Of a DNA stretch of 50,260 bases, positions 1 through 50,260 are shown one piece after another. A model generated the notes under the pieces. That model made no database searches. It was not told where the DNA came from and saw nothing but the letters and a program-made list of their open reading frames with translations. Made by a program: the position numbers and the translations under genes. The DNA is from Caenispirillum bisanense (lineage in GTDB: Bacteria; Pseudomonadota; Alphaproteobacteria; Rhodospirillales; UBA2165): assembly GCA_945877815.1 (NCBI GenBank), contig CAMDWJ010000029.1:1-50260 (forward strand), written 5' to 3'. Each line of letters begins with the position of its first letter. The first letter of the stretch is position 1.

Positions 1-1
1 T

Positions 2-451
2 GTCGGCCGCTTCCTCAAGCTGTTCACCGAACTGCCGTTGGACGAAATCGCCCGGCTCGAAACCTTGCGCGACGCCGAGATCAACGACGCCAAAACGATC
101 CTCGCGAATGAAGTCACCAAACTCGCGCACGGCGAAGTGGCCACCCGCGAAGCCGAGGCAACCGCACGCGCGACCTTCGCTGGCGGCGGCGCGGGCGAAG
201 CGCTACCCAGCATCGAAATCGCACGCGCCGATCTCGATCAGGGCATCCCCGTCTTCGAGGCCTTGCGGCTCGCCGGGCTCGCGAAATCCAACGGCGATGC
301 GCGACGGCTCATCAAGGGCGGCGGCGCCAGCTTGAACAACGAAGTCATCACTAACGAGATGATGCAGGTCACGTCGAAGGATTTGCAGGACGGCGCGATC
401 AAGCTATCAGCCGGCAAGAAACGCCACGTTCTGGTGAAGCCGGTAGCCTAA
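2..451 (+). CDS. tyrS: Tyrosyl-tRNA synthetase, C-terminal part (cut by window edge)
   Basis: The last 149 residues of tyrosyl-tRNA synthetase, the cytoplasmic enzyme that charges tRNA-Tyr. The frame is open from base 2 and begins [20 protein letters not shown], the usual sequence that follows the catalytic domain in bacterial TyrS. The last 70 residues or so form the S4 RNA-binding domain (from about [15 protein letters not shown], with a typical [14 protein letters not shown] turn). The TTG at 38 is not a real start, because the frame continues upstream without a stop. The catalytic HIGH and KMSKS motifs lie outside the window. The stop is 4 nt from the stop of the convergent AsmA-like gene, leaving no room for a terminator. 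Confidence 0.95.
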
Positions 452-455
452 GCGC

Positions 456-3400
456 CTAAGACGCCTTGGGGCACCCGATGGGCGCGACCTCGTCCTTGTC
501 GAATAGATTGAAAATATTACGGGTGAATCCGGGCGTCAGCACGGTGAGCGGGTTCGCCGTCACGTCTGGGTCTTTCTCGTTGCCGGCGACCTTGTAATTG
601 ATGGCGAAAATCCCGCCTTCGCCGCCGAACAGGCCGCCCACCAAGGGTATTTTGCCGAGCACGCCGTTGAGGACGTTGGCGGGAATGATGCTGCCCTCGA
701 CGTCGATCGTGTCGTCCCGCGAATTCGTCGATCCCGAGGCGGTCAGGCCGATACTGATACCGTTGGCCTTGGCATTCTCGAAGCGGGTAATGCCGTCCTT
801 GCGCGTGAAGGGAACCCGAAGGGTATCGAAACGGATACCTTCGCCGCCCAGGGCATCGAGCAATCCAACGATGGAGGCGACGTTCAGGAGTCGTGCCATG
901 ATCGGCGCATTGCGGATTCGATAATCGTCGATCGCGACTCGCCCGCCGAGACAGGCCGCGGGCACCATGCCCACGTAGGAGCCGATGATGTTCAAACGCC
1001 CGCCAACGACATTGTCGTTGATGTCGAACGCGCGCAGCACGCCACCCGCATTGTCGGAGATCAGCGACACCTTGCGCCCCGCGCCATCCGGAACGACCTC
1101 GATCTTGAGCGAACCACCTTCGGACATAACGCCACTGAGCCGGGCTTCGCGCACCACAAGACCGTCATTGAAAATCGTTCCCTCGGTCTTCCCGAGATAG
1201 CGTTCGTCGTAGAGACGCACTTTGTCGACATTCACCGAGATCGCCAGACTGTCGCCGCGCGGCTTGCTGGGATCCTCAGGCGTTTCGTCTTCCATATATT
1301 GCTTGAGATCGAGCTGGCGGCCGCGGAGGTCGATCGCCCATCCGCCCGCGCGCGGAAACACGTTTCCGGCAACATCCGTGGCACCCGTGACGAGACGCCC
1401 GATCTGCGCGGAGGCGAAACTGCCGTCCGACGCGAACGCGGCATTTGCGTCGACGGCGATGTCCTTGCCCGCGAGCGAGATTTTTGGGAGGCCGACAATT
1501 TTGCCTTGGTTCAACGCGGCCTCGATGGAGGCGCGCGCCGCCTCTCCGCCCGGCTTATCATATCCGAGCGGAGCAACGGAGAGACGCGCCTGATCGAGCG
1601 CGATATCGGCATTCACTGTACCGGCCCCACCGGGTGCGATCGTCGCCACAAGCTCCGCGCCGATCGGTCCCGATAACCTGTCCGGCCCCAAGAGCGCCCA
1701 ATTGGCGCCTATCTTGGCGCGCCAGACATCCGCATCGGCCAAAGTCTTCACGCGATAGCGCGTCTCGAACTGGACCTTCTTGCCGAAATTCTGGCGCCAT
1801 TCGATCTCCGACGGCAGCCCGCCCAGGACCGCTGTTCCCTTCACGTCCATCCCGGCATTGTCGACGACGAGCTTGACGTCGCCGTCCGCCAAATCCAATC
1901 CGAAGGCGATCGCCGGCAAGCCCGCGCCCTTGATGTTGGATTCGGCGTTGATCTTGATCTCGTCGACAGTCAGCCGGTTCTCGGCGATGAATCGCATCTT
2001 CAATCGGGTATTGGTATCGCCGGTGGCGGCGCGCGGCGACAATCCAACGGCGCGGGCAAACCGGAACGGCTCGGAATCCAGAGTGGCCAGCGTGGCCGCG
2101 AACGGCCCAGCGATGCGCAAGTCGAGATCGGTCCACTGGTCGTGCTTTTCAAGATCCGAGATGATGACGCGTCCTTCACGCACGGTCAGCCCGCCCGCCT
2201 CGCCACCCAGAACCGCGATATTGAATTTGTATTGGTCGAAGGTCGCCTTGGCCGCACCCTTTAAAATCTTCGGCAGGGGGGGAAGATAATCGACCACCAG
2301 ATCGTTCGCATTGATCTCGCCGTTGATGGACACGAGGCCGAAGCCGCTATCCTTGCTCCAAGTCAATGCCGTCGATGCGCGCATATCGGTGATGCGTCCG
2401 CTCGGCATGTGCTTGGTGACCCAGATGCGCGGATTGCTGCCGAGCTTCGCCGGCCAATATTTGGCGATATCGTCGAAGGTAAATCTCGTCCCGACAGCCG
2501 TGATATCCAGATTGAACGAATCCTCGGTCGGGCGCGCGGTCACGCTGCCTTCGACATTGGGCCGGTCGAGCGCCAGCCTGTAGATCGGAATATCGAGCTG
2601 TCCGGTCTCAGTCGAAAACGAGGCGCCGAACACGCTAAGTTCTCGAGCCGGAAACGTATGATCGATGGGCGCCGGCAATGTGACGCTACCCTTGTCGCCG
2701 AAACCCAATATGAATTCGTCGATCTTTACGGTTCCTTCGGCCGCCTCGAAGGTACCGCGGATTCGGCTCGACTCGACGGCAACATCGACGACCACCGGCG
2801 CAGTCATCGCGATGCGGCCCAACCCGCCCGCGAGATTAAATTCCGATCGCTTCATTTCGCCGTCGCGGCTGATCTCCATCAACAATATTCCGCCGAGCGG
2901 CACGTCGAACGGCTCAAGCATGGCCAGACGCTCGCTGACGCTGGCCAATGCACTGGGACGCAATTCCGCAAAACCGAGCGACACGGTAAATTCCCCGCTG
3001 CCCAACCGATATTCGGCATTGACCTGCATCGATGCGATCTGATCGCCGACCTTGAGATCGAGGTCCGTAATACCGCTCAGTCCGGCGGGGGTGCGCACGA
3101 TGGAGATATTGACGTCCGGCGCCGACCATTGAATTCCGAGCAACCGGTCGTCGATCGCGAGATGCGCGTTCAGGATGTTCACACGCTGTAGGTAGTTCAG
3201 CGGCTGGCCAGCTGCTTGGCCGGTCAGAATTTCGCTCAATTTCCAGGCAGCGCCATCGCTCGCCGTTACCGCTTCGCCTTCGGCGCCGAGATCCAAATCC
3301 CCGGATTCATTTCGGGTGATGCGCAGACTGGGACGCACGACCGACAGACTGCGCGGAGCAATCTCGCCTTGCAAAAGCGCCGAAGCGCTGAGCGAGACGT

Positions 3401-3692
3401 AAAGTTCGGGCACTTGAAGGATCACATCCTTTTCGGAATCCAGAACCCGCGCACCCAGCAATTTTACGTTGAGTGTCCGGGCTTCGTCCGACCAGTCGAG
3501 GATCGTATCGTTGAGCTGTACGGCGTATGAACCGTCCGAGGCCGAAAGTGCCACTTCAAAATACGGGGTCAAATAGGCAACCGAGATCGGTCCGGCGGAC
3601 AGGCGCCAGAAGAAGATGACTCCCGCAACGAGCATGCCCAAAATAAGCACGCCAACGAACTGCAGGATTATGCGGAACGATCGCCGGAACAT
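456..3692 (-). CDS. AsmA/YhdP-like DUF3971 envelope protein
   Basis: A 1078-residue protein with one N-terminal membrane segment (about residues 9-30, IILQFVGVLILGMLVAGVIF) followed by a long, beta-rich, low-Cys periplasmic part. The N-terminal third (VAYLTPYFEVALSA, then RSLSVVRPSLRI) and the C-terminal RLLNVASIVGLLDAL and GGLFGGEGGIFAINYKV stretches match alphaproteobacterial DUF3971/AsmA-like C-terminal proteins. AsmA-like proteins such as YhdP and TamB are thought to form hydrophobic-groove bridges that carry phospholipid between inner and outer membrane; that role is inferred here from the family. It is transcribed divergently from glnE across 77 bp and converges with tyrS. The start ATG directly precedes the membrane segment. 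Confidence 0.85.
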   Translation of the reverse strand: MFRRSFRIILQFVGVLILGMLVAGVIFFWRLSAGPISVAYLTPYFEVALSASDGSYAVQLNDTILDWSDEARTLNVKLLGARVLDSEKDVILQVPELYVSLSASALLQGEIAPRSLSVVRPSLRITRNESGDLDLGAEGEAVTASDGAAWKLSEILTGQAAGQPLNYLQRVNILNAHLAIDDRLLGIQWSAPDVNISIVRTPAGLSGITDLDLKVGDQIASMQVNAEYRLGSGEFTVSLGFAELRPSALASVSERLAMLEPFDVPLGGILLMEISRDGEMKRSEFNLAGGLGRIAMTAPVVVDVAVESSRIRGTFEAAEGTVKIDEFILGFGDKGSVTLPAPIDHTFPARELSVFGASFSTETGQLDIPIYRLALDRPNVEGSVTARPTEDSFNLDITAVGTRFTFDDIAKYWPAKLGSNPRIWVTKHMPSGRITDMRASTALTWSKDSGFGLVSINGEINANDLVVDYLPPLPKILKGAAKATFDQYKFNIAVLGGEAGGLTVREGRVIISDLEKHDQWTDLDLRIAGPFAATLATLDSEPFRFARAVGLSPRAATGDTNTRLKMRFIAENRLTVDEIKINAESNIKGAGLPAIAFGLDLADGDVKLVVDNAGMDVKGTAVLGGLPSEIEWRQNFGKKVQFETRYRVKTLADADVWRAKIGANWALLGPDRLSGPIGAELVATIAPGGAGTVNADIALDQARLSVAPLGYDKPGGEAARASIEAALNQGKIVGLPKISLAGKDIAVDANAAFASDGSFASAQIGRLVTGATDVAGNVFPRAGGWAIDLRGRQLDLKQYMEDETPEDPSKPRGDSLAISVNVDKVRLYDERYLGKTEGTIFNDGLVVREARLSGVMSEGGSLKIEVVPDGAGRKVSLISDNAGGVLRAFDINDNVVGGRLNIIGSYVGMVPAACLGGRVAIDDYRIRNAPIMARLLNVASIVGLLDALGGEGIRFDTLRVPFTRKDGITRFENAKANGISIGLTASGSTNSRDDTIDVEGSIIPANVLNGVLGKIPLVGGLFGGEGGIFAINYKVAGNEKDPDVTANPLTVLTPGFTRNIFNLFDKDEVAPIGCPKAS

Positions 3693-3769
3693 GGGCTACC
3701 TACGCCGCGCCCGCGGCTTGACCAGACTAAGGTGTTCGCTCAGTGTGCGCCGATTCGGAGCGATTGAAA

Positions 3770-6727
3770 ATGCGCGAGTTGGGCGGAAGCGGCGCTGTCA
3801 CGTCCCTGCCACGGCCGGCCGACATCGAACGGTGCAGAACCGGAATCGAGCGTTGGATCGAAGCCGCGGACGGGGAAAATCCGCAAACCGCGGCGAGCGT
3901 GCGCGGGCTGCTGGCCAAGGCCGCGCCGCGCCGTCTGGCTGAGGCAATCTTCGGCAACAGCCCCTTTCTCACCCGGATTGTCGAGGCCGATCCCGCCTAC
4001 GCGGTCCGGGTTTTCGAGGATGAGTTCGAGAATCTGCTAGCCGAAGTCGCGAACGATCTTGAAACGCTCGGTGGCGATACGCCGGCCGAGGTGAAACGGG
4101 CATTGCGCATCGCTAAGCACCGCGTCGCACTCGTCATCGCGGCGAACGATATCGTCGGCACCCGCGATACAGCCGTCATCGCCCGGGCACTCAGCGATTT
4201 CGCCGACACTGCCATCCGGGTCGCGGTTCGCCACCTGCTGCGCCGCCTGGCGCGCGCGGGCACCATCCGCCTGGGCTCGGAAACCGACCCGGAGGTTGGG
4301 TCCGGCCTCATCGTACTCGGTCTCGGCAAGCTCGGTGCCCGCGAGCTGAATTATTCGAGCGACGTCGACCTGATCGTCTTCTACGACCGCGATGCGATCG
4401 AGAGCGAGAAACCGGACCAGATCCAGCGCGCCTTCGTCACCCTGGCCCGCGACCTCGTCGCCCTGCTGTCGGAGCGCACCGAGGACGGATATGTCTTCCG
4501 CATCGATCTGCGCCTGCGCCCCGATCCCGGCGCGACGCCGGTCGCACTGTCGGTCGAAGCGGCCGAAACCTATTACGAAAGCCTGGGTCAGAACTGGGAG
4601 CGCGCCGCCATGATCCGCGCCCGCCAGGTCGCGGGCGACGGCCACGCAGGCCAGCGGTTCCTCGATTTCCTACGTCCCTTCGTGTGGCGCAAGAATCTCG
4701 ACTTCGCCACCATCCAGGACATCCATTCCATCAAGCGCCAGATCAACGCGCAATATGGCGGCGCCGCCATCGCCATCGCCGGGCACAATATCAAGCTCGG
4801 TCGCGGCGGCATCCGCGAGATCGAATTTTTCGCCCAGACCCAGCAGCTGATCTGGGGCGGGCGCGTTCCCGCCCTGCGCACCCCCGGAACCATCGACGCG
4901 CTGAATGCGCTGGCACGCGAAGGCCAGGTCGCCGACAAGGCCGCGCACGAACTAGGCGAGTCCTATTGGTATCTGCGCCGCCTCGAACATCGCCTGCAGA
5001 TGGTCAACGACCAGCAGACTCACGAGATCCCGGATACGCCCGCCGAGATCGAAGCCTTCGCCACCTTCATGGGCTATGCGGGGCGCGGCGAATTCGAGGC
5101 CGATCTCGAACGCCACCTGCGCCGCGTCGAGGCGCGCTATGCCGCTTTGTTCGAGGATTCGCCGGCACTGACGGCTGCCGGCGAAGCGGGCGGCGATCTG
5201 ATCTTCACCGGCATCGAGGACGACCCCGGCACGATGGAGACCTTGCGCCGTCTCGGCTTCGCGGCGCCCTCGACCGTCGCGCAGATCGTGCGCGCCTGGC
5301 ATCACGGCCGCTACCGCGCGACCCGCACCGAGCGTGCGCGCCAGATCCTGACCGAACTGATGCCGGCGTTGCTGTCCGCCTTCGGGCGCACGCCCGACCC
5401 CGACGCCGCCTTCACCCGCTTCGACGAATTCCTGGCCGCCTTGCCGTCTGGCATTCAGCTGTTCTCCATGTTCCACGCCAATCCCAATCTTTTGTCGCTC
5501 GTCGCCGACGTAATGGGTGGGGCGCCGAAACTCTCGACCCATCTCGCGCGCCATCCCTCCGCCATGGACGCTGTGCTGAGCCCCGATTTCTTCAACCCGC
5601 CGCCCAGGGCCGCCGCCCTTGGCGCGGAACTCGGGCAAGCACTGGCCGAGACGCGCAACTTCGAAGATATCCTCAACGCAAGCCGGCGCTGGGCCAACGA
5701 CCGCAAGCTACAAGTGGGCGTCCAAGCGCTGCGCGGCCTGATCGATTGGACCCAGGCGGGTGCCGCGCTCAGCGATATCGCGACCGTCGCCATCGCCCAT
5801 CTGCAACGCGCGGTCGCCGACGAATTCGCCAAGGCGCACGGTCGCATCGCGGGCGGCCAGTGGGTGGTGCTCGGTATGGGTAAGATGGGCGGGCGCGAGA
5901 TGACGCCCAGTTCCGATCTCGATCTCATCTTCGTCTACGACCATGCGCCCGAGGCAGGCCCGTCGGACGGCAAGAGCCCCCTCGATCCCGGACGCTATTT
6001 CGCGCGCCTCGCGCAACGCATCATTAACGCGATCACCGCGCCGACCGCGGAGGGAAAGCTCTACGAGGTCGATATGCGCCTGCGCCCGTCCGGCACCTCC
6101 GGGCCGATCGCCTCGCATATCTCGGCCTTCGTCAAATATCACGAGGAACAGTCCTGGACCTGGGAGCATATGGCGCTGACCCGTGCCCGCGTCGTCGCGG
6201 GCGATGCCGCCTTGAGTGCCCGCGTCGAAGGCGTGATCGCGGCGACCCTGACGGCGGCGCGCGATCCCGACACGCTTCAACGTGACGTCGCTGAGATGCG
6301 CGCGCGCATCGAAAAGGAGCATCGCGCGGCCTCGCTGTGGGATGTGAAATATCTGCGCGGCGGCCTGGTCGATATCGAATTCGTCGCGCAATATCTGCAA
6401 CTGCGCCACGCGCACGCCGCCCCCCACATACTGCATACCAGTACGCGCGAAGCCTTGGCGCAACTCGGCGCCGCCGGATTCCTGGACAGCCGCGACGCCG
6501 ACATCCTGCAAGGAGCGCTCCGGCTGTGGCAATCGATGCAGGGCATGCTGCGCCTGACCTTGGACGGCGACGTGCGCGCCGAAGATCACACCGCGCTGCC
6601 TGAAGCGCTCAAGCAAGGATTGGCGCGTGCCGCGAGCGAACCGGATTTCACGCGGCTCGTGCTGCGCATGGAAGAGACCGCGCAGGCCTCCTATGCTGTC
6701 CACCAACGCATCATCGAACAAAATTGA
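3770..6727 (+). CDS. glnE: Bifunctional glutamine synthetase adenylyltransferase/adenylyl-removing enzyme
   Basis: 985 residues, the family's usual length. GlnE adds AMP to, or removes it from, a conserved Tyr of glutamine synthetase in response to PII and glutamine, so it sets ammonium assimilation. Two nucleotidyltransferase domains are visible. The N-terminal removase has LGLGKLGARELNYSSDVDLI near residue 183, and the C-terminal transferase has LGMGKMGGREMTPSSDLDLI near residue 700. Each carries the G-K-x-G...SSDxDLI metal-binding signature. A GTG at 3743 is in frame, but the ATG at 3770 is preferred: GGAG lies 9 nt upstream and the extra nine residues look untypical. The downstream bcp gene starts 12 nt after the stop and is probably co-transcribed. 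Confidence 0.95.
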   Translation: MRELGGSGAVTSLPRPADIERCRTGIERWIEAADGENPQTAASVRGLLAKAAPRRLAEAIFGNSPFLTRIVEADPAYAVRVFEDEFENLLAEVANDLETLGGDTPAEVKRALRIAKHRVALVIAANDIVGTRDTAVIARALSDFADTAIRVAVRHLLRRLARAGTIRLGSETDPEVGSGLIVLGLGKLGARELNYSSDVDLIVFYDRDAIESEKPDQIQRAFVTLARDLVALLSERTEDGYVFRIDLRLRPDPGATPVALSVEAAETYYESLGQNWERAAMIRARQVAGDGHAGQRFLDFLRPFVWRKNLDFATIQDIHSIKRQINAQYGGAAIAIAGHNIKLGRGGIREIEFFAQTQQLIWGGRVPALRTPGTIDALNALAREGQVADKAAHELGESYWYLRRLEHRLQMVNDQQTHEIPDTPAEIEAFATFMGYAGRGEFEADLERHLRRVEARYAALFEDSPALTAAGEAGGDLIFTGIEDDPGTMETLRRLGFAAPSTVAQIVRAWHHGRYRATRTERARQILTELMPALLSAFGRTPDPDAAFTRFDEFLAALPSGIQLFSMFHANPNLLSLVADVMGGAPKLSTHLARHPSAMDAVLSPDFFNPPPRAAALGAELGQALAETRNFEDILNASRRWANDRKLQVGVQALRGLIDWTQAGAALSDIATVAIAHLQRAVADEFAKAHGRIAGGQWVVLGMGKMGGREMTPSSDLDLIFVYDHAPEAGPSDGKSPLDPGRYFARLAQRIINAITAPTAEGKLYEVDMRLRPSGTSGPIASHISAFVKYHEEQSWTWEHMALTRARVVAGDAALSARVEGVIAATLTAARDPDTLQRDVAEMRARIEKEHRAASLWDVKYLRGGLVDIEFVAQYLQLRHAHAAPHILHTSTREALAQLGAAGFLDSRDADILQGALRLWQSMQGMLRLTLDGDVRAEDHTALPEALKQGLARAASEPDFTRLVLRMEETAQASYAVHQRIIEQN

Positions 6728-6739
6728 GGAGACGAAGAC

Positions 6740-7204
6740 ATGGCGATCGAGGTCGGCGACAAAGCCCCGGATTTCTCCCTGCCCACGGACGGCGGCGAGA
6801 AGCTCACGCTCAAGAAACTCAAGGGCCAGCCGGTGGTCGTCTATTTCTATCCCAAGGACGACACACCCGGCTGCACGATGGAGGCGCAAGCCTTCGCCGC
6901 CGCGCACAAAAAATTCGAGAAGGCGGGTGCCGCCATCGTCGGCATTTCCAAGGACTCGGTGAAGCGCCACGACAATTTCAAGAAGAAGTACGAGCTGCCC
7001 TTCACGCTGGTGTCCGATGAAGAGGGCAAGGCCTGCGATTCCTTCGGCGTGTGGGTACAGAAGAAACTCTACGGGCGCGAATATATGGGCATCGAGCGCG
7101 CGACCTTTCTGATCGACGCCGAGGGCAAGGTCGCCCGCGTGTGGCACAAGGTGAAGGTCAAGGGCCATGCGGACGAGGTTCTGGCGGCAGTGAAGGAGCT
7201 TTAG
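6740..7204 (+). CDS. bcp: Thioredoxin-dependent thiol peroxidase, Bcp/PrxQ type
   Basis: A 154-residue cytoplasmic peroxiredoxin that reduces H2O2 and organic hydroperoxides. The peroxidatic cysteine is C45 in PKDDTPGCTMEAQ, with the usual Pro, Thr and Gly around it. The resolving cysteine found five residues later in E. coli Bcp is Gln50 here. The only other cysteine is C99 (GKACDSFGVW). The enzyme may therefore work as a 1-Cys peroxiredoxin or use C99; this is inference. The C-terminal YMGIERATFLID is typical of the family. A strong ribosome site (GAGGAGACGAAGAC) precedes the ATG. It follows glnE by 12 nt. Confidence 0.93.
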   Translation: MAIEVGDKAPDFSLPTDGGEKLTLKKLKGQPVVVYFYPKDDTPGCTMEAQAFAAAHKKFEKAGAAIVGISKDSVKRHDNFKKKYELPFTLVSDEEGKACDSFGVWVQKKLYGREYMGIERATFLIDAEGKVARVWHKVKVKGHADEVLAAVKEL

Positions 7205-7209
7205 ACAAT

Positions 7210-7279
7210 CATCCTTCGACAAGCTCAGGATGAGGTACGAGTGAGCCTCATGCTGAGCCTGTCGAAGCACGAGGCTCAC
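7210..7279. repeat. REP-like palindromic element, copy 1
   Basis: Two facing arms, 7210-7234 (core CTTCGACAAGCTCAGGATGA) and 7246-7269 (core TCATGCTGAGCCTGTCGAAG), form a long imperfect hairpin. Inside it a perfect 9-bp inverted repeat pairs GTGAGCCTC (7241-7249) with GAGGCTCAC (7271-7279). Related elements lie at 12348-12414 and 15636-15697. This copy fills most of the 137-bp gap between bcp and the MetE-like gene and could end bcp transcription or protect its mRNA. Confidence 0.8.
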
Positions 7280-7341
7280 GGTGGGTTGAAGGCATCGGAA
7301 CAATCCCCCACTGTGCCGCCTATAAAAACGGGAGGAACATC

Positions 7342-8448
7342 ATGGCCACCACGAAGATGCTGCCCTCGCGCGCCGACCATGTCGGCAGTTTCCTGCGCCC
7401 GAAGGCCGTCGCGGAGGCACGCGAGAAATGGCGCGCCGGCACCCTGCCCGCGAGCCAGCTCAAAACCATCGAGGACGAAGCGATCCGCGGCGTCGTCGCC
7501 ATGCAGGAGAGTGTCGGTCTCAAGGCCGTCACCGACGGCGAGTTCCGCCGCGATTATTGGCACAACGACTACATGGACGGTTTCGAAGGTCTCGACATGC
7601 GCGACGAGACCTATGGCATGGCCTTCCAAGGCGGCATTTCGGTCGGCACGCCCTATGTGTCGAAGAAGCTCGGCGATCACGACGGCGCGATGCATCCGCA
7701 TTTCAGCTTCCTCAAATCGGTCGCCAAACAGACGGCGAAGTTCTGCATCCCCGCGCCCGGCATGGTGTATATGCGCGGCGGCCGCAAGGCGGTGAACGAG
7801 ACCGCCTATCCCGATCTCGACAAGTTCTGGGACGATCTCATCGGCGCCTATCAACGCGACGTGGCGGCAATGGAAAATCTCGGCTGCACCTATCTGCAGT
7901 TCGACGATACCAGCATGGCCTATATGTGCGACGCGAAGTTCCGCGAACAGGTCAAGGCGCGCGGCGACGATCCCGACAAGATGGTCGAGCGTTTCGCCAA
8001 GGCGACCAGCCAGGCCATTTCCAAACGCTCGACGAACCTGCTCGTCACCACCCATACCTGCCGCGGCAATTTCAAAAGCACCTGGATGATGCAGGGCGGC
8101 TACGAACCGGTGGCCGAGATCATGTTCGCCAATCTCGATCTCGATGCCTTCTTCATGGAGTTCGACGACGACCGCGCCGGCGGCTTCGAACCCTTGCGCT
8201 TCTTTCCCAAGAACAAGACGCTCGTGCTCGGCCTCGTCACCACCAAGGTCGGCGCGCTCGAGAGCAAGGACACGATCAAGCGGCGCATCGACGACGCTGC
8301 CAAATACGTGCCGCTGGAGCGCCTGGCACTCAGCCCTCAATGCGGGTTCGCGTCGACCCATCACGGCAACGCGGTGAGCGAGGAGGACCAGCGCCGCAAG
8401 CTCGACCTCGTCGTCGAGATCGCCGACGAAGTGTGGGGCGGCAAGTAA
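7342..8448 (+). CDS. MetE-like cobalamin-independent methyltransferase (catalytic-domain only)
   Basis: A 368-residue protein matching the C-terminal catalytic domain of cobalamin-independent methionine synthase, in the stand-alone form seen in YxjG/YxjH-type proteins. It lacks the N-terminal MetE half. The three zinc ligands are present: H238 and C240 in THTCRGN and C334 in LSPQCGF. The acidic MEFDDDRAGGFEPL loop and LGLVTTKVGALES are also typical. Such proteins transfer a methyl group to homocysteine or a related thiol; the donor cannot be told from sequence. The start has a clear ribosome site (GGGAGGAACATC). It is followed by a glutathione transferase 43 bp away, suggesting a shared transcript and perhaps a role in thiol or sulfur compound metabolism (inference). 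Confidence 0.85.
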   Translation: MATTKMLPSRADHVGSFLRPKAVAEAREKWRAGTLPASQLKTIEDEAIRGVVAMQESVGLKAVTDGEFRRDYWHNDYMDGFEGLDMRDETYGMAFQGGISVGTPYVSKKLGDHDGAMHPHFSFLKSVAKQTAKFCIPAPGMVYMRGGRKAVNETAYPDLDKFWDDLIGAYQRDVAAMENLGCTYLQFDDTSMAYMCDAKFREQVKARGDDPDKMVERFAKATSQAISKRSTNLLVTTHTCRGNFKSTWMMQGGYEPVAEIMFANLDLDAFFMEFDDDRAGGFEPLRFFPKNKTLVLGLVTTKVGALESKDTIKRRIDDAAKYVPLERLALSPQCGFASTHHGNAVSEEDQRRKLDLVVEIADEVWGGK

Positions 8449-8488
8449 TCATAAGTATTCATAAGTAGTCATATGTAATCAGGAGTAC
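8439..8488 (+). repeat. Tandem decamer repeat spanning a stop codon and a Shine-Dalgarno
   Basis: Between the two genes lie TCATAAGTAT, TCATAAGTAG, TCATATGTAA and TCAGGAGTAC, four consecutive 10-bp units (8449-8488). They are preceded by CGGCAAGTAA (8439-8448), a more diverged unit that carries the stop codon of the MetE-like gene. The fourth unit contains AGGAG, the apparent ribosome-binding site of the glutathione transferase at 8492. Confidence 0.75.
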
Positions 8489-8491
8489 GCC

Positions 8492-9199
8492 ATGGCAGAC
8501 CTATCCTCATTCGCGATCACCAAACGCTGGCCGGCCGAACATCCCGACCTCCTGCAGCTTTATTCCGTGCCGACGCCCAACGGCGTGAAGGTCTCGATCA
8601 TGCTCGAAGAGATCGGGCTTCCGTACGAAGTGCACAGCCTCAAATTCGGCGCGGAGGGGACCTCGGCCCCCGAATTCCTGTCGCTCAATCCCAACGGCAA
8701 GATCCCGGCGATCCTCGATCCCGACGGGCCGGGCGGCAAACCGCTCGCTTTATTCGAATCGGGCGCGATCCTCATCTATCTCGCCGACAAGACCGGCAAG
8801 CTTCAGCCCAAGGACGCCGCCGGCCGCTACGAGACGATGCAGTGGATCTTTTTCCAGATGGCGGGGATCGGGCCGATGTTCGGTCAGGTCGGCTTTTTCC
8901 ATAAATTCGCCGGCAAGGATTTCGAGGACAAGCGGCCGCGCGACCGCTACGTCGCCGAATCCAAACGCCTGCTCGGCGTTCTCGAAACCCGTCTCGAGGG
9001 CCGCCTCTGGATCATGGGAAACGATTATTCGATTGCCGATATCTCGATGATCGGCTGGGTGCGTAGCCTGGTCGGCTTCTACGGCGCCGGCGATCTGGTC
9101 GAATATGCGAGCCTCAAGCGCGTGCCCGATTGGCTGGAGCGCTGTCTGGCACGTCCCGCCGTGCAGCGCGGCTTGGATATTCCGAAAAGGCCGGGCTAG
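8492..9199 (+). CDS. Glutathione S-transferase, YfcG/YghU (nu-class) type
   Basis: 235 residues, cytoplasmic. The N-terminal thioredoxin fold carries TPNGVKVSIMLEE (about residues 28-40), the Thr-Pro-Asn-Gly signature of nu-class transferases such as YfcG and YghU, in which Thr and Asn rather than Tyr/Ser/Cys bind the glutathione sulfur. SLNPNGKIPAI and LFESGAILIYLA follow, the latter being the gamma-glutamyl binding site. The C-terminal helical domain ends in MGNDYSIADISMIGWV. Nu-class enzymes reduce disulfides and organic peroxides using two glutathiones; that activity is inferred from the family. AGGAG sits 7 nt before the ATG. A 16-nt palindrome overlaps the stop codon. Confidence 0.9.
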   Translation: MADLSSFAITKRWPAEHPDLLQLYSVPTPNGVKVSIMLEEIGLPYEVHSLKFGAEGTSAPEFLSLNPNGKIPAILDPDGPGGKPLALFESGAILIYLADKTGKLQPKDAAGRYETMQWIFFQMAGIGPMFGQVGFFHKFAGKDFEDKRPRDRYVAESKRLLGVLETRLEGRLWIMGNDYSIADISMIGWVRSLVGFYGAGDLVEYASLKRVPDWLERCLARPAVQRGLDIPKRPG

Positions 9200-9205
9200 C
9201 CCGGC
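9190..9205 (+). terminator. Perfect GC palindrome over the gst stop codon
   Basis: GCCGGGCTAGCCCGGC is a perfect 16-nt palindrome whose centre is the TAG stop of the glutathione transferase. It could form a short GC hairpin that slows or ends transcription. No U-run follows, so an intrinsic terminator is not proved. Confidence 0.35.
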
Positions 9206-9245
9206 GGGCCGAAACGCGCCTGAATGCATAGACGGCGCGAAGATC

Positions 9246-9417
9246 TGTGCATTTCTAGGCATTTCTGGGCATCGCGGCGAAAAAGCCAATGATTTCAATC
9301 ATCGGCGCAGGGACCCTGTGTGCATGATCTTCGCATCGTCTAGGCATGATCTAGGCATTTTGTGTGCATGATCTTCGCATTTGCTGTGCATCGAGTGTGC
9401 ATTTCCGGGCATCCGGC
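9246..9417. repeat. Helically phased GCAT repeat array (10-bp and 11-bp blocks)
   Basis: Block A (9246-9275) holds three 10-bp units: TGTGCATTTC, TAGGCATTTC, TGGGCATCGC. Block B (9319-9417) has GCAT at 9322, 9333, 9344, 9355, 9366, 9377, 9388, 9399 and 9409, so seven steps of exactly 11 bp and one of 10 bp. Block B units include TGTGCATGATC (twice), TTCGCATCGTC, TAGGCATGATC, TAGGCATTTTG, TTCGCATTTGC, TGTGCATCGAG and TGTGCATTTCC. A 20-nt word is repeated exactly at 9317-9336 and 9361-9380. The last GCAT of block A and the first of block B are 53 bp apart, close to five helical turns. No protein frame fits an 11-bp period. Everything outside GCAT and the leading T has diverged. It may be a cooperative protein-binding array or an old minisatellite. 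Confidence 0.85.
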
Positions 9418-9612
9418 CCCGCTTGAACCCCGATGACGCAAGTCGGCGGGCTCACGCCTCAATGAGGCGCCGCGCCTAGCAAAATTCGTGAACGGGATCG
9501 TGCGAACAGCCTAGCCGATTAGGCCGGGCCAAGTCAAGAATTTAATTCTAATTAATCGACGATATATTATAATAGCGCGAAGGCCGCGCGGGCCGGATAG
9601 TAGAAGCCAGCT
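9418..9612. other. Non-coding stretch with short hairpins and an AT-rich block
   Basis: No gene is visible in 9200-9612. After the GCAT array come small inverted repeats (GCCTCAATGAGGC near 9455-9470; GCCTAGCCGATTAGGC near 9510-9525) and then an AT-rich block (9536-9575) with the perfect palindrome GAATTTAATTC and TATAAT hexamers on both strands (plus 9568-9573, minus 9571-9566). No convincing -35 box lies at the right distance from either. A GC hairpin (GGCCGCGCGGGCC, about 9582-9594) lies just downstream of the small minus-strand ORF. The region may hold a promoter or a structured RNA, but neither can be demonstrated from sequence. Confidence 0.4.
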
Positions 9613-9747
9613 CTATTTGGAGAAGAGTTTCCGCAGGAACGACATGACCGGTCCCGGTGGGTTCTCAGCGAGGATCTGCGCCGGGGTTCTTTCCACATAT
9701 TTATCGCCGAGACAGAGCTTGCGGTCCGCTTCGCTGAGTGCAGCCAT
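9613..9747 (-). CDS. Small 44-residue protein, unknown function
   Basis: A short ORF encoding 44 residues, starting MAALSEADRKLCLGDKYVER and ending MSFLRKLFSK. It has a good ribosome site, AGGAG seven bases before the ATG. The residues are balanced in composition, unlike the Arg/Pro-rich shadow frames of GC-rich DNA. The middle part (TPAQILAENPPGP) is followed by a short, basic, possibly amphipathic C-terminal helix. There is no signal peptide or membrane segment. I do not recognise a family. It lies 140 bp downstream of the DUF892 gene on the same strand, so it may share its transcript. It also neighbours the GCAT array. Chance occurrence cannot be excluded at this length. Confidence 0.5.
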   Translation of the reverse strand: MAALSEADRKLCLGDKYVERTPAQILAENPPGPVMSFLRKLFSK

Positions 9748-9887
9748 TTATCGTCTCCTGGGGGAGCCCATGAAGTTTGCGCTGCTTGTCGGCGCTCCCG
9801 TGCCTGAGGAAGCTAAGGCGCATTCCGGCGCGCGCGCAAGGAATTGATGGCGGAGTTAGCCCAGACCGATCGTTGAAACGCCGACGC

Positions 9888-10436
9888 CTAACCGATACCG
9901 GCGCGCTTCGCACTATTCGCCAATCCGTCGCGCGCGGCGTGCGGATTAATCTCGCCTTCGGCCATGTCGGTCATTTCCTCGATGGCCTCGCTTTTCTCGT
10001 CGAGGCTGCGGCGCAGCATCAGAGCGATCTCGCGTTCGCCCAGAGTTTCGGCGTAGCCGACGAGGCTGCCATAGCCGGCATCGCCGTAATGCGAGAGTTT
10101 CTGGATCGCGGCCAGCAACACCGCATCGCGCAATGGGCCGGCCGCGCCTCTGTCGGCGCCGGTCAGCGCGGCCTCCAACAGGCACGTCATTCCATCGGAG
10201 CGTTTCTCGGACGGCTCGACCTTGAGGATCGCAAAGGCCTTCTCCAGGCGCTCGATCCGTTCCTGCGTATATTCGACACCTTCCTCGCACAAGCGCTTGA
10301 GGGACTGGGTGCGCACCGCGCGGGCCAAGGCGGGCCAGGTCGTCAGCAAAAGGCGGTCCGAGCCGAGCGCATCGGCCAATTCCGCAATCAAGATGTCGCG
10401 GAGATTCATATGAGGCGTCGGGTTTGAATGGGGCAT
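9888..10436 (-). CDS. DUF892 (YciE/YciF ferritin-like) protein with altered metal ligands
   Basis: A 182-residue helical protein of the DUF892 family, whose members (YciE, YciF) are four-helix ferritin-like proteins linked to stress responses. Recognisable segments are MNLRDILIAELADAL, the VEYTQERIERLEKAF helix, and AAIQKLSHYGDAGYGSL. In the family as I remember it the last motif reads roughly QKVEHYEIAxYGTL, with both glutamates and the histidine bound to iron. Here the glutamates are Ser and Gly, and the early Glu and the His of the second helix appear as Asp and Gln. The fold is kept but ferroxidase activity is doubtful. Translation may start at the ATG of MPHSNP (10436) or at MNLRDI, nine codons later; neither has a clear ribosome site. 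Confidence 0.8.
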   Translation of the reverse strand: MPHSNPTPHMNLRDILIAELADALGSDRLLLTTWPALARAVRTQSLKRLCEEGVEYTQERIERLEKAFAILKVEPSEKRSDGMTCLLEAALTGADRGAAGPLRDAVLLAAIQKLSHYGDAGYGSLVGYAETLGEREIALMLRRSLDEKSEAIEEMTDMAEGEINPHAARDGLANSAKRAGIG

Positions 10437-10519
10437 GCAAATCCAACCGCCGGTCGCCGCGAAGGCTCCCTCTTCACGCGAATTTCATGAAAGCCCGTTA
10501 TCGGACGCGGGTTCGTCGG

Positions 10520-11654
10520 TTATTCCAGATCCGCGCCGGCACTCGGCGTGCTCGTCCCCTCGATGCGCGCCGCAAGGGCAGCCGCCATGAAATCGTCGAG
10601 ATCGCCATCGAGCACGCCTTGGGTGTTCGAGGTTTCGACCCCCGTGCGCAGATCCTTGACCATCTGATAGGGCTGCAGGACGTAGGATCGGATCTGGTGG
10701 CCCCAGCCGATGTCGCTTTTGCTCGCATGCGCCGCGTTGGCCGCTTCCTCGCGGCGCTGCAATTCGGCTTCGTAAAGGCGCGCGCGCAGCATGTCCCACG
10801 CCATGGCGCGGTTACGGTGCTGCGAGCGGTCGGTCTGGCACTGCACGACGATATTGGTCGGGATGTGCGTCAGGCGGATCGCGGAATCGGTTTTGTTGAC
10901 GTGCTGGCCGCCCGCACCGGACGCGCGGTAGGTATCCACCCGCACGTCCTTCTCCTCGATCTTCACTTCGATATTGTCGTCGACCACCGGATAGACCCAG
11001 ACCGAGGCGAAGCTGGTATGGCGGCGCGCGTTGGAATCGAAGGGCGAGATGCGCACCAGGCGGTGCACGCCGCTTTCGGTCTTGAGCCAGCCGTAGGATT
11101 CGGTGCCCAGCACGCGGAAGGTGCACGATTTGATGCCGGCCTCCTCGCCGCCGCTTTCCTCCATGTATTCGACCTTGTAGCCGCGCCGCTCGGCCCAGCG
11201 CGCATACATGCGCTGCAAAATCTCGGCCCAGTCCTGCGCCTCGGTGCCGCCGGCGCCGGCATGGATTTCGACGTAGCAGTCGTTGGCATCGGCTTCGCCG
11301 GACAGCAAGGCCTGGACGCGCGCGCGATCGGTGCGCAGCGACAAATCGCGCAAGGCCTGCTCGCTTTCCGCGACGACGGCAGCGTCGCCTTCGGCTTCGC
11401 CAAGCTCGATCAGCTCGATCGCTTCGGTGAGTTCGCCCGCGATGCCGTCCACCGACTTGATGCCTGACTCAAGCCGGTTGCGCTCGCGCATCACCGCTTG
11501 CGCCTGCGAGGGATTGCTCCAGAGCGAAGGGTCTTCGGCGCGTGCGTTCAGCTCGGCCAGACGTCGGACGGCGGCATCGTAGTCAAAGACGCCTCCTCAG
11601 CAGTTCGATCGACTGCTTGACGGATTCGGAGAGGGTTTCGATTTCTGCGCGCAT
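10520..11654 (-). CDS. prfB: Peptide chain release factor 2, with programmed +1 frameshift
   Basis: RF2 ends translation at UGA and UAA. The large frame ([18 protein letters not shown] with the SPF stop-recognition tripeptide; [11 protein letters not shown] with the GGQ that hydrolyses peptidyl-tRNA) opens well upstream of its first ATG. The real start is the ATG at 11654: 23 codons ([14 protein letters not shown]...ELLRRRL) run to an in-frame TGA at 11585-11583. The ribosome then slips +1 on CUU, giving ...[17 protein letters not shown] and continuing to 10520, 377 residues in all. The N-terminal segment is essential to the fold, so an annotation starting at an internal Met is truncated. It is the last gene of a minus-strand run after PBP1A and mazEF. 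Confidence 0.95.
11582..11597 (-). promoter_or_regulatory. RF2 programmed frameshift site
   Basis: Read on the minus strand, AGGAGGCGTCTTTGAC has the three known parts of the prfB autoregulatory site: a Shine-Dalgarno-like AGGAGG three bases before the slippery CTT, the in-frame TGA, and a following C that weakens termination. When RF2 is scarce the ribosome pauses at UGA and shifts +1 into the main frame. The layout matches the E. coli site and here even has a full consensus Shine-Dalgarno. Confidence 0.95.
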
Positions 11655-11714
11655 GGCAGGGGATTTAAGGGTTTTGGACAGAAGGTTCAAGGATGGCGAT
11701 TCAAGAATGACAGT

Positions 11715-12038
11715 TCAAGCCAGGCCAAGAAAAACCAGCATCGCCCGATCGAGACGCACCAAGTCCGTGTCGTCGAGCCGCCCGATCCTGGCACCCAACC
11801 GTTCCTTGGATACCGTCGTCAGCTTGTCGACCATCAAACGCGACGGAACATTCAATCCGTTGCGGGCGTTCGGCGTGACCGGCAGGCGGAACAGCGGCGC
11901 CTCGGTTTCGTCAGACGTGAAGACGCATACGGTGACTGAGGCCGTGGCGTCAAAACGATCATCTTGTACGATCACCGCGGGGCGCGGTTTGCCGGCATAC
12001 CCCGCGCCGGAAACGGTCCAGATTTCCCCGCGCGTCAT
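11715..12038 (-). CDS. mazF: MazF/PemK-type mRNA interferase toxin
   Basis: A 107-residue toxin of the MazF/PemK/CcdB fold. The N-terminal RGEIWTVSGAG and KPRPAVIVQDD, the VCVFTSDETEAP strand with its conserved Ser/Thr, and the C-terminal VDKLTTVSKERLGARIG are all family signatures. MazF proteins cut single-stranded RNA at short motifs; the cleavage motif here cannot be predicted. Its ATG overlaps the antitoxin stop by 4 nt (ATGA), which couples translation and fits a type II pair. It lies 60 bp upstream of prfB, within a stretch that otherwise joins PBP1A to prfB in relatives. Confidence 0.9.
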   Translation of the reverse strand: MTRGEIWTVSGAGYAGKPRPAVIVQDDRFDATASVTVCVFTSDETEAPLFRLPVTPNARNGLNVPSRLMVDKLTTVSKERLGARIGRLDDTDLVRLDRAMLVFLGLA

Positions 12039-12268
12039 GCTTCGTCCAGATCACCGATCCCGTCGATGAAAGCCTGATCCTCGCGCTCGTGCCGACTGGT
12101 GGCCACGGCCACCGACTGACGATGCGCCTCGAACCGGAAGGCGGGCGTCCGCGTGTCTGGCACCCAAATCTGAATGGGCCGCAAGCCGCGCGCACGCATA
12201 CGTTCGCGTGACGCCTGGACCTTGGCTCGCGTTTCACGCTTACGCTTAGTGCTATCGGTCTGTGTCAT
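12035..12268 (-). CDS. mazE: MazE-like antitoxin (DUF3018 type)
   Basis: A 77-residue antitoxin starting MTQTDSTKRKRETRAKVQAS. The middle GLRPIQIWVPDTRTPAFRFE is the hallmark of the DUF3018 antitoxin family found next to MazF in proteobacteria. The basic N-terminus should bind DNA and repress its own promoter, and the acidic C-terminus (AFIDGIGDLDEA) should wrap the toxin. An in-frame start exists upstream at 12400 but would translate the REP-like repeat (CFDKLRMRG), so the ATG at 12268 is chosen. It overlaps mazF by 4 nt. Confidence 0.88.
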   Translation of the reverse strand: MTQTDSTKRKRETRAKVQASRERMRARGLRPIQIWVPDTRTPAFRFEAHRQSVAVATSRHEREDQAFIDGIGDLDEA

Positions 12269-12347
12269 AGCGCCCGCTCTTCGGTTACATGTAACGTAGT
12301 TCGTTGAGGCGCTCGGCGCAAGAAAATCCGGACCAAGTTCAATACCC

Positions 12348-12414
12348 CTCATCCTGAGCTTGTCGAAGCATGGGGGTGCCGCCGGCCCATCCTTCGACAA
12401 ACTCAGGATGAGGC
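12348..12414. repeat. REP-like palindromic element, copy 2
   Basis: Arms 12348-12374 (core TCATCCTGAGCTTGTCGAAG) and 12388-12414 (core CTTCGACAAACTCAGGATGA) face each other across about 13 bp and can form a 27-bp near-perfect stem. Same family as 7210-7279 and 15636-15697. It lies upstream of mazE, between mazE and the decayed membrane-protein gene. Confidence 0.85.
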
Positions 12415-12462
12415 GCCACCAGCCGCCACCGTCGTCATTGCGACAAGCGTGTTGAGATTTAT

Positions 12463-12950
12463 CTACAGAGAGATATTAGGGCCACGGCGAACGCCGGTAC
12501 GTCGGCAAAACCCATCGCAGTAACCCCAACTCACAAACATTCCTATTAGCGCAAATGGAAACACCATTAGAAGATACGCTGGCGTCCCGAACAATGCGGC
12601 CGCTATAAACATTCGCGAGCCAGCGTCCATTGCGACAGCTGCGGAGGCCAACCCCCAAAATGCCATACCGACAACCATCACGACGGCCACGCCCATATCC
12701 ACCGAGCACGTCGAGCTGTAACCATTCCACGCGCGCCAATCGACCACCCAATCGAAGCAAATAAGAAAGTTAGAAAGCCGAAGAATCCTGCGGCGAATAA
12801 TGCTCCACCTACCGATCCAAAACCGAAGACGGAACCGCATATCGCGGCAATGGTAGCCGCTTAGAAACCATAGCCTAAAGCTTCTTGCTTGGACCGGCCG
12901 GAAGAAGCGTCGTCAGGCATCGGAAAAATTGTCGCAGAGTCCTCGCTCAT
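12463..12950 (-). pseudogene. Decayed small membrane-protein gene
   Basis: Reading from an ATG at 12950, 29 codons (MSEDSATIFPMPDDASSGRS...) end at TAA (12863-12861). The same frame then continues as a hydrophobic segment (AATIAAICGSVFGFGSVGGA, then FFGFLTFLFASIGWSIG) to a TGA at 12680-12678. The remaining hydrophobic sequence (VVMVVGMAFWGLASAAVAM, then MFIAAALFGTPAYLLMVF) lies in another frame that ends at 12463. One nonsense mutation and one frameshift would explain this if it was once a single protein of about 160 residues with three or four membrane segments. The G+C content is visibly lower than in neighbouring genes (about 50 % by eye), suggesting acquired DNA. I do not recognise the family. 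Alternatively it is two unrelated short ORFs. Confidence 0.5.
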
Positions 12951-13001
12951 GCGGTCAATATACAACGAATGGGCTTCAGGAGAATTCAGCGAATCGTATA
13001 G

Positions 13002-15443
13002 TTAATACAGCCCGCCGGTCCCCGTCGTCGCCGGCGCCCCGGCTGAAGGCGCCACAGCGGCGGAGCCTTCGCCGTAACCTTCAAGCACGGGCGAACGCTC
13101 GCTTGGCACCGTATCGGGCTTGAAGGCTTCGAGGATCACGTTGCGCTCGCCGGGGCGCGCCGGCACACCAGTCTCGGCATTGACGCGCACGAGGCGGATG
13201 CCGGGCGGCACGCGGAAGGCGACGGCCGGCTTGTCCTTAAGCGCCGCGCGCATGAATTCGCGGAACACCGGGGCGGCGACGGACGCACCCTGCTCCTCGG
13301 GCCCCAAGGAGCGCGGCTGATCGAACCCGACAAATACGCCGACGGCCAAGTCGGCGGAAAAGCCGACAAACCAGGTATCGATTTCGTCGTTGGTGGTGCC
13401 AGTTTTGCCGGCGATCGGCTTGCCGACCTGTTTGATGGTCACGCCGGTGCCGCGCTGCACCACACCTTCGAGCATCGAGACCATCTGATAGGCACTAGCC
13501 GCATCGGTGACCTGTTTGCGGTCGTCCGGCAGGCTCGGCACCGGCTGCTTGGTCCAGAATGGAACCTCGCAGGTGGCGCAGACGCGGGTGTCGTGACGGA
13601 AGGTCGTCTTGCCGTGGCGGTCCTGGATTCGATCGATCAAGGTCGGATGGATTTCCTTGCCGCCATTGACGAAGGCGGCATAGCCGGTCGTGAGCTTCAG
13701 CAGCGTCGTTTCGGCCGCGCCCAGCGACATCGACAGAACCTGCGGCAGCTTGTCGACCACGCCGAAGCGGTGCGCCGTATCTGCGATCTTGTCCATGCCC
13801 ACCGTCTGGGCGAGCCGCACCGTCATCAGGTTGCGCGATTTCTCGAGCCCGAGCCGCATGGTCGACGGCCCGTAGAAGGTGTTGGAATAGTTGCTCGGCC
13901 GCCATTTGGGCAGTCCCGGCCCTTGGTCCATGACGAAGGGCGCATCGAGGATGATGGTGGACGGCGTATAACCACGCTCCAGAGCCGTCATATAAACGAA
14001 GGGCTTGAAGGCGGAGCCGGGCTGACGCTCGGCCTGCGTCACGCGGTTGAACTGGCTGCGTTCGAACGAATAGCCGCCGGCCATGGCGAGAACGCGGCCG
14101 GTATGCGGGTCCATCGCAACGAGCGAACCCTCGATCGTGGGTATCTGGCGCAGGCCAAAGGTCGGCTTGGCGTAGTCGTTGCCGTTGGCATCCTTGAGGA
14201 CGCGTTCGACCGCGACGACATCGCCGACGGCGAGAACCTCAGACGGGCTTTTCACTGCGGGGCCGCGCTTTTCGCCTTCGAGCCATTTGCGCGCCCAAGT
14301 GAGTTCGCTCATCGGGATTGCGCCGGTGTTGCCGTCGGCAATCCCGATCGCGGCATGATCGCCCGCAACGGCGGTCACGATCGCAAGTTTCCAGGGCAAT
14401 AATCCCGCCGGCGGCTTCACGCCGGCCAGCGCCGGCATCCAAGCACCATCGGCGATCTGACGTTTCGCGATCGCGCCGCGCCAGCCGTGGCGGCGGTCAT
14501 AGGTGATCAAACCCTCGCGCAACACGCGGTTCGCGATCTCCTGCAATTTCGGGTCGAGCGTGGTGCGCACATAGAGCCCGCCCTTGTAGAGCTGGTCCTC
14601 GCCGAAACGGCCGGCGAGTTCGCGACGCACTTCCTCGGCGAAATATTCGGCATCGACATAGCGCTGCTCGTCCCGCTCGCGGATAGTGAGTGGCTCGGCC
14701 ACGCTTAAGTCGTATTGCGCTTGGGTGATGATCTCGTCTTCCAGCATGCGGCCGAGCACATAGTCGCGCCGCCCCTTGGCGATCTGAGGGAATCTGACCG
14801 GATGATAATTGTTGGGCGCTTTCGGCAAGGCCGCGAGATAGGCCGCCTCGCCGACCGTGAGCTGATCCATCGACTTGTTGAAATAATTGTAGGCCGCCGC
14901 CGCCACGCCATAAGAGCCGAAGCCCAGATAAATCTCGTTGAGATAGAGTTCGAGGATGCGGTCCTTGGTCAGCGCGCGTTCGATGCGGAAGGCGAGAATC
15001 GCTTCCTTGATCTTGCGCTCGACGGTGACATCGGATGTGAGCAGGAAATTCTTGGCGACCTGCTGCGTGATGGTCGAGGCGCCCACCGGACGGCGGTCGG
15101 AGGCCAAGTTGCGGACGTTGACGACGAGGGCGCGCGCGATGCCGAGCGGATCGATGCCGGGGTGCATGTAGAAATTCTTGTCCTCGGCCGAGAGGAAAGC
15201 CGAGATCACCATCCGGGGCATCGCACCGATAGGCACGAAAACGCGCTTCTCGGTCGCATATTCGGCGAGCAGGCTGCCATCGCTCGCCTGGACGCGCGTC
15301 ATCACCGGCGGCTCGTAATCGGCGAGCTGGCGGTAATCGGGCAATCCCTGGCCGAATTTGTAAAAGACGTAGACGCCGCCGCCGGCCACACCAAGGCCGA
15401 GCAACACCAGAACGCTCGTGAACAGGACGAAGGTGCGGAGCAT
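13002..15443 (-). CDS. mrcA: Penicillin-binding protein 1A (bifunctional peptidoglycan synthase)
   Basis: 813 residues. A membrane anchor (about 4-27) is followed by the GT51 glycosyltransferase domain, with catalytic Glu87 in SAEDKNFYMHPGID, then GASTITQQVAKN and LELYLNEIYLG. The transpeptidase domain has Ser477 and Lys480 in QPGSAFKPF, a KSRNL motif, and Lys680 in GKTGTTNDEIDTW. The enzyme polymerises lipid II and cross-links the strands in the periplasm. A Pro/Ala/Gly-rich tail ends the protein. The amidase gene lies upstream on the same strand, separated by 260 bp that include a REP-like element. prfB, its usual next gene, is here pushed 1.3 kb away by mazEF and the decayed gene. Confidence 0.95.
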   Translation of the reverse strand: MLRTFVLFTSVLVLLGLGVAGGGVYVFYKFGQGLPDYRQLADYEPPVMTRVQASDGSLLAEYATEKRVFVPIGAMPRMVISAFLSAEDKNFYMHPGIDPLGIARALVVNVRNLASDRRPVGASTITQQVAKNFLLTSDVTVERKIKEAILAFRIERALTKDRILELYLNEIYLGFGSYGVAAAAYNYFNKSMDQLTVGEAAYLAALPKAPNNYHPVRFPQIAKGRRDYVLGRMLEDEIITQAQYDLSVAEPLTIRERDEQRYVDAEYFAEEVRRELAGRFGEDQLYKGGLYVRTTLDPKLQEIANRVLREGLITYDRRHGWRGAIAKRQIADGAWMPALAGVKPPAGLLPWKLAIVTAVAGDHAAIGIADGNTGAIPMSELTWARKWLEGEKRGPAVKSPSEVLAVGDVVAVERVLKDANGNDYAKPTFGLRQIPTIEGSLVAMDPHTGRVLAMAGGYSFERSQFNRVTQAERQPGSAFKPFVYMTALERGYTPSTIILDAPFVMDQGPGLPKWRPSNYSNTFYGPSTMRLGLEKSRNLMTVRLAQTVGMDKIADTAHRFGVVDKLPQVLSMSLGAAETTLLKLTTGYAAFVNGGKEIHPTLIDRIQDRHGKTTFRHDTRVCATCEVPFWTKQPVPSLPDDRKQVTDAASAYQMVSMLEGVVQRGTGVTIKQVGKPIAGKTGTTNDEIDTWFVGFSADLAVGVFVGFDQPRSLGPEEQGASVAAPVFREFMRAALKDKPAVAFRVPPGIRLVRVNAETGVPARPGERNVILEAFKPDTVPSERSPVLEGYGEGSAAVAPSAGAPATTGTGGLY

Positions 15444-15635
15444 GTCTTGATGGGTTCCGTTCGGTCGCGATCCGACAGGTATTTATCCACCGTCAGAAGT
15501 CTATCTCAACCCCACGCAACCGCGCAGGCATCTTGGCTCGTTTTGGTATCAAATGATTGTGACCCCTTTAGGGCGCGGGGCGCGGTGACACAAATCACAC
15601 CAGGGGTTCGGAGGCAAGGGATTCTCCGCACGAAA

Positions 15636-15697
15636 CCTCATCCTGAGCCTGTCGAAGGATGGCGGCGCCCCCATGCTTCGACAGGCTCAGCATGAGG
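15636..15697. repeat. REP-like palindromic element, copy 3
   Basis: Arms 15636-15662 (core TCATCCTGAGCCTGTCGAAG) and 15671-15697 (core CTTCGACAGGCTCAGCATGA) are 27-nt near-perfect inverted repeats with an 8-nt loop. It sits 8 bp past the amidase stop, where it may act as a terminator or mRNA stabiliser between the amidase and PBP1A genes. Confidence 0.85.
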
Positions 15698-15704
15698 AAT
15701 TCAG

Positions 15705-17015
15705 TCAGCCCCGATCGGCGCGCTGGTTGTTGCCGAAAAACCGTGCGACGGCCTGGACCAGGGAGTCCGCCATCCGGGCGCGGTAGGCCGGATCGGTCAG
15801 GGCGCGTTCGTCGAGCGGATTGGACAGGAAGCCCATTTCCAGCAGAACCGACGGTACATCCGGCGCCTTGAGCACCGCGAAGCCGGCGAAACGATGGGCC
15901 TGCGGCAAAACCTGCGAGACATGGCGCAGTTCGCCCACAAGATGCCCCGCGAAACGCGCCGATTCGTTCATCGTCTCGCGTTGCGCGAGATCGATGAGGA
16001 TGTTGGTGACGTTCGGATTTTCGGACGTGAGATCGATGCCTGCGATCAGGTCGGCCTTGTTTTCCTTCTCCGCGAGGTCGGCCGCCTCCTTGTCGGAGGC
16101 TTTTTCCGACAGGGTATAGACCGACAGACCGCGCACGCCCTTGGCGGTCAAGGTATCGGCGTGCAGCGAGATGAACAGATCGGCGTTCTTGGCGCGCGCG
16201 ATGGCGATGCGCTCGCGCAAACGGACAAAGGTGTCGCTCTCGCGGGTCAGATACACGTCGTAGCGCTTGGTCGCCTCCAGCCGGCGCTTGAAATCCTTCG
16301 CGGCCGCGAGGGTGATGTCTTTTTCATAGATTCCAGAGGGCGCCAGCGCGCCTGGATCGGCGCCGCCGTGTCCCGGATCAATGACGATCACGCGGCGCTT
16401 GTTGCGCTCGGGCTTGCGCGCAGGCGCGCCGGGCGGCTGGATGCCGGCCGGGATCGACACTACGGCGGAAGCGGATTTCCCCGCTGCGGGCGGCGGGCTC
16501 GGAGCCAAGGCCGCCTGTTGTTGCGGGGGCGGCGGTGCCGCGCGCGAGGCGGCCAGGAAACTCGCCTGATCGGTCGACATCAGATCGAGCACCAGCCGAT
16601 AGGCCTTCCCTTCCGATGGCGGCATGACATAGGAATTGGCGACGCGCGCCGGCTGCTTGAGATCGAGGACCAGGCGCGAGGCGCCGGGCTGAACCAAGCC
16701 GTATCGTACGGCATCAATGACGCCGCCCTTTTGCGATGCGTCAGAGGGAAAGCGCCACTCGATTTCGGGTAGATCGACAATCAGACGATAGGGATCGGCC
16801 ACGGCGAAAATACTGACTTCGACCTTGCTCGACAGATCGATGACGAGACGGGTCCGGTCGGAATGCACGCCGACGCGCAGATCGGTCGCGGTCGCCATGG
16901 CGGCGGCGTGCGCGTCTGACGGCAGGCAACCGAATCCCGTCAGTGCCGCGACCATCAACGCCACAAAGATTTGCCGAGCCTTCGCTTGCATTCCTGCCCG
17001 TACCGGCCATTTCAC
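15705..17015 (-). CDS. amiC: N-acetylmuramoyl-L-alanine amidase with AMIN domain (AmiC type)
   Basis: 436 residues. A signal peptide (hydrophobic FVALMVAALTGF, ending near SDAHAAAMA) leads to the periplasm. An AMIN domain follows (DLRVGVHSDRTRLVIDL, about residues 44-150), which targets such amidases to septal peptidoglycan. After a Pro/Ala-rich linker comes the Amidase_3 zinc domain: His216 in DPGHGGADPGA, Glu231 in GIYEKDI, His285 in SLHAD and catalytic Glu393 in LLEMGFLSN. It cleaves the amide bond between MurNAc and the stem peptide at cell separation. Met9 is a possible alternative start. It is divergent from rne. Confidence 0.93.
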   Translation of the reverse strand: MKWPVRAGMQAKARQIFVALMVAALTGFGCLPSDAHAAAMATATDLRVGVHSDRTRLVIDLSSKVEVSIFAVADPYRLIVDLPEIEWRFPSDASQKGGVIDAVRYGLVQPGASRLVLDLKQPARVANSYVMPPSEGKAYRLVLDLMSTDQASFLAASRAAPPPPQQQAALAPSPPPAAGKSASAVVSIPAGIQPPGAPARKPERNKRRVIVIDPGHGGADPGALAPSGIYEKDITLAAAKDFKRRLEATKRYDVYLTRESDTFVRLRERIAIARAKNADLFISLHADTLTAKGVRGLSVYTLSEKASDKEAADLAEKENKADLIAGIDLTSENPNVTNILIDLAQRETMNESARFAGHLVGELRHVSQVLPQAHRFAGFAVLKAPDVPSVLLEMGFLSNPLDERALTDPAYRARMADSLVQAVARFFGNNQRADRG

Positions 17016-17109
17016 CCGTTAATGCTCCGATTCGCCCCTACCATCAACGAAAAGGCTCCAAGATGCCGGTAAGATGCAGCAGCGCAAAAAGAGACAGCGG
17101 CCAAAAACA

Positions 17110-17138
17110 TTGTCGAACCGCTTTTGCGCGAGTATGTT
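17110..17138 (+). promoter_or_regulatory. Candidate sigma-70 promoter for rne
   Basis: The 368-bp gap between the amidase and rne starts holds no gene. TTGTCG (17110-17115), a 17-bp spacer and TATGTT (17133-17138) make a plausible promoter reading into rne. It would leave a leader of about 240 nt. Long leaders are known in enterobacterial rne, where RNase E controls its own mRNA. This is a pattern match only. No strong hairpin was seen by eye in the leader. Confidence 0.35.
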
Positions 17139-17383
17139 AACGGCGTCGCCACGGCCCACGATGCACCATAGCAACCGGACCAGACGACATTATTGAAATT
17201 TCGCGCCGATGAGAGCAGCCAAAAACATGACACAACCGGTATCCATTATGGCGATCCGGTCCCTCCGTTCAGTGAACGGGGGAAGTGATTCGTTTGGCTC
17301 CATCGGCTTCGAGCAGCAATCAACCCGGCGGGCAACGCGCTCGCGACGCGGCGCGCACCCCGGGTACCGGAGTTTACCAACGC

Positions 17384-20300
17384 ATGAAACGAATGTTAAT
17401 CGACGCCAGCCACCCGGAGGAAACCCGGGTCGCGGTCCTAGACGGGAACCAACTTGAAGAATTCGACGTTGAATCTTCGTCCCGCAAGCAGCTCAAAGGC
17501 AATATCTACCTCGCCAAGGTAACCCGCGTGGAGCCGTCGCTTCAGGCGGCTTTCGTCGATTACGGCGGCAATCGCCACGGTTTCCTTGCCTTCAACGAAA
17601 TCCATCCCGACTACTATCAGATCCCGGTCGCCGATCGCGAACGGCTGATGGCCGAACAGGCCGAAGACGACGCCGAAGCCGAACGCGCCGAAGAAGCGCA
17701 GGAGCAGGCCGATGAGCGCGCCCAAGAGCGCACTGGCGAACGTGGCGAGGAACGCGCAGAGCAACAAGCCCACGATCAGGGAGACGAACATGCCCATGCC
17801 CATGGGTTTGCCCATGAGCATGAGCAAGCGCACGAGCACGAGCCTGATCATGAGCACGAACAGACATCCGGCGAAGCCATCCCCGCTGCGATGCCCCAAG
17901 GGGAAAGCGTCGAACGCGAGGTTGCGGAGGACGACGACGCCGAAGACCGGCCCGAAGGCGCGATCATCGAAAGTGTCGAGACTTATGGCCCGGCCAAACC
18001 GGTCGAGACCCTCGGCGGCGACGAAATGGACGATGCCGGCGAGCAACGCCGGCCGAGCCAGCGCGCGATGCGCCGATACAAGATCCAGGAAGTCATCAAG
18101 CGCCGCCAGGTGCTGCTGATCCAGGTGGTCAAGGAAGAACGCGGCAACAAGGGTGCCGCGCTCACCACGTACCTGTCGCTCGCCGGACGCTATTGCGTGC
18201 TGATGCCCAATACGGGCACGGGCGGCGGCATTTCGCGCAAGATCGGCCAAGGCCAGGACCGCAAACGCCTGAAGAGCATCATTTCGGATCTCGAAGTTCC
18301 GCCGGGCATGGCGATGATCGTTCGCACCGCGGGTGCGGATCGCGGCAAGGCCGAGATCAAGCGCGACTACGACTATCTGCTGCGGCTGTGGAACGACATC
18401 CGCAACCTGACGCTCGCCTCCAGCGCTCCCGCGCTTATCCATGGCGAGGCCAGTATCATCAACCGCGCGATCCGCGATCTTTATACGCGCGATATCGAGG
18501 AAGTCGTGGTCGAAGGCGACGAAGCCTATCGCATGGCCAAAGATCTCATGAAAATGCTGATCCCTAGCCACGCGAAAAAGGTGCAGGCCTACAAGGACGA
18601 CGCCAACGTTCCTCTGTTCAGCCATTACGGAATCGAAAATCAGCTCGAATCGATGAATTCGCCGACGGTGCAGCTCAAGTCCGGCGGCTATATCGTCATG
18701 AACGCGACCGAAGCCTTGGTCGCGATCGACGTGAACTCGGGCCGGGCGACGCGCGGACGCAACATCGAAGAAACCGCGCTGAAGACGAACACCGAGGCCG
18801 CCACCGAGATCGCTCGCCAGTTGCGCCTGCGCGATCTGGCCGGCCTGATCGTGATCGACTTCATCGACATGGACCATACGCGCAATCAGCAGGCCGTCGA
18901 ACGGCGCCTGAAGGAAGCGATGCGGCGCGACCGCGCGCGCATCCAGATCGGGCGCATCAGCCCGTTCGGCCTGCTCGAACTGTCGCGCCAGCGCCTACGT
19001 CCGAGCCTTGCCGAAACGGTGACCGATGTCTGCCCGCATTGCGGCGGCACCGGCATTCTGCGCTCGACCGAATCGACCGCGCTGCATGTCCTGCGCGGCA
19101 TCGAGGAAGAAGTGATGAAGCGACGCGCGCGTGAGGTCACCGTGGCCATGCCGACCGGCGTCGCGCTGTATCTGCTCAATCACAAGCGCATGCACATCAA
19201 CGATCTCGAAGCGAAATTCGACACGCGCGTGATCATCACGGCCGACGATTCGTTGATCCCGCCGAAATATACGATCGAACGCACGCAGAACATGCGCGAC
19301 GATGCCGAAGGTTCCGAAGCCGTCGAGGGGACGCGCGAGCGGCCCGAGCGCGCCCAACGGCCCGAACGCAACGAACGGCACGAACGCAACGAACGCAATG
19401 ATCGGGGCGACCGCCAAGAGCGCGGCGAGCGGTCCGAACGCAGCGATCGTCACGAACGCGGCCCGAGACCCGAGCGCGAACCGCGCGACGAACATCGCGA
19501 CGCAGCACCCCGTCCCGACGGCGGCGATGCAGCCGCCAACGAGGAAGGCGGCGCACGCCGTCGCCGTCGCCGGCGCGGACGCAGGCGCGGCAACGAAAAT
19601 CAGCCGGGCGAAGAAAGACGCGTGGCAAATGGCGCAGGCGCCCCTGAGGGCGAGGAACGGCGTATCACAAATGTCGGCGCGCCACGTGCGTTCGACCAGG
19701 ACCGCGGCTTCGAAGATGACGACAATGCGTCGAGACATGTCGAAGTGAGCGGCGGCGCGCGCGAGGCGACCGACATCGGCGTTGCGGGCGATTCAGACGA
19801 CGACGACGGCATGCCAATATTGCCGGGCGCCCCGGCCGGCGATCCGGCCAGACGCCGACGGGGACGGCGCGGCGGACGCGGACGCAACCGCGGCCGGCGC
19901 GAGGATGGCGAACAGCCGCGCAACGAAGGGCCCCGGATCGCGGGCGAGTCGCAACTCGACGCCGATAGCGGCGAGACCGATGCCGATGCGGAAACGGCCG
20001 GAGAAACGACGCTTCCCGGCGCTGCGGGCGAAGGCGGACGGCGGCGACGCCGGGTTCGCCGTCGCCACGGCCCGCGCGATAGCGAGCCAGGCCAGCCCGA
20101 AACCGGTCTGCCGGCGGCCGCAAGCGTTGTCGCTGCAGCACCGACCTTATGGGCTGCAAGCGAAAGCACATTCGAACCAGCCGAGCCGCACGAAGCCCAG
20201 TCCGCTTCGGCCCAGACGTATCAAGAGCCTGCCGCGCCGGCCTATCAGTCGGCCTACGAGCCGGCCGAGCCGGCGCCTCAGCCCATGCCGCAGGTCGCCC

Positions 20301-20395
20301 CGGTCACCGCCCCCCCCGTCGCCCCGCCACAAGTCGCAGAGGAAGCGCCCGCGGGCCCGCCTCGGCGCGGCTGGTGGCAGAAGCTGATGGAATAA
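17384..20395 (+). CDS. rne: Ribonuclease E with large acidic, His-rich insert near the S1 domain
   Basis: 1003 residues, the endonuclease of the RNA degradosome. The start MKRMLIDASHPEETRVAVLD matches alphaproteobacterial RNase E starts; a GTG at 17285 in the same frame is rejected because its 33 extra codons look random. Order: S1 domain beginning; an insert from about residue 87, rich in Glu/Ala/Arg and then in His (AHAHGFAHEHEQAHEHE); the rest of S1; then DNase I-like catalysis with Asp449 (VAIDVNSG) and Asp492 (IVIDFIDMD), and the Zn-link CPHCGG (C550, C553). All four residues are shifted by exactly 146 from the E. coli numbers 303, 346, 404 and 407. The C-terminal 400 residues are disordered and Arg/Glu/Asn-rich, with RRRRRRGRRRG-type RNA-binding patches, ending GWWQKLME. 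Confidence 0.95.
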   Translation: MKRMLIDASHPEETRVAVLDGNQLEEFDVESSSRKQLKGNIYLAKVTRVEPSLQAAFVDYGGNRHGFLAFNEIHPDYYQIPVADRERLMAEQAEDDAEAERAEEAQEQADERAQERTGERGEERAEQQAHDQGDEHAHAHGFAHEHEQAHEHEPDHEHEQTSGEAIPAAMPQGESVEREVAEDDDAEDRPEGAIIESVETYGPAKPVETLGGDEMDDAGEQRRPSQRAMRRYKIQEVIKRRQVLLIQVVKEERGNKGAALTTYLSLAGRYCVLMPNTGTGGGISRKIGQGQDRKRLKSIISDLEVPPGMAMIVRTAGADRGKAEIKRDYDYLLRLWNDIRNLTLASSAPALIHGEASIINRAIRDLYTRDIEEVVVEGDEAYRMAKDLMKMLIPSHAKKVQAYKDDANVPLFSHYGIENQLESMNSPTVQLKSGGYIVMNATEALVAIDVNSGRATRGRNIEETALKTNTEAATEIARQLRLRDLAGLIVIDFIDMDHTRNQQAVERRLKEAMRRDRARIQIGRISPFGLLELSRQRLRPSLAETVTDVCPHCGGTGILRSTESTALHVLRGIEEEVMKRRAREVTVAMPTGVALYLLNHKRMHINDLEAKFDTRVIITADDSLIPPKYTIERTQNMRDDAEGSEAVEGTRERPERAQRPERNERHERNERNDRGDRQERGERSERSDRHERGPRPEREPRDEHRDAAPRPDGGDAAANEEGGARRRRRRRGRRRGNENQPGEERRVANGAGAPEGEERRITNVGAPRAFDQDRGFEDDDNASRHVEVSGGAREATDIGVAGDSDDDDGMPILPGAPAGDPARRRRGRRGGRGRNRGRREDGEQPRNEGPRIAGESQLDADSGETDADAETAGETTLPGAAGEGGRRRRRVRRRHGPRDSEPGQPETGLPAAASVVAAAPTLWAASESTFEPAEPHEAQSASAQTYQEPAAPAYQSAYEPAEPAPQPMPQVAPVTAPPVAPPQVAEEAPAGPPRRGWWQKLME

Positions 20396-20414
20396 GCGGA
20401 AAACCCGCCCGAGA

Positions 20415-21560
20415 CTATTTGAGCCAGTTCTTCAGTCGCCGCGCGGCCTCGGCCGTGTCGGCGTTTGAACCGGCATAGCAAAAACGCACGAACCTATGCC
20501 CGAGCCGGATGTCGAAATCGACGCCCGGCGTCGCGGCGACGCCGGTCTCCTCCAACATGCGCCGACAGAATTCGGTGCTGTCGTTGGTCAGATGGCCAAC
20601 ATCGGCATAAATATAAAAGGCGCCGTCCGGCGGTGCGATCTGGCGGAAGCCGGCGCGCGGCAATTCCTCGAGCAGCAATGCCCGGTTCCCCGCATAGGAC
20701 GCGACATTGGCGTCGAGTTCCACGATACAATCGAACACTGCGAGTGCGGCCAATTGCGACAGCGTCGGCGGTGCCACGAAGAAATTCTGCGCCAAGCACT
20801 CGGCCGAACGCACGAGATCCGGCGGCAGCACCATCCAGCCGAGGCGCCAGCCGGTCATGGAGAAATATTTCGAGAAGCTGTTCACGACGATCATGTCCGA
20901 GCCAAACGCCAGCGCGGTCGTGGCCGGCGCATCGTACGTGATGCCATGATAAATCTCGTCCGAGATCAGGCGGATGCCGCGCAACGCGCACCCCTCGACC
21001 AACGCCCTCATCGCGGCGGCGTCGAGCATGCTTCCTGTCGGATTCGACGGACTCGCGACGACCAGGCCGTCGAGGGGGCCGGCGGCATCGAGCAAGGCCA
21101 AGGTCGGTTGGAAGCGCGTGGCTCCATCCACCGCGATCTCGGCGATTTCAATGCCGAGCGGCGTGAGGATGTTTTTATAGGCGGGATAGCTCGGACACGT
21201 GAGTGCCACCCGATCGCCGGCATCGAATGCCGACAGAAAGGTCAGCAAGAAGGCACAGGACGATCCCGTGGTGATCGCGATGCGCGCAGGATCGACCGAC
21301 AGTCCGTAGCGGGCACGATAGTGTTGCGCGATCTTTTCGCGTAGCGCCGGCAACCCCAGCGCCTCGGTATATCCGAGCTTGTCCGATCGCAGCGCCGCCT
21401 CGGCGGCGCGAATGACGCGTTCGGGCGCTCCCGTGGAAGGCTGCCCAACCTCGAGATGCAGAACGTCCGCCCCCGCCGCCGCGCGTTCGTTGGCGGCCCT
21501 CATCACGTCCATCACGATAAACGGCGGGATGGCGCCTCGGCGCGCGATCTTCAGAACCAT
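20415..21560 (-). CDS. Class I/II PLP-dependent aminotransferase
   Basis: A 381-residue fold-type I aminotransferase. Lys231 in NSFSKYFSMTGWRLGW forms the Schiff base with pyridoxal phosphate. SPSNPTGSM and SDEIYHGITYD carry the conserved Asn, Asp and Tyr that hold the cofactor, and RFCYAGS near the C-terminus carries the Arg that binds the substrate carboxylate. Closest in style to aspartate or branched/aromatic aminotransferases; the amino-acid substrate cannot be told from sequence. It is convergent with rne (19 bp apart) and lies 10 bp downstream of the GGT-like gene on the same strand, so the two are probably co-transcribed. Confidence 0.88.
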   Translation of the reverse strand: MVLKIARRGAIPPFIVMDVMRAANERAAAGADVLHLEVGQPSTGAPERVIRAAEAALRSDKLGYTEALGLPALREKIAQHYRARYGLSVDPARIAITTGSSCAFLLTFLSAFDAGDRVALTCPSYPAYKNILTPLGIEIAEIAVDGATRFQPTLALLDAAGPLDGLVVASPSNPTGSMLDAAAMRALVEGCALRGIRLISDEIYHGITYDAPATTALAFGSDMIVVNSFSKYFSMTGWRLGWMVLPPDLVRSAECLAQNFFVAPPTLSQLAALAVFDCIVELDANVASYAGNRALLLEELPRAGFRQIAPPDGAFYIYADVGHLTNDSTEFCRRMLEETGVAATPGVDFDIRLGHRFVRFCYAGSNADTAEAARRLKNWLK

Positions 21561-21570
21561 GTCACGAATC

Positions 21571-23217
21571 CTATTCGCTGATGGTCAGCGCGATCCCATG
21601 TCCGCGCGGATCGGATACAGCCGTACATGCGCCGGGATTGCGCGGCATGCCGTCGGTGCACGAAATGGCGTTGACGAGCCCGAGCGTCGGCGTCGCGGCA
21701 ACCGAATGCCCGCGATTGGTGAGCTGCAGGACATCGTCACGCGACACTTCTGGTTCGTGATAGGTGATGTCCGGCGCCCCGCCATGATGCACGCGCGGCG
21801 CGCGGATCGCCGCATCGAGCGGCTGGTCCGCAATGAGGGTACGCGCGACGACATTCATCAGCGCGGTGGGGGCCGCGACGCCACCCGACGCCCCTGCGGC
21901 GAAGAAAAATTGCTTGCTCGATTCGTTCATGGCAAGCATCGGCCCCAACGAAACCGGCCCACGTCCTTGCGCATTGGGTAGCGCGGACATCAGGATGCCG
22001 GTGCCGCGCGCCATGCGCCCGGTTCCGAAACTATTGTTCATCGTCAGAGCGCACGAGACCGCAGAGCCGGTGCGGTCGACGATCGAGAAGCTGGTTGCCG
22101 CCGGATTTTCGGGGCGTGCTGTCGGAACCGGCGATAAATTGGCTGACGCCGTATGGCGCTGGCGATCGAAGGAACGCGTCAATCTATCGATGGTCGGCGA
22201 AGAAACCAGCGCGCTCAAGGAATCGGCGGAGCTGTAATCCTCGCGCATCCAGCGCCCTCGATCGGCATAAGCACGCATACCGGTTTCGGCCAAGGCGTGC
22301 AGCCGATCGGCCGAAGCGCCGCTGAACCTGCCACCGTCGTCGAGCATGGCAAACATTTGCGCCTCGACCCCGCCGGCCGCTGCTGGGGGCGGGGCAAAAT
22401 GGGCGACGCGGAAACCGAACTTCACCTGAACGGTCGGCCGCCATTCGACCCGATAGGCTTCCAGATCGCTGACCTCGAGCGATCCCCCCGCTGCCTTTGC
22501 GGCCGCCGCCAATTCGCGCGCCATGACACCGCGGTAGAAATCGGGCGCGCCGCCAGTGCGGATCGCCGCCATAACTCGCGCGAGATCGGATTGAACGAAG
22601 TTAGCTCCCTCGCCGACCGGGCGCCCGGTCTTGTCCGCGAAGACGCGCCGGCTTTCCGGATCTTCGAGCAGCGGCGCCACCACGGGGCCTAGATCGGCTA
22701 TGAACGTTCGCGACGCCAGCGCCCCGAATTGAGCCTGGCGCTCGCCGGGCGTCACCAGTTGCGACCAACTGAGTTTCCCGTATCGTGTATGCAGCACCCA
22801 AAAGCCGAGGGGACTTCCGGGTACCGCGCTCGGCCGATCCGCGCTCGCCGGGACGTTCGCGGGCGCACGCGCTATGAAATCGAGCGCTTCGGCCTTCCCC
22901 GTGACCGCGTCGAAAACCACGCACGTCCCACCGCTGCCGAGGCTTGCCGAAGACGGCGAAACGACCGCCAGGGTGAAAAACATCGCGACTGCGGCGTCGG
23001 CAGCCGTCCCCCCCTGCGCCAATGCATTGCGCGCCTCGACTACGGCGCGCGGTTCGTCCCCGACCACGGCGCCGGCGAAACGTTTGATCACGGTTTCCCT
23101 AGGCTGCGGGATTTCGCCCGATGGCGAGCCGCAAGCCGCCAGGGGCAGCAGCAGTCCTAGAACGCCCAAAGCCCCAACCCGCGCACAGATTTGACGTATT
23201 TGACCTATGTGCCTCAC
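21571..23217 (-). CDS. Gamma-glutamyltransferase-like lipoprotein lacking the catalytic Thr
   Basis: 548 residues from GTG at 23217, chosen because it places a lipoprotein signal (RVGALGVLGLLLPLAAC, lipobox LAAC) at the N-terminus and has AAGGTAGG upstream; the longer frame to 23379 would overlap the divergent gene. The family match is clear over the full length: NALAQGGTAADAAVAM, SASLGSGGT, then SIVDRTGSAVS, SFGTGRMARGTGIL, and RAPRVHH. Canonical GGT self-cleaves before a Thr in TTHYSVVD, and that Thr becomes the nucleophile. Here the segment reads AATSFSIVD, with Ala374 at that position. The substrate-binding DFRExAP is DFIARAP, and LSSMSP is VSLGPM. Autoprocessing and transferase activity are therefore unlikely. 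Probably an outer-membrane or periplasmic lipoprotein with another role. Confidence 0.82.
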   Translation of the reverse strand: MRHIGQIRQICARVGALGVLGLLLPLAACGSPSGEIPQPRETVIKRFAGAVVGDEPRAVVEARNALAQGGTAADAAVAMFFTLAVVSPSSASLGSGGTCVVFDAVTGKAEALDFIARAPANVPASADRPSAVPGSPLGFWVLHTRYGKLSWSQLVTPGERQAQFGALASRTFIADLGPVVAPLLEDPESRRVFADKTGRPVGEGANFVQSDLARVMAAIRTGGAPDFYRGVMARELAAAAKAAGGSLEVSDLEAYRVEWRPTVQVKFGFRVAHFAPPPAAAGGVEAQMFAMLDDGGRFSGASADRLHALAETGMRAYADRGRWMREDYSSADSLSALVSSPTIDRLTRSFDRQRHTASANLSPVPTARPENPAATSFSIVDRTGSAVSCALTMNNSFGTGRMARGTGILMSALPNAQGRGPVSLGPMLAMNESSKQFFFAAGASGGVAAPTALMNVVARTLIADQPLDAAIRAPRVHHGGAPDITYHEPEVSRDDVLQLTNRGHSVAATPTLGLVNAISCTDGMPRNPGACTAVSDPRGHGIALTISE

Positions 23218-23257
23218 GAACCTACCTTGGGTACCTTGTGGGAAGGGCGTTTGTTGA

Positions 23258-24619
23258 ATGTCGAAACGCGTCGGTCTATTGATTTCGTGTGCCTTATTCT
23301 TTGGCGCGATATTGTCGCCGGCGTCGGCGCAAGCCCAAAGGATGTCCTTAATACGGGACGCCGAAATAGAAAACACCATTCGCGCCTACTCAACCCCCTT
23401 GTGGCAGGTTGCTGGGCTCACGCCCGACTCGATCAGCATTCATCTGGTCAACGACGACAGTCTGAACGCCTTCGTCGCCGGTGGCCAGAAATTGTTCCTC
23501 CATACCGGTCTTATCATTCGCAGCGAGAATGCCTCCCAGTTGATCGGCGTAATCGCGCATGAAAGCGGCCATATCGCGGGCGGCCATCTTAGCCGCACCG
23601 GGGATGCAATCGACACGGCCATGACCTCGTCCACCATCATCGGCCTGCTGCTTGGCGGAGCAGCAGCCTTGTCGGGCCGCGGCGATCTCGGCGCCGCTGT
23701 CCTGCAAGGATCGCAACAGGCGGGCTTGCGATCGTTTCTGTCCTTCAGCCGGGGCCAGGAATCGGCTGCCGACACCGCGGCCATGCGTTATCTCGAGGGC
23801 ACGGGACAATCGGCCAAGGGGTTCGCCGAATTCTTCGATATTCTCGGCGAGCAGGAATTGTTGAGCGTGTCCCAGCAACAGCCCTATGCCCAAACCCATC
23901 CGCTCAGTCGCGACCGTGTCGAGGCGGTCCGAGCCTTCATCGCGAAATCGGCCAACTCCAATAAACCCTCCAAACCCGAATTCGAGATCATGCATGCGCG
24001 CATGAAGGCGAAACTGATCGGCTTCATGAAACCGCTTCAGACAACGTTGCGGGCCTATCCCGAAACCGACCTGTCCCTGCCCGCCCGCTATGCCCGCTCG
24101 ATCGCCTACTACCGGGTTGCCAACTTGGCGAAAGCCACCGCGTTGGTCGACGAATTGATCGCCGAAGCGCCCAACGATCCTTACTTCCATGAATTGAAAG
24201 GACAGATGCTGTTCGAAAACGGGCGCGGCGCGGAAGCCTTGCCGGCCTACGAGCGCGCGGTGGCACTCGCGCCGGATGCCCCCTTGCTGCTCGTCGGACT
24301 CGCGCACGCCCAGATCGAACGCGGCGATCCGTCCCTGCGTATGAAGGCAATCGACAATTTGCAGTTCGCGCTCACCCGCGAACCCAACGAGCCGTCCTCA
24401 TGGCGCCATCTGGCGACGGCTTACGGGCAGAACGGACAGATGGGGGAAAGCTCTCACGCGCTGGCCGAGGAGGCGCTGTTGCAGCGCAAGTACACCGATG
24501 CGATCGGTCTTGGCCGACGCGCGCAAGGCATCCTACCCAAGGGATCGCCGAAATGGCTGCGCGCGTCCGATATCGTCGCGTTGGCCGAAGAAGGCCTGAA
24601 AAAACAGAAGAATAGATAA
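23258..24619 (+). CDS. M48 metalloprotease with TPR domain (BepA/YfgC type)
   Basis: 453 residues with a signal peptide (GLLISCALFFGAILSPASAQA). The M48 zinc protease domain has His101-Glu102-His105 in AHESGHIAGGH and the third ligand Glu168 in GQESAADTAAM. The C-terminal 200 residues form TPR-like helical repeats (ARYARSIAYYRVANLAKA, AEALPAYERAVALAPDA). BepA-type proteins work in the periplasm on outer-membrane protein and LPS-transporter assembly, degrading or helping misassembled LptD; this role is inferred. The next gene starts inside its stop codon (TAATG), so the two are translationally coupled. Confidence 0.9.
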   Translation: MSKRVGLLISCALFFGAILSPASAQAQRMSLIRDAEIENTIRAYSTPLWQVAGLTPDSISIHLVNDDSLNAFVAGGQKLFLHTGLIIRSENASQLIGVIAHESGHIAGGHLSRTGDAIDTAMTSSTIIGLLLGGAAALSGRGDLGAAVLQGSQQAGLRSFLSFSRGQESAADTAAMRYLEGTGQSAKGFAEFFDILGEQELLSVSQQQPYAQTHPLSRDRVEAVRAFIAKSANSNKPSKPEFEIMHARMKAKLIGFMKPLQTTLRAYPETDLSLPARYARSIAYYRVANLAKATALVDELIAEAPNDPYFHELKGQMLFENGRGAEALPAYERAVALAPDAPLLLVGLAHAQIERGDPSLRMKAIDNLQFALTREPNEPSSWRHLATAYGQNGQMGESSHALAEEALLQRKYTDAIGLGRRAQGILPKGSPKWLRASDIVALAEEGLKKQKNR

Positions 24620-25338
24620 TGATGCGTCGTTTCGGTCGTGGCTTCGTGCTGGCCGGTCTGCTGTGCGTCCATTTAGGGGGATGCGTGGTGCCGCAAGCCG
24701 AAGTCGGCCCTGAAGGGACATTAGAGGTGTTCGGACCCATGGCCCTGGCGCCGGGTCCGACACTTCCGGACGATTGGGTTCTAGAATCGGACGCTGCCCG
24801 CGCGACGGGCCGCAACATCGCGGTCAGCGGCGGAGACGGTAGCGCCACCTTGACCCTAACGACCGGCGCCAGCCGCTTCGTGCTCGCCCGTCGGGTTAAA
24901 GCGACTTTGCTGGCAAGTCCCTATATCGGATGGTCCTGGCAGATGACGCCCGCGTCCGGCCGCGAAGCCGATATCCGTTTGCTCATTGGCTTCCATGGCG
25001 GCAATCCCGAAAGCCGCAGTTGGGGAAGCGAACCGTTCGCCCATCTCGGAACGAACCTGCCGCCATTCGACCGCGCTATCGCCATCATGTGGGGCAGTAG
25101 CGCGCTCGAACGCGGCTCACTCTCCACTGGCGCGTCGATACCGGAATATATCGCGCGCGGCGGCCCCGAACATGCCGGCCAATGGTGGAGCGACAACCTG
25201 GATCTCGCCGCTCTTTACCGCAAAGCCTGGCCGAACGACCGCATCGAACGCGCCCGGATCATGTTCGTCGGATTCGCGGTCGGGGAAAATACGGCAGCCG
25301 TCCAGGCGAATTTCGGAGATATCGTTCTGTATCGCTAG
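24619..25338 (+). CDS. DUF3047 lipoprotein
   Basis: 239 residues. The N-terminus (FVLAGLLCVHLGGC) is a lipoprotein signal with lipobox LGGC, so the mature protein is probably membrane-anchored in the periplasm. The body matches DUF3047: LPDDWVLESDAAR, then YIGWSWQMTP, ADIRLLIGFHGG, AIAIMWGSS, and a C-terminal ARIMFVGFAVGENTAAVQ. The function of the family is unknown; the predicted fold is beta-rich, like carbohydrate-binding jelly rolls (inference). The start overlaps the stop of the M48 protease gene by 1 nt. Confidence 0.78.
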   Translation: MMRRFGRGFVLAGLLCVHLGGCVVPQAEVGPEGTLEVFGPMALAPGPTLPDDWVLESDAARATGRNIAVSGGDGSATLTLTTGASRFVLARRVKATLLASPYIGWSWQMTPASGREADIRLLIGFHGGNPESRSWGSEPFAHLGTNLPPFDRAIAIMWGSSALERGSLSTGASIPEYIARGGPEHAGQWWSDNLDLAALYRKAWPNDRIERARIMFVGFAVGENTAAVQANFGDIVLYR

Positions 25339-25407
25339 GCGCATCGCGGTTGTCCGCAAGGCTCCGCTCCGCCATCATGGCCGCGCCCAGTCCTAGAAAG
25401 TTCCGTC

Positions 25408-26151
25408 ATGCCTCTGATAGCCTTCATCTTGCTGTTCCTCGCAATCGCGGCTGCACCCGCGCCGACAAATGCGCAAACCTTGAGCGAACCGCAGAAAAAA
25501 GAAATCGAGACGCTGATCGGTGCATACCTGCGTGCCCATCCGGAAGTGATTCTGGAATCGGTCCGTGCGATGCAGGAACGCGAACAGGCGATGCAACTGC
25601 AGCGCCAGCGTGACGGTCTGGTGTCGCGGCGCGGCGAGATCGAAAACGATCCGGCGTCTCCCGTCGTCGGGAATCCGCAAGGCGATATCACCGTTGTTGA
25701 ATTCTTCGATTACCGCTGCGGCTATTGCAAAGCCGTGCTTCCGACCATGCTGCGCCTTTTGAAGGACGATCCGAAGATCCGCTACGTCATGAAGGATTTG
25801 CCGATTCTGAGCCCCGAATCGCGGATCGCGGCGAAACTGACGCTGGCGGTTTGGAAATCGGAGCCGAAACGTTACTTGGATCTTCACAGCAGACTGATGG
25901 AGGCGCGCGGTGATCTGACTGAGACACGCATCTACGATATCGCCAAAGCCGTCGGAGTCGACGTCGTGCGCGCGAAGCGCGAGATGAACACCGCCGAGAT
26001 CGAAGAAATGCTAATGGCGAATATGAACCTTGCCCAAGCGCTCGGCATCAGCGGCACGCCGGGTTTCGTGATCGGAAACCATCTTGTCCCCGGCGCCATC
26101 GATTATGACGCGCTAAAGGAGTTGGTCAGCCAGGCACGTCGCGGATTGTGA
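25408..26151 (+). CDS. DsbA-family thiol:disulfide oxidoreductase (ScsC-like)
   Basis: 247 residues with a signal peptide (AFILLFLAIAAAPAPTNAQ). A helical N-terminal segment (about 25-75, EIETLIGAYLRAHPEVILE) resembles the oligomerisation arm of ScsC/DsbA-like proteins. The thioredoxin fold follows, with Cys104-Gly-Tyr-Cys107 in FFDYRCGYCKAVLP and the cis-Pro loop SGTPGFVIGN. It probably isomerises or oxidises disulfides in the periplasm. It follows the DUF3047 gene by 69 bp on the same strand and ends 1 bp from the stop of the convergent PDZ gene. Confidence 0.9.
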   Translation: MPLIAFILLFLAIAAAPAPTNAQTLSEPQKKEIETLIGAYLRAHPEVILESVRAMQEREQAMQLQRQRDGLVSRRGEIENDPASPVVGNPQGDITVVEFFDYRCGYCKAVLPTMLRLLKDDPKIRYVMKDLPILSPESRIAAKLTLAVWKSEPKRYLDLHSRLMEARGDLTETRIYDIAKAVGVDVVRAKREMNTAEIEEMLMANMNLAQALGISGTPGFVIGNHLVPGAIDYDALKELVSQARRGL

Positions 26152-26152
26152 T

Positions 26153-26860
26153 CTATTTGACCGGCAGGAGCGCATAGCGGTATCCGCTCGACGCGCGAAT
26201 CAGCAAGAACAGGTTTGAGCGCCCTTCCTTACGCGCATCCTCCAAGTGCCTAGTCAAATGACGCGGTTCCCAAACATCGCGCAAATTGATCGAGACAATG
26301 ACGTCGCCCACCTTCAGTCCATTGGCGACGGGGCCCGCAGGATCGACCTCGCTGACGACCACGCCGATGCTGCCCCAAGGAAGCGCGAATTTCTGGCGAA
26401 CCTCGTCGGCGATCGTTACGACCGTCATGCCTAGCTCCGGATAGGCGTTGAAGATCGGCGTGGCGACGCTCCATGCCTGTGGGCGGGCTGTCGCGCGCAA
26501 GGTCAATTCGGTTGTTTTGCCGCTTCGGAGTACGACGACCGCGATCTTGTCGTCTGCCTTGGTCCGGGCGATCTGCTTGAGTAAATCGTCGAACGTACCG
26601 ATCTTGGCGCCGTTGAATTCCACGATGAAGTCGCCACGGCGGAACCCGGCCAAAGCACCCGGTTCGCCGACCGCCACGTCCTTGACGATGACGCCTTTGG
26701 CATAGTTCGGCCCCAATGCGGTCGCGGCGCGTTCGTCGAGCCCCTGCACTTCCAGGCCCAGGAAGCCTGGATCCGCGCCATGGGCAAGCGACGGCAGGGA
26801 CGCTGCCAGAGCCAGCATCAGACCGAGAACCGCCTTTGCGCCCGCAAGCGGACCCAGCAT
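26153..26860 (-). CDS. Periplasmic protein with two PDZ domains and no protease domain
   Basis: 235 residues. A signal peptide ([20 protein letters not shown]) is followed by a first PDZ domain ([34 protein letters not shown]) and a second ([34 protein letters not shown]). The arrangement resembles the tail of DegP/DegQ, but no trypsin-like catalytic domain (GNSGG) is present, and no remnant of one lies upstream. It probably binds C-termini of periplasmic proteins as an adaptor; this is inference. It is divergent from wecB. Confidence 0.82.
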
Positions 26861-26951
26861 CCCCCTCCTCCTTGCGCGTATAGGTGCGGCAGGTTATCAA
26901 AACCACGTGCCGGGTATATTACGGCCTTCCGCCAAAGAAGCAATTAACGGC

Positions 26952-28076
26952 ATGAAAATCCTATCGGTTTTCGGTACCCGCCCCGAAGCGATCAAAATGG
27001 CACCGGTGATCGGGGCGCTCGAGCGTCATCCTGGCATCCAGTCGTTGGTCTGCCTGACAGCCCAGCATCGCAGCATGCTCGACCAGGTCATCGATTTGTT
27101 CGGCCTACGCGCCGATTTCGACCTGAACCTGATGGCCGACAATCAGGGCCTGACCCATATCACTTCGGCGGTCCTCAAGGGACTGGAACCGATATTGCGC
27201 GAGGTGCAACCCGACCGCGTTCTGGTACACGGCGATACCGCGACGACATTGGCCGCCTCTTTGGCCGCCTTTTACAGCCATATCCCTGTAGGTCACGTCG
27301 AGGCCGGCCTGCGTACCGGCGATATGATGGCACCCTGGCCCGAGGAGATGAACCGCCGCGTCGCCGATGTGATCTGCGATATGCATTTCGCGCCGACCGA
27401 AAGTGCCCGCGACAATCTGCTCAAGGAGAGGATCGCGGCCGACGGAATCTTCGTCACCGGCAATACCGTGATCGATGCGCTGATGCAGGTCACCCAGCGG
27501 CTCGATCGCGACAGCCGGCTGGCGGAAGATATCGCGCGCGGATTGCCCGAAATCTCAGCCGAACGGCGGCTCGTTTTGGTGACCGGACATCGCCGCGAGA
27601 ATTTCGGCGACGGGTTCGAGCGCATTTGCAACGGCTTGCGTCGGCTCGCCGACGAGCGTCGCGATATCGATATATTCTACCCGGTCCATCTCAACCCCAA
27701 TGTCCGCGAGCCGGTCCTGCGTCTGCTCGGCAGCCATCCCCGAATCAAACTGCTCGATCCGCTCGATTACCTTCCCTTCGTCTATCTCATGAACCGCAGC
27801 CATTTCATCATTACCGATTCGGGCGGAATTCAGGAGGAAGCGCCCTCGCTTGGTAAACCCGTTCTCGTCATGCGCAAGGTCACGGAACGCCCCGAGGCGG
27901 TTGCCGCCGGCACGGTCAGGCTCGTCGGAACAGACAGCGACAAGATCGTGACAGAAGCATGCAGGTTGCTCGACGACGAGCGCGCTTATATGACAATGGC
28001 CCAGGCGCATAACCCGTATGGCGACGGCCGCGCGGGCGAGCGTATCGTGCAGGAGATTGCCAATGCCCACGCCTAA
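26952..28076 (+). CDS. wecB: UDP-N-acetylglucosamine 2-epimerase (non-hydrolysing)
   Basis: 374 residues, cytoplasmic. It interconverts UDP-GlcNAc and UDP-ManNAc. [20 protein letters not shown] is the classic N-terminus and fixes the start at 26952 rather than the in-frame GTG at 26907. [48 protein letters not shown] and [20 protein letters not shown] carry the conserved Asp, Glu and His catalytic residues and the UDP-binding loop. It is the first gene of a four-gene nucleotide-sugar operon, with product passing to WecC. The wecC start lies inside its last codons (14-nt overlap). Confidence 0.95.
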
Positions 28077-29331
28077 CCGTCCCGCCAAGGGCGGCTTCGA
28101 TCGCGTCTCGGTGATCGGGCTGGGCTATGTCGGTTTGCCGACCGCCGCCGTTATGGCGAATCGCGGAATGTCCGTTATCGGCGTGGATGCCAATCCCCAT
28201 ACGGTGGAGCGGATCAATCGTGGCGAGGCCCATATCGTGGAGCCGGACCTCGACATATTGGTGCGCAGCGCCACGACCACCGGCAACCTTCGTGCCGTGA
28301 CGAAGCCCGAACCGGCCAATGCGTTCATCGTCGCGGTTCCGACTCCGTTCAAGGAAAACCACGCGCCAGATCTCGCCTTCGTCGAAAGTGCGGCGCGCAG
28401 CCTCGCCCCGGTGCTTGCCAAAGGAAATCTGGTCATCCTGGAATCGACTTCGCCGGTCGGAACCACGGAAATGATGGCCGGCTGGCTAGCAGCCCTTCGG
28501 CCAGATCTGGGCTTTCCCGGCCATAGCACACACGTCGACGTTCATGTCGCCTACAGCCCGGAACGTGTCCTGCCGGGCCGCGTATTGATCGAGCTTGTCG
28601 ACAACGACCGCGTGATCGGCGGCCTCACGCCGGCCTGCGGGCAGCGCGCGAAGGATCTCTATTCGCTGTTCGTCCAAGGCACTTGTTTCCTCACCACTGC
28701 GCGAACCGCCGAATTGGTGAAGCTCGCCGAAAACGCCTATCGCGATCTCAACATCGCCTTCGCAAACGAGTTGTCGCTGGTTTGCGAGAAGGTCGATGTG
28801 AATGTCTGGGAGGCCATCGAACTGGCCAATCGCCACCCCCGCGTCGAAATATTGAAACCCGGGCCCGGCGTCGGCGGTCATTGCATCGCCGTCGATCCTT
28901 GGTTCATCGTCGATTCGGCGCGCGATGTCACACCACTGATCCAGGCCGCGCGCGGCGTCAACGACGCGAAGCCCGCGCACGTGGCCCAACTCATCGCCGA
29001 AGCGGCACGCGGGCGCAATCGTCCATCGGTTGCCTGCCTCGGTCTATCCTACAAAGCTGACATCGACGATTTGCGCGAAAGCCCGTCGGTGGAGGTGGTC
29101 GCTCACCTCGATGCCGCCGACTTTACGGATATCATGGTGGTCGAGCCCCATATCGACAAATTGCCGGACGTGCTCGCGAAACGTCCGAAGCTTACCCTCA
29201 CCGATCTCGACACCGCATTGTCGAAATCCGAGATTGTCGTTTTGCTGACGGACCACGCACCGTTCCGTTCGATCGACCGCGCCCGCTTAGCCGGCAAATC
29301 GGTGATCGATACCCGTGGCATATGGCGCTGA
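28063..29331 (+). CDS. wecC: UDP-N-acetyl-D-mannosaminuronate-forming dehydrogenase
   Basis: 422 residues. It oxidises UDP-ManNAc twice with NAD+ to UDP-ManNAc[21 protein letters not shown] is the NAD-binding Rossmann motif. The catalytic thiol is Cys274 in [32 protein letters not shown] carries the conserved Lys/Asn region, and [17 protein letters not shown] is the C-terminal UDP-binding part. The start at 28063 has AGGAG 8 nt upstream, and the 14-nt overlap with wecB shows coupling. Other UDP-HexNAc dehydrogenases share these motifs, but the pairing with wecB favours ManNAcA. Confidence 0.92.
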
Positions 29332-29332
29332 T

Positions 29333-30388
29333 ATGACCAAGACCGCACTCATTACCGGCGTGACCGGACAGGACGGAGCCTATCTCGCGGAATTCCTGTT
29401 GCGCAAAGGTTACGTGGTTCACGGCATCAAGCGCCGGTCCTCATCCTTCAATACGGGCCGCGTCGATCACATCTATCAGGACCCGCACCTCGAAAGCCGC
29501 AATTTCGTTCTTCATTACGGCGACATGACGGATGCGACGAATCTCATCCGCATCGTGCAGCAGGTCCAGCCCGACGAGATCTACAATCTCGCGGCGCAAA
29601 GCCATGTCCAGGTGAGCTTCGAGACCGCCGAATATACCGCCAACAGCGATGCCCTCGGCACGCTGCGTCTGCTCGAAGCGCTCCGCATCCTGGGGCTGGA
29701 GAAAAAAACGCGGTTCTATCAGGCCTCGACCTCAGAACTTTATGGTGACGTCGCTGAAACCCCGCAGACCGAAACGACACCGTTCCGTCCGCGCAGCCCT
29801 TATGGGGCAGCCAAGCTTTACGCCTATTGGATCGTGGTGAACTACCGCGAGGCCTATGGCATCCATGCTTCGAACGGGATTTTGTTCAACCACGAAAGCC
29901 CGATTCGCGGCGAAACCTTCGTTTCCCGCAAGATCAGCCGCGCCGTCGCGGCCATCGAAACCGGGCAAGAAAGCCGCCTGTTTCTCGGCAATCTCGATGC
30001 TCTTCGCGATTGGGGACATGCTCGCGATTATGTCGAGGGGATGTGGCTGATGTTGCAACAGGCCCAACCCGACGATTATGTGCTCGCGACCGGCGAGCAG
30101 CACTCCGTTCGCGAATTCGCCGAACTTGCCTTTGCCGAGGTCGGAAAAACCATCACGTGGCGCGGCACCGGAATCGACGAGATCGGTATCGATGCCAAAA
30201 CCGGCGAGGTTCTAATCGCGGTCGATGCGCGCTACTTTCGCCCGACAGAGGTCGAATCCTTGGTCGGCAATGCCGCCAAAGCGCATGCTAAGCTTGGCTG
30301 GCGACATAAGACGAGTTTCAACGAACTGGTTCGCGATATGGTTCAAACCGACCTCGATCTCTATCGGAAATCCCATGGCGGACGATAA
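29333..30388 (+). CDS. gmd: GDP-mannose 4,6-dehydratase
   Basis: 351 residues, a short-chain dehydrogenase that turns GDP-D-mannose into GDP-4-keto-6-deoxymannose. [20 protein letters not shown] (NADP binding), [20 protein letters not shown], the STSELYGDV stretch and the Tyr157/Lys161 pair in [12 protein letters not shown] are all diagnostic. [16 protein letters not shown] binds GDP-sugar. The start is 1 bp after the wecC stop. fcl overlaps its end by 14 nt. Confidence 0.96.
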
Positions 30389-31346
30389 GCTTACGTCCCC
30401 CTACGGGTTGGCCGGCAAGCGTATCTGGGTCGCCGGCCATAGCGGTATGGTCGGCAGTGCCACTGTGCGCAGGCTTGCCTCGGAGAATTGCGAAATTCTC
30501 ACCGTCCCCCACGCCAAACTCGACCTGCGCGATCAGGCCGGCGTCGGCGCCTGGATGAAACATGAAAAACCCGATGTCGTCGTCGTCGCTGCGGCCACCG
30601 TCGGCGGCATTCATGCGAATTCGACGCGGCCGGCCGATTTCATCTACGACAATCTCGCCATCGAGACCAATATCATCCATGCGGCATTCCAGCTCGGCGT
30701 CGAGAAATTGTTGTTCATGGGATCCGCCTGCATCTATCCGCGCGAGGCGGAACAGCCGATGGTCGAAGAGGCATTGTTGACCGGCCCTCTCGAACCCACC
30801 AACGAGTGGTACGCCATCGCCAAGATCGCCGGCATTAAGCTCTGCCAAGCTTACCGCAAACAGCACGGAAGCGATTTCATCTCCGCGCAACCCAACAATC
30901 TTTACGGCCCGAACGACAACTTCGATCTTCAAGGTGGGCACGTCATCCCGGCATTGATGCGCAAGGCCCACGAGGCAAAACTCAGTGGCGCTCCAGCATA
31001 CGAACTTTGGGGCAGCGGCACGCCGAAACGCGAATTCCTGCATGTCGACGATCTCGCCGACGCCCTCATCCATATTCTTAAATATTATTCCGGTCCGGTG
31101 CCGCTCAACATCGGTACCGGCGAGGAAGTGACGATCGCCGAACTCGCGCGCACCATCGCCGATGTCGTCGGCTTCACCGGCAACCTGAAATTCGACACGT
31201 CCAAACCGGACGGCAGCCCACGCAAACTATTGGACGATACCCGGATGAAGAAGCTGGGCTGGCGGGCGTCGATTTCGTTGAGAGACGGGCTTGCCGAAAC
31301 CTATCGCTGGTTCCTCGATCACGAATCCGAACGGCGCGGCCACTAG
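30375..31346 (+). CDS. fcl: GDP-L-fucose synthase (epimerase/reductase)
   Basis: 323 residues. It converts the Gmd product to GDP-L-fucose with [20 protein letters not shown] is the cofactor-binding loop, [17 protein letters not shown] contains the catalytic Ser and Cys region, and [11 protein letters not shown] gives Tyr146/Lys150. [10 protein letters not shown] and [16 protein letters not shown] are family signatures. Together with gmd it shows that the glycan contains L-fucose or a derivative. It converges with a glycosyltransferase gene, and the two stop codons share the palindrome CTAG at 31343-31346. Confidence 0.95.
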
Positions 31347-32479
31347 TCCAGCAAGGTTTGGTAAGCAGCGAGCGCCCGGTCGGCATAATCTTGCCAATCG
31401 TATCCGTGGGCCACGACGTTGCGGGCGTTTGTCCCCATGGCCAGGCGCTCTTCAGGCGAGCGGATCAGTCGATCGAGCGCCGCCGCTATGCCCTCGACGG
31501 ATTTTGTCGGCACGACGAGACCATCGCGCTCGGCACACAATGGCCCCTGCGCGGCCGGCGACACGATGGAGGGCAGCCCGCTTGCCATTGCCTGTAGCAA
31601 GGTCAAAGGAACGCCGCCTTCCTGCAACGACGGCAGGCAAAAAATATCGGCACGCGCATATTCGGCCGCCAGCGCTGGCCCCGGTAAGGCTCCACGCACG
31701 ACGACATTGGCGCTTTGCTCGACCAAAAATGCGGCGACCTCGGGATCGACCGGGCCGATCAGATGAAGCTCGGCCGCCCGATCCACCGACGCGAAGGCAT
31801 TGAGTAGCCACGGAACCCCTTTTTGAATACCGACACGACCGACGAACAGCACCCGCACCGGACGTCCCGTGTCCACGGCGCGCGGCGCGGGCGCGAAACG
31901 GGCAAGATCAACACCATAGGCATTCACAATCAGCCTATCGCGCGCGATCCCTTCGGCTACGAAAGTATCGGCGGCATAAGAAGTCGGCACTGCAATTGCG
32001 TCCGCGGAATCGTATTCAGCCAGTTCACGTTCGATGATACCGGCTTGCGTTCCTTCATAGACCAGACCGAAATCATCGTAGGCTTCTGTCAAAATTCGCA
32101 TCTGGTTGCGGATATGTGTCGAGCCGCGCTCGACTACGACCTTTAGTCCTGCGGCCCGCGCCGGCGCGATCGCTTCGAGTGTCGCCGAACTCCAGCCGAC
32201 GAGGATGTCGGCATTCGAGATTGCCGTCTGCGCCGCGTATCGTGCAAAGGCCACAGCAATCGCGAGATCGGGTTTCGTTCCGATATGCCATCGATCATAC
32301 AGCCGACGACGCAGTTCAAGCAGGGGCCGGCTGCGAATATCGATGCCCTCGGAGACAAATCGCCTGGCGAGAAGTGCCGGATAGGTGGTGACGAGTCGCC
32401 CCATCGCGCCGCGCCGATGCAACCCGTTGGCAAGCTCAAAGGCGTGCCAACGGCCGTGAACGGAGATATTGACCCTCAC
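31343..32479 (-). CDS. Glycosyltransferase family 4
   Basis: 378 residues, a GT-B fold retaining glycosyltransferase, cytoplasmic or membrane-peripheral. The N-terminal domain starts [20 protein letters not shown]; the C-terminal nucleotide-sugar domain has [19 protein letters not shown] and the E-x7-E region in [21 protein letters not shown]. Donor and acceptor are unknown. It is the last gene of a five-gene operon running from 36966, and its GTG start overlaps the upstream stop by 4 nt (GTGA). Confidence 0.88.
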
Positions 32480-33633
32480 GGCTCTGCCGGTACCGAATTC
32501 GGTGCCCGTCCCGATGCCACGGCTTCGAAGGTTTCAACGAGACGATCGACGTGAGCCTCCCAACCGAACCGGGCAATCGCACGGGCTCGGCCATTTTCGC
32601 CAAGCCGACGGCGCAATTCCGGATCCGCATCAAGTTGTCTGAGCGCATCGGTGAGCCCGGAAACCGAAAAGGGACGGAAATACAAAGCGGCATCGCCGCA
32701 AATTTCGCGATTTACCGGCGTGTCGGCGACCGCCAATGGCATGCCAGAACTCATGGCTTCAGCCATCGGATGGCCGAAGGTTTCCGAGACCGACGGAAAG
32801 ACGAAAACATCGTGGGAGTTATAAAGATCAGGAAGAGCCAGATAGGCATGGCGGCCAAGCGAAATACTTCCGCGTGCCTCGGCATCGTCGATCAATACTT
32901 GATCGAGCGTGCTGCCGGCCATGCCCTTGAGTTCCTCGGACGACATGGTGATCCTTCCATGCGCCGGCAAGCCATCCTCGTTCAACCGGTCGACCGCCTG
33001 GCAAATCAGACCCGGCACCTTATGCGGGTAATAAACAGACACGTAGAGCATGCGTAGAACGCCGTCTTCGCGCCAGTGTCGTTGGCGTGAGGACGGCTTG
33101 AACATCTCGTTGATCGTGCCGTACGGATTGACAGTGCATTTTTCCAGGATCGCCGGTTGCCATAAGCCGAGCGCGTCACGCATCGCATGAGTTGGCGTTA
33201 TGATATGATCGGCATTGCTTGCCGACCAAAGCATGAGTTTGCGTCGCAGAAAACGGTTGGCAACGTAGGCCAACCCTTGAGTCGCAGTCATATGCGACAG
33301 ATAAAACGGGTCGAACAGCCCGCCCTCGCGCAACAGCAGAACTTGCTTCACCTGCGAAGCAAGCAAGCCAAAATTCGCCGACGAAAATAGAACATCCGGT
33401 TTTATTTCGGAAACGATCCGACGCCACGCGATTTGCTCCCAGATGAACCGGCGAATGGGCGAATATCTGCCAATATCGAGGTGTCTCACCGAAGCGCGTT
33501 CGCGCGTCATGAATTCCGTGGGCACGCAGACTATGACGTCGATACCCCGTCGTTCGAATGCATCCAACAGATTGTTCGTATAGGTGACGATCCCACCCAT
33601 TCGGGCCGATAGCGCATTGACCAGAACCTTCAC
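32476..33633 (-). CDS. Glycosyltransferase family 4 (mannosyltransferase-like)
   Basis: 385 residues from GTG at 33633, which has GGAGG 7 nt upstream and begins KVLVNALSARMGGIVTYTNN after the initiator; the longer frame to 33738 lies in the upstream gene. The C-terminal domain has FPSVSETFGHPMAEAMSSG, the GT4 E-x7-E motif, and LRMLYVSVYYPHKVPGLI. It resembles the GT at 35782 in layout (VLVNxxxAxxGG start, ANFGLLA versus ANYGPLA), so the two may be distant paralogues. The G+C content of this gene and the next is visibly lower than elsewhere. 4-nt overlaps (GTGA) at both ends. Confidence 0.87.
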   Translation of the reverse strand: MKVLVNALSARMGGIVTYTNNLLDAFERRGIDVIVCVPTEFMTRERASVRHLDIGRYSPIRRFIWEQIAWRRIVSEIKPDVLFSSANFGLLASQVKQVLLLREGGLFDPFYLSHMTATQGLAYVANRFLRRKLMLWSASNADHIITPTHAMRDALGLWQPAILEKCTVNPYGTINEMFKPSSRQRHWREDGVLRMLYVSVYYPHKVPGLICQAVDRLNEDGLPAHGRITMSSEELKGMAGSTLDQVLIDDAEARGSISLGRHAYLALPDLYNSHDVFVFPSVSETFGHPMAEAMSSGMPLAVADTPVNREICGDAALYFRPFSVSGLTDALRQLDADPELRRRLGENGRARAIARFGWEAHVDRLVETFEAVASGRAPNSVPAEP

Positions 33634-34682
33634 TGCACTGCCTCCGTAGCCCGATCGAGAATCAGCTTCAAGCGATCTTCGTGTCGAAAGTGTCCCGCAA
33701 GAACGGCTCGATGGCCGTCGCGCGCGATGCGAAGGCACGTCTGATCGTCAGTTAGCAGCGCCTTGCATCGCTCAATCAGTTCCGAGTCCGAACCAAAAAA
33801 CACAGCTGTTTCATTTTCCTTAAATAGACCGGCGATCTCGGCATTACGCTCGTGCAACATCAATCCGCCCATGGCCGGAATTTCGATCGACCGGCACGTT
33901 TGCAGATCTCGGTTTTCCTTGCGAAGGAAACACAGATTGACACGGCTTGCGCAAACGACTTTCGCATATTCCACGTCGTAGACCGGACGATCCTCGATAC
34001 GCAGCCCAGGCGGGCGATCCCGCAATCGCTGCCATCCGTTTCCCCACACACGCACATCGAACCCAGCGCGCGCCAGATCGGCCAGGCTTTGCGCCCGGGC
34101 TTGTTCATAGGTGCCGACAAAACTCACATCCGACCCGAAGGTCCGCCTATCGTGGATCGAAACCGGCACCGGGCGATGGACCGCGGGGTCGTAGGAATTA
34201 TCGACAAACAAGACGCGAGCGGCACCTTTGGCCGGCATCTCGTCCGCGCGCGCATTGGCGGATTTGGTCGTCACCCATAGATCGAATAGAGGCAAGGCGT
34301 GTTCGGTCCAACGTGACAAATGATGCGGGTTCATCATGTCGTCCTCGGCGTACCAAATGATCCGCACGTGCGGCAGCATTTTCTTGGCCGCCCGCAATGT
34401 ATCGGCCCGGACGGCAACAGCCCGGTCGAGCCAAAGAATGTCGTGCGGGGCCTGCGACAGAAGATGTCGGATAGCTGGATTGGCATAGGCTAGGTCGCCC
34501 GGAACGCGGAGCCGATAGCGGACACGTTCTATCAGGCTTGGCTTATCTTCGTAGGTAGCTCCCTCCGGATGGGTCGGAACGACGGTCACGACGTGCCCCA
34601 TCTCGCGTAAAGTGCGAATCCGCTGTAGGGTCCGCGATCCCGGCGCCGTCATACCGACGAAAACGATGCGAAGCGCCGTCAT
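33630..34682 (-). CDS. CgeB-like glycosyltransferase
   Basis: 350 residues from MTALRIVFVGMTAPGSRTLQ; 18 upstream in-frame codons belong to the neighbour's sequence. SDVSFVGTYEQARAQSLADL followed by VRVWGNGWQ and the C-terminal CRSIEIPAMGGLMLHE match the CgeB/DUF3880-type glycosyltransferases. The conserved Glu of this class is E in SIEIPAMGG. The role is probably a sugar transfer in assembly of the surface glycan; the specificity is unknown. It overlaps both neighbours by 4 nt (ATGA at its start). Confidence 0.8.
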   Translation of the reverse strand: MTALRIVFVGMTAPGSRTLQRIRTLREMGHVVTVVPTHPEGATYEDKPSLIERVRYRLRVPGDLAYANPAIRHLLSQAPHDILWLDRAVAVRADTLRAAKKMLPHVRIIWYAEDDMMNPHHLSRWTEHALPLFDLWVTTKSANARADEMPAKGAARVLFVDNSYDPAVHRPVPVSIHDRRTFGSDVSFVGTYEQARAQSLADLARAGFDVRVWGNGWQRLRDRPPGLRIEDRPVYDVEYAKVVCASRVNLCFLRKENRDLQTCRSIEIPAMGGLMLHERNAEIAGLFKENETAVFFGSDSELIERCKALLTDDQTCLRIARDGHRAVLAGHFRHEDRLKLILDRATEAVQ

Positions 34683-35785
34683 AAGACAGCGTCCAATGCC
34701 GTTTTGAGACCGTCGATATCGGCGCGAAAATCCCATCTCGCAACGCGCGCGTGAGCTGCGCGCCCAAGCTCCTCGGATCGACCGATCAATTCCGGCAAGG
34801 CGCGCGCCAATCCGGCGATATCGCCGGCCACCGACCGGAATCCGGTTTCGCTATCGACCAGATCGTAGGCCGCGCCCACCTGGTCACTGGCGATTACACC
34901 GGTGCCGCAGGCCATGGCTTCGTTGACCGCCAATCCCCAGGGCTCGCGCTCAGCGGTCAACGCGAAGAGATCCGCCGCCGCATAATAGGCCGGCATCTCG
35001 CTCTGATTGCGAAAACCGGCAAAAACGACGTCCGGGCCGGCCGCGCGCTCCAAGGCCGGGCGCAACTCGCCATCGCCGACAATCAATAGGATCGGCCGCT
35101 CGCCATCACCCCAGGCCGCCGTCCGCCACGCCGTCAGGAGATGATCGGCGTGTTTGCGTGCCGTGAGCTTGCCTGCGTACAGCAAAATTTTACGGTCGGC
35201 CGCGATGCCGTGTCGACTTTTGACCGCAAGTGCCGCTTGCGGCGTCGCGCGTTGGGCAAAGTAGTCGTTATCGATCGCGTAGGGCATGTCGAAGATGCTG
35301 TCCGGCGCAACGCCATGATCTTCGTAATAGGCCCGATTGCGCGACCCGACCGCCAGAAAGGCGCGACACCGTCCGAAGATCCGACGCAAATACAGACGCT
35401 TGAGCCATCGGCGCGGCACCCCGCCGTCCGGCATCGCGCCCGCCCAATTCTCGCCGCGCATCAAAACCGGACGCCGCGCTTGGTCGGCTAAGCCCAGCGC
35501 GTCGCGCATCAACCGGCTTTCCCAACCATGCATCCAGATCGCGTCGGACTCGCGCAGCAATTTCGCCAGATCGATTTCGGAGGCAAGCTTACTTTCGTAT
35601 CCGTCGCGAAGGGGGACGTCCCATTCGACGTCGACGCCGAACCCAGCATCGCGATACCGGCCAGACGAAAAATCTTGCTCGAACACGACCGAGAGGAGGA
35701 TACCGGGATCGCGCGCGATCAGCCGTAACAACGGCGCTTGATACTGGATCGGATGGCTGACGAGATAGAGCAGGCGTGTGGTCAC
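34679..35785 (-). CDS. Glycosyltransferase family 4 (HPIQYQ type)
   Basis: 368 residues from GTG at 35785. It starts TTRLLYLVSHPIQYQAPLLR, a distinctive N-terminus of a GT4 subgroup found in polysaccharide loci. KILLYAGKLTARKHADHLL and ALTAEREPWGLAVNEAMACG form the nucleotide-sugar-binding domain with the E-x7-E motif. Donor and acceptor are unknown. The longer in-frame start at 35899 would lie inside the upstream gene and is rejected. GTGA overlap with the upstream gene. Confidence 0.87.
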   Translation of the reverse strand: MTTRLLYLVSHPIQYQAPLLRLIARDPGILLSVVFEQDFSSGRYRDAGFGVDVEWDVPLRDGYESKLASEIDLAKLLRESDAIWMHGWESRLMRDALGLADQARRPVLMRGENWAGAMPDGGVPRRWLKRLYLRRIFGRCRAFLAVGSRNRAYYEDHGVAPDSIFDMPYAIDNDYFAQRATPQAALAVKSRHGIAADRKILLYAGKLTARKHADHLLTAWRTAAWGDGERPILLIVGDGELRPALERAAGPDVVFAGFRNQSEMPAYYAAADLFALTAEREPWGLAVNEAMACGTGVIASDQVGAAYDLVDSETGFRSVAGDIAGLARALPELIGRSEELGRAAHARVARWDFRADIDGLKTALDAVL

Positions 35786-36966
35786 GAACCCGCCTCGGCG
35801 GACGGTTTCATAGTGCGGCCCGACACACCGACTTGACGGTAGCGTTCGGGCGAAACCGATTTGATCACCTCGGCCGTTTGTCGCGCCGTGAGCTCCCACG
35901 AATAGCGCTGAGCCCGCACCAAAGCATTGCGTGCTAGCCGGTGGCGCTCGGCATCGTCGGCCAGCAAGGCACTGATCCGATCCGCCATGTCGGACGCATC
36001 GAGCGGATCGAAGAAGACGGCCGCATTACCTAGAATCTCCGGCATGGCGGCACTGTTTGAACTTGCGATCGGCGCGCCGCAGGCCATCGCCTCCACCAAC
36101 GGATTGCCGAACGTTTCGACGGTCGAGGGGAAAACGAACAATTTGCAATTCTGATACAAAGCCAGCAGTTGTTCGGTACTGCAAGCCCCCAGGAACTCGA
36201 CCGCATCCGTCAATCTCTCGGCGGCAATCGCGGTTTTCAACTCGATCATATATTCTTCGTCAATGGCTCGTCCGGCAATCTTAAGGACGACGTCGGGAAA
36301 CTGCTGGCGCACGGTCGCAAGGGCGCGAATCAGGGTATGCAGATTTTTCTGCACATAGATGTCCGAGACCGCCAGCAAATAGTCGCCGGTTCGTCCGCCT
36401 TCGGAAACCCGAAAGACGTCGTTGACGCCGTGATAGACGACGGAGACCTTATTTTGCAGCCGGTCCCCGACGCCAAAGCTGAGAGCCGCGCGCGCATAAC
36501 GCGATACCGCGATGGCCCGCCGGCAGGTCATCAGCGATAGGCCTGTCATGACCGTCAAGCCGGCCCAATACAGACGTTTCAGGATGCGGCTTTCGCGCCC
36601 GGCAACGGCGAGCGAGTTGCGCAACATGATGATCTGCGCTGGGGCAGCAAGCGGACCGTAGTTGGCGAGCGATAGTGTTACGTCCACCCGCATGACGCGG
36701 GCGAAAATAGGCAATGCCAATTGTTCCCAAACAAGGTTCGAAAAGAACCCGTTGGGAAAATCGAGTAGATGAATCCTGATCCGTTCATGGATCGTACCGA
36801 ACAAAGAAAATTGGTCGCGATGGATGAAAAGATGCAGTTCCAACTCGTCATCCGCCGCGAGCAAGGGCATGATGTTGCGAAGGTACGTCACCCCGCCCCC
36901 GCTCTTGGCATGGATGCCGTTGACGAGAACCCGGAGCCGGTCGCTATTGAGAAACGCGCGTTTCAT
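35782..36966 (-). CDS. Glycosyltransferase family 4, first gene of the GT operon
   Basis: 394 residues. RLRVLVNGIHAKSGGGVTYL is the N-terminal Rossmann start; LLAVSDIYVQKNLHTLIRAL and FPSTVETFGNPLVEAMACG form the donor-binding half with the E-x7-E motif typical of mannosyltransferases and fucosyltransferases of GT4. It is the promoter-proximal gene of the five-gene minus-strand operon. Its start is only 24 bp from the start of the divergent GT9 gene, so any promoter must extend into that gene. The specificity cannot be assigned. Confidence 0.88.
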   Translation of the reverse strand: MKRAFLNSDRLRVLVNGIHAKSGGGVTYLRNIMPLLAADDELELHLFIHRDQFSLFGTIHERIRIHLLDFPNGFFSNLVWEQLALPIFARVMRVDVTLSLANYGPLAAPAQIIMLRNSLAVAGRESRILKRLYWAGLTVMTGLSLMTCRRAIAVSRYARAALSFGVGDRLQNKVSVVYHGVNDVFRVSEGGRTGDYLLAVSDIYVQKNLHTLIRALATVRQQFPDVVLKIAGRAIDEEYMIELKTAIAAERLTDAVEFLGACSTEQLLALYQNCKLFVFPSTVETFGNPLVEAMACGAPIASSNSAAMPEILGNAAVFFDPLDASDMADRISALLADDAERHRLARNALVRAQRYSWELTARQTAEVIKSVSPERYRQVGVSGRTMKPSAEAGS

Positions 36967-36990
36967 CGGGCCTTTAATATTTCAAACGCA

Positions 36991-38064
36991 ATGAAAGACA
37001 AGCCGTTCGTTGCGCCGTCCGACAGGTCGGTCCTGATTTTCCGTCGCGGGAGCATCGGCGACGCCGTAGTCAGCGTGCCCGCCCTCAACGAAATCGCACG
37101 CCGCCACCCCAACGCGCAACGCTGGATTTTGACCAATCTGCCGGTCATGGAAACCGCAGCTGCATTACAGACTGTCCTTAAGAATAGCACGCTCGTCCAC
37201 GGCTTCATAAGCCTACCGCCCGGCGGCGGTGGATTGGCGAGCCTGTGGGCCGTGATCCGGCGTATCCAAGCGCTTGGTCCGGACAGGCTCATCTATCTCT
37301 CCGAGCCGTCCGGTTTTTCGGCCCGCATCAAGGAATGGCTGTTTTTCCGCCTGTGCGGGATTCACGACATGGACGGAATCTACCCCGCGGGCGGTTTCGG
37401 CACCTATCGGCAGGTGGCCGATGGGCTGTGGGAGGCCGAATCGTCGCGCTTGCTGCGCGCCATCGGCGCCGAATCGGCCATTCCAGACTGGACCTTTCCC
37501 TTCCTCGACAGCGAACGGGCCGAGGCTGCATCGCACATCGCGGGCTGGCCGGGGCGGTCGCGCTATATTTTGTTCAGTCTGGGCGCCAAATTGCCTGACA
37601 AGGATTGGGGCGACGCGAACTGGACTCGCGTACTCGCCGCACTATCGCAAAGCGCGCCCGACCTCGGACTCCTCGCCATCGGCGCAGCCGACGAATCGGC
37701 GCGCACACGGCGTGTGCTCGCGGCGTGGCGCGGGCCGACACTCGATCTGTGTGGCCGCACACCGCCCCGGATCAGCGCCTTGGTCGGCGAGGGTGCCGTC
37801 TTCTATCTCGGGCACGACAGCGGACCGATGCATCTCGCAGCTCTCGTCGGAACACCCTGTATCGCTGTCTTCAGCGCCCGCGCGAAACCCGGCGTGTGGT
37901 TCCCGCGCGGCCAACGCAACCGCATCTTCTATCCGTGGGCGGCCGAACCCGGCACCCCGGCGCGGGCCGGGTTCCGCTCGGCCGGCACCTCGATCGGGAC
38001 CATCGAGCCGGATCAGGTTATTGCCGCGGCCATAGAACTTTTGGCAACGCCCGCCCGCTCGTGA
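36991..38064 (+). CDS. Glycosyltransferase family 9 (heptosyltransferase-like)
   Basis: 357 residues. The start at 36991 (MKDKPFVAPSDRSVLIFRRG) is chosen because SVLIFRRGSIGDAVVSVPAL is the usual N-terminus of the family; 74 upstream in-frame codons would run antisense over the divergent gene. FYLGHDSGPMHLAALVGTPC and the ADP-sugar-binding D-S-G-P-M-H motif are typical of GT9 enzymes such as WaaC and WaaF, although GT9 members in polysaccharide loci often transfer other sugars. asnB follows 12 bp downstream, probably on the same transcript. Confidence 0.87.
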   Translation: MKDKPFVAPSDRSVLIFRRGSIGDAVVSVPALNEIARRHPNAQRWILTNLPVMETAAALQTVLKNSTLVHGFISLPPGGGGLASLWAVIRRIQALGPDRLIYLSEPSGFSARIKEWLFFRLCGIHDMDGIYPAGGFGTYRQVADGLWEAESSRLLRAIGAESAIPDWTFPFLDSERAEAASHIAGWPGRSRYILFSLGAKLPDKDWGDANWTRVLAALSQSAPDLGLLAIGAADESARTRRVLAAWRGPTLDLCGRTPPRISALVGEGAVFYLGHDSGPMHLAALVGTPCIAVFSARAKPGVWFPRGQRNRIFYPWAAEPGTPARAGFRSAGTSIGTIEPDQVIAAAIELLATPARS

Positions 38065-38076
38065 TATTGGGACACC

Positions 38077-39981
38077 ATGTGCGGAATTACCGGACTCGTG
38101 GGCGCCAGACCCGTCAATCGCGCCACTGTCGCGGCGATGACCGATGTTCTGGCCCATCGCGGGCCTGATGATTCGGGTCTCTGGACTAGCCCCGACGGGC
38201 GCGTGATCCTCGGCCACCGTCGACTGGCCATCATCGATCCTACTCCGGCCGGCCATCAACCGATGCAGGCCGGCAGCCAAGTCGTAACCTTCAACGGCGA
38301 AATCTACAATTATATCGAACTGGCCGAACGCCTGAAGAGTGCCGGCTTGACGTTTCAAACGCACAGCGACACCGAAGTCCTGCTCGCCGCCTATCGCCAT
38401 TGGGGCGAAGATTGCGTGCGCGAGTTCAACGGCATGTTCGCTTTCGCGATCTACGATTCCGACCGTCGCGCCCTGTTCTGCGCACGCGACCGATTCGGCG
38501 AAAAACCGTTCCTGTTCCGCGCCGCCGCCGATCATTTCGCCTTCGCCTCGGAGTATAAGGCCTTGCTGCGCGTCGGCAGTATCGCCGATCGCATCGACGA
38601 GGTACGCCTCGCGCGGTTCCTGTTCCATCCGTCGCAAGGCCTCGATGACGGATTGGACACCGTTTTTGCAGGCGTCTCGCAATTGCCGCCCGCCCACATG
38701 CTGACCCTCGATCTCGATAGCCTCGCTTGGCGCATGCGACGTTATTGGGATGCTAGCCCGAATGCCGCGCCCGCCACACTCGGTGAGGCCGATGCGCAAC
38801 GGCAATTCCGCGACTTGCTCGTCGATTCGGTGCGTTTGCGCTTGCGTAGCGATGTGGCGCAGGGCTCTTGTCTGTCGGGCGGACTCGATTCAAGCGCCAT
38901 CGTCTGCATCGCGCGCGGCCTGCTGGGCGACGACACGCCTTACGACACATTCACCGGCCGCTTTCCAAATTCCAGCGCCGATGAAGGGCCATGGGCGGAC
39001 GAGGTGGTTCGCGCGGCCCACACAAGCAGCCATATCGCCGAGCCGACGCCCGGAAGCCTTCTCGATGACATGGCGGACTTCGCCTGGCACAACGAGCTTC
39101 CGACCGGCAGCGCCAGCCAATATGCCCAATGGTGCGTCTTTCGTTTGGCCAAAGAAAGCGGCGTGACCGTACTACTCGACGGCCAGGGCGCAGATGAACT
39201 GCTCGGAGGCTACGAGCAATATTTCGGACCTTATTTGGACAGCCTGCCCGCGAGCCGGCGCCAAACGGAAGACCAAGCCATCCGGGCGCGTTACCCGCTC
39301 GGGCTTGCCTCGCCCCGCCAGCGCCTGTCGCGCGCCGCGCCGCGCCGCCTCGCTCATTGGATCGCCGGCGTCGGTGGTGCCGGCAGCGATCCGGCCTTTG
39401 GTCTCGAGTGGGATCTCGCCCGACGCATGTATTACGAATTGCCCAAGCTTGATGCGGATGACGCAATCCATCCCCTCGCCGCCGCCCTGCGCCGCGACAT
39501 GCTGACTGCCACCTTGCCGGTGCTGTTGCGCTATGGCGATCGCAATTCCATGGCGCATGCGCGCGAGGTGCGACTGCCCTTTTGCGACCACCGCCTAGCC
39601 GAGTTCGTCTTTTCCCTGCCCGCCGAATTCCTCATGGGAGGCGCCGAGACCAAGCACCTGTTGCGCGGCGCCATGAGCGGCATACTGCCGGAGAAGATTC
39701 GCACGCGCTGGAACAAGCAGGGATTCGTACCGCCGCAGGCCGATTGGTTCGCAGGCTCCCTCGGCGGCGCTGTGCGCACGATCATCGAAGATCCGAATTT
39801 CGGCGGGACCGGCTTTTGGCGCGCCCATTGGTGGCGCGCCGTTCTGGCTCGTTTCGAGCGTGGCGAGACCCATCTCGCCGGCGTTTTGTGGCGACCATTC
39901 ATGGAACAGGCCTGGCGTCGGCATTTCGTCGCGCGGATCGCGCGTCAACCCGTTCTTCCCGTGTTCGCCGAAGCACACTGA
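38077..39981 (+). CDS. asnB: AsnB-type glutamine amidotransferase, copy 1
   Basis: 634 residues. The mature N-terminal nucleophile is Cys2 (MCGITGLVG), with LAHRGPDDSG and VTFNGEIYNY forming the glutaminase domain. The synthetase domain has the ATP pyrophosphatase loop LSGGLDSSAIVC near residue 265 and VLLDGQGADELLGGYEQYF. Family members make asparagine, but paralogues in O-antigen and capsule loci (for example WbpS) amidate uronic acids. Given WecC in the same locus, a ManNAcA-amidating role is plausible here (inference). Its stop overlaps the ATG of the next glycosyltransferase (TGATG). Confidence 0.9.
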   Translation: MCGITGLVGARPVNRATVAAMTDVLAHRGPDDSGLWTSPDGRVILGHRRLAIIDPTPAGHQPMQAGSQVVTFNGEIYNYIELAERLKSAGLTFQTHSDTEVLLAAYRHWGEDCVREFNGMFAFAIYDSDRRALFCARDRFGEKPFLFRAAADHFAFASEYKALLRVGSIADRIDEVRLARFLFHPSQGLDDGLDTVFAGVSQLPPAHMLTLDLDSLAWRMRRYWDASPNAAPATLGEADAQRQFRDLLVDSVRLRLRSDVAQGSCLSGGLDSSAIVCIARGLLGDDTPYDTFTGRFPNSSADEGPWADEVVRAAHTSSHIAEPTPGSLLDDMADFAWHNELPTGSASQYAQWCVFRLAKESGVTVLLDGQGADELLGGYEQYFGPYLDSLPASRRQTEDQAIRARYPLGLASPRQRLSRAAPRRLAHWIAGVGGAGSDPAFGLEWDLARRMYYELPKLDADDAIHPLAAALRRDMLTATLPVLLRYGDRNSMAHAREVRLPFCDHRLAEFVFSLPAEFLMGGAETKHLLRGAMSGILPEKIRTRWNKQGFVPPQADWFAGSLGGAVRTIIEDPNFGGTGFWRAHWWRAVLARFERGETHLAGVLWRPFMEQAWRRHFVARIARQPVLPVFAEAH

Positions 39982-41201
39982 TGCGCATCGTTCTGGTCAA
40001 TCACTGCCACCCCGATACGCCGCATATCTGCGCGACGCGGATGCGCGAATTTGCCCGCGCCCTCGCCACACGCGGACATCGCGTGGCCCTGGTGACCGAA
40101 AGCTTACGTGGCGCCGGCCCCGTCCCGTCGCCCCGCGATATCGCCGAGATGTTGAAGGCCGGGCAGGAACCCTCGCCCATGGTGGTGGCCTGCGCGCCGA
40201 AGCGCCGCCTGATTCTCACCGCATTGCGCCGCGGACTCTGGCCGTGGGGCATTCGCCAGGCCGTGATCGCGGATCAATATCTGCGTCACGGCGGATTGTT
40301 CGCCGACTGGCGCGCCGGCGCTAAACCTTATGCCCAAGTGTTGGCCGAGCATTTCAAGCCCGATGTGGTTTGGGCGAATTTCGGCAGCACCGATTGTTGG
40401 CGTCTCGCCCAGGACATCGCCCATGCCGCTGGTTGCCCATGGGTCGCGGACGTCAAGGATTTCTGGGCCAGCTTCATTCCCGGACCGTTGCGCAACCGCC
40501 TGGCTGCGCGCTATCGCGATGCCGCCGCCTGGACGGCGTTTTCGCAAACCCATGCCGATCATGTCCGGCCCTGGTTCGGATCCGATTTCCATGTCGTCTA
40601 TAGCGGCTTCGCGACCGAAACGATCCGCGATACAGAATCCGTCGATGCCGGCGGGCCAATCGTTATGACGTTAACCGGCAGCGTCTATGGCGGTCTCGCA
40701 CTGAAGCCCCTGTTGAGCGCGATTGCCGCCTGGGCGAGCCGCCAATCCGACGAGGTGAGGCGGCGTCTCATGTTCATCTATCGCGGCAACGATCTGTACG
40801 AAGTCGGTGCGGCGCTAGCGCGCGCGAAGCTTCCCATTGAGGCGAAGGCCGGTGGATTCGTTCCCATCGACGAATTGCAGGAACTGCACCGCCAATCCTT
40901 CGTCAATCTTTACGTGACCAGCGCGCGCACGTTCCATCACAAGACCATCGAATTGTTGGCAGCGCGGCGGCCGATCATCGCCTTTCCGTCCGATCATGAT
41001 GAAGCCAACGATATTGTCGATCGCGCCGAAGGCATTTTTCACAATTGCCGCTCGGAGAACGAGATCGCGCACGGCCTCAGCGACGCGCTCAACCGTTTCG
41101 AACGCAATGCGGGCCCAATTCCGGCCGGACTTCGTCAATTCGGTTGGGATGCGCAAGCGGTGGAATTGGAGAAAGTCTTCGCGCGGGTCGTACGCCGTTA
41201 G
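39981..41201 (+). CDS. Glycosyltransferase, GT-B type
   Basis: 406 residues from MRIVLVNHCHPDTPHICATR. HICATRMREFARALATRGHRV resembles the N-terminal domain of GT4-like enzymes. The C-terminal half (TLTGSVYGGLALKPLL, FVPIDELQELHRQSFVNLYV, HKTIELLAARRPIIAF) fits a GT-B donor domain with the Glu of TIELLAARRP. It sits between the two AsnB copies. It is translationally coupled to asnB copy 1, and its stop shares TTAG with the stop of the convergent asnB copy 2. The substrates are unknown. Confidence 0.8.
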   Translation: MRIVLVNHCHPDTPHICATRMREFARALATRGHRVALVTESLRGAGPVPSPRDIAEMLKAGQEPSPMVVACAPKRRLILTALRRGLWPWGIRQAVIADQYLRHGGLFADWRAGAKPYAQVLAEHFKPDVVWANFGSTDCWRLAQDIAHAAGCPWVADVKDFWASFIPGPLRNRLAARYRDAAAWTAFSQTHADHVRPWFGSDFHVVYSGFATETIRDTESVDAGGPIVMTLTGSVYGGLALKPLLSAIAAWASRQSDEVRRRLMFIYRGNDLYEVGAALARAKLPIEAKAGGFVPIDELQELHRQSFVNLYVTSARTFHHKTIELLAARRPIIAFPSDHDEANDIVDRAEGIFHNCRSENEIAHGLSDALNRFERNAGPIPAGLRQFGWDAQAVELEKVFARVVRR

Positions 41202-43210
41202 GCGGCCGCTTCCATCCCCCGGCCCTCGATCCAATGGGCGTGCCAAGCCGCGAGATTATACAGTACCCAGACCGACAACGAGGTGTCGCGCCGTCCACTG
41301 CGATGATCCGAGATCAAGCCTGCAACAATAGCGCGGTCGAAACCGATCTCGGCAAGCATCGGCGACGATAATATCTGTCGTTCGGCCTGAGCGCCGAAAC
41401 CGCCGCGCAGCCAGTCCGCCATTGGTGCCGCGAACCCCATCTTCTTGCGATTGATGATGTCGTCTGGAATGATCCCGGCCACTGCGCGCTTCAACAGATG
41501 CTTCGGATCGCCGCTTTTGACCTTCGCGCCTTGCGGGATGTCCATCGTGAATTCGACCAGCGCGTGATCGAGAAACGGCACGCGCGCCTCGAGCGAGGAA
41601 GCCATCGTGATTTTGTCGACACGCATCAGCAGCAATTCGGGCAAACGCAATTTGAACTCGTTGTGAATCATGCGTGTCAGTTGATCGCGTCCCGGATGGT
41701 CTCGATCGAAGGGCGCTAGGTAAGAGTGCGCGACCTCGAAACTGTCCGGTTTCAGAATCGCCGGATCGAGCATCCCGGCGCGGATCACATCCTCAGCCCC
41801 CGTCGGCATCGGTACCGTGAACCCATTCAGCAGATCCCGCTTTTGCGATTCCCAGAACGCAATCGATCCGGACCAGAAGGGCTCGCGCCCCATCGCCATA
41901 CGCTGGGTTACCTCAGCATAGAGGCCGAAACGGTCCTGCGACCGCGCGAGGATACCGCCGCCCCAGGCCATGCCGCGCTGCACGGCTTGGGGCAGCGCAC
42001 TCATCACCCGATGCAACGTAAGCTGCGCCATGTAGCTGCGGTAGCCGCAAAACTGCTCATCCGATCCCTCGCCCACCTGAATGACCTTGATGCCTGCCTT
42101 GCGCGCGAGTTCGGAAACGAAATGGAGCGGGATGCAGACCCAATCGGCGAGGGGTTCATCCTGCTGATGCACCAGATCAGCGACATAACCGATCATGTCG
42201 GCCTCGTTCACCAAGACTTCGTGATGATTGGTCTTGAACAGCGTGGCGATGCGGCGCGCGTGGTCGAGCTCGTTGAGATGTTTATGATCGCTGAACCCGA
42301 CGGTGAAGGTATTGACCGGCTTATCTGTGAACCGGTCCATCAAGGCGACATTGGCCGAGGAATCGATGCCGCCTGACAGGAACGCGCCATAGGGCACGTC
42401 GGACATCATATGCGATTCGACGGCTTTCTCGAGACGCTCACGTACCCCGTCCACATAATAGTCGAAACGCTCGCTTTCGCTGAGGCGCGCGACGCGCTCT
42501 GGCTCGATGCCACGGCCGGGTGCCGCGTCCCAATAAAGCTGGCTGCGCATCGTGCCGTCGGCTTCGATTTCCAGATAGGTCGAGCACGGCAGCTTATAGA
42601 TGCCGTCGAACATGGTGAGCGGGGCCGGCGTCGTGAGATAGGTGAGATAGTGATAGAGCGCGATCGGGCACACACGGCGCGGCAGGCGCGTATCGGCCAG
42701 GAGCCCCTTGATCTCGGATGCGAAGTGGAACTCGCCGTCGTGCCGCGTGAAATAGATTGGCTTGATTCCCACCCGGTCGCGGGCAAGCGTCAGGCGACGC
42801 TTGCGGTGGTCCCAAATCGCGAAGGCGAACATGCCTTGCAATCGCGGCAGTAGCCCGTCGATACCCCAGTGCTCGTAACCGTGGATCAGAACCTCGGTGT
42901 CGGAATGGTCGGTGCGGAATTTGTACCCGGCGGCCACGAGTTCGGCGCGCAACGCCACGTGATTGTAGATTTCACCGTTGAAGACGATGAACATCGAACC
43001 GTCCTGGTTCGGCATCGGCTGGTTTGCGATTTCCGAGAGGTCGATGATGGTGAGTCGGCGGTGGCCGAGCCCGGCCGAGCCGTCCGGCGACATCCAGACG
43101 CCCTCGCCGTCCGGACCGCGATGGGCAAGCGCCCCTGTCATGCGGGTGAGCAGGCCGCGGTCGGCTGCACCCGCGGCTCGATAGGACAATATCCCGGCAA
43201 TCCCGCACAT
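41198..43210 (-). CDS. asnB: AsnB-type glutamine amidotransferase, copy 2
   Basis: 670 residues. Cys2 (MCGIAGILSY), LAHRGPDGEGVW and IVFNGEIYNHVALR form the glutaminase domain; FLSGGIDSSANVALM near residue 278 is the ATP loop, and QVGEGSDEQFCGYRSYMAQ and KMGFAAPMADWLRG complete the synthetase domain. It is clearly a different subgroup from copy 1: the two share motifs but differ in length and most positions. Either could be the cell's asparagine synthetase, but both lie in a glycan locus. It is convergent with the preceding glycosyltransferase and divergent from the amidohydrolase at 43469. Confidence 0.9.
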   Translation of the reverse strand: MCGIAGILSYRAAGAADRGLLTRMTGALAHRGPDGEGVWMSPDGSAGLGHRRLTIIDLSEIANQPMPNQDGSMFIVFNGEIYNHVALRAELVAAGYKFRTDHSDTEVLIHGYEHWGIDGLLPRLQGMFAFAIWDHRKRRLTLARDRVGIKPIYFTRHDGEFHFASEIKGLLADTRLPRRVCPIALYHYLTYLTTPAPLTMFDGIYKLPCSTYLEIEADGTMRSQLYWDAAPGRGIEPERVARLSESERFDYYVDGVRERLEKAVESHMMSDVPYGAFLSGGIDSSANVALMDRFTDKPVNTFTVGFSDHKHLNELDHARRIATLFKTNHHEVLVNEADMIGYVADLVHQQDEPLADWVCIPLHFVSELARKAGIKVIQVGEGSDEQFCGYRSYMAQLTLHRVMSALPQAVQRGMAWGGGILARSQDRFGLYAEVTQRMAMGREPFWSGSIAFWESQKRDLLNGFTVPMPTGAEDVIRAGMLDPAILKPDSFEVAHSYLAPFDRDHPGRDQLTRMIHNEFKLRLPELLLMRVDKITMASSLEARVPFLDHALVEFTMDIPQGAKVKSGDPKHLLKRAVAGIIPDDIINRKKMGFAAPMADWLRGGFGAQAERQILSSPMLAEIGFDRAIVAGLISDHRSGRRDTSLSVWVLYNLAAWHAHWIEGRGMEAAA

Positions 43211-43468
43211 GGGCCGTTTCTATACTGGCGGAGGGCTTCCACCAATCCCTTCCCACCGAACGGGGTTAACGGGGCCCAGCGCACCGCTGCCGGGCAATTC
43301 CTACCTGCTTCACACGCTCCAGACGCCGGACCTTGTGGAAGCTATCGTTCCGGCCTGTGTGAACCACCATCTCCAATACGGGAAACACGTCATGGCCGCC
43401 AAGAGTCGGCGGGACTACCTAGAGACATCCTTCCAGACAACCGCTGCCGAAAGAGCCGAAGTACCGTC

Positions 43469-44506
43469 ATGCGTAAGGTCGATGCCATCAATCACGTCTT
43501 TCCCAAGGTTTATTGGGACAGGATGCGCACGCAGATCGACCGCAAATCGGCGCTGACCGACGATGTTCGCCTGGGTCCGGCGCTGATGGATCTCGATGCA
43601 CGATTCAGGCTGATGGATATGTTCGACGGCTACGAGCAGATCCTGGCACTGACCGCGCCGCCGCTCGAGGCCCTATTTACCCCGGAGGTCGCGATCGACA
43701 TGGCGCGCCTCGCCAATGACGGCATGGCCGAAATCGTAGCACTCCATCCGGATCGTTTTCCGGGCTTCCTCGCATCGCTGCCGATGGCAACATCGGATGC
43801 CGCCGTCGCGGAGATTTATCGTGCCGTCAAGGATCTCGGCGCGCTTGGCGTACAGATCTTCACCAACGTCAACGGTCGCGCCCTCGACCTCGCCGAATAT
43901 TTTCCGATCTTTCACGCCTGTTACACGCTCGACGTGCCGATGGTCATGCATCCGGTACAGGGTGGCGAGATGTCGAAACATGTCAACGAAGTGCGCGCGC
44001 AATACGGAATCTGGATGACGTTGGGCGAGCCGTTCGAGACGACAGTCGCCCAGGCCCGGCTCGTCTTTTCCGGCCTGATGGACAAGCTGCCGGGCATTAA
44101 GATCCTCACCCACCGTATGGGCGAGATGATGCCGATGGTGACAGACCGTTCGGCCACGGACCAGCCGGCCTTCGGGCGTGTGACCGATTTCGAGCGCCGC
44201 CCTAAGCGCCTCAAAAAACCGCACGCGGAATATTTCAAGGATTTCTACACGGACACAATGCTCTGCGGCACGCGCGAGACGATCGAACGCGGACTCGCAC
44301 ATTATCCGCGAGATAGGATTTTGTTTGCCAGCGGAGCCGCGATCGATGACGAAAAGGACGCGGATCGCATCGGCAGCAGGATCGCGCTCATCGATTCGCT
44401 CGAGATCGATCCCGCTTGGAAAGAGGACATCTACTGGCGCAACGCGGCGAAGATCATGAACTTCGATCGCCGCCACGAGATCATTCCGAAGCGGATCAGG
44501 GCGTAA
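43469..44506 (+). CDS. Amidohydrolase-2 family protein with degenerate metal site
   Basis: 345 residues resembling ACMSD/gamma-resorcylate decarboxylase-type TIM barrels (LDARFRLMDMFDGYEQILAL, LGVQIFTNVNGRALDLAEYF, TTVAQARLVFSGLMDKLPGI). In active members the N-terminus reads DxHxH, one His lies in the middle, and an Asp in a GTD-like motif closes the metal site. Here the N-terminus is VDAINHVFP (Ile7 replaces the first His; His9 is kept). His161 (VMHPVQ) and His215 (LTHRMG) remain, but the Asp position is Gly289 (FASGAAID). Weak or altered metal binding is likely. The start is chosen from homology; no good ribosome site is present. The 258 bp upstream hold no gene I can support. Confidence 0.8.
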   Translation: MRKVDAINHVFPKVYWDRMRTQIDRKSALTDDVRLGPALMDLDARFRLMDMFDGYEQILALTAPPLEALFTPEVAIDMARLANDGMAEIVALHPDRFPGFLASLPMATSDAAVAEIYRAVKDLGALGVQIFTNVNGRALDLAEYFPIFHACYTLDVPMVMHPVQGGEMSKHVNEVRAQYGIWMTLGEPFETTVAQARLVFSGLMDKLPGIKILTHRMGEMMPMVTDRSATDQPAFGRVTDFERRPKRLKKPHAEYFKDFYTDTMLCGTRETIERGLAHYPRDRILFASGAAIDDEKDADRIGSRIALIDSLEIDPAWKEDIYWRNAAKIMNFDRRHEIIPKRIRA

Positions 44507-44519
44507 AATGGCCCATCTT

Positions 44520-44577
44520 GCCCGGACTTGGTCCGGGCATCCACGAGTCTTTTCGCGCTATCGCGCTTTTCTCCGAG
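44520..44577. repeat. Intergenic palindromes between convergent genes
   Basis: GCCCGGACTTGGTCCGGGC (44520-44538) is a perfect 8-bp stem with a 3-nt loop, a sequence commonly seen as a dispersed palindrome in alphaproteobacteria. About 10 bp later, TTTTCGCGCTATCGCG plus CTTTTC looks like a short bidirectional terminator (CGCG stem with a T-rich flank on one side and an A/T-rich flank on the other). They lie between the stops of the convergent amidohydrolase and CoxL-like genes. Confidence 0.65.
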
Positions 44578-44625
44578 GATAGCCGCAACAAGTGCGGCCA
44601 TGACGATAAAATATCTATAACTCTC

Positions 44626-46935
44626 TTACGCCGCGTTCAGCGCCTTCCAGACCTTCTCCGGCGTCGCCGGCATGTCGACGGGCACTTTGCCGCGTGAAAT
44701 CAGCGCATCGGCGACCGCATTCATCACCGCTGCCGGGGCGCCGACCGTTCCGGTTTCTCCACCGCCCTTCACGCCCAATGGATTTTGATTGGTCGGGATC
44801 GGATGCACGTCGGTTTCGAAATTCGGCACGTCGTCGGCACGCGGCATGCAGTAATCCATGAAGGACGACGAAATCAGCTGTCCGCTATCCTTGTCGTAGA
44901 CGATGTTCTCCAGCAGCGCTTGCCCGATGCCTTGCGTTACGCCGCCATGGAGTTGGCCCTTAAGAAGCAGAGGATTGATGACCGTACCGACATCGTCGGC
45001 AACGATGAGACGCGCCAGCTCGACATGGCCGGTTTCGAGATCGATCTCGACTTCCGCTATCTGGCAGCCGTTCGGGAAGTTGCCCGGCCCGGGGTTGAAA
45101 TCGCCGACCGCTTCGAGCCCAAGGCCGAGATGCGGCGGGAACCTCATCGGATCGTACGATGCCTTGGCGACATCGGTGATACCGACCTTCTTGTCGGTTC
45201 CCTTCACGGTGAAATCGCCATCGGCGAATTCGATATCGCCCTCGGCCGTCTCCATCAAATGGGCGGCGATTTTCCGGCCACGCTCGATGATCTTGTCGGC
45301 GGCGATCTTGAGCGCCGAACCGCCAATGGTGATGGAGCGCGACCCGTAAGTGCCGCGCCCGATCGAGACCGCGTCCGTGTCGCCCTGGATCAACTTCACG
45401 GATTCGAAATCGACACCGAGGAAGGCCGACGCCAATTGCGCATAGGCCGTCTCGTGCCCCTGGCCGTGGCTGAAGGTGCCGGCCAGGATGGTCACCGCGC
45501 CGGAGGGATCGAAGCGGATTTCCATCCGGTCGTTGAAGATGGTGGCCGATTCCAGATAACACGCCATGCCGCGCCCTCGCAGCTTACCGCGCTTGGCCGA
45601 GTCCGCACGCCGCGTCTCGAAGCCCGCCCAATCCGCCAATATCATCGTATGGTCCATGACCGCTTCGAAATCGCCGGAATCGTAGGCATAGAACAGCGCC
45701 GTCTGGAACGGCATTTGAGCCGCCTTAATCAGATTGCGCCGCCGCATCTCCACCGGATCGATCTTCATCTCGCGCGCCGCCTGATCGATCAGCCGTTCGA
45801 GCATGTAGGAGGCTTCGGGCCGACCCGCGCCACGGTACGGCGCAGTCGAGGCGCAATTGGTGAAGATGCCGCGCGTCGATGCGCGGATCGCGGGGATCGC
45901 ATAGACGCCGGACGACAGAGTGACGGCGAACATCGGCGTGATGCAGGCGTTCTGCGAGAGGTACGCGCCGACGCCGAAATCGGAATTTGCGCGCAGCGCC
46001 ATGATCCGTCCATCCTTGTCGAAAGCCATCTCGACCGTCACGATCTGGTCGCGGCCGTGCGCGTCGCTCTGCATCGATTCAACGCGGTCGCCGATCCATT
46101 TGACCGGCCGGCCGACTTTTTTCGCCGCCCACGGCACCAGGATATCTTCCGGATACACTCCGCCCTTCATGCCGAAGCCGCCGCCGACATCGGGCGAGAT
46201 CACGCGGAAGTTGGTTTCGGGCATATGGAAAATCTCCTGGGCGAGCGACTGGCGCAGCAGATGCGGCGCCTGTCCGCTGTGATGCAGGATATAGCTGTCC
46301 GTCCCGGCGTCGTGGATGCCGACCATGCCGCGCGGTTCCATCGAATTCGTGGTCACGCGATTATTGATAAGACGCGCCTTAGATACGTGCGCGGCTGCGG
46401 CAAAGGCGGCGTCGACCTTGGCGGCATCGCCGAGCGCGATGGTGAAGGAATGGTTGTCCTTGGCATGATCCCACACCTTCGGCGCACCCGGTTTTACCGC
46501 CTCTTCGACCGAGGTGACGGACGGAAGCATGTCGTAATCGATCTCGATCAGCTCCGAGGCATCCTTCGCCTCGGCCATGCTGCCCGCGACGATGAAGGCG
46601 ACGGGTGCACCGACCATTTTAACGACATCGAGCGCGAGTGCCGGAGAGGGCGAGGACACCGGCGAACCGGCAAGCAACGGAACCGGGAAGTGGCAGTGGA
46701 TTTCGCCGAGGCCGTCGGCCTTGTAATCCGCACCTGTGAGCACGGCGAGCACGCCGGGTGCCGCCTTGGCTGCGGCGACATCGATCGATCTGATGCGCGC
46801 ATTGGCATGGGGCGAGCGCACGACGTACCCGTAGCTCATGCGCGCCAATTCGATATCGTCGACATAGCGCCCGCGCCCCGTCAGAAAGCGTGGATCTTCC
46901 TTGCGCGGAACTGCCTGACCGATTCCGAATTTCAT
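44626..46935 (-). CDS. Form-II CoxL-like molybdenum hydroxylase large subunit
   Basis: 769 residues of the xanthine oxidase / aerobic CO dehydrogenase large-subunit family, which binds Mo-molybdopterin cytosine dinucleotide. The active-site loop (366-372) reads PYRGAGR, the form II type, not the AYxCSFR of true CO dehydrogenases, so CO oxidation is unlikely. SPDVGGGFGMKGGVYPE, FSHGQGHETAYAQLAS and GGGETGTVGAP (with the catalytic Glu near residue 725) are all present. The FAD (CoxM) and 2Fe-2S (CoxS) partners are not in the window; they may be encoded elsewhere. A solitary large subunit next to a GMC oxidoreductase, RidA and a DapA-like aldolase suggests breakdown of an aldehyde or N-heterocycle (inference). 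Confidence 0.9.
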   Translation of the reverse strand: MKFGIGQAVPRKEDPRFLTGRGRYVDDIELARMSYGYVVRSPHANARIRSIDVAAAKAAPGVLAVLTGADYKADGLGEIHCHFPVPLLAGSPVSSPSPALALDVVKMVGAPVAFIVAGSMAEAKDASELIEIDYDMLPSVTSVEEAVKPGAPKVWDHAKDNHSFTIALGDAAKVDAAFAAAAHVSKARLINNRVTTNSMEPRGMVGIHDAGTDSYILHHSGQAPHLLRQSLAQEIFHMPETNFRVISPDVGGGFGMKGGVYPEDILVPWAAKKVGRPVKWIGDRVESMQSDAHGRDQIVTVEMAFDKDGRIMALRANSDFGVGAYLSQNACITPMFAVTLSSGVYAIPAIRASTRGIFTNCASTAPYRGAGRPEASYMLERLIDQAAREMKIDPVEMRRRNLIKAAQMPFQTALFYAYDSGDFEAVMDHTMILADWAGFETRRADSAKRGKLRGRGMACYLESATIFNDRMEIRFDPSGAVTILAGTFSHGQGHETAYAQLASAFLGVDFESVKLIQGDTDAVSIGRGTYGSRSITIGGSALKIAADKIIERGRKIAAHLMETAEGDIEFADGDFTVKGTDKKVGITDVAKASYDPMRFPPHLGLGLEAVGDFNPGPGNFPNGCQIAEVEIDLETGHVELARLIVADDVGTVINPLLLKGQLHGGVTQGIGQALLENIVYDKDSGQLISSSFMDYCMPRADDVPNFETDVHPIPTNQNPLGVKGGGETGTVGAPAAVMNAVADALISRGKVPVDMPATPEKVWKALNAA

Positions 46936-47034
46936 ATCGACCTCCCAATTGGTCCGTTGCCGCGACTGTATAGATGGCTACCTCGCTTCTTCAACCGTGA
47001 TAATGGCGCGTTTACAGCACCGGTCGCAGCGACC

Positions 47035-48678
47035 ATGATGCGCGCCATGTCGGGGGAAGCGTCGGAAACATTCGATTACGTGATCGTCGGCGCAGGATCG
47101 GCGGGCTGTATCCTGGCCGAACGCCTCAGCGCCGACGGCGTAAACCGCGTCCTCGTCCTCGAGGCTGGCGGCCGCGACCGCCACCCGTTGCTCCACCTAC
47201 CGATCGGCGTGGCGCGCGTCTGGAACCGGCCGGATTTCAACTGGAACTATTATTCCGAGCCGGAACCCGCCGCCGACAATCGCAATATCTTCCATCCGCG
47301 CGGCAAGGTCCTCGGCGGATCGGCCTCGATCAATATGATGGCCTATGTGCGCGGCAATGCCGGCGACTACGATCGCTGGGCGCAAAAAGGATTGCGCGAG
47401 TGGGGATACGATCACGTGCTGCCTTATTTCAAGCGGTGCGAAACCTATCTCAAGGGCGCCGACAACTATCGCGGCGATGCCGGTCCGATCCTCACTCAAC
47501 CGACGCCGACCACGGACCCCTTGATGCAGGCTTGGCTCGATGCGGGGCGCAGCGCAGGATTTGCGATCACCGAGGATTACAACGGCAAAGCCCAGGAAGG
47601 TTTCGACCGCTTCCAGTTCAACATCGGCATGGGACGACGCTCGAACTCGGCCGACCGATTTCTGCGGCCGGCGCTCGGCCGCGCGAACCTCAAGCTGGTC
47701 GTCGACGCGCTGGTCGACCGGCTCGATTTCCAAGGACGGCGTGCGACGAGCGTGATCTACGCGGTGGGCGGCGAGACACGTCGCGCCCATGCGCGCCGCG
47801 AGATCGTGCTCGCCGCCGGCGCCTACAATTCGCCGCAAATCCTGATGCGCTCGGGGATAGGACCCGCCGATCCTATCGCCGACATGGGCATTCCTGTTGT
47901 GCTCGATCGGCCGAGCGTCGGCGCCAATCTGCAAGACCATCCGGCGTTCGGCATCGATTGCGCGCGCATGTCACACGGCGATCTACATAGCCAGCTCCGC
48001 GCCGACCGCCTGGCGTTCAACCTTTTGCGCGCCTGGTTCCTGCGCACCGGACCGGCGACACTGCCGCTCGCGTCCGGTACGGCTTTCGTCAAAAGTGCCG
48101 CCGAGATCGACCTCCCCGATCTGCAACTTCTGTTCCGCGGCTATTCGCCGGAAATGGGCCCTTGGTTTCCGGGCGTGATCGCGCCCAAAGCCGACGGGAT
48201 CGGCGTGACGGTCTGTCATCTTCGCCCCGAGGCGCGCGGCACCGTGCGTCTCGCATCGCCCGACCCCCGCGTGGCCCCGCGCTTCGTGAATAATTTCCTC
48301 AGCACCGAAGCCGACCGCCGCGCCATGCGCTCGGCCTTCCACATCACGCGCCGCGTGCTGGGTCAGCCCGCCTTCGATTTCGCACGCGGGCCGGAGCGCC
48401 TGCCGGGTCTGAAGGTCCAATCGGACGACGAGATCGACGCCTATATACGCGAAACGGTGCGCACGGTGTTTCATCCGTGCGGCACTTGCCGCATGGGCAT
48501 CGATGAGGACTCGGTCGTCGATCCGCAGCTAAAAGTGCGCGGGATCGAAGGTTTGCGCGTCGCCGACGCCTCGATTATGCCCGATGTGGTCGGCGGCAAC
48601 ATCAATGCGCCGGTGATGATGATCGCGGACAAGGCCTCCGACCTAATCCTCGGACGCGCACCTCTGCCGCCCGCTTAG
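47035..48678 (+). CDS. GMC-family FAD-dependent oxidoreductase (choline dehydrogenase-like)
   Basis: 547 residues from ATG at 47035; ATGs at 47038 and 47047 are equally possible, and none has a clear ribosome site. FDYVIVGAGSAGCILAERLS is the FAD-binding Rossmann motif. HPRGKVLGGSASINMMAYVR is GMC signature 1, and AGAYNSPQILMRSGIGP is signature 2. The catalytic His480 is in VFHPCGTCRMG and a conserved Asn lies in GGNINAPVMMIADK. It oxidises a primary or secondary alcohol. It is divergent from the CoxL-like gene and shares TTAG with the stop of the convergent RidA gene. The same frame stays open upstream antisense to the CoxL-like gene, which is not coding. Confidence 0.92.
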   Translation: MMRAMSGEASETFDYVIVGAGSAGCILAERLSADGVNRVLVLEAGGRDRHPLLHLPIGVARVWNRPDFNWNYYSEPEPAADNRNIFHPRGKVLGGSASINMMAYVRGNAGDYDRWAQKGLREWGYDHVLPYFKRCETYLKGADNYRGDAGPILTQPTPTTDPLMQAWLDAGRSAGFAITEDYNGKAQEGFDRFQFNIGMGRRSNSADRFLRPALGRANLKLVVDALVDRLDFQGRRATSVIYAVGGETRRAHARREIVLAAGAYNSPQILMRSGIGPADPIADMGIPVVLDRPSVGANLQDHPAFGIDCARMSHGDLHSQLRADRLAFNLLRAWFLRTGPATLPLASGTAFVKSAAEIDLPDLQLLFRGYSPEMGPWFPGVIAPKADGIGVTVCHLRPEARGTVRLASPDPRVAPRFVNNFLSTEADRRAMRSAFHITRRVLGQPAFDFARGPERLPGLKVQSDDEIDAYIRETVRTVFHPCGTCRMGIDEDSVVDPQLKVRGIEGLRVADASIMPDVVGGNINAPVMMIADKASDLILGRAPLPPA

Positions 48679-49073
48679 TTACGGACGTGGGCGGTCGCCT
48701 CGATCTCGATTTTCATGTCGGGATGCACGAGGCGCGAGACCTCGACCATCGTCGAAGCCGGCCGTGCCTCGACGAAAAACTGCGCGCGCACCTCATGGAT
48801 CGCCGCGAAATCGTCCATGTCAGTGACGTAGACCACGACGCGGCAGACATCGTCGAGCGTGGCGCCCGCGGTCGCCAAGATCTTGCGCAAGTTTTCCAGG
48901 ATATGCGTCGTCTGGGCGCGGATATCGCCAACGCCGAAGACGCTGCCGTCGCGGTTGCGGCTGGTCAGGCCTGAGACATAGATGAAATGCCCCTTAGCTT
49001 CGACGCGGGTCGCCTGCACGAAGACGCCTGCCGGTACGGACAAATCGTCCGATTGAAGTGTGTCGTGCGCCAT
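48675..49073 (-). CDS. RidA/YjgF-family enamine/imine deaminase
   Basis: 132 residues. The Rid family hydrolyses reactive enamines and imines released by PLP enzymes, or acts on catabolic intermediates. FIYVSGLTSRNRDGSVFGVG and ILENLRKILATAGATLDDV are the usual core, and ARPASTMVEVSRLVHPDMKI holds the conserved active-site Arg (R in ARPAST) that separates true RidA-like enzymes from inactive paralogues. Its neighbours suggest a catabolic Rid subgroup rather than the housekeeping RidA. It is convergent with the GMC gene. Confidence 0.9.
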   Translation of the reverse strand: MAHDTLQSDDLSVPAGVFVQATRVEAKGHFIYVSGLTSRNRDGSVFGVGDIRAQTTHILENLRKILATAGATLDDVCRVVVYVTDMDDFAAIHEVRAQFFVEARPASTMVEVSRLVHPDMKIEIEATAHVRN

Positions 49074-49270
49074 GCGATCCCTTTCTTTCTCTGGAAGCCT
49101 CGGTTGCCGGTTATCCTAACCGATTTGGCGACGAGGACAGGATTATGACGATGCAGTTGTGCGACGTCGGGCCGGGATTCGCGCCTCGCGGGCCCCAGCA
49201 TTGAGTCTTCCGGCCGGGCCATCGATACTCCGTGAAAGACTGGGATCGAAATAACACTAAGGGAGAAGAC

Positions 49271-50164
49271 ATGCCGTTTCGTATCGAAGACTTGAAGGGA
49301 TCGATCCCGCCGCTGATCACACCGTTCAAGGACGGCGCGGTGGATTACGAGTCCTATGCACGGCTGGTCCAATTCCAGATCGACAAGGGCTCGCACGGCA
49401 TTCTCGTCAACGGCACGACGTCGGAGCCCTCGACCCTGACCGTCGAGGAGCGTAACCGAATTGTCGATGTCGCGATGAAAACGGTGAAGGGCCGCCTGCC
49501 CGTCGTGGTCGCTTCCGGCTCGCAAAGTCTCGCCGAGACGGTGGCGCTGACCGATCACGCAGTAAAGGCGGGTGCCGATTGCCTGCTGATCGTGACACCC
49601 TATTACATCCGCCCGCCGCAGCGCGGCCTCATCGAATATTATCTCGCGGTCACCAAGAAACATAAGACGCCATGGATGATCTATCACATCCCCGGGCGTG
49701 CTGCGGTTTCCATCACGCTCGATACGGTCAAGACGCTCAAGGAGCGTTCGCCGAGCTTCATCGGCATGAAACACGCGGTCGACAATTTGGGCTTCGTGTC
49801 CGAATGTCTCAATGCCTGGCCCGAGATGCGCATCTTCGTCGGGCTTGAAGATCTCTCCTTCCCGATGATGGCGGTCGGTGCTGTCGGCCTAATGAACGCG
49901 GTCGGCAATCTGCGCCCCGATCTGCTCGCCGAGATCTGCGAAGCCGTCTTCGCGGGCGATCTGAAAAAGGGCCGGGCACTTCACGAGCGATTGTTCGAGA
50001 TCAATCAGGCGGTCTTCTACGACACCAATCCCACGCCCATCAAATATATGATGAAGAAGCTTGGGCTAATCCCGCAGAACGAACATCGCCTGCCGATGAT
50101 GCCGGCCCTGCCCGAATTGGAAAAGCGCTTGGACGGCGTGCTCGAACGGGCGGGGTTGTTGTGA
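49271..50164 (+). CDS. DapA-family (dihydrodipicolinate synthase-like) aldolase
   Basis: 297 residues, a class I aldolase TIM barrel. The Schiff-base Lys167 is in FIGMKHAVDN, and Tyr138 (MIYHIPGRAA) fits the conserved YxxPGR tyrosine. NGTTSEPSTLTVEERNRIVD is the substrate loop (canonical DapA reads GTTGE...). The His in YHIPGR in place of the usual Asn suggests a substrate other than aspartate semialdehyde. The start has GGGAGAAGAC directly upstream; a GTG at 49232 is rejected. The RidA neighbour and catabolic genes support a role in degradation of a keto- or hydroxy-acid (inference), but lysine biosynthesis is not excluded. Confidence 0.88.
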   Translation: MPFRIEDLKGSIPPLITPFKDGAVDYESYARLVQFQIDKGSHGILVNGTTSEPSTLTVEERNRIVDVAMKTVKGRLPVVVASGSQSLAETVALTDHAVKAGADCLLIVTPYYIRPPQRGLIEYYLAVTKKHKTPWMIYHIPGRAAVSITLDTVKTLKERSPSFIGMKHAVDNLGFVSECLNAWPEMRIFVGLEDLSFPMMAVGAVGLMNAVGNLRPDLLAEICEAVFAGDLKKGRALHERLFEINQAVFYDTNPTPIKYMMKKLGLIPQNEHRLPMMPALPELEKRLDGVLERAGLL

Positions 50165-50203
50165 GTAACGAGCAGATACCCGATTCACCCCCACCCCAAC
50201 CCT

Positions 50204-50260
50204 CCCCCGTCGAGGGGGAGGGAGGGCTTTTTTTATTCCCTCCCTCCCCCTCGACGGGGG
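50204..50260 (+). terminator. Strong inverted repeat downstream of the DapA-like gene
   Basis: Bases 50204-50226 and 50238-50260 are exact 23-nt reverse complements (C-rich, with GTCGAG at the centre), separated by an 11-nt loop that includes seven T. The hairpin lies 39 bp past the stop and could act as a terminator. It belongs to a class of dispersed GC palindromes. The window ends at the outer edge of the second arm, so the stem may be longer. Confidence 0.75.

Follow-up and report, generated by a model that had tools for sequence, protein, structure and literature searches.

Dispersed arrays of 11-bp units in Caenispirillum bisanense: candidate binding sites for a small-terminase-like protein

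A phased array between the gst and DUF892 genes

We analysed a stretch of 50,260 nucleotides from Caenispirillum bisanense (the window), in which an element composed of short phased repeats is located between a glutathione S-transferase gene (gst) and a DUF892 gene that converge on it. The features of the element and its surroundings are as follows:

8492..9199, plus strand: flanking gst gene, convergent with the promoter-like sequence (context)
9215..9239, no strand assigned: inverted repeat CGCGCC...GGCGCG, its loop containing GCAT, at the far end of the element and just beyond the gst stop codon
9244..9272, minus strand: 10-bp units ATGCCCAGAA, ATGCCTAGAA and ATGCACAGA
9273..9314, no strand assigned: spacer, giving a 53-bp step from the last 11-bp unit to the first 10-bp unit
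9315..9412, minus strand: main array, a 10-bp unit (9403-9412) and eight 11-bp units of type ATGCNNAGANN, read from 9412 to 9315
9508..9537, minus strand: promoter-like TTGACT (9532-9537), 18 bp, TAGGCT (9508-9513), reading into the array; predicted by eye from the consensus
9888..10436, minus strand: flanking DUF892 gene (context)

The first-pass annotation had described this region as a helically phased GCAT array in two blocks, and the spacing that it gave is correct. GCAT occurs at 9322, 9333, 9344, 9355, 9366, 9377, 9388 and 9399, which makes seven 11-bp steps, and once more after a 10-bp step at 9409; the second block, at 9249, 9259 and 9269, has 10-bp steps, and the gap between the blocks (9269 to 9322) is 53 bp, as claimed. 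The tetramer is found 13 times in 9200-9430 against a mean of 3.5 in 2000 dinucleotide shuffles, none of which produced seven 11-bp GCAT steps (shuffle maximum 2), and among all 256 tetramers at periods of 5-39 the longest phased run in the window is that of GCAT (8; next 5). The phased array is exact and is not a product of chance. The accompanying view that the copies share one face of the helix is true only approximately, since 11-bp steps drift by about 17 degrees per unit relative to 10.5 bp per turn, and the unit proposed at that stage, TNKGCATNNNN, is the complement of ATGCNNAGANN, which we prefer as the unit in view of the minus-strand direction of the promoter-like sequence.

Within the spacer lies an imperfect palindrome, CCAATGATTTCAATCATCGG (9286-9305), and the promoter-like sequence is adjoined by GAATTAAATTC, of a GAATTA..TTC type that is present in 7 of 12 copies. 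Hairpins like that at 9215..9239, with different stems, were seen by eye in several other copies. A coding origin of the array was considered and rejected, as an 11-nt unit shifts the reading frame and, by eye, several copies have no open frame in common. Separately, about four copies of AAGTAATCAT at 10-bp spacing occupy 8443-8481, just before the gst start codon.

Four word families in the source genome

The genome from which the window derives (G000; 3.98 Mb in 84 contigs) contains 37 matches to three GCAT copies at 11-bp spacing, compared with none for the reversed control; the C14 match, being unlike the others, was left out. A sequence-only model, R1, was built from 11 cores, with the truncated C12 copy left out of the alignment, and its search of G000 added C32 and C23 to the copies and revealed a second word family that keeps this layout, while a third and a fourth word family emerged from an order-wide search. 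From the R1 list of 24 we dropped C28:15015, as well as C47:17302 and C2:120890, which are parts beside listed copies. Families were assigned first by eye and with R1 and were then checked by 5-mers; C17b was placed in family 4 on its words. The final list comprises 25 elements:

Family 1, ATGCNNAGANN: 14 elements, one of them truncated, including the window element
Family 2, ATGTCGAGANN mixed with CGGCCTATGAA-like units: 6 elements
Family 3, ATGTCGATNNN: 3 elements
Family 4, ATGTAGAGNNN: 2 elements, C10 and C17b

A lag-11 self-match of at least 42/66 gave 10 peaks in the 498 kb of G000 around the elements, all 10 on elements. Three features recur across the 11 family-1 cores: the 11-bp spacing of the units, a step of 53-54 bp starting at the last slot, and a set of two or three 10-bp units; C1a has an extra degenerate slot. 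Counted by eye, an inverted unit fills the last slot in seven of these cores, and GATTTC, most distinct as CGGATTTCCG, lies close to mid-spacer in seven; both are missing in such a form from the window copy. GC skew of the ATG strand is positive at 19 of the 25 elements (16 against 5 when only values beyond 0.01 are counted), a modest bias that may simply track the orientation of genes and that we regard as weak evidence. Two elements, L043 (C12) and L040 (C1b), each follow a Fic-like coding stretch, with an HPFREGNGR motif visible by eye in C12, and their upstream parts are alike, pointing to duplication together with the gene.

Layout is kept while words change

In the congener G001, R1 identified five elements, three of which are orthologous in position to elements of G000, with flank identities of 85, 80 and 78%. 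The units of these three are largely ATGATGAGANN or ATGCTAAGANN in an unchanged layout, and in one other G001 copy the new word is also found in the inverted unit. Changed words in a conserved layout at orthologous loci look like sites that follow a changing reader rather than like slipping repeats. Selection on phase, which the first-pass annotation had preferred to slippage, is supported by the register, the long step and the 10-bp units that recur among cores with differing letters, and by the three orthologous loci. The array is neither absent nor random in close relatives, nor is it an unstable minisatellite without conserved phase.

Across the order, five CAT copies at 11-bp spacing were matched in 13 of 317 genomes. 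Besides G000 and G001 these are seven members of the genus g50 (G070, G071, G074, G075, G077, G078 and G079), which belongs to family f27 of the same order as G000, and four other genomes with one or two matches each; in the three of these four that were inspected no like layout was noticed, though G297 carries the 11-bp units described in the last section. Patterns based on ATG undercount because some words linked to terS (see below) lack ATG, as in G078 C88; G073 and G076 score 0 in them, yet carry terS-linked arrays. By eye, unit number differs at seemingly orthologous loci of G077, G078 and G079.

Some arrays are linked to small-terminase-like genes

Outside the window, a gene for a small-terminase-like protein (terS; C22, 29359-29922) has an array with the family-1 word directly downstream. 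Its product matches PF03592 (Terminase_2) with 48 bits and its G001 counterpart with 52.5 bits (cutoff 26.1), and the G001 array orthologous to that of C22 has a changed word, the recognition-helix region of the linked TerS being different as well. Matches to terS were present in 13 of 18 chosen genomes and gave 43 match rows, of which the 30 with loci formed the tested set. With arrays called at a lag-11 self-match of at least 40/66, 14 of the 30 terS-like loci possess one: 14 of the 25 from the two genera g1 and g50, and none of the five from other genera. The maxima start between -7 and +80 bp from the terS stop codon. At the same 30 loci a score of 40/66 was never reached at lags 9, 10 or 13 and was reached in three loci at lag 12; in 15 unrelated control loci (45.7 kb) the lag-11 maximum was 36. 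Most of the 11 g1/g50 loci below the line are without an array even by eye. The family-2 array of G000 C39, missed by the lag-11 test, and that of G071 C135, with a score of 37, are degenerate by eye. No array accompanies the terS of G001 C2 or that of G000 C3, the latter being outside the 30 tested loci, and the search of G070, a genome 79% complete, gave no terS.

Three of the G000 families have a terS-linked copy, namely family 1 (C22), family 2 (C39) and family 3 (C36); no partner terS was found for family 4 (C10 and C17b). When each dispersed array, terS-linked copies excluded, was assigned by 5-mers to the nearest terS-linked array, family 1 went to C22 (13/13), family 2 to C39 (5/5) and family 3 to C36 (2/2). 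The window array, whose main part has a lag-11 score of 41, has a 5-mer cosine of 0.78 with the C22 array and of 0.11 and 0.12 with the other two, and word identity with the C22 array is its sole tie to a terS. In G071, G074, G077 and G079 the dispersed arrays carry, as judged by eye, the word of one of the genome's own terS-linked arrays, whereas in G075 and G078 their words are unlike those of the linked arrays examined, which counts against TerS as the reader. In a class-level search at 1e-8, terS was matched in 16 of 288 genomes, and none of 26 class terS loci outside G000 has an 11-bp array (lag-11 at most 35; other lags up to 49 in some). PF03592-like genes of G576 (L360, L364) and G386 (L356) have GAACN7GAAC about 100-150 bp ahead of the match, and L360 also has TCCTGACATA-like 10-bp repeats; G576 is a possible further carrier of a terS-array system.

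An AlphaFold model of TerS (A2, 15 rows; pLDDT 83.6) gave SF6 TerS as its best PDB match (4zc3; Z 11.3, 0.8 Å over 56 residues, 39% identity), then 2cmp and 3zqq, both SF6 TerS, and then PaP3 6w7t (Z 8.2, rmsd 8.8 over 95), with the Bacillus phage protein 2ao9 and NV1 TerS among further matches. In BFVD, every named match in the first 24 is a terminase small subunit. The model also predicts a second helical region. Judged by its sequence profile and predicted helix-turn-helix (HTH) fold, the partner is a small terminase. One of the variable parts of TerS is the recognition-helix region (AGYxxxSAxNQGYRLL). Array similarity correlates with that of the DNA-binding domain (Mantel test, rho 0.35, p 0.002), yet no more strongly for the recognition region than for the remainder of the domain, and the correlation may therefore reflect phylogeny or shared descent; together with the GC skew it is retained as weak evidence only.

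Searches for TerL (PF03237, PF03354) and HK97-type capsid (PF05065), of the kind that would lie near a phage pac, found no gene of these three families in G000 or G001, whereas Caulobacter, among the controls, matched all three. This speaks against a resident packaging machine in the two genomes and is compatible both with redirection of the packaging of a visiting phage and with a domesticated regulatory role. In g50, G077 has a capsid match, and in G078 a TerL stands next to another terS-like gene (C211), whose position suggests an ordinary prophage. The neighbours of terS look housekeeping-like by eye; among the ORFs read around 12 terS loci no integrase, regulator or replication genes were noticed, and in G074 C43 a transposase-like ORF lies about 2.8-3.5 kb from terS.

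Predicted promoters and LexA boxes

A perfect GTTCN7GTTC was found upstream of 9 of the 14 array-linked terS genes, in two of the nine ahead of a second possible start, compared with 8 of 1750 random 330-bp windows of G000. As GAACATAATTGGAAC, a box of the same type, stands ahead of the recA of G000 itself, we take this to be the LexA box here. By this measure the nine genes are putatively under LexA control, as in phage satellites; operon I of the SaPIs, which is needed for packaging, is reportedly LexA-controlled (Ubeda 2007, cited in PMC6739421). GTTCN7GTTC or a one-letter variant is also near the promoter of many arrays. A perfect box lies within 330 bp upstream of 4 of the 25 G000 elements, to be compared with 8 of the 1750 control windows; when a single mismatch is allowed the figures become 13 of 25 and 330 of 1750. 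The window copy has no perfect box, and its one-mismatch match lies away from the promoter. In g50, TGCTCTTTGACATTGTGAA or a variant of it, presumably an rrn-type boxA, often comes after the promoter. Arrays of G070 (L240, L241) lie upstream of polA-like and aspS-like genes without a perfect LexA box, and some copies may act in 5' regions.

Possible roles of the arrays

The multi-site DNA-binding array proposed in the first-pass annotation gains indirect backing from the terS-array pairing and the word matching, both drawn from sequence; what had escaped that reading was that the array belongs to a wider family, that LexA boxes occur and that a small terminase is the probable partner. We consider it probable that the window array is one of 14 family-1 candidate binding arrays for the C22 small-terminase-like protein. 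DNA damage, through the loss of LexA, would lead to production of TerS, an oligomer of which would bind the terS-linked and the dispersed copies, one HTH per 11-bp unit. An array of eight or nine units, spaced by a turn of the helix, would fit an oligomer that places one HTH on each, and phage TerS rings are described as having 8-12 subunits, mostly nine (PMC9611059). Two published descriptions weigh against such binding: the SF6 TerS DNA-binding domain alone is reported to have little sequence specificity (PMC4737164), and HK97 TerS is described as reading DNA threaded through its ring (PMC11331095).

Several known systems resemble parts of this arrangement. SPP1 pac is described as three sets of direct repeats spanning the terS promoters and the beginning of the gene (PMC4737164), and in SPP1 and SF6, as apparently here, a small terminase with an N-terminal HTH goes with a direct-repeat site adjoining terS. 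The repeat site beside its own terS, in the manner of a phage pac, is seen in the sequence of the 14 array-linked loci. Here, however, terS stands by itself in a bacterial chromosome, and its site, at the stop codon, has eight or nine strict 11-bp units and exists in many unlinked copies. Satellite TerS of SaPIs and other PICIs is said to recognise its own pac and to direct packaging (PMC6092414). These islands, with their own terS, own pac and LexA control, are the nearest working model for an arrangement that we know from sequence; they differ in that no integrase or replication gene was noticed near terS here, the neighbours are housekeeping-like and G000 has 25 elements. Pseudo-pac sites, packaging-start-like sequences scattered on the chromosomes of P22 hosts (PMC11226127), merely resemble the phage site, whereas the present arrays are elaborate, kept in place and matched to a chromosomal terS. 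RcGTA is likewise a phage-derived device for packaging host DNA in alphaproteobacteria; one account describes its TerS as apparently without an HTH domain and its packaging start sites as not known (PMC6854486). G000 differs in having neither a PF03237 TerL nor a PF05065 capsid. The parC centromere of R1 plasmids consists of clusters of 11-bp direct repeats (ParR iterons) bound by an oligomer; no segregation genes were noticed beside the present elements, and the partner is terS.

If TerS binds the arrays, they may act as pac-like sites on the host chromosome through which packaging is interfered with or redirected in the manner of a phage satellite, which we rate at somewhat less than an even chance; purpose is the least certain part of the reading. 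Taken as a whole, the proposal that a phage TerS has been co-opted for SOS-triggered, chromosome-wide marking, each orphan TerS reading its own 11-bp word, with dozens of matching arrays serving as decoy or deliberate packaging starts that steer an active phage motor, is speculative and rather unlikely. A domesticated role in regulation or DNA architecture is, given binding, nearly as likely as redirection, and as an overall account it is plausible while falling short of even. TerS would here wrap the arrays and shape or silence DNA, or halt transcription after damage, with no packaging involved. The absence of PF03237, PF03354 and PF05065 from G000 and G001, set against the Caulobacter control, would fit such a role, as would the housekeeping-like genes around terS, the retention of elements at orthologous loci and the ATG-strand skew, modest as this is and open to explanation by gene orientation; the arrays are, however, downstream of promoters rather than on them, and by eye no neighbour recurs among the flanking ORFs listed except at orthologous loci.

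Four further explanations are less likely. A short MITE-like mobile family, of which the terS-bearing copies would be the full form and the array an end or origin, is improbable: subfamilies share unit order at unrelated loci, copies occur with and without terS and the upstream part is similar in many, but no terminal inverted repeats or target duplications were noticed, the elements are without a transposase, spacers are strongly diverged and three of five congener copies are orthologous. We give still less credence to a functional untranslated RNA, a LexA-controlled transcript whose tandem 11-nt AUG units would bind protein or RNA. Most copies examined have a predicted promoter directed into the array, many have LexA boxes, and in g50 the boxA-like TGCTCTTTGACATTGTGAA is just downstream of the promoter; yet RNAalifold on the 11 cores gave five pairs, none with both sides changed, and no consensus structure, Rfam gave nothing for 8400-10500 of the window at E values up to 1, the conserved word of G070 is apparently opposite in sense to the promoter, and the terS pairing is left unexplained. 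With the structure and Rfam results an unstructured RNA would still be compatible. PhoB/OmpR boxes are direct repeats at 10-11 bp. An operator for a response regulator of this type would share that spacing with the present arrays and is nonetheless very unlikely, as there are eight or nine units in 25 copies with no common regulated gene noticed, and the word follows the linked terS. A neutral minisatellite, to which Tandem Repeats Finder periods of 11 and 22 and the unit number varying by eye among apparent orthologous loci of G077, G078 and G079 might point, is scarcely credible and already contradicted by 11 copies with one layout and divergent letters, by orthologous conservation with changed words and by the terS pairing.

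The candidate TerS-array pairs would, if correctly read, suggest that cells have put a phage packaging protein to use. Steering a phage motor onto host DNA would harm the phage, disseminate host genes or do both, and the fast turnover of words would then reflect conflict with phage terminases. Many natural pairs with differing words and a unit at every helical turn, three of them in one genome, make specificity, register and subunit number directly testable. No report of such arrays, or of an orphan terS with them, was found in searches of an open-access library; TerS, repeats beside terS and LexA-controlled satellite terS are known already, and what is new relative to that library is the dispersed, word-matched candidate arrays for an orphan chromosomal terS.

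Similar arrays elsewhere

Five CGTAGACGCAT-like units spaced at 11 bp occur in G297 (L210), which belongs to another genus of the order. Class-wide, 10 of 386 genomes were matched, G000 included; the nine others, three of which were read, were judged to be minisatellites, short arrays or chance. G440, also of this class, has at contig ends (C4:51049-51165 and the start of C28) a perfect 11-bp tandem of ATGCACAGGTT, apparently a plain minisatellite. An SOS box combined with five ATG copies was matched in 12 stretches of genome contigs, five from g50 members (MAG contigs) and seven from Bacteroidota, the latter because the SOS box itself has period 11; the Bacteroidota contigs L261, L262, L265, L266, L268 and L270 carry 11-bp tandem arrays of varied units.

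Word-specific scans of viral contigs gave 0 and 0 matches, and blastn of 420 bases against phages and plasmids gave no match. At least 120 viral-contig stretches have five GCAT copies at 11 bp, and 80 of these were examined. Among the 15 with ORFs listed, most arrays are within genes that we take to be phage replication initiators; the rest of the 80 include coding arrays or pure minisatellites. In L086, L095, L097, L104, L134, L136 and other viral stretches, GCATTGCGTTC at 11-bp spacing adjoins stretches with a 5-7-bp period, mostly inside initiator-like phage genes of this kind, and these arrays resemble origin iterons with an unwinding stretch.
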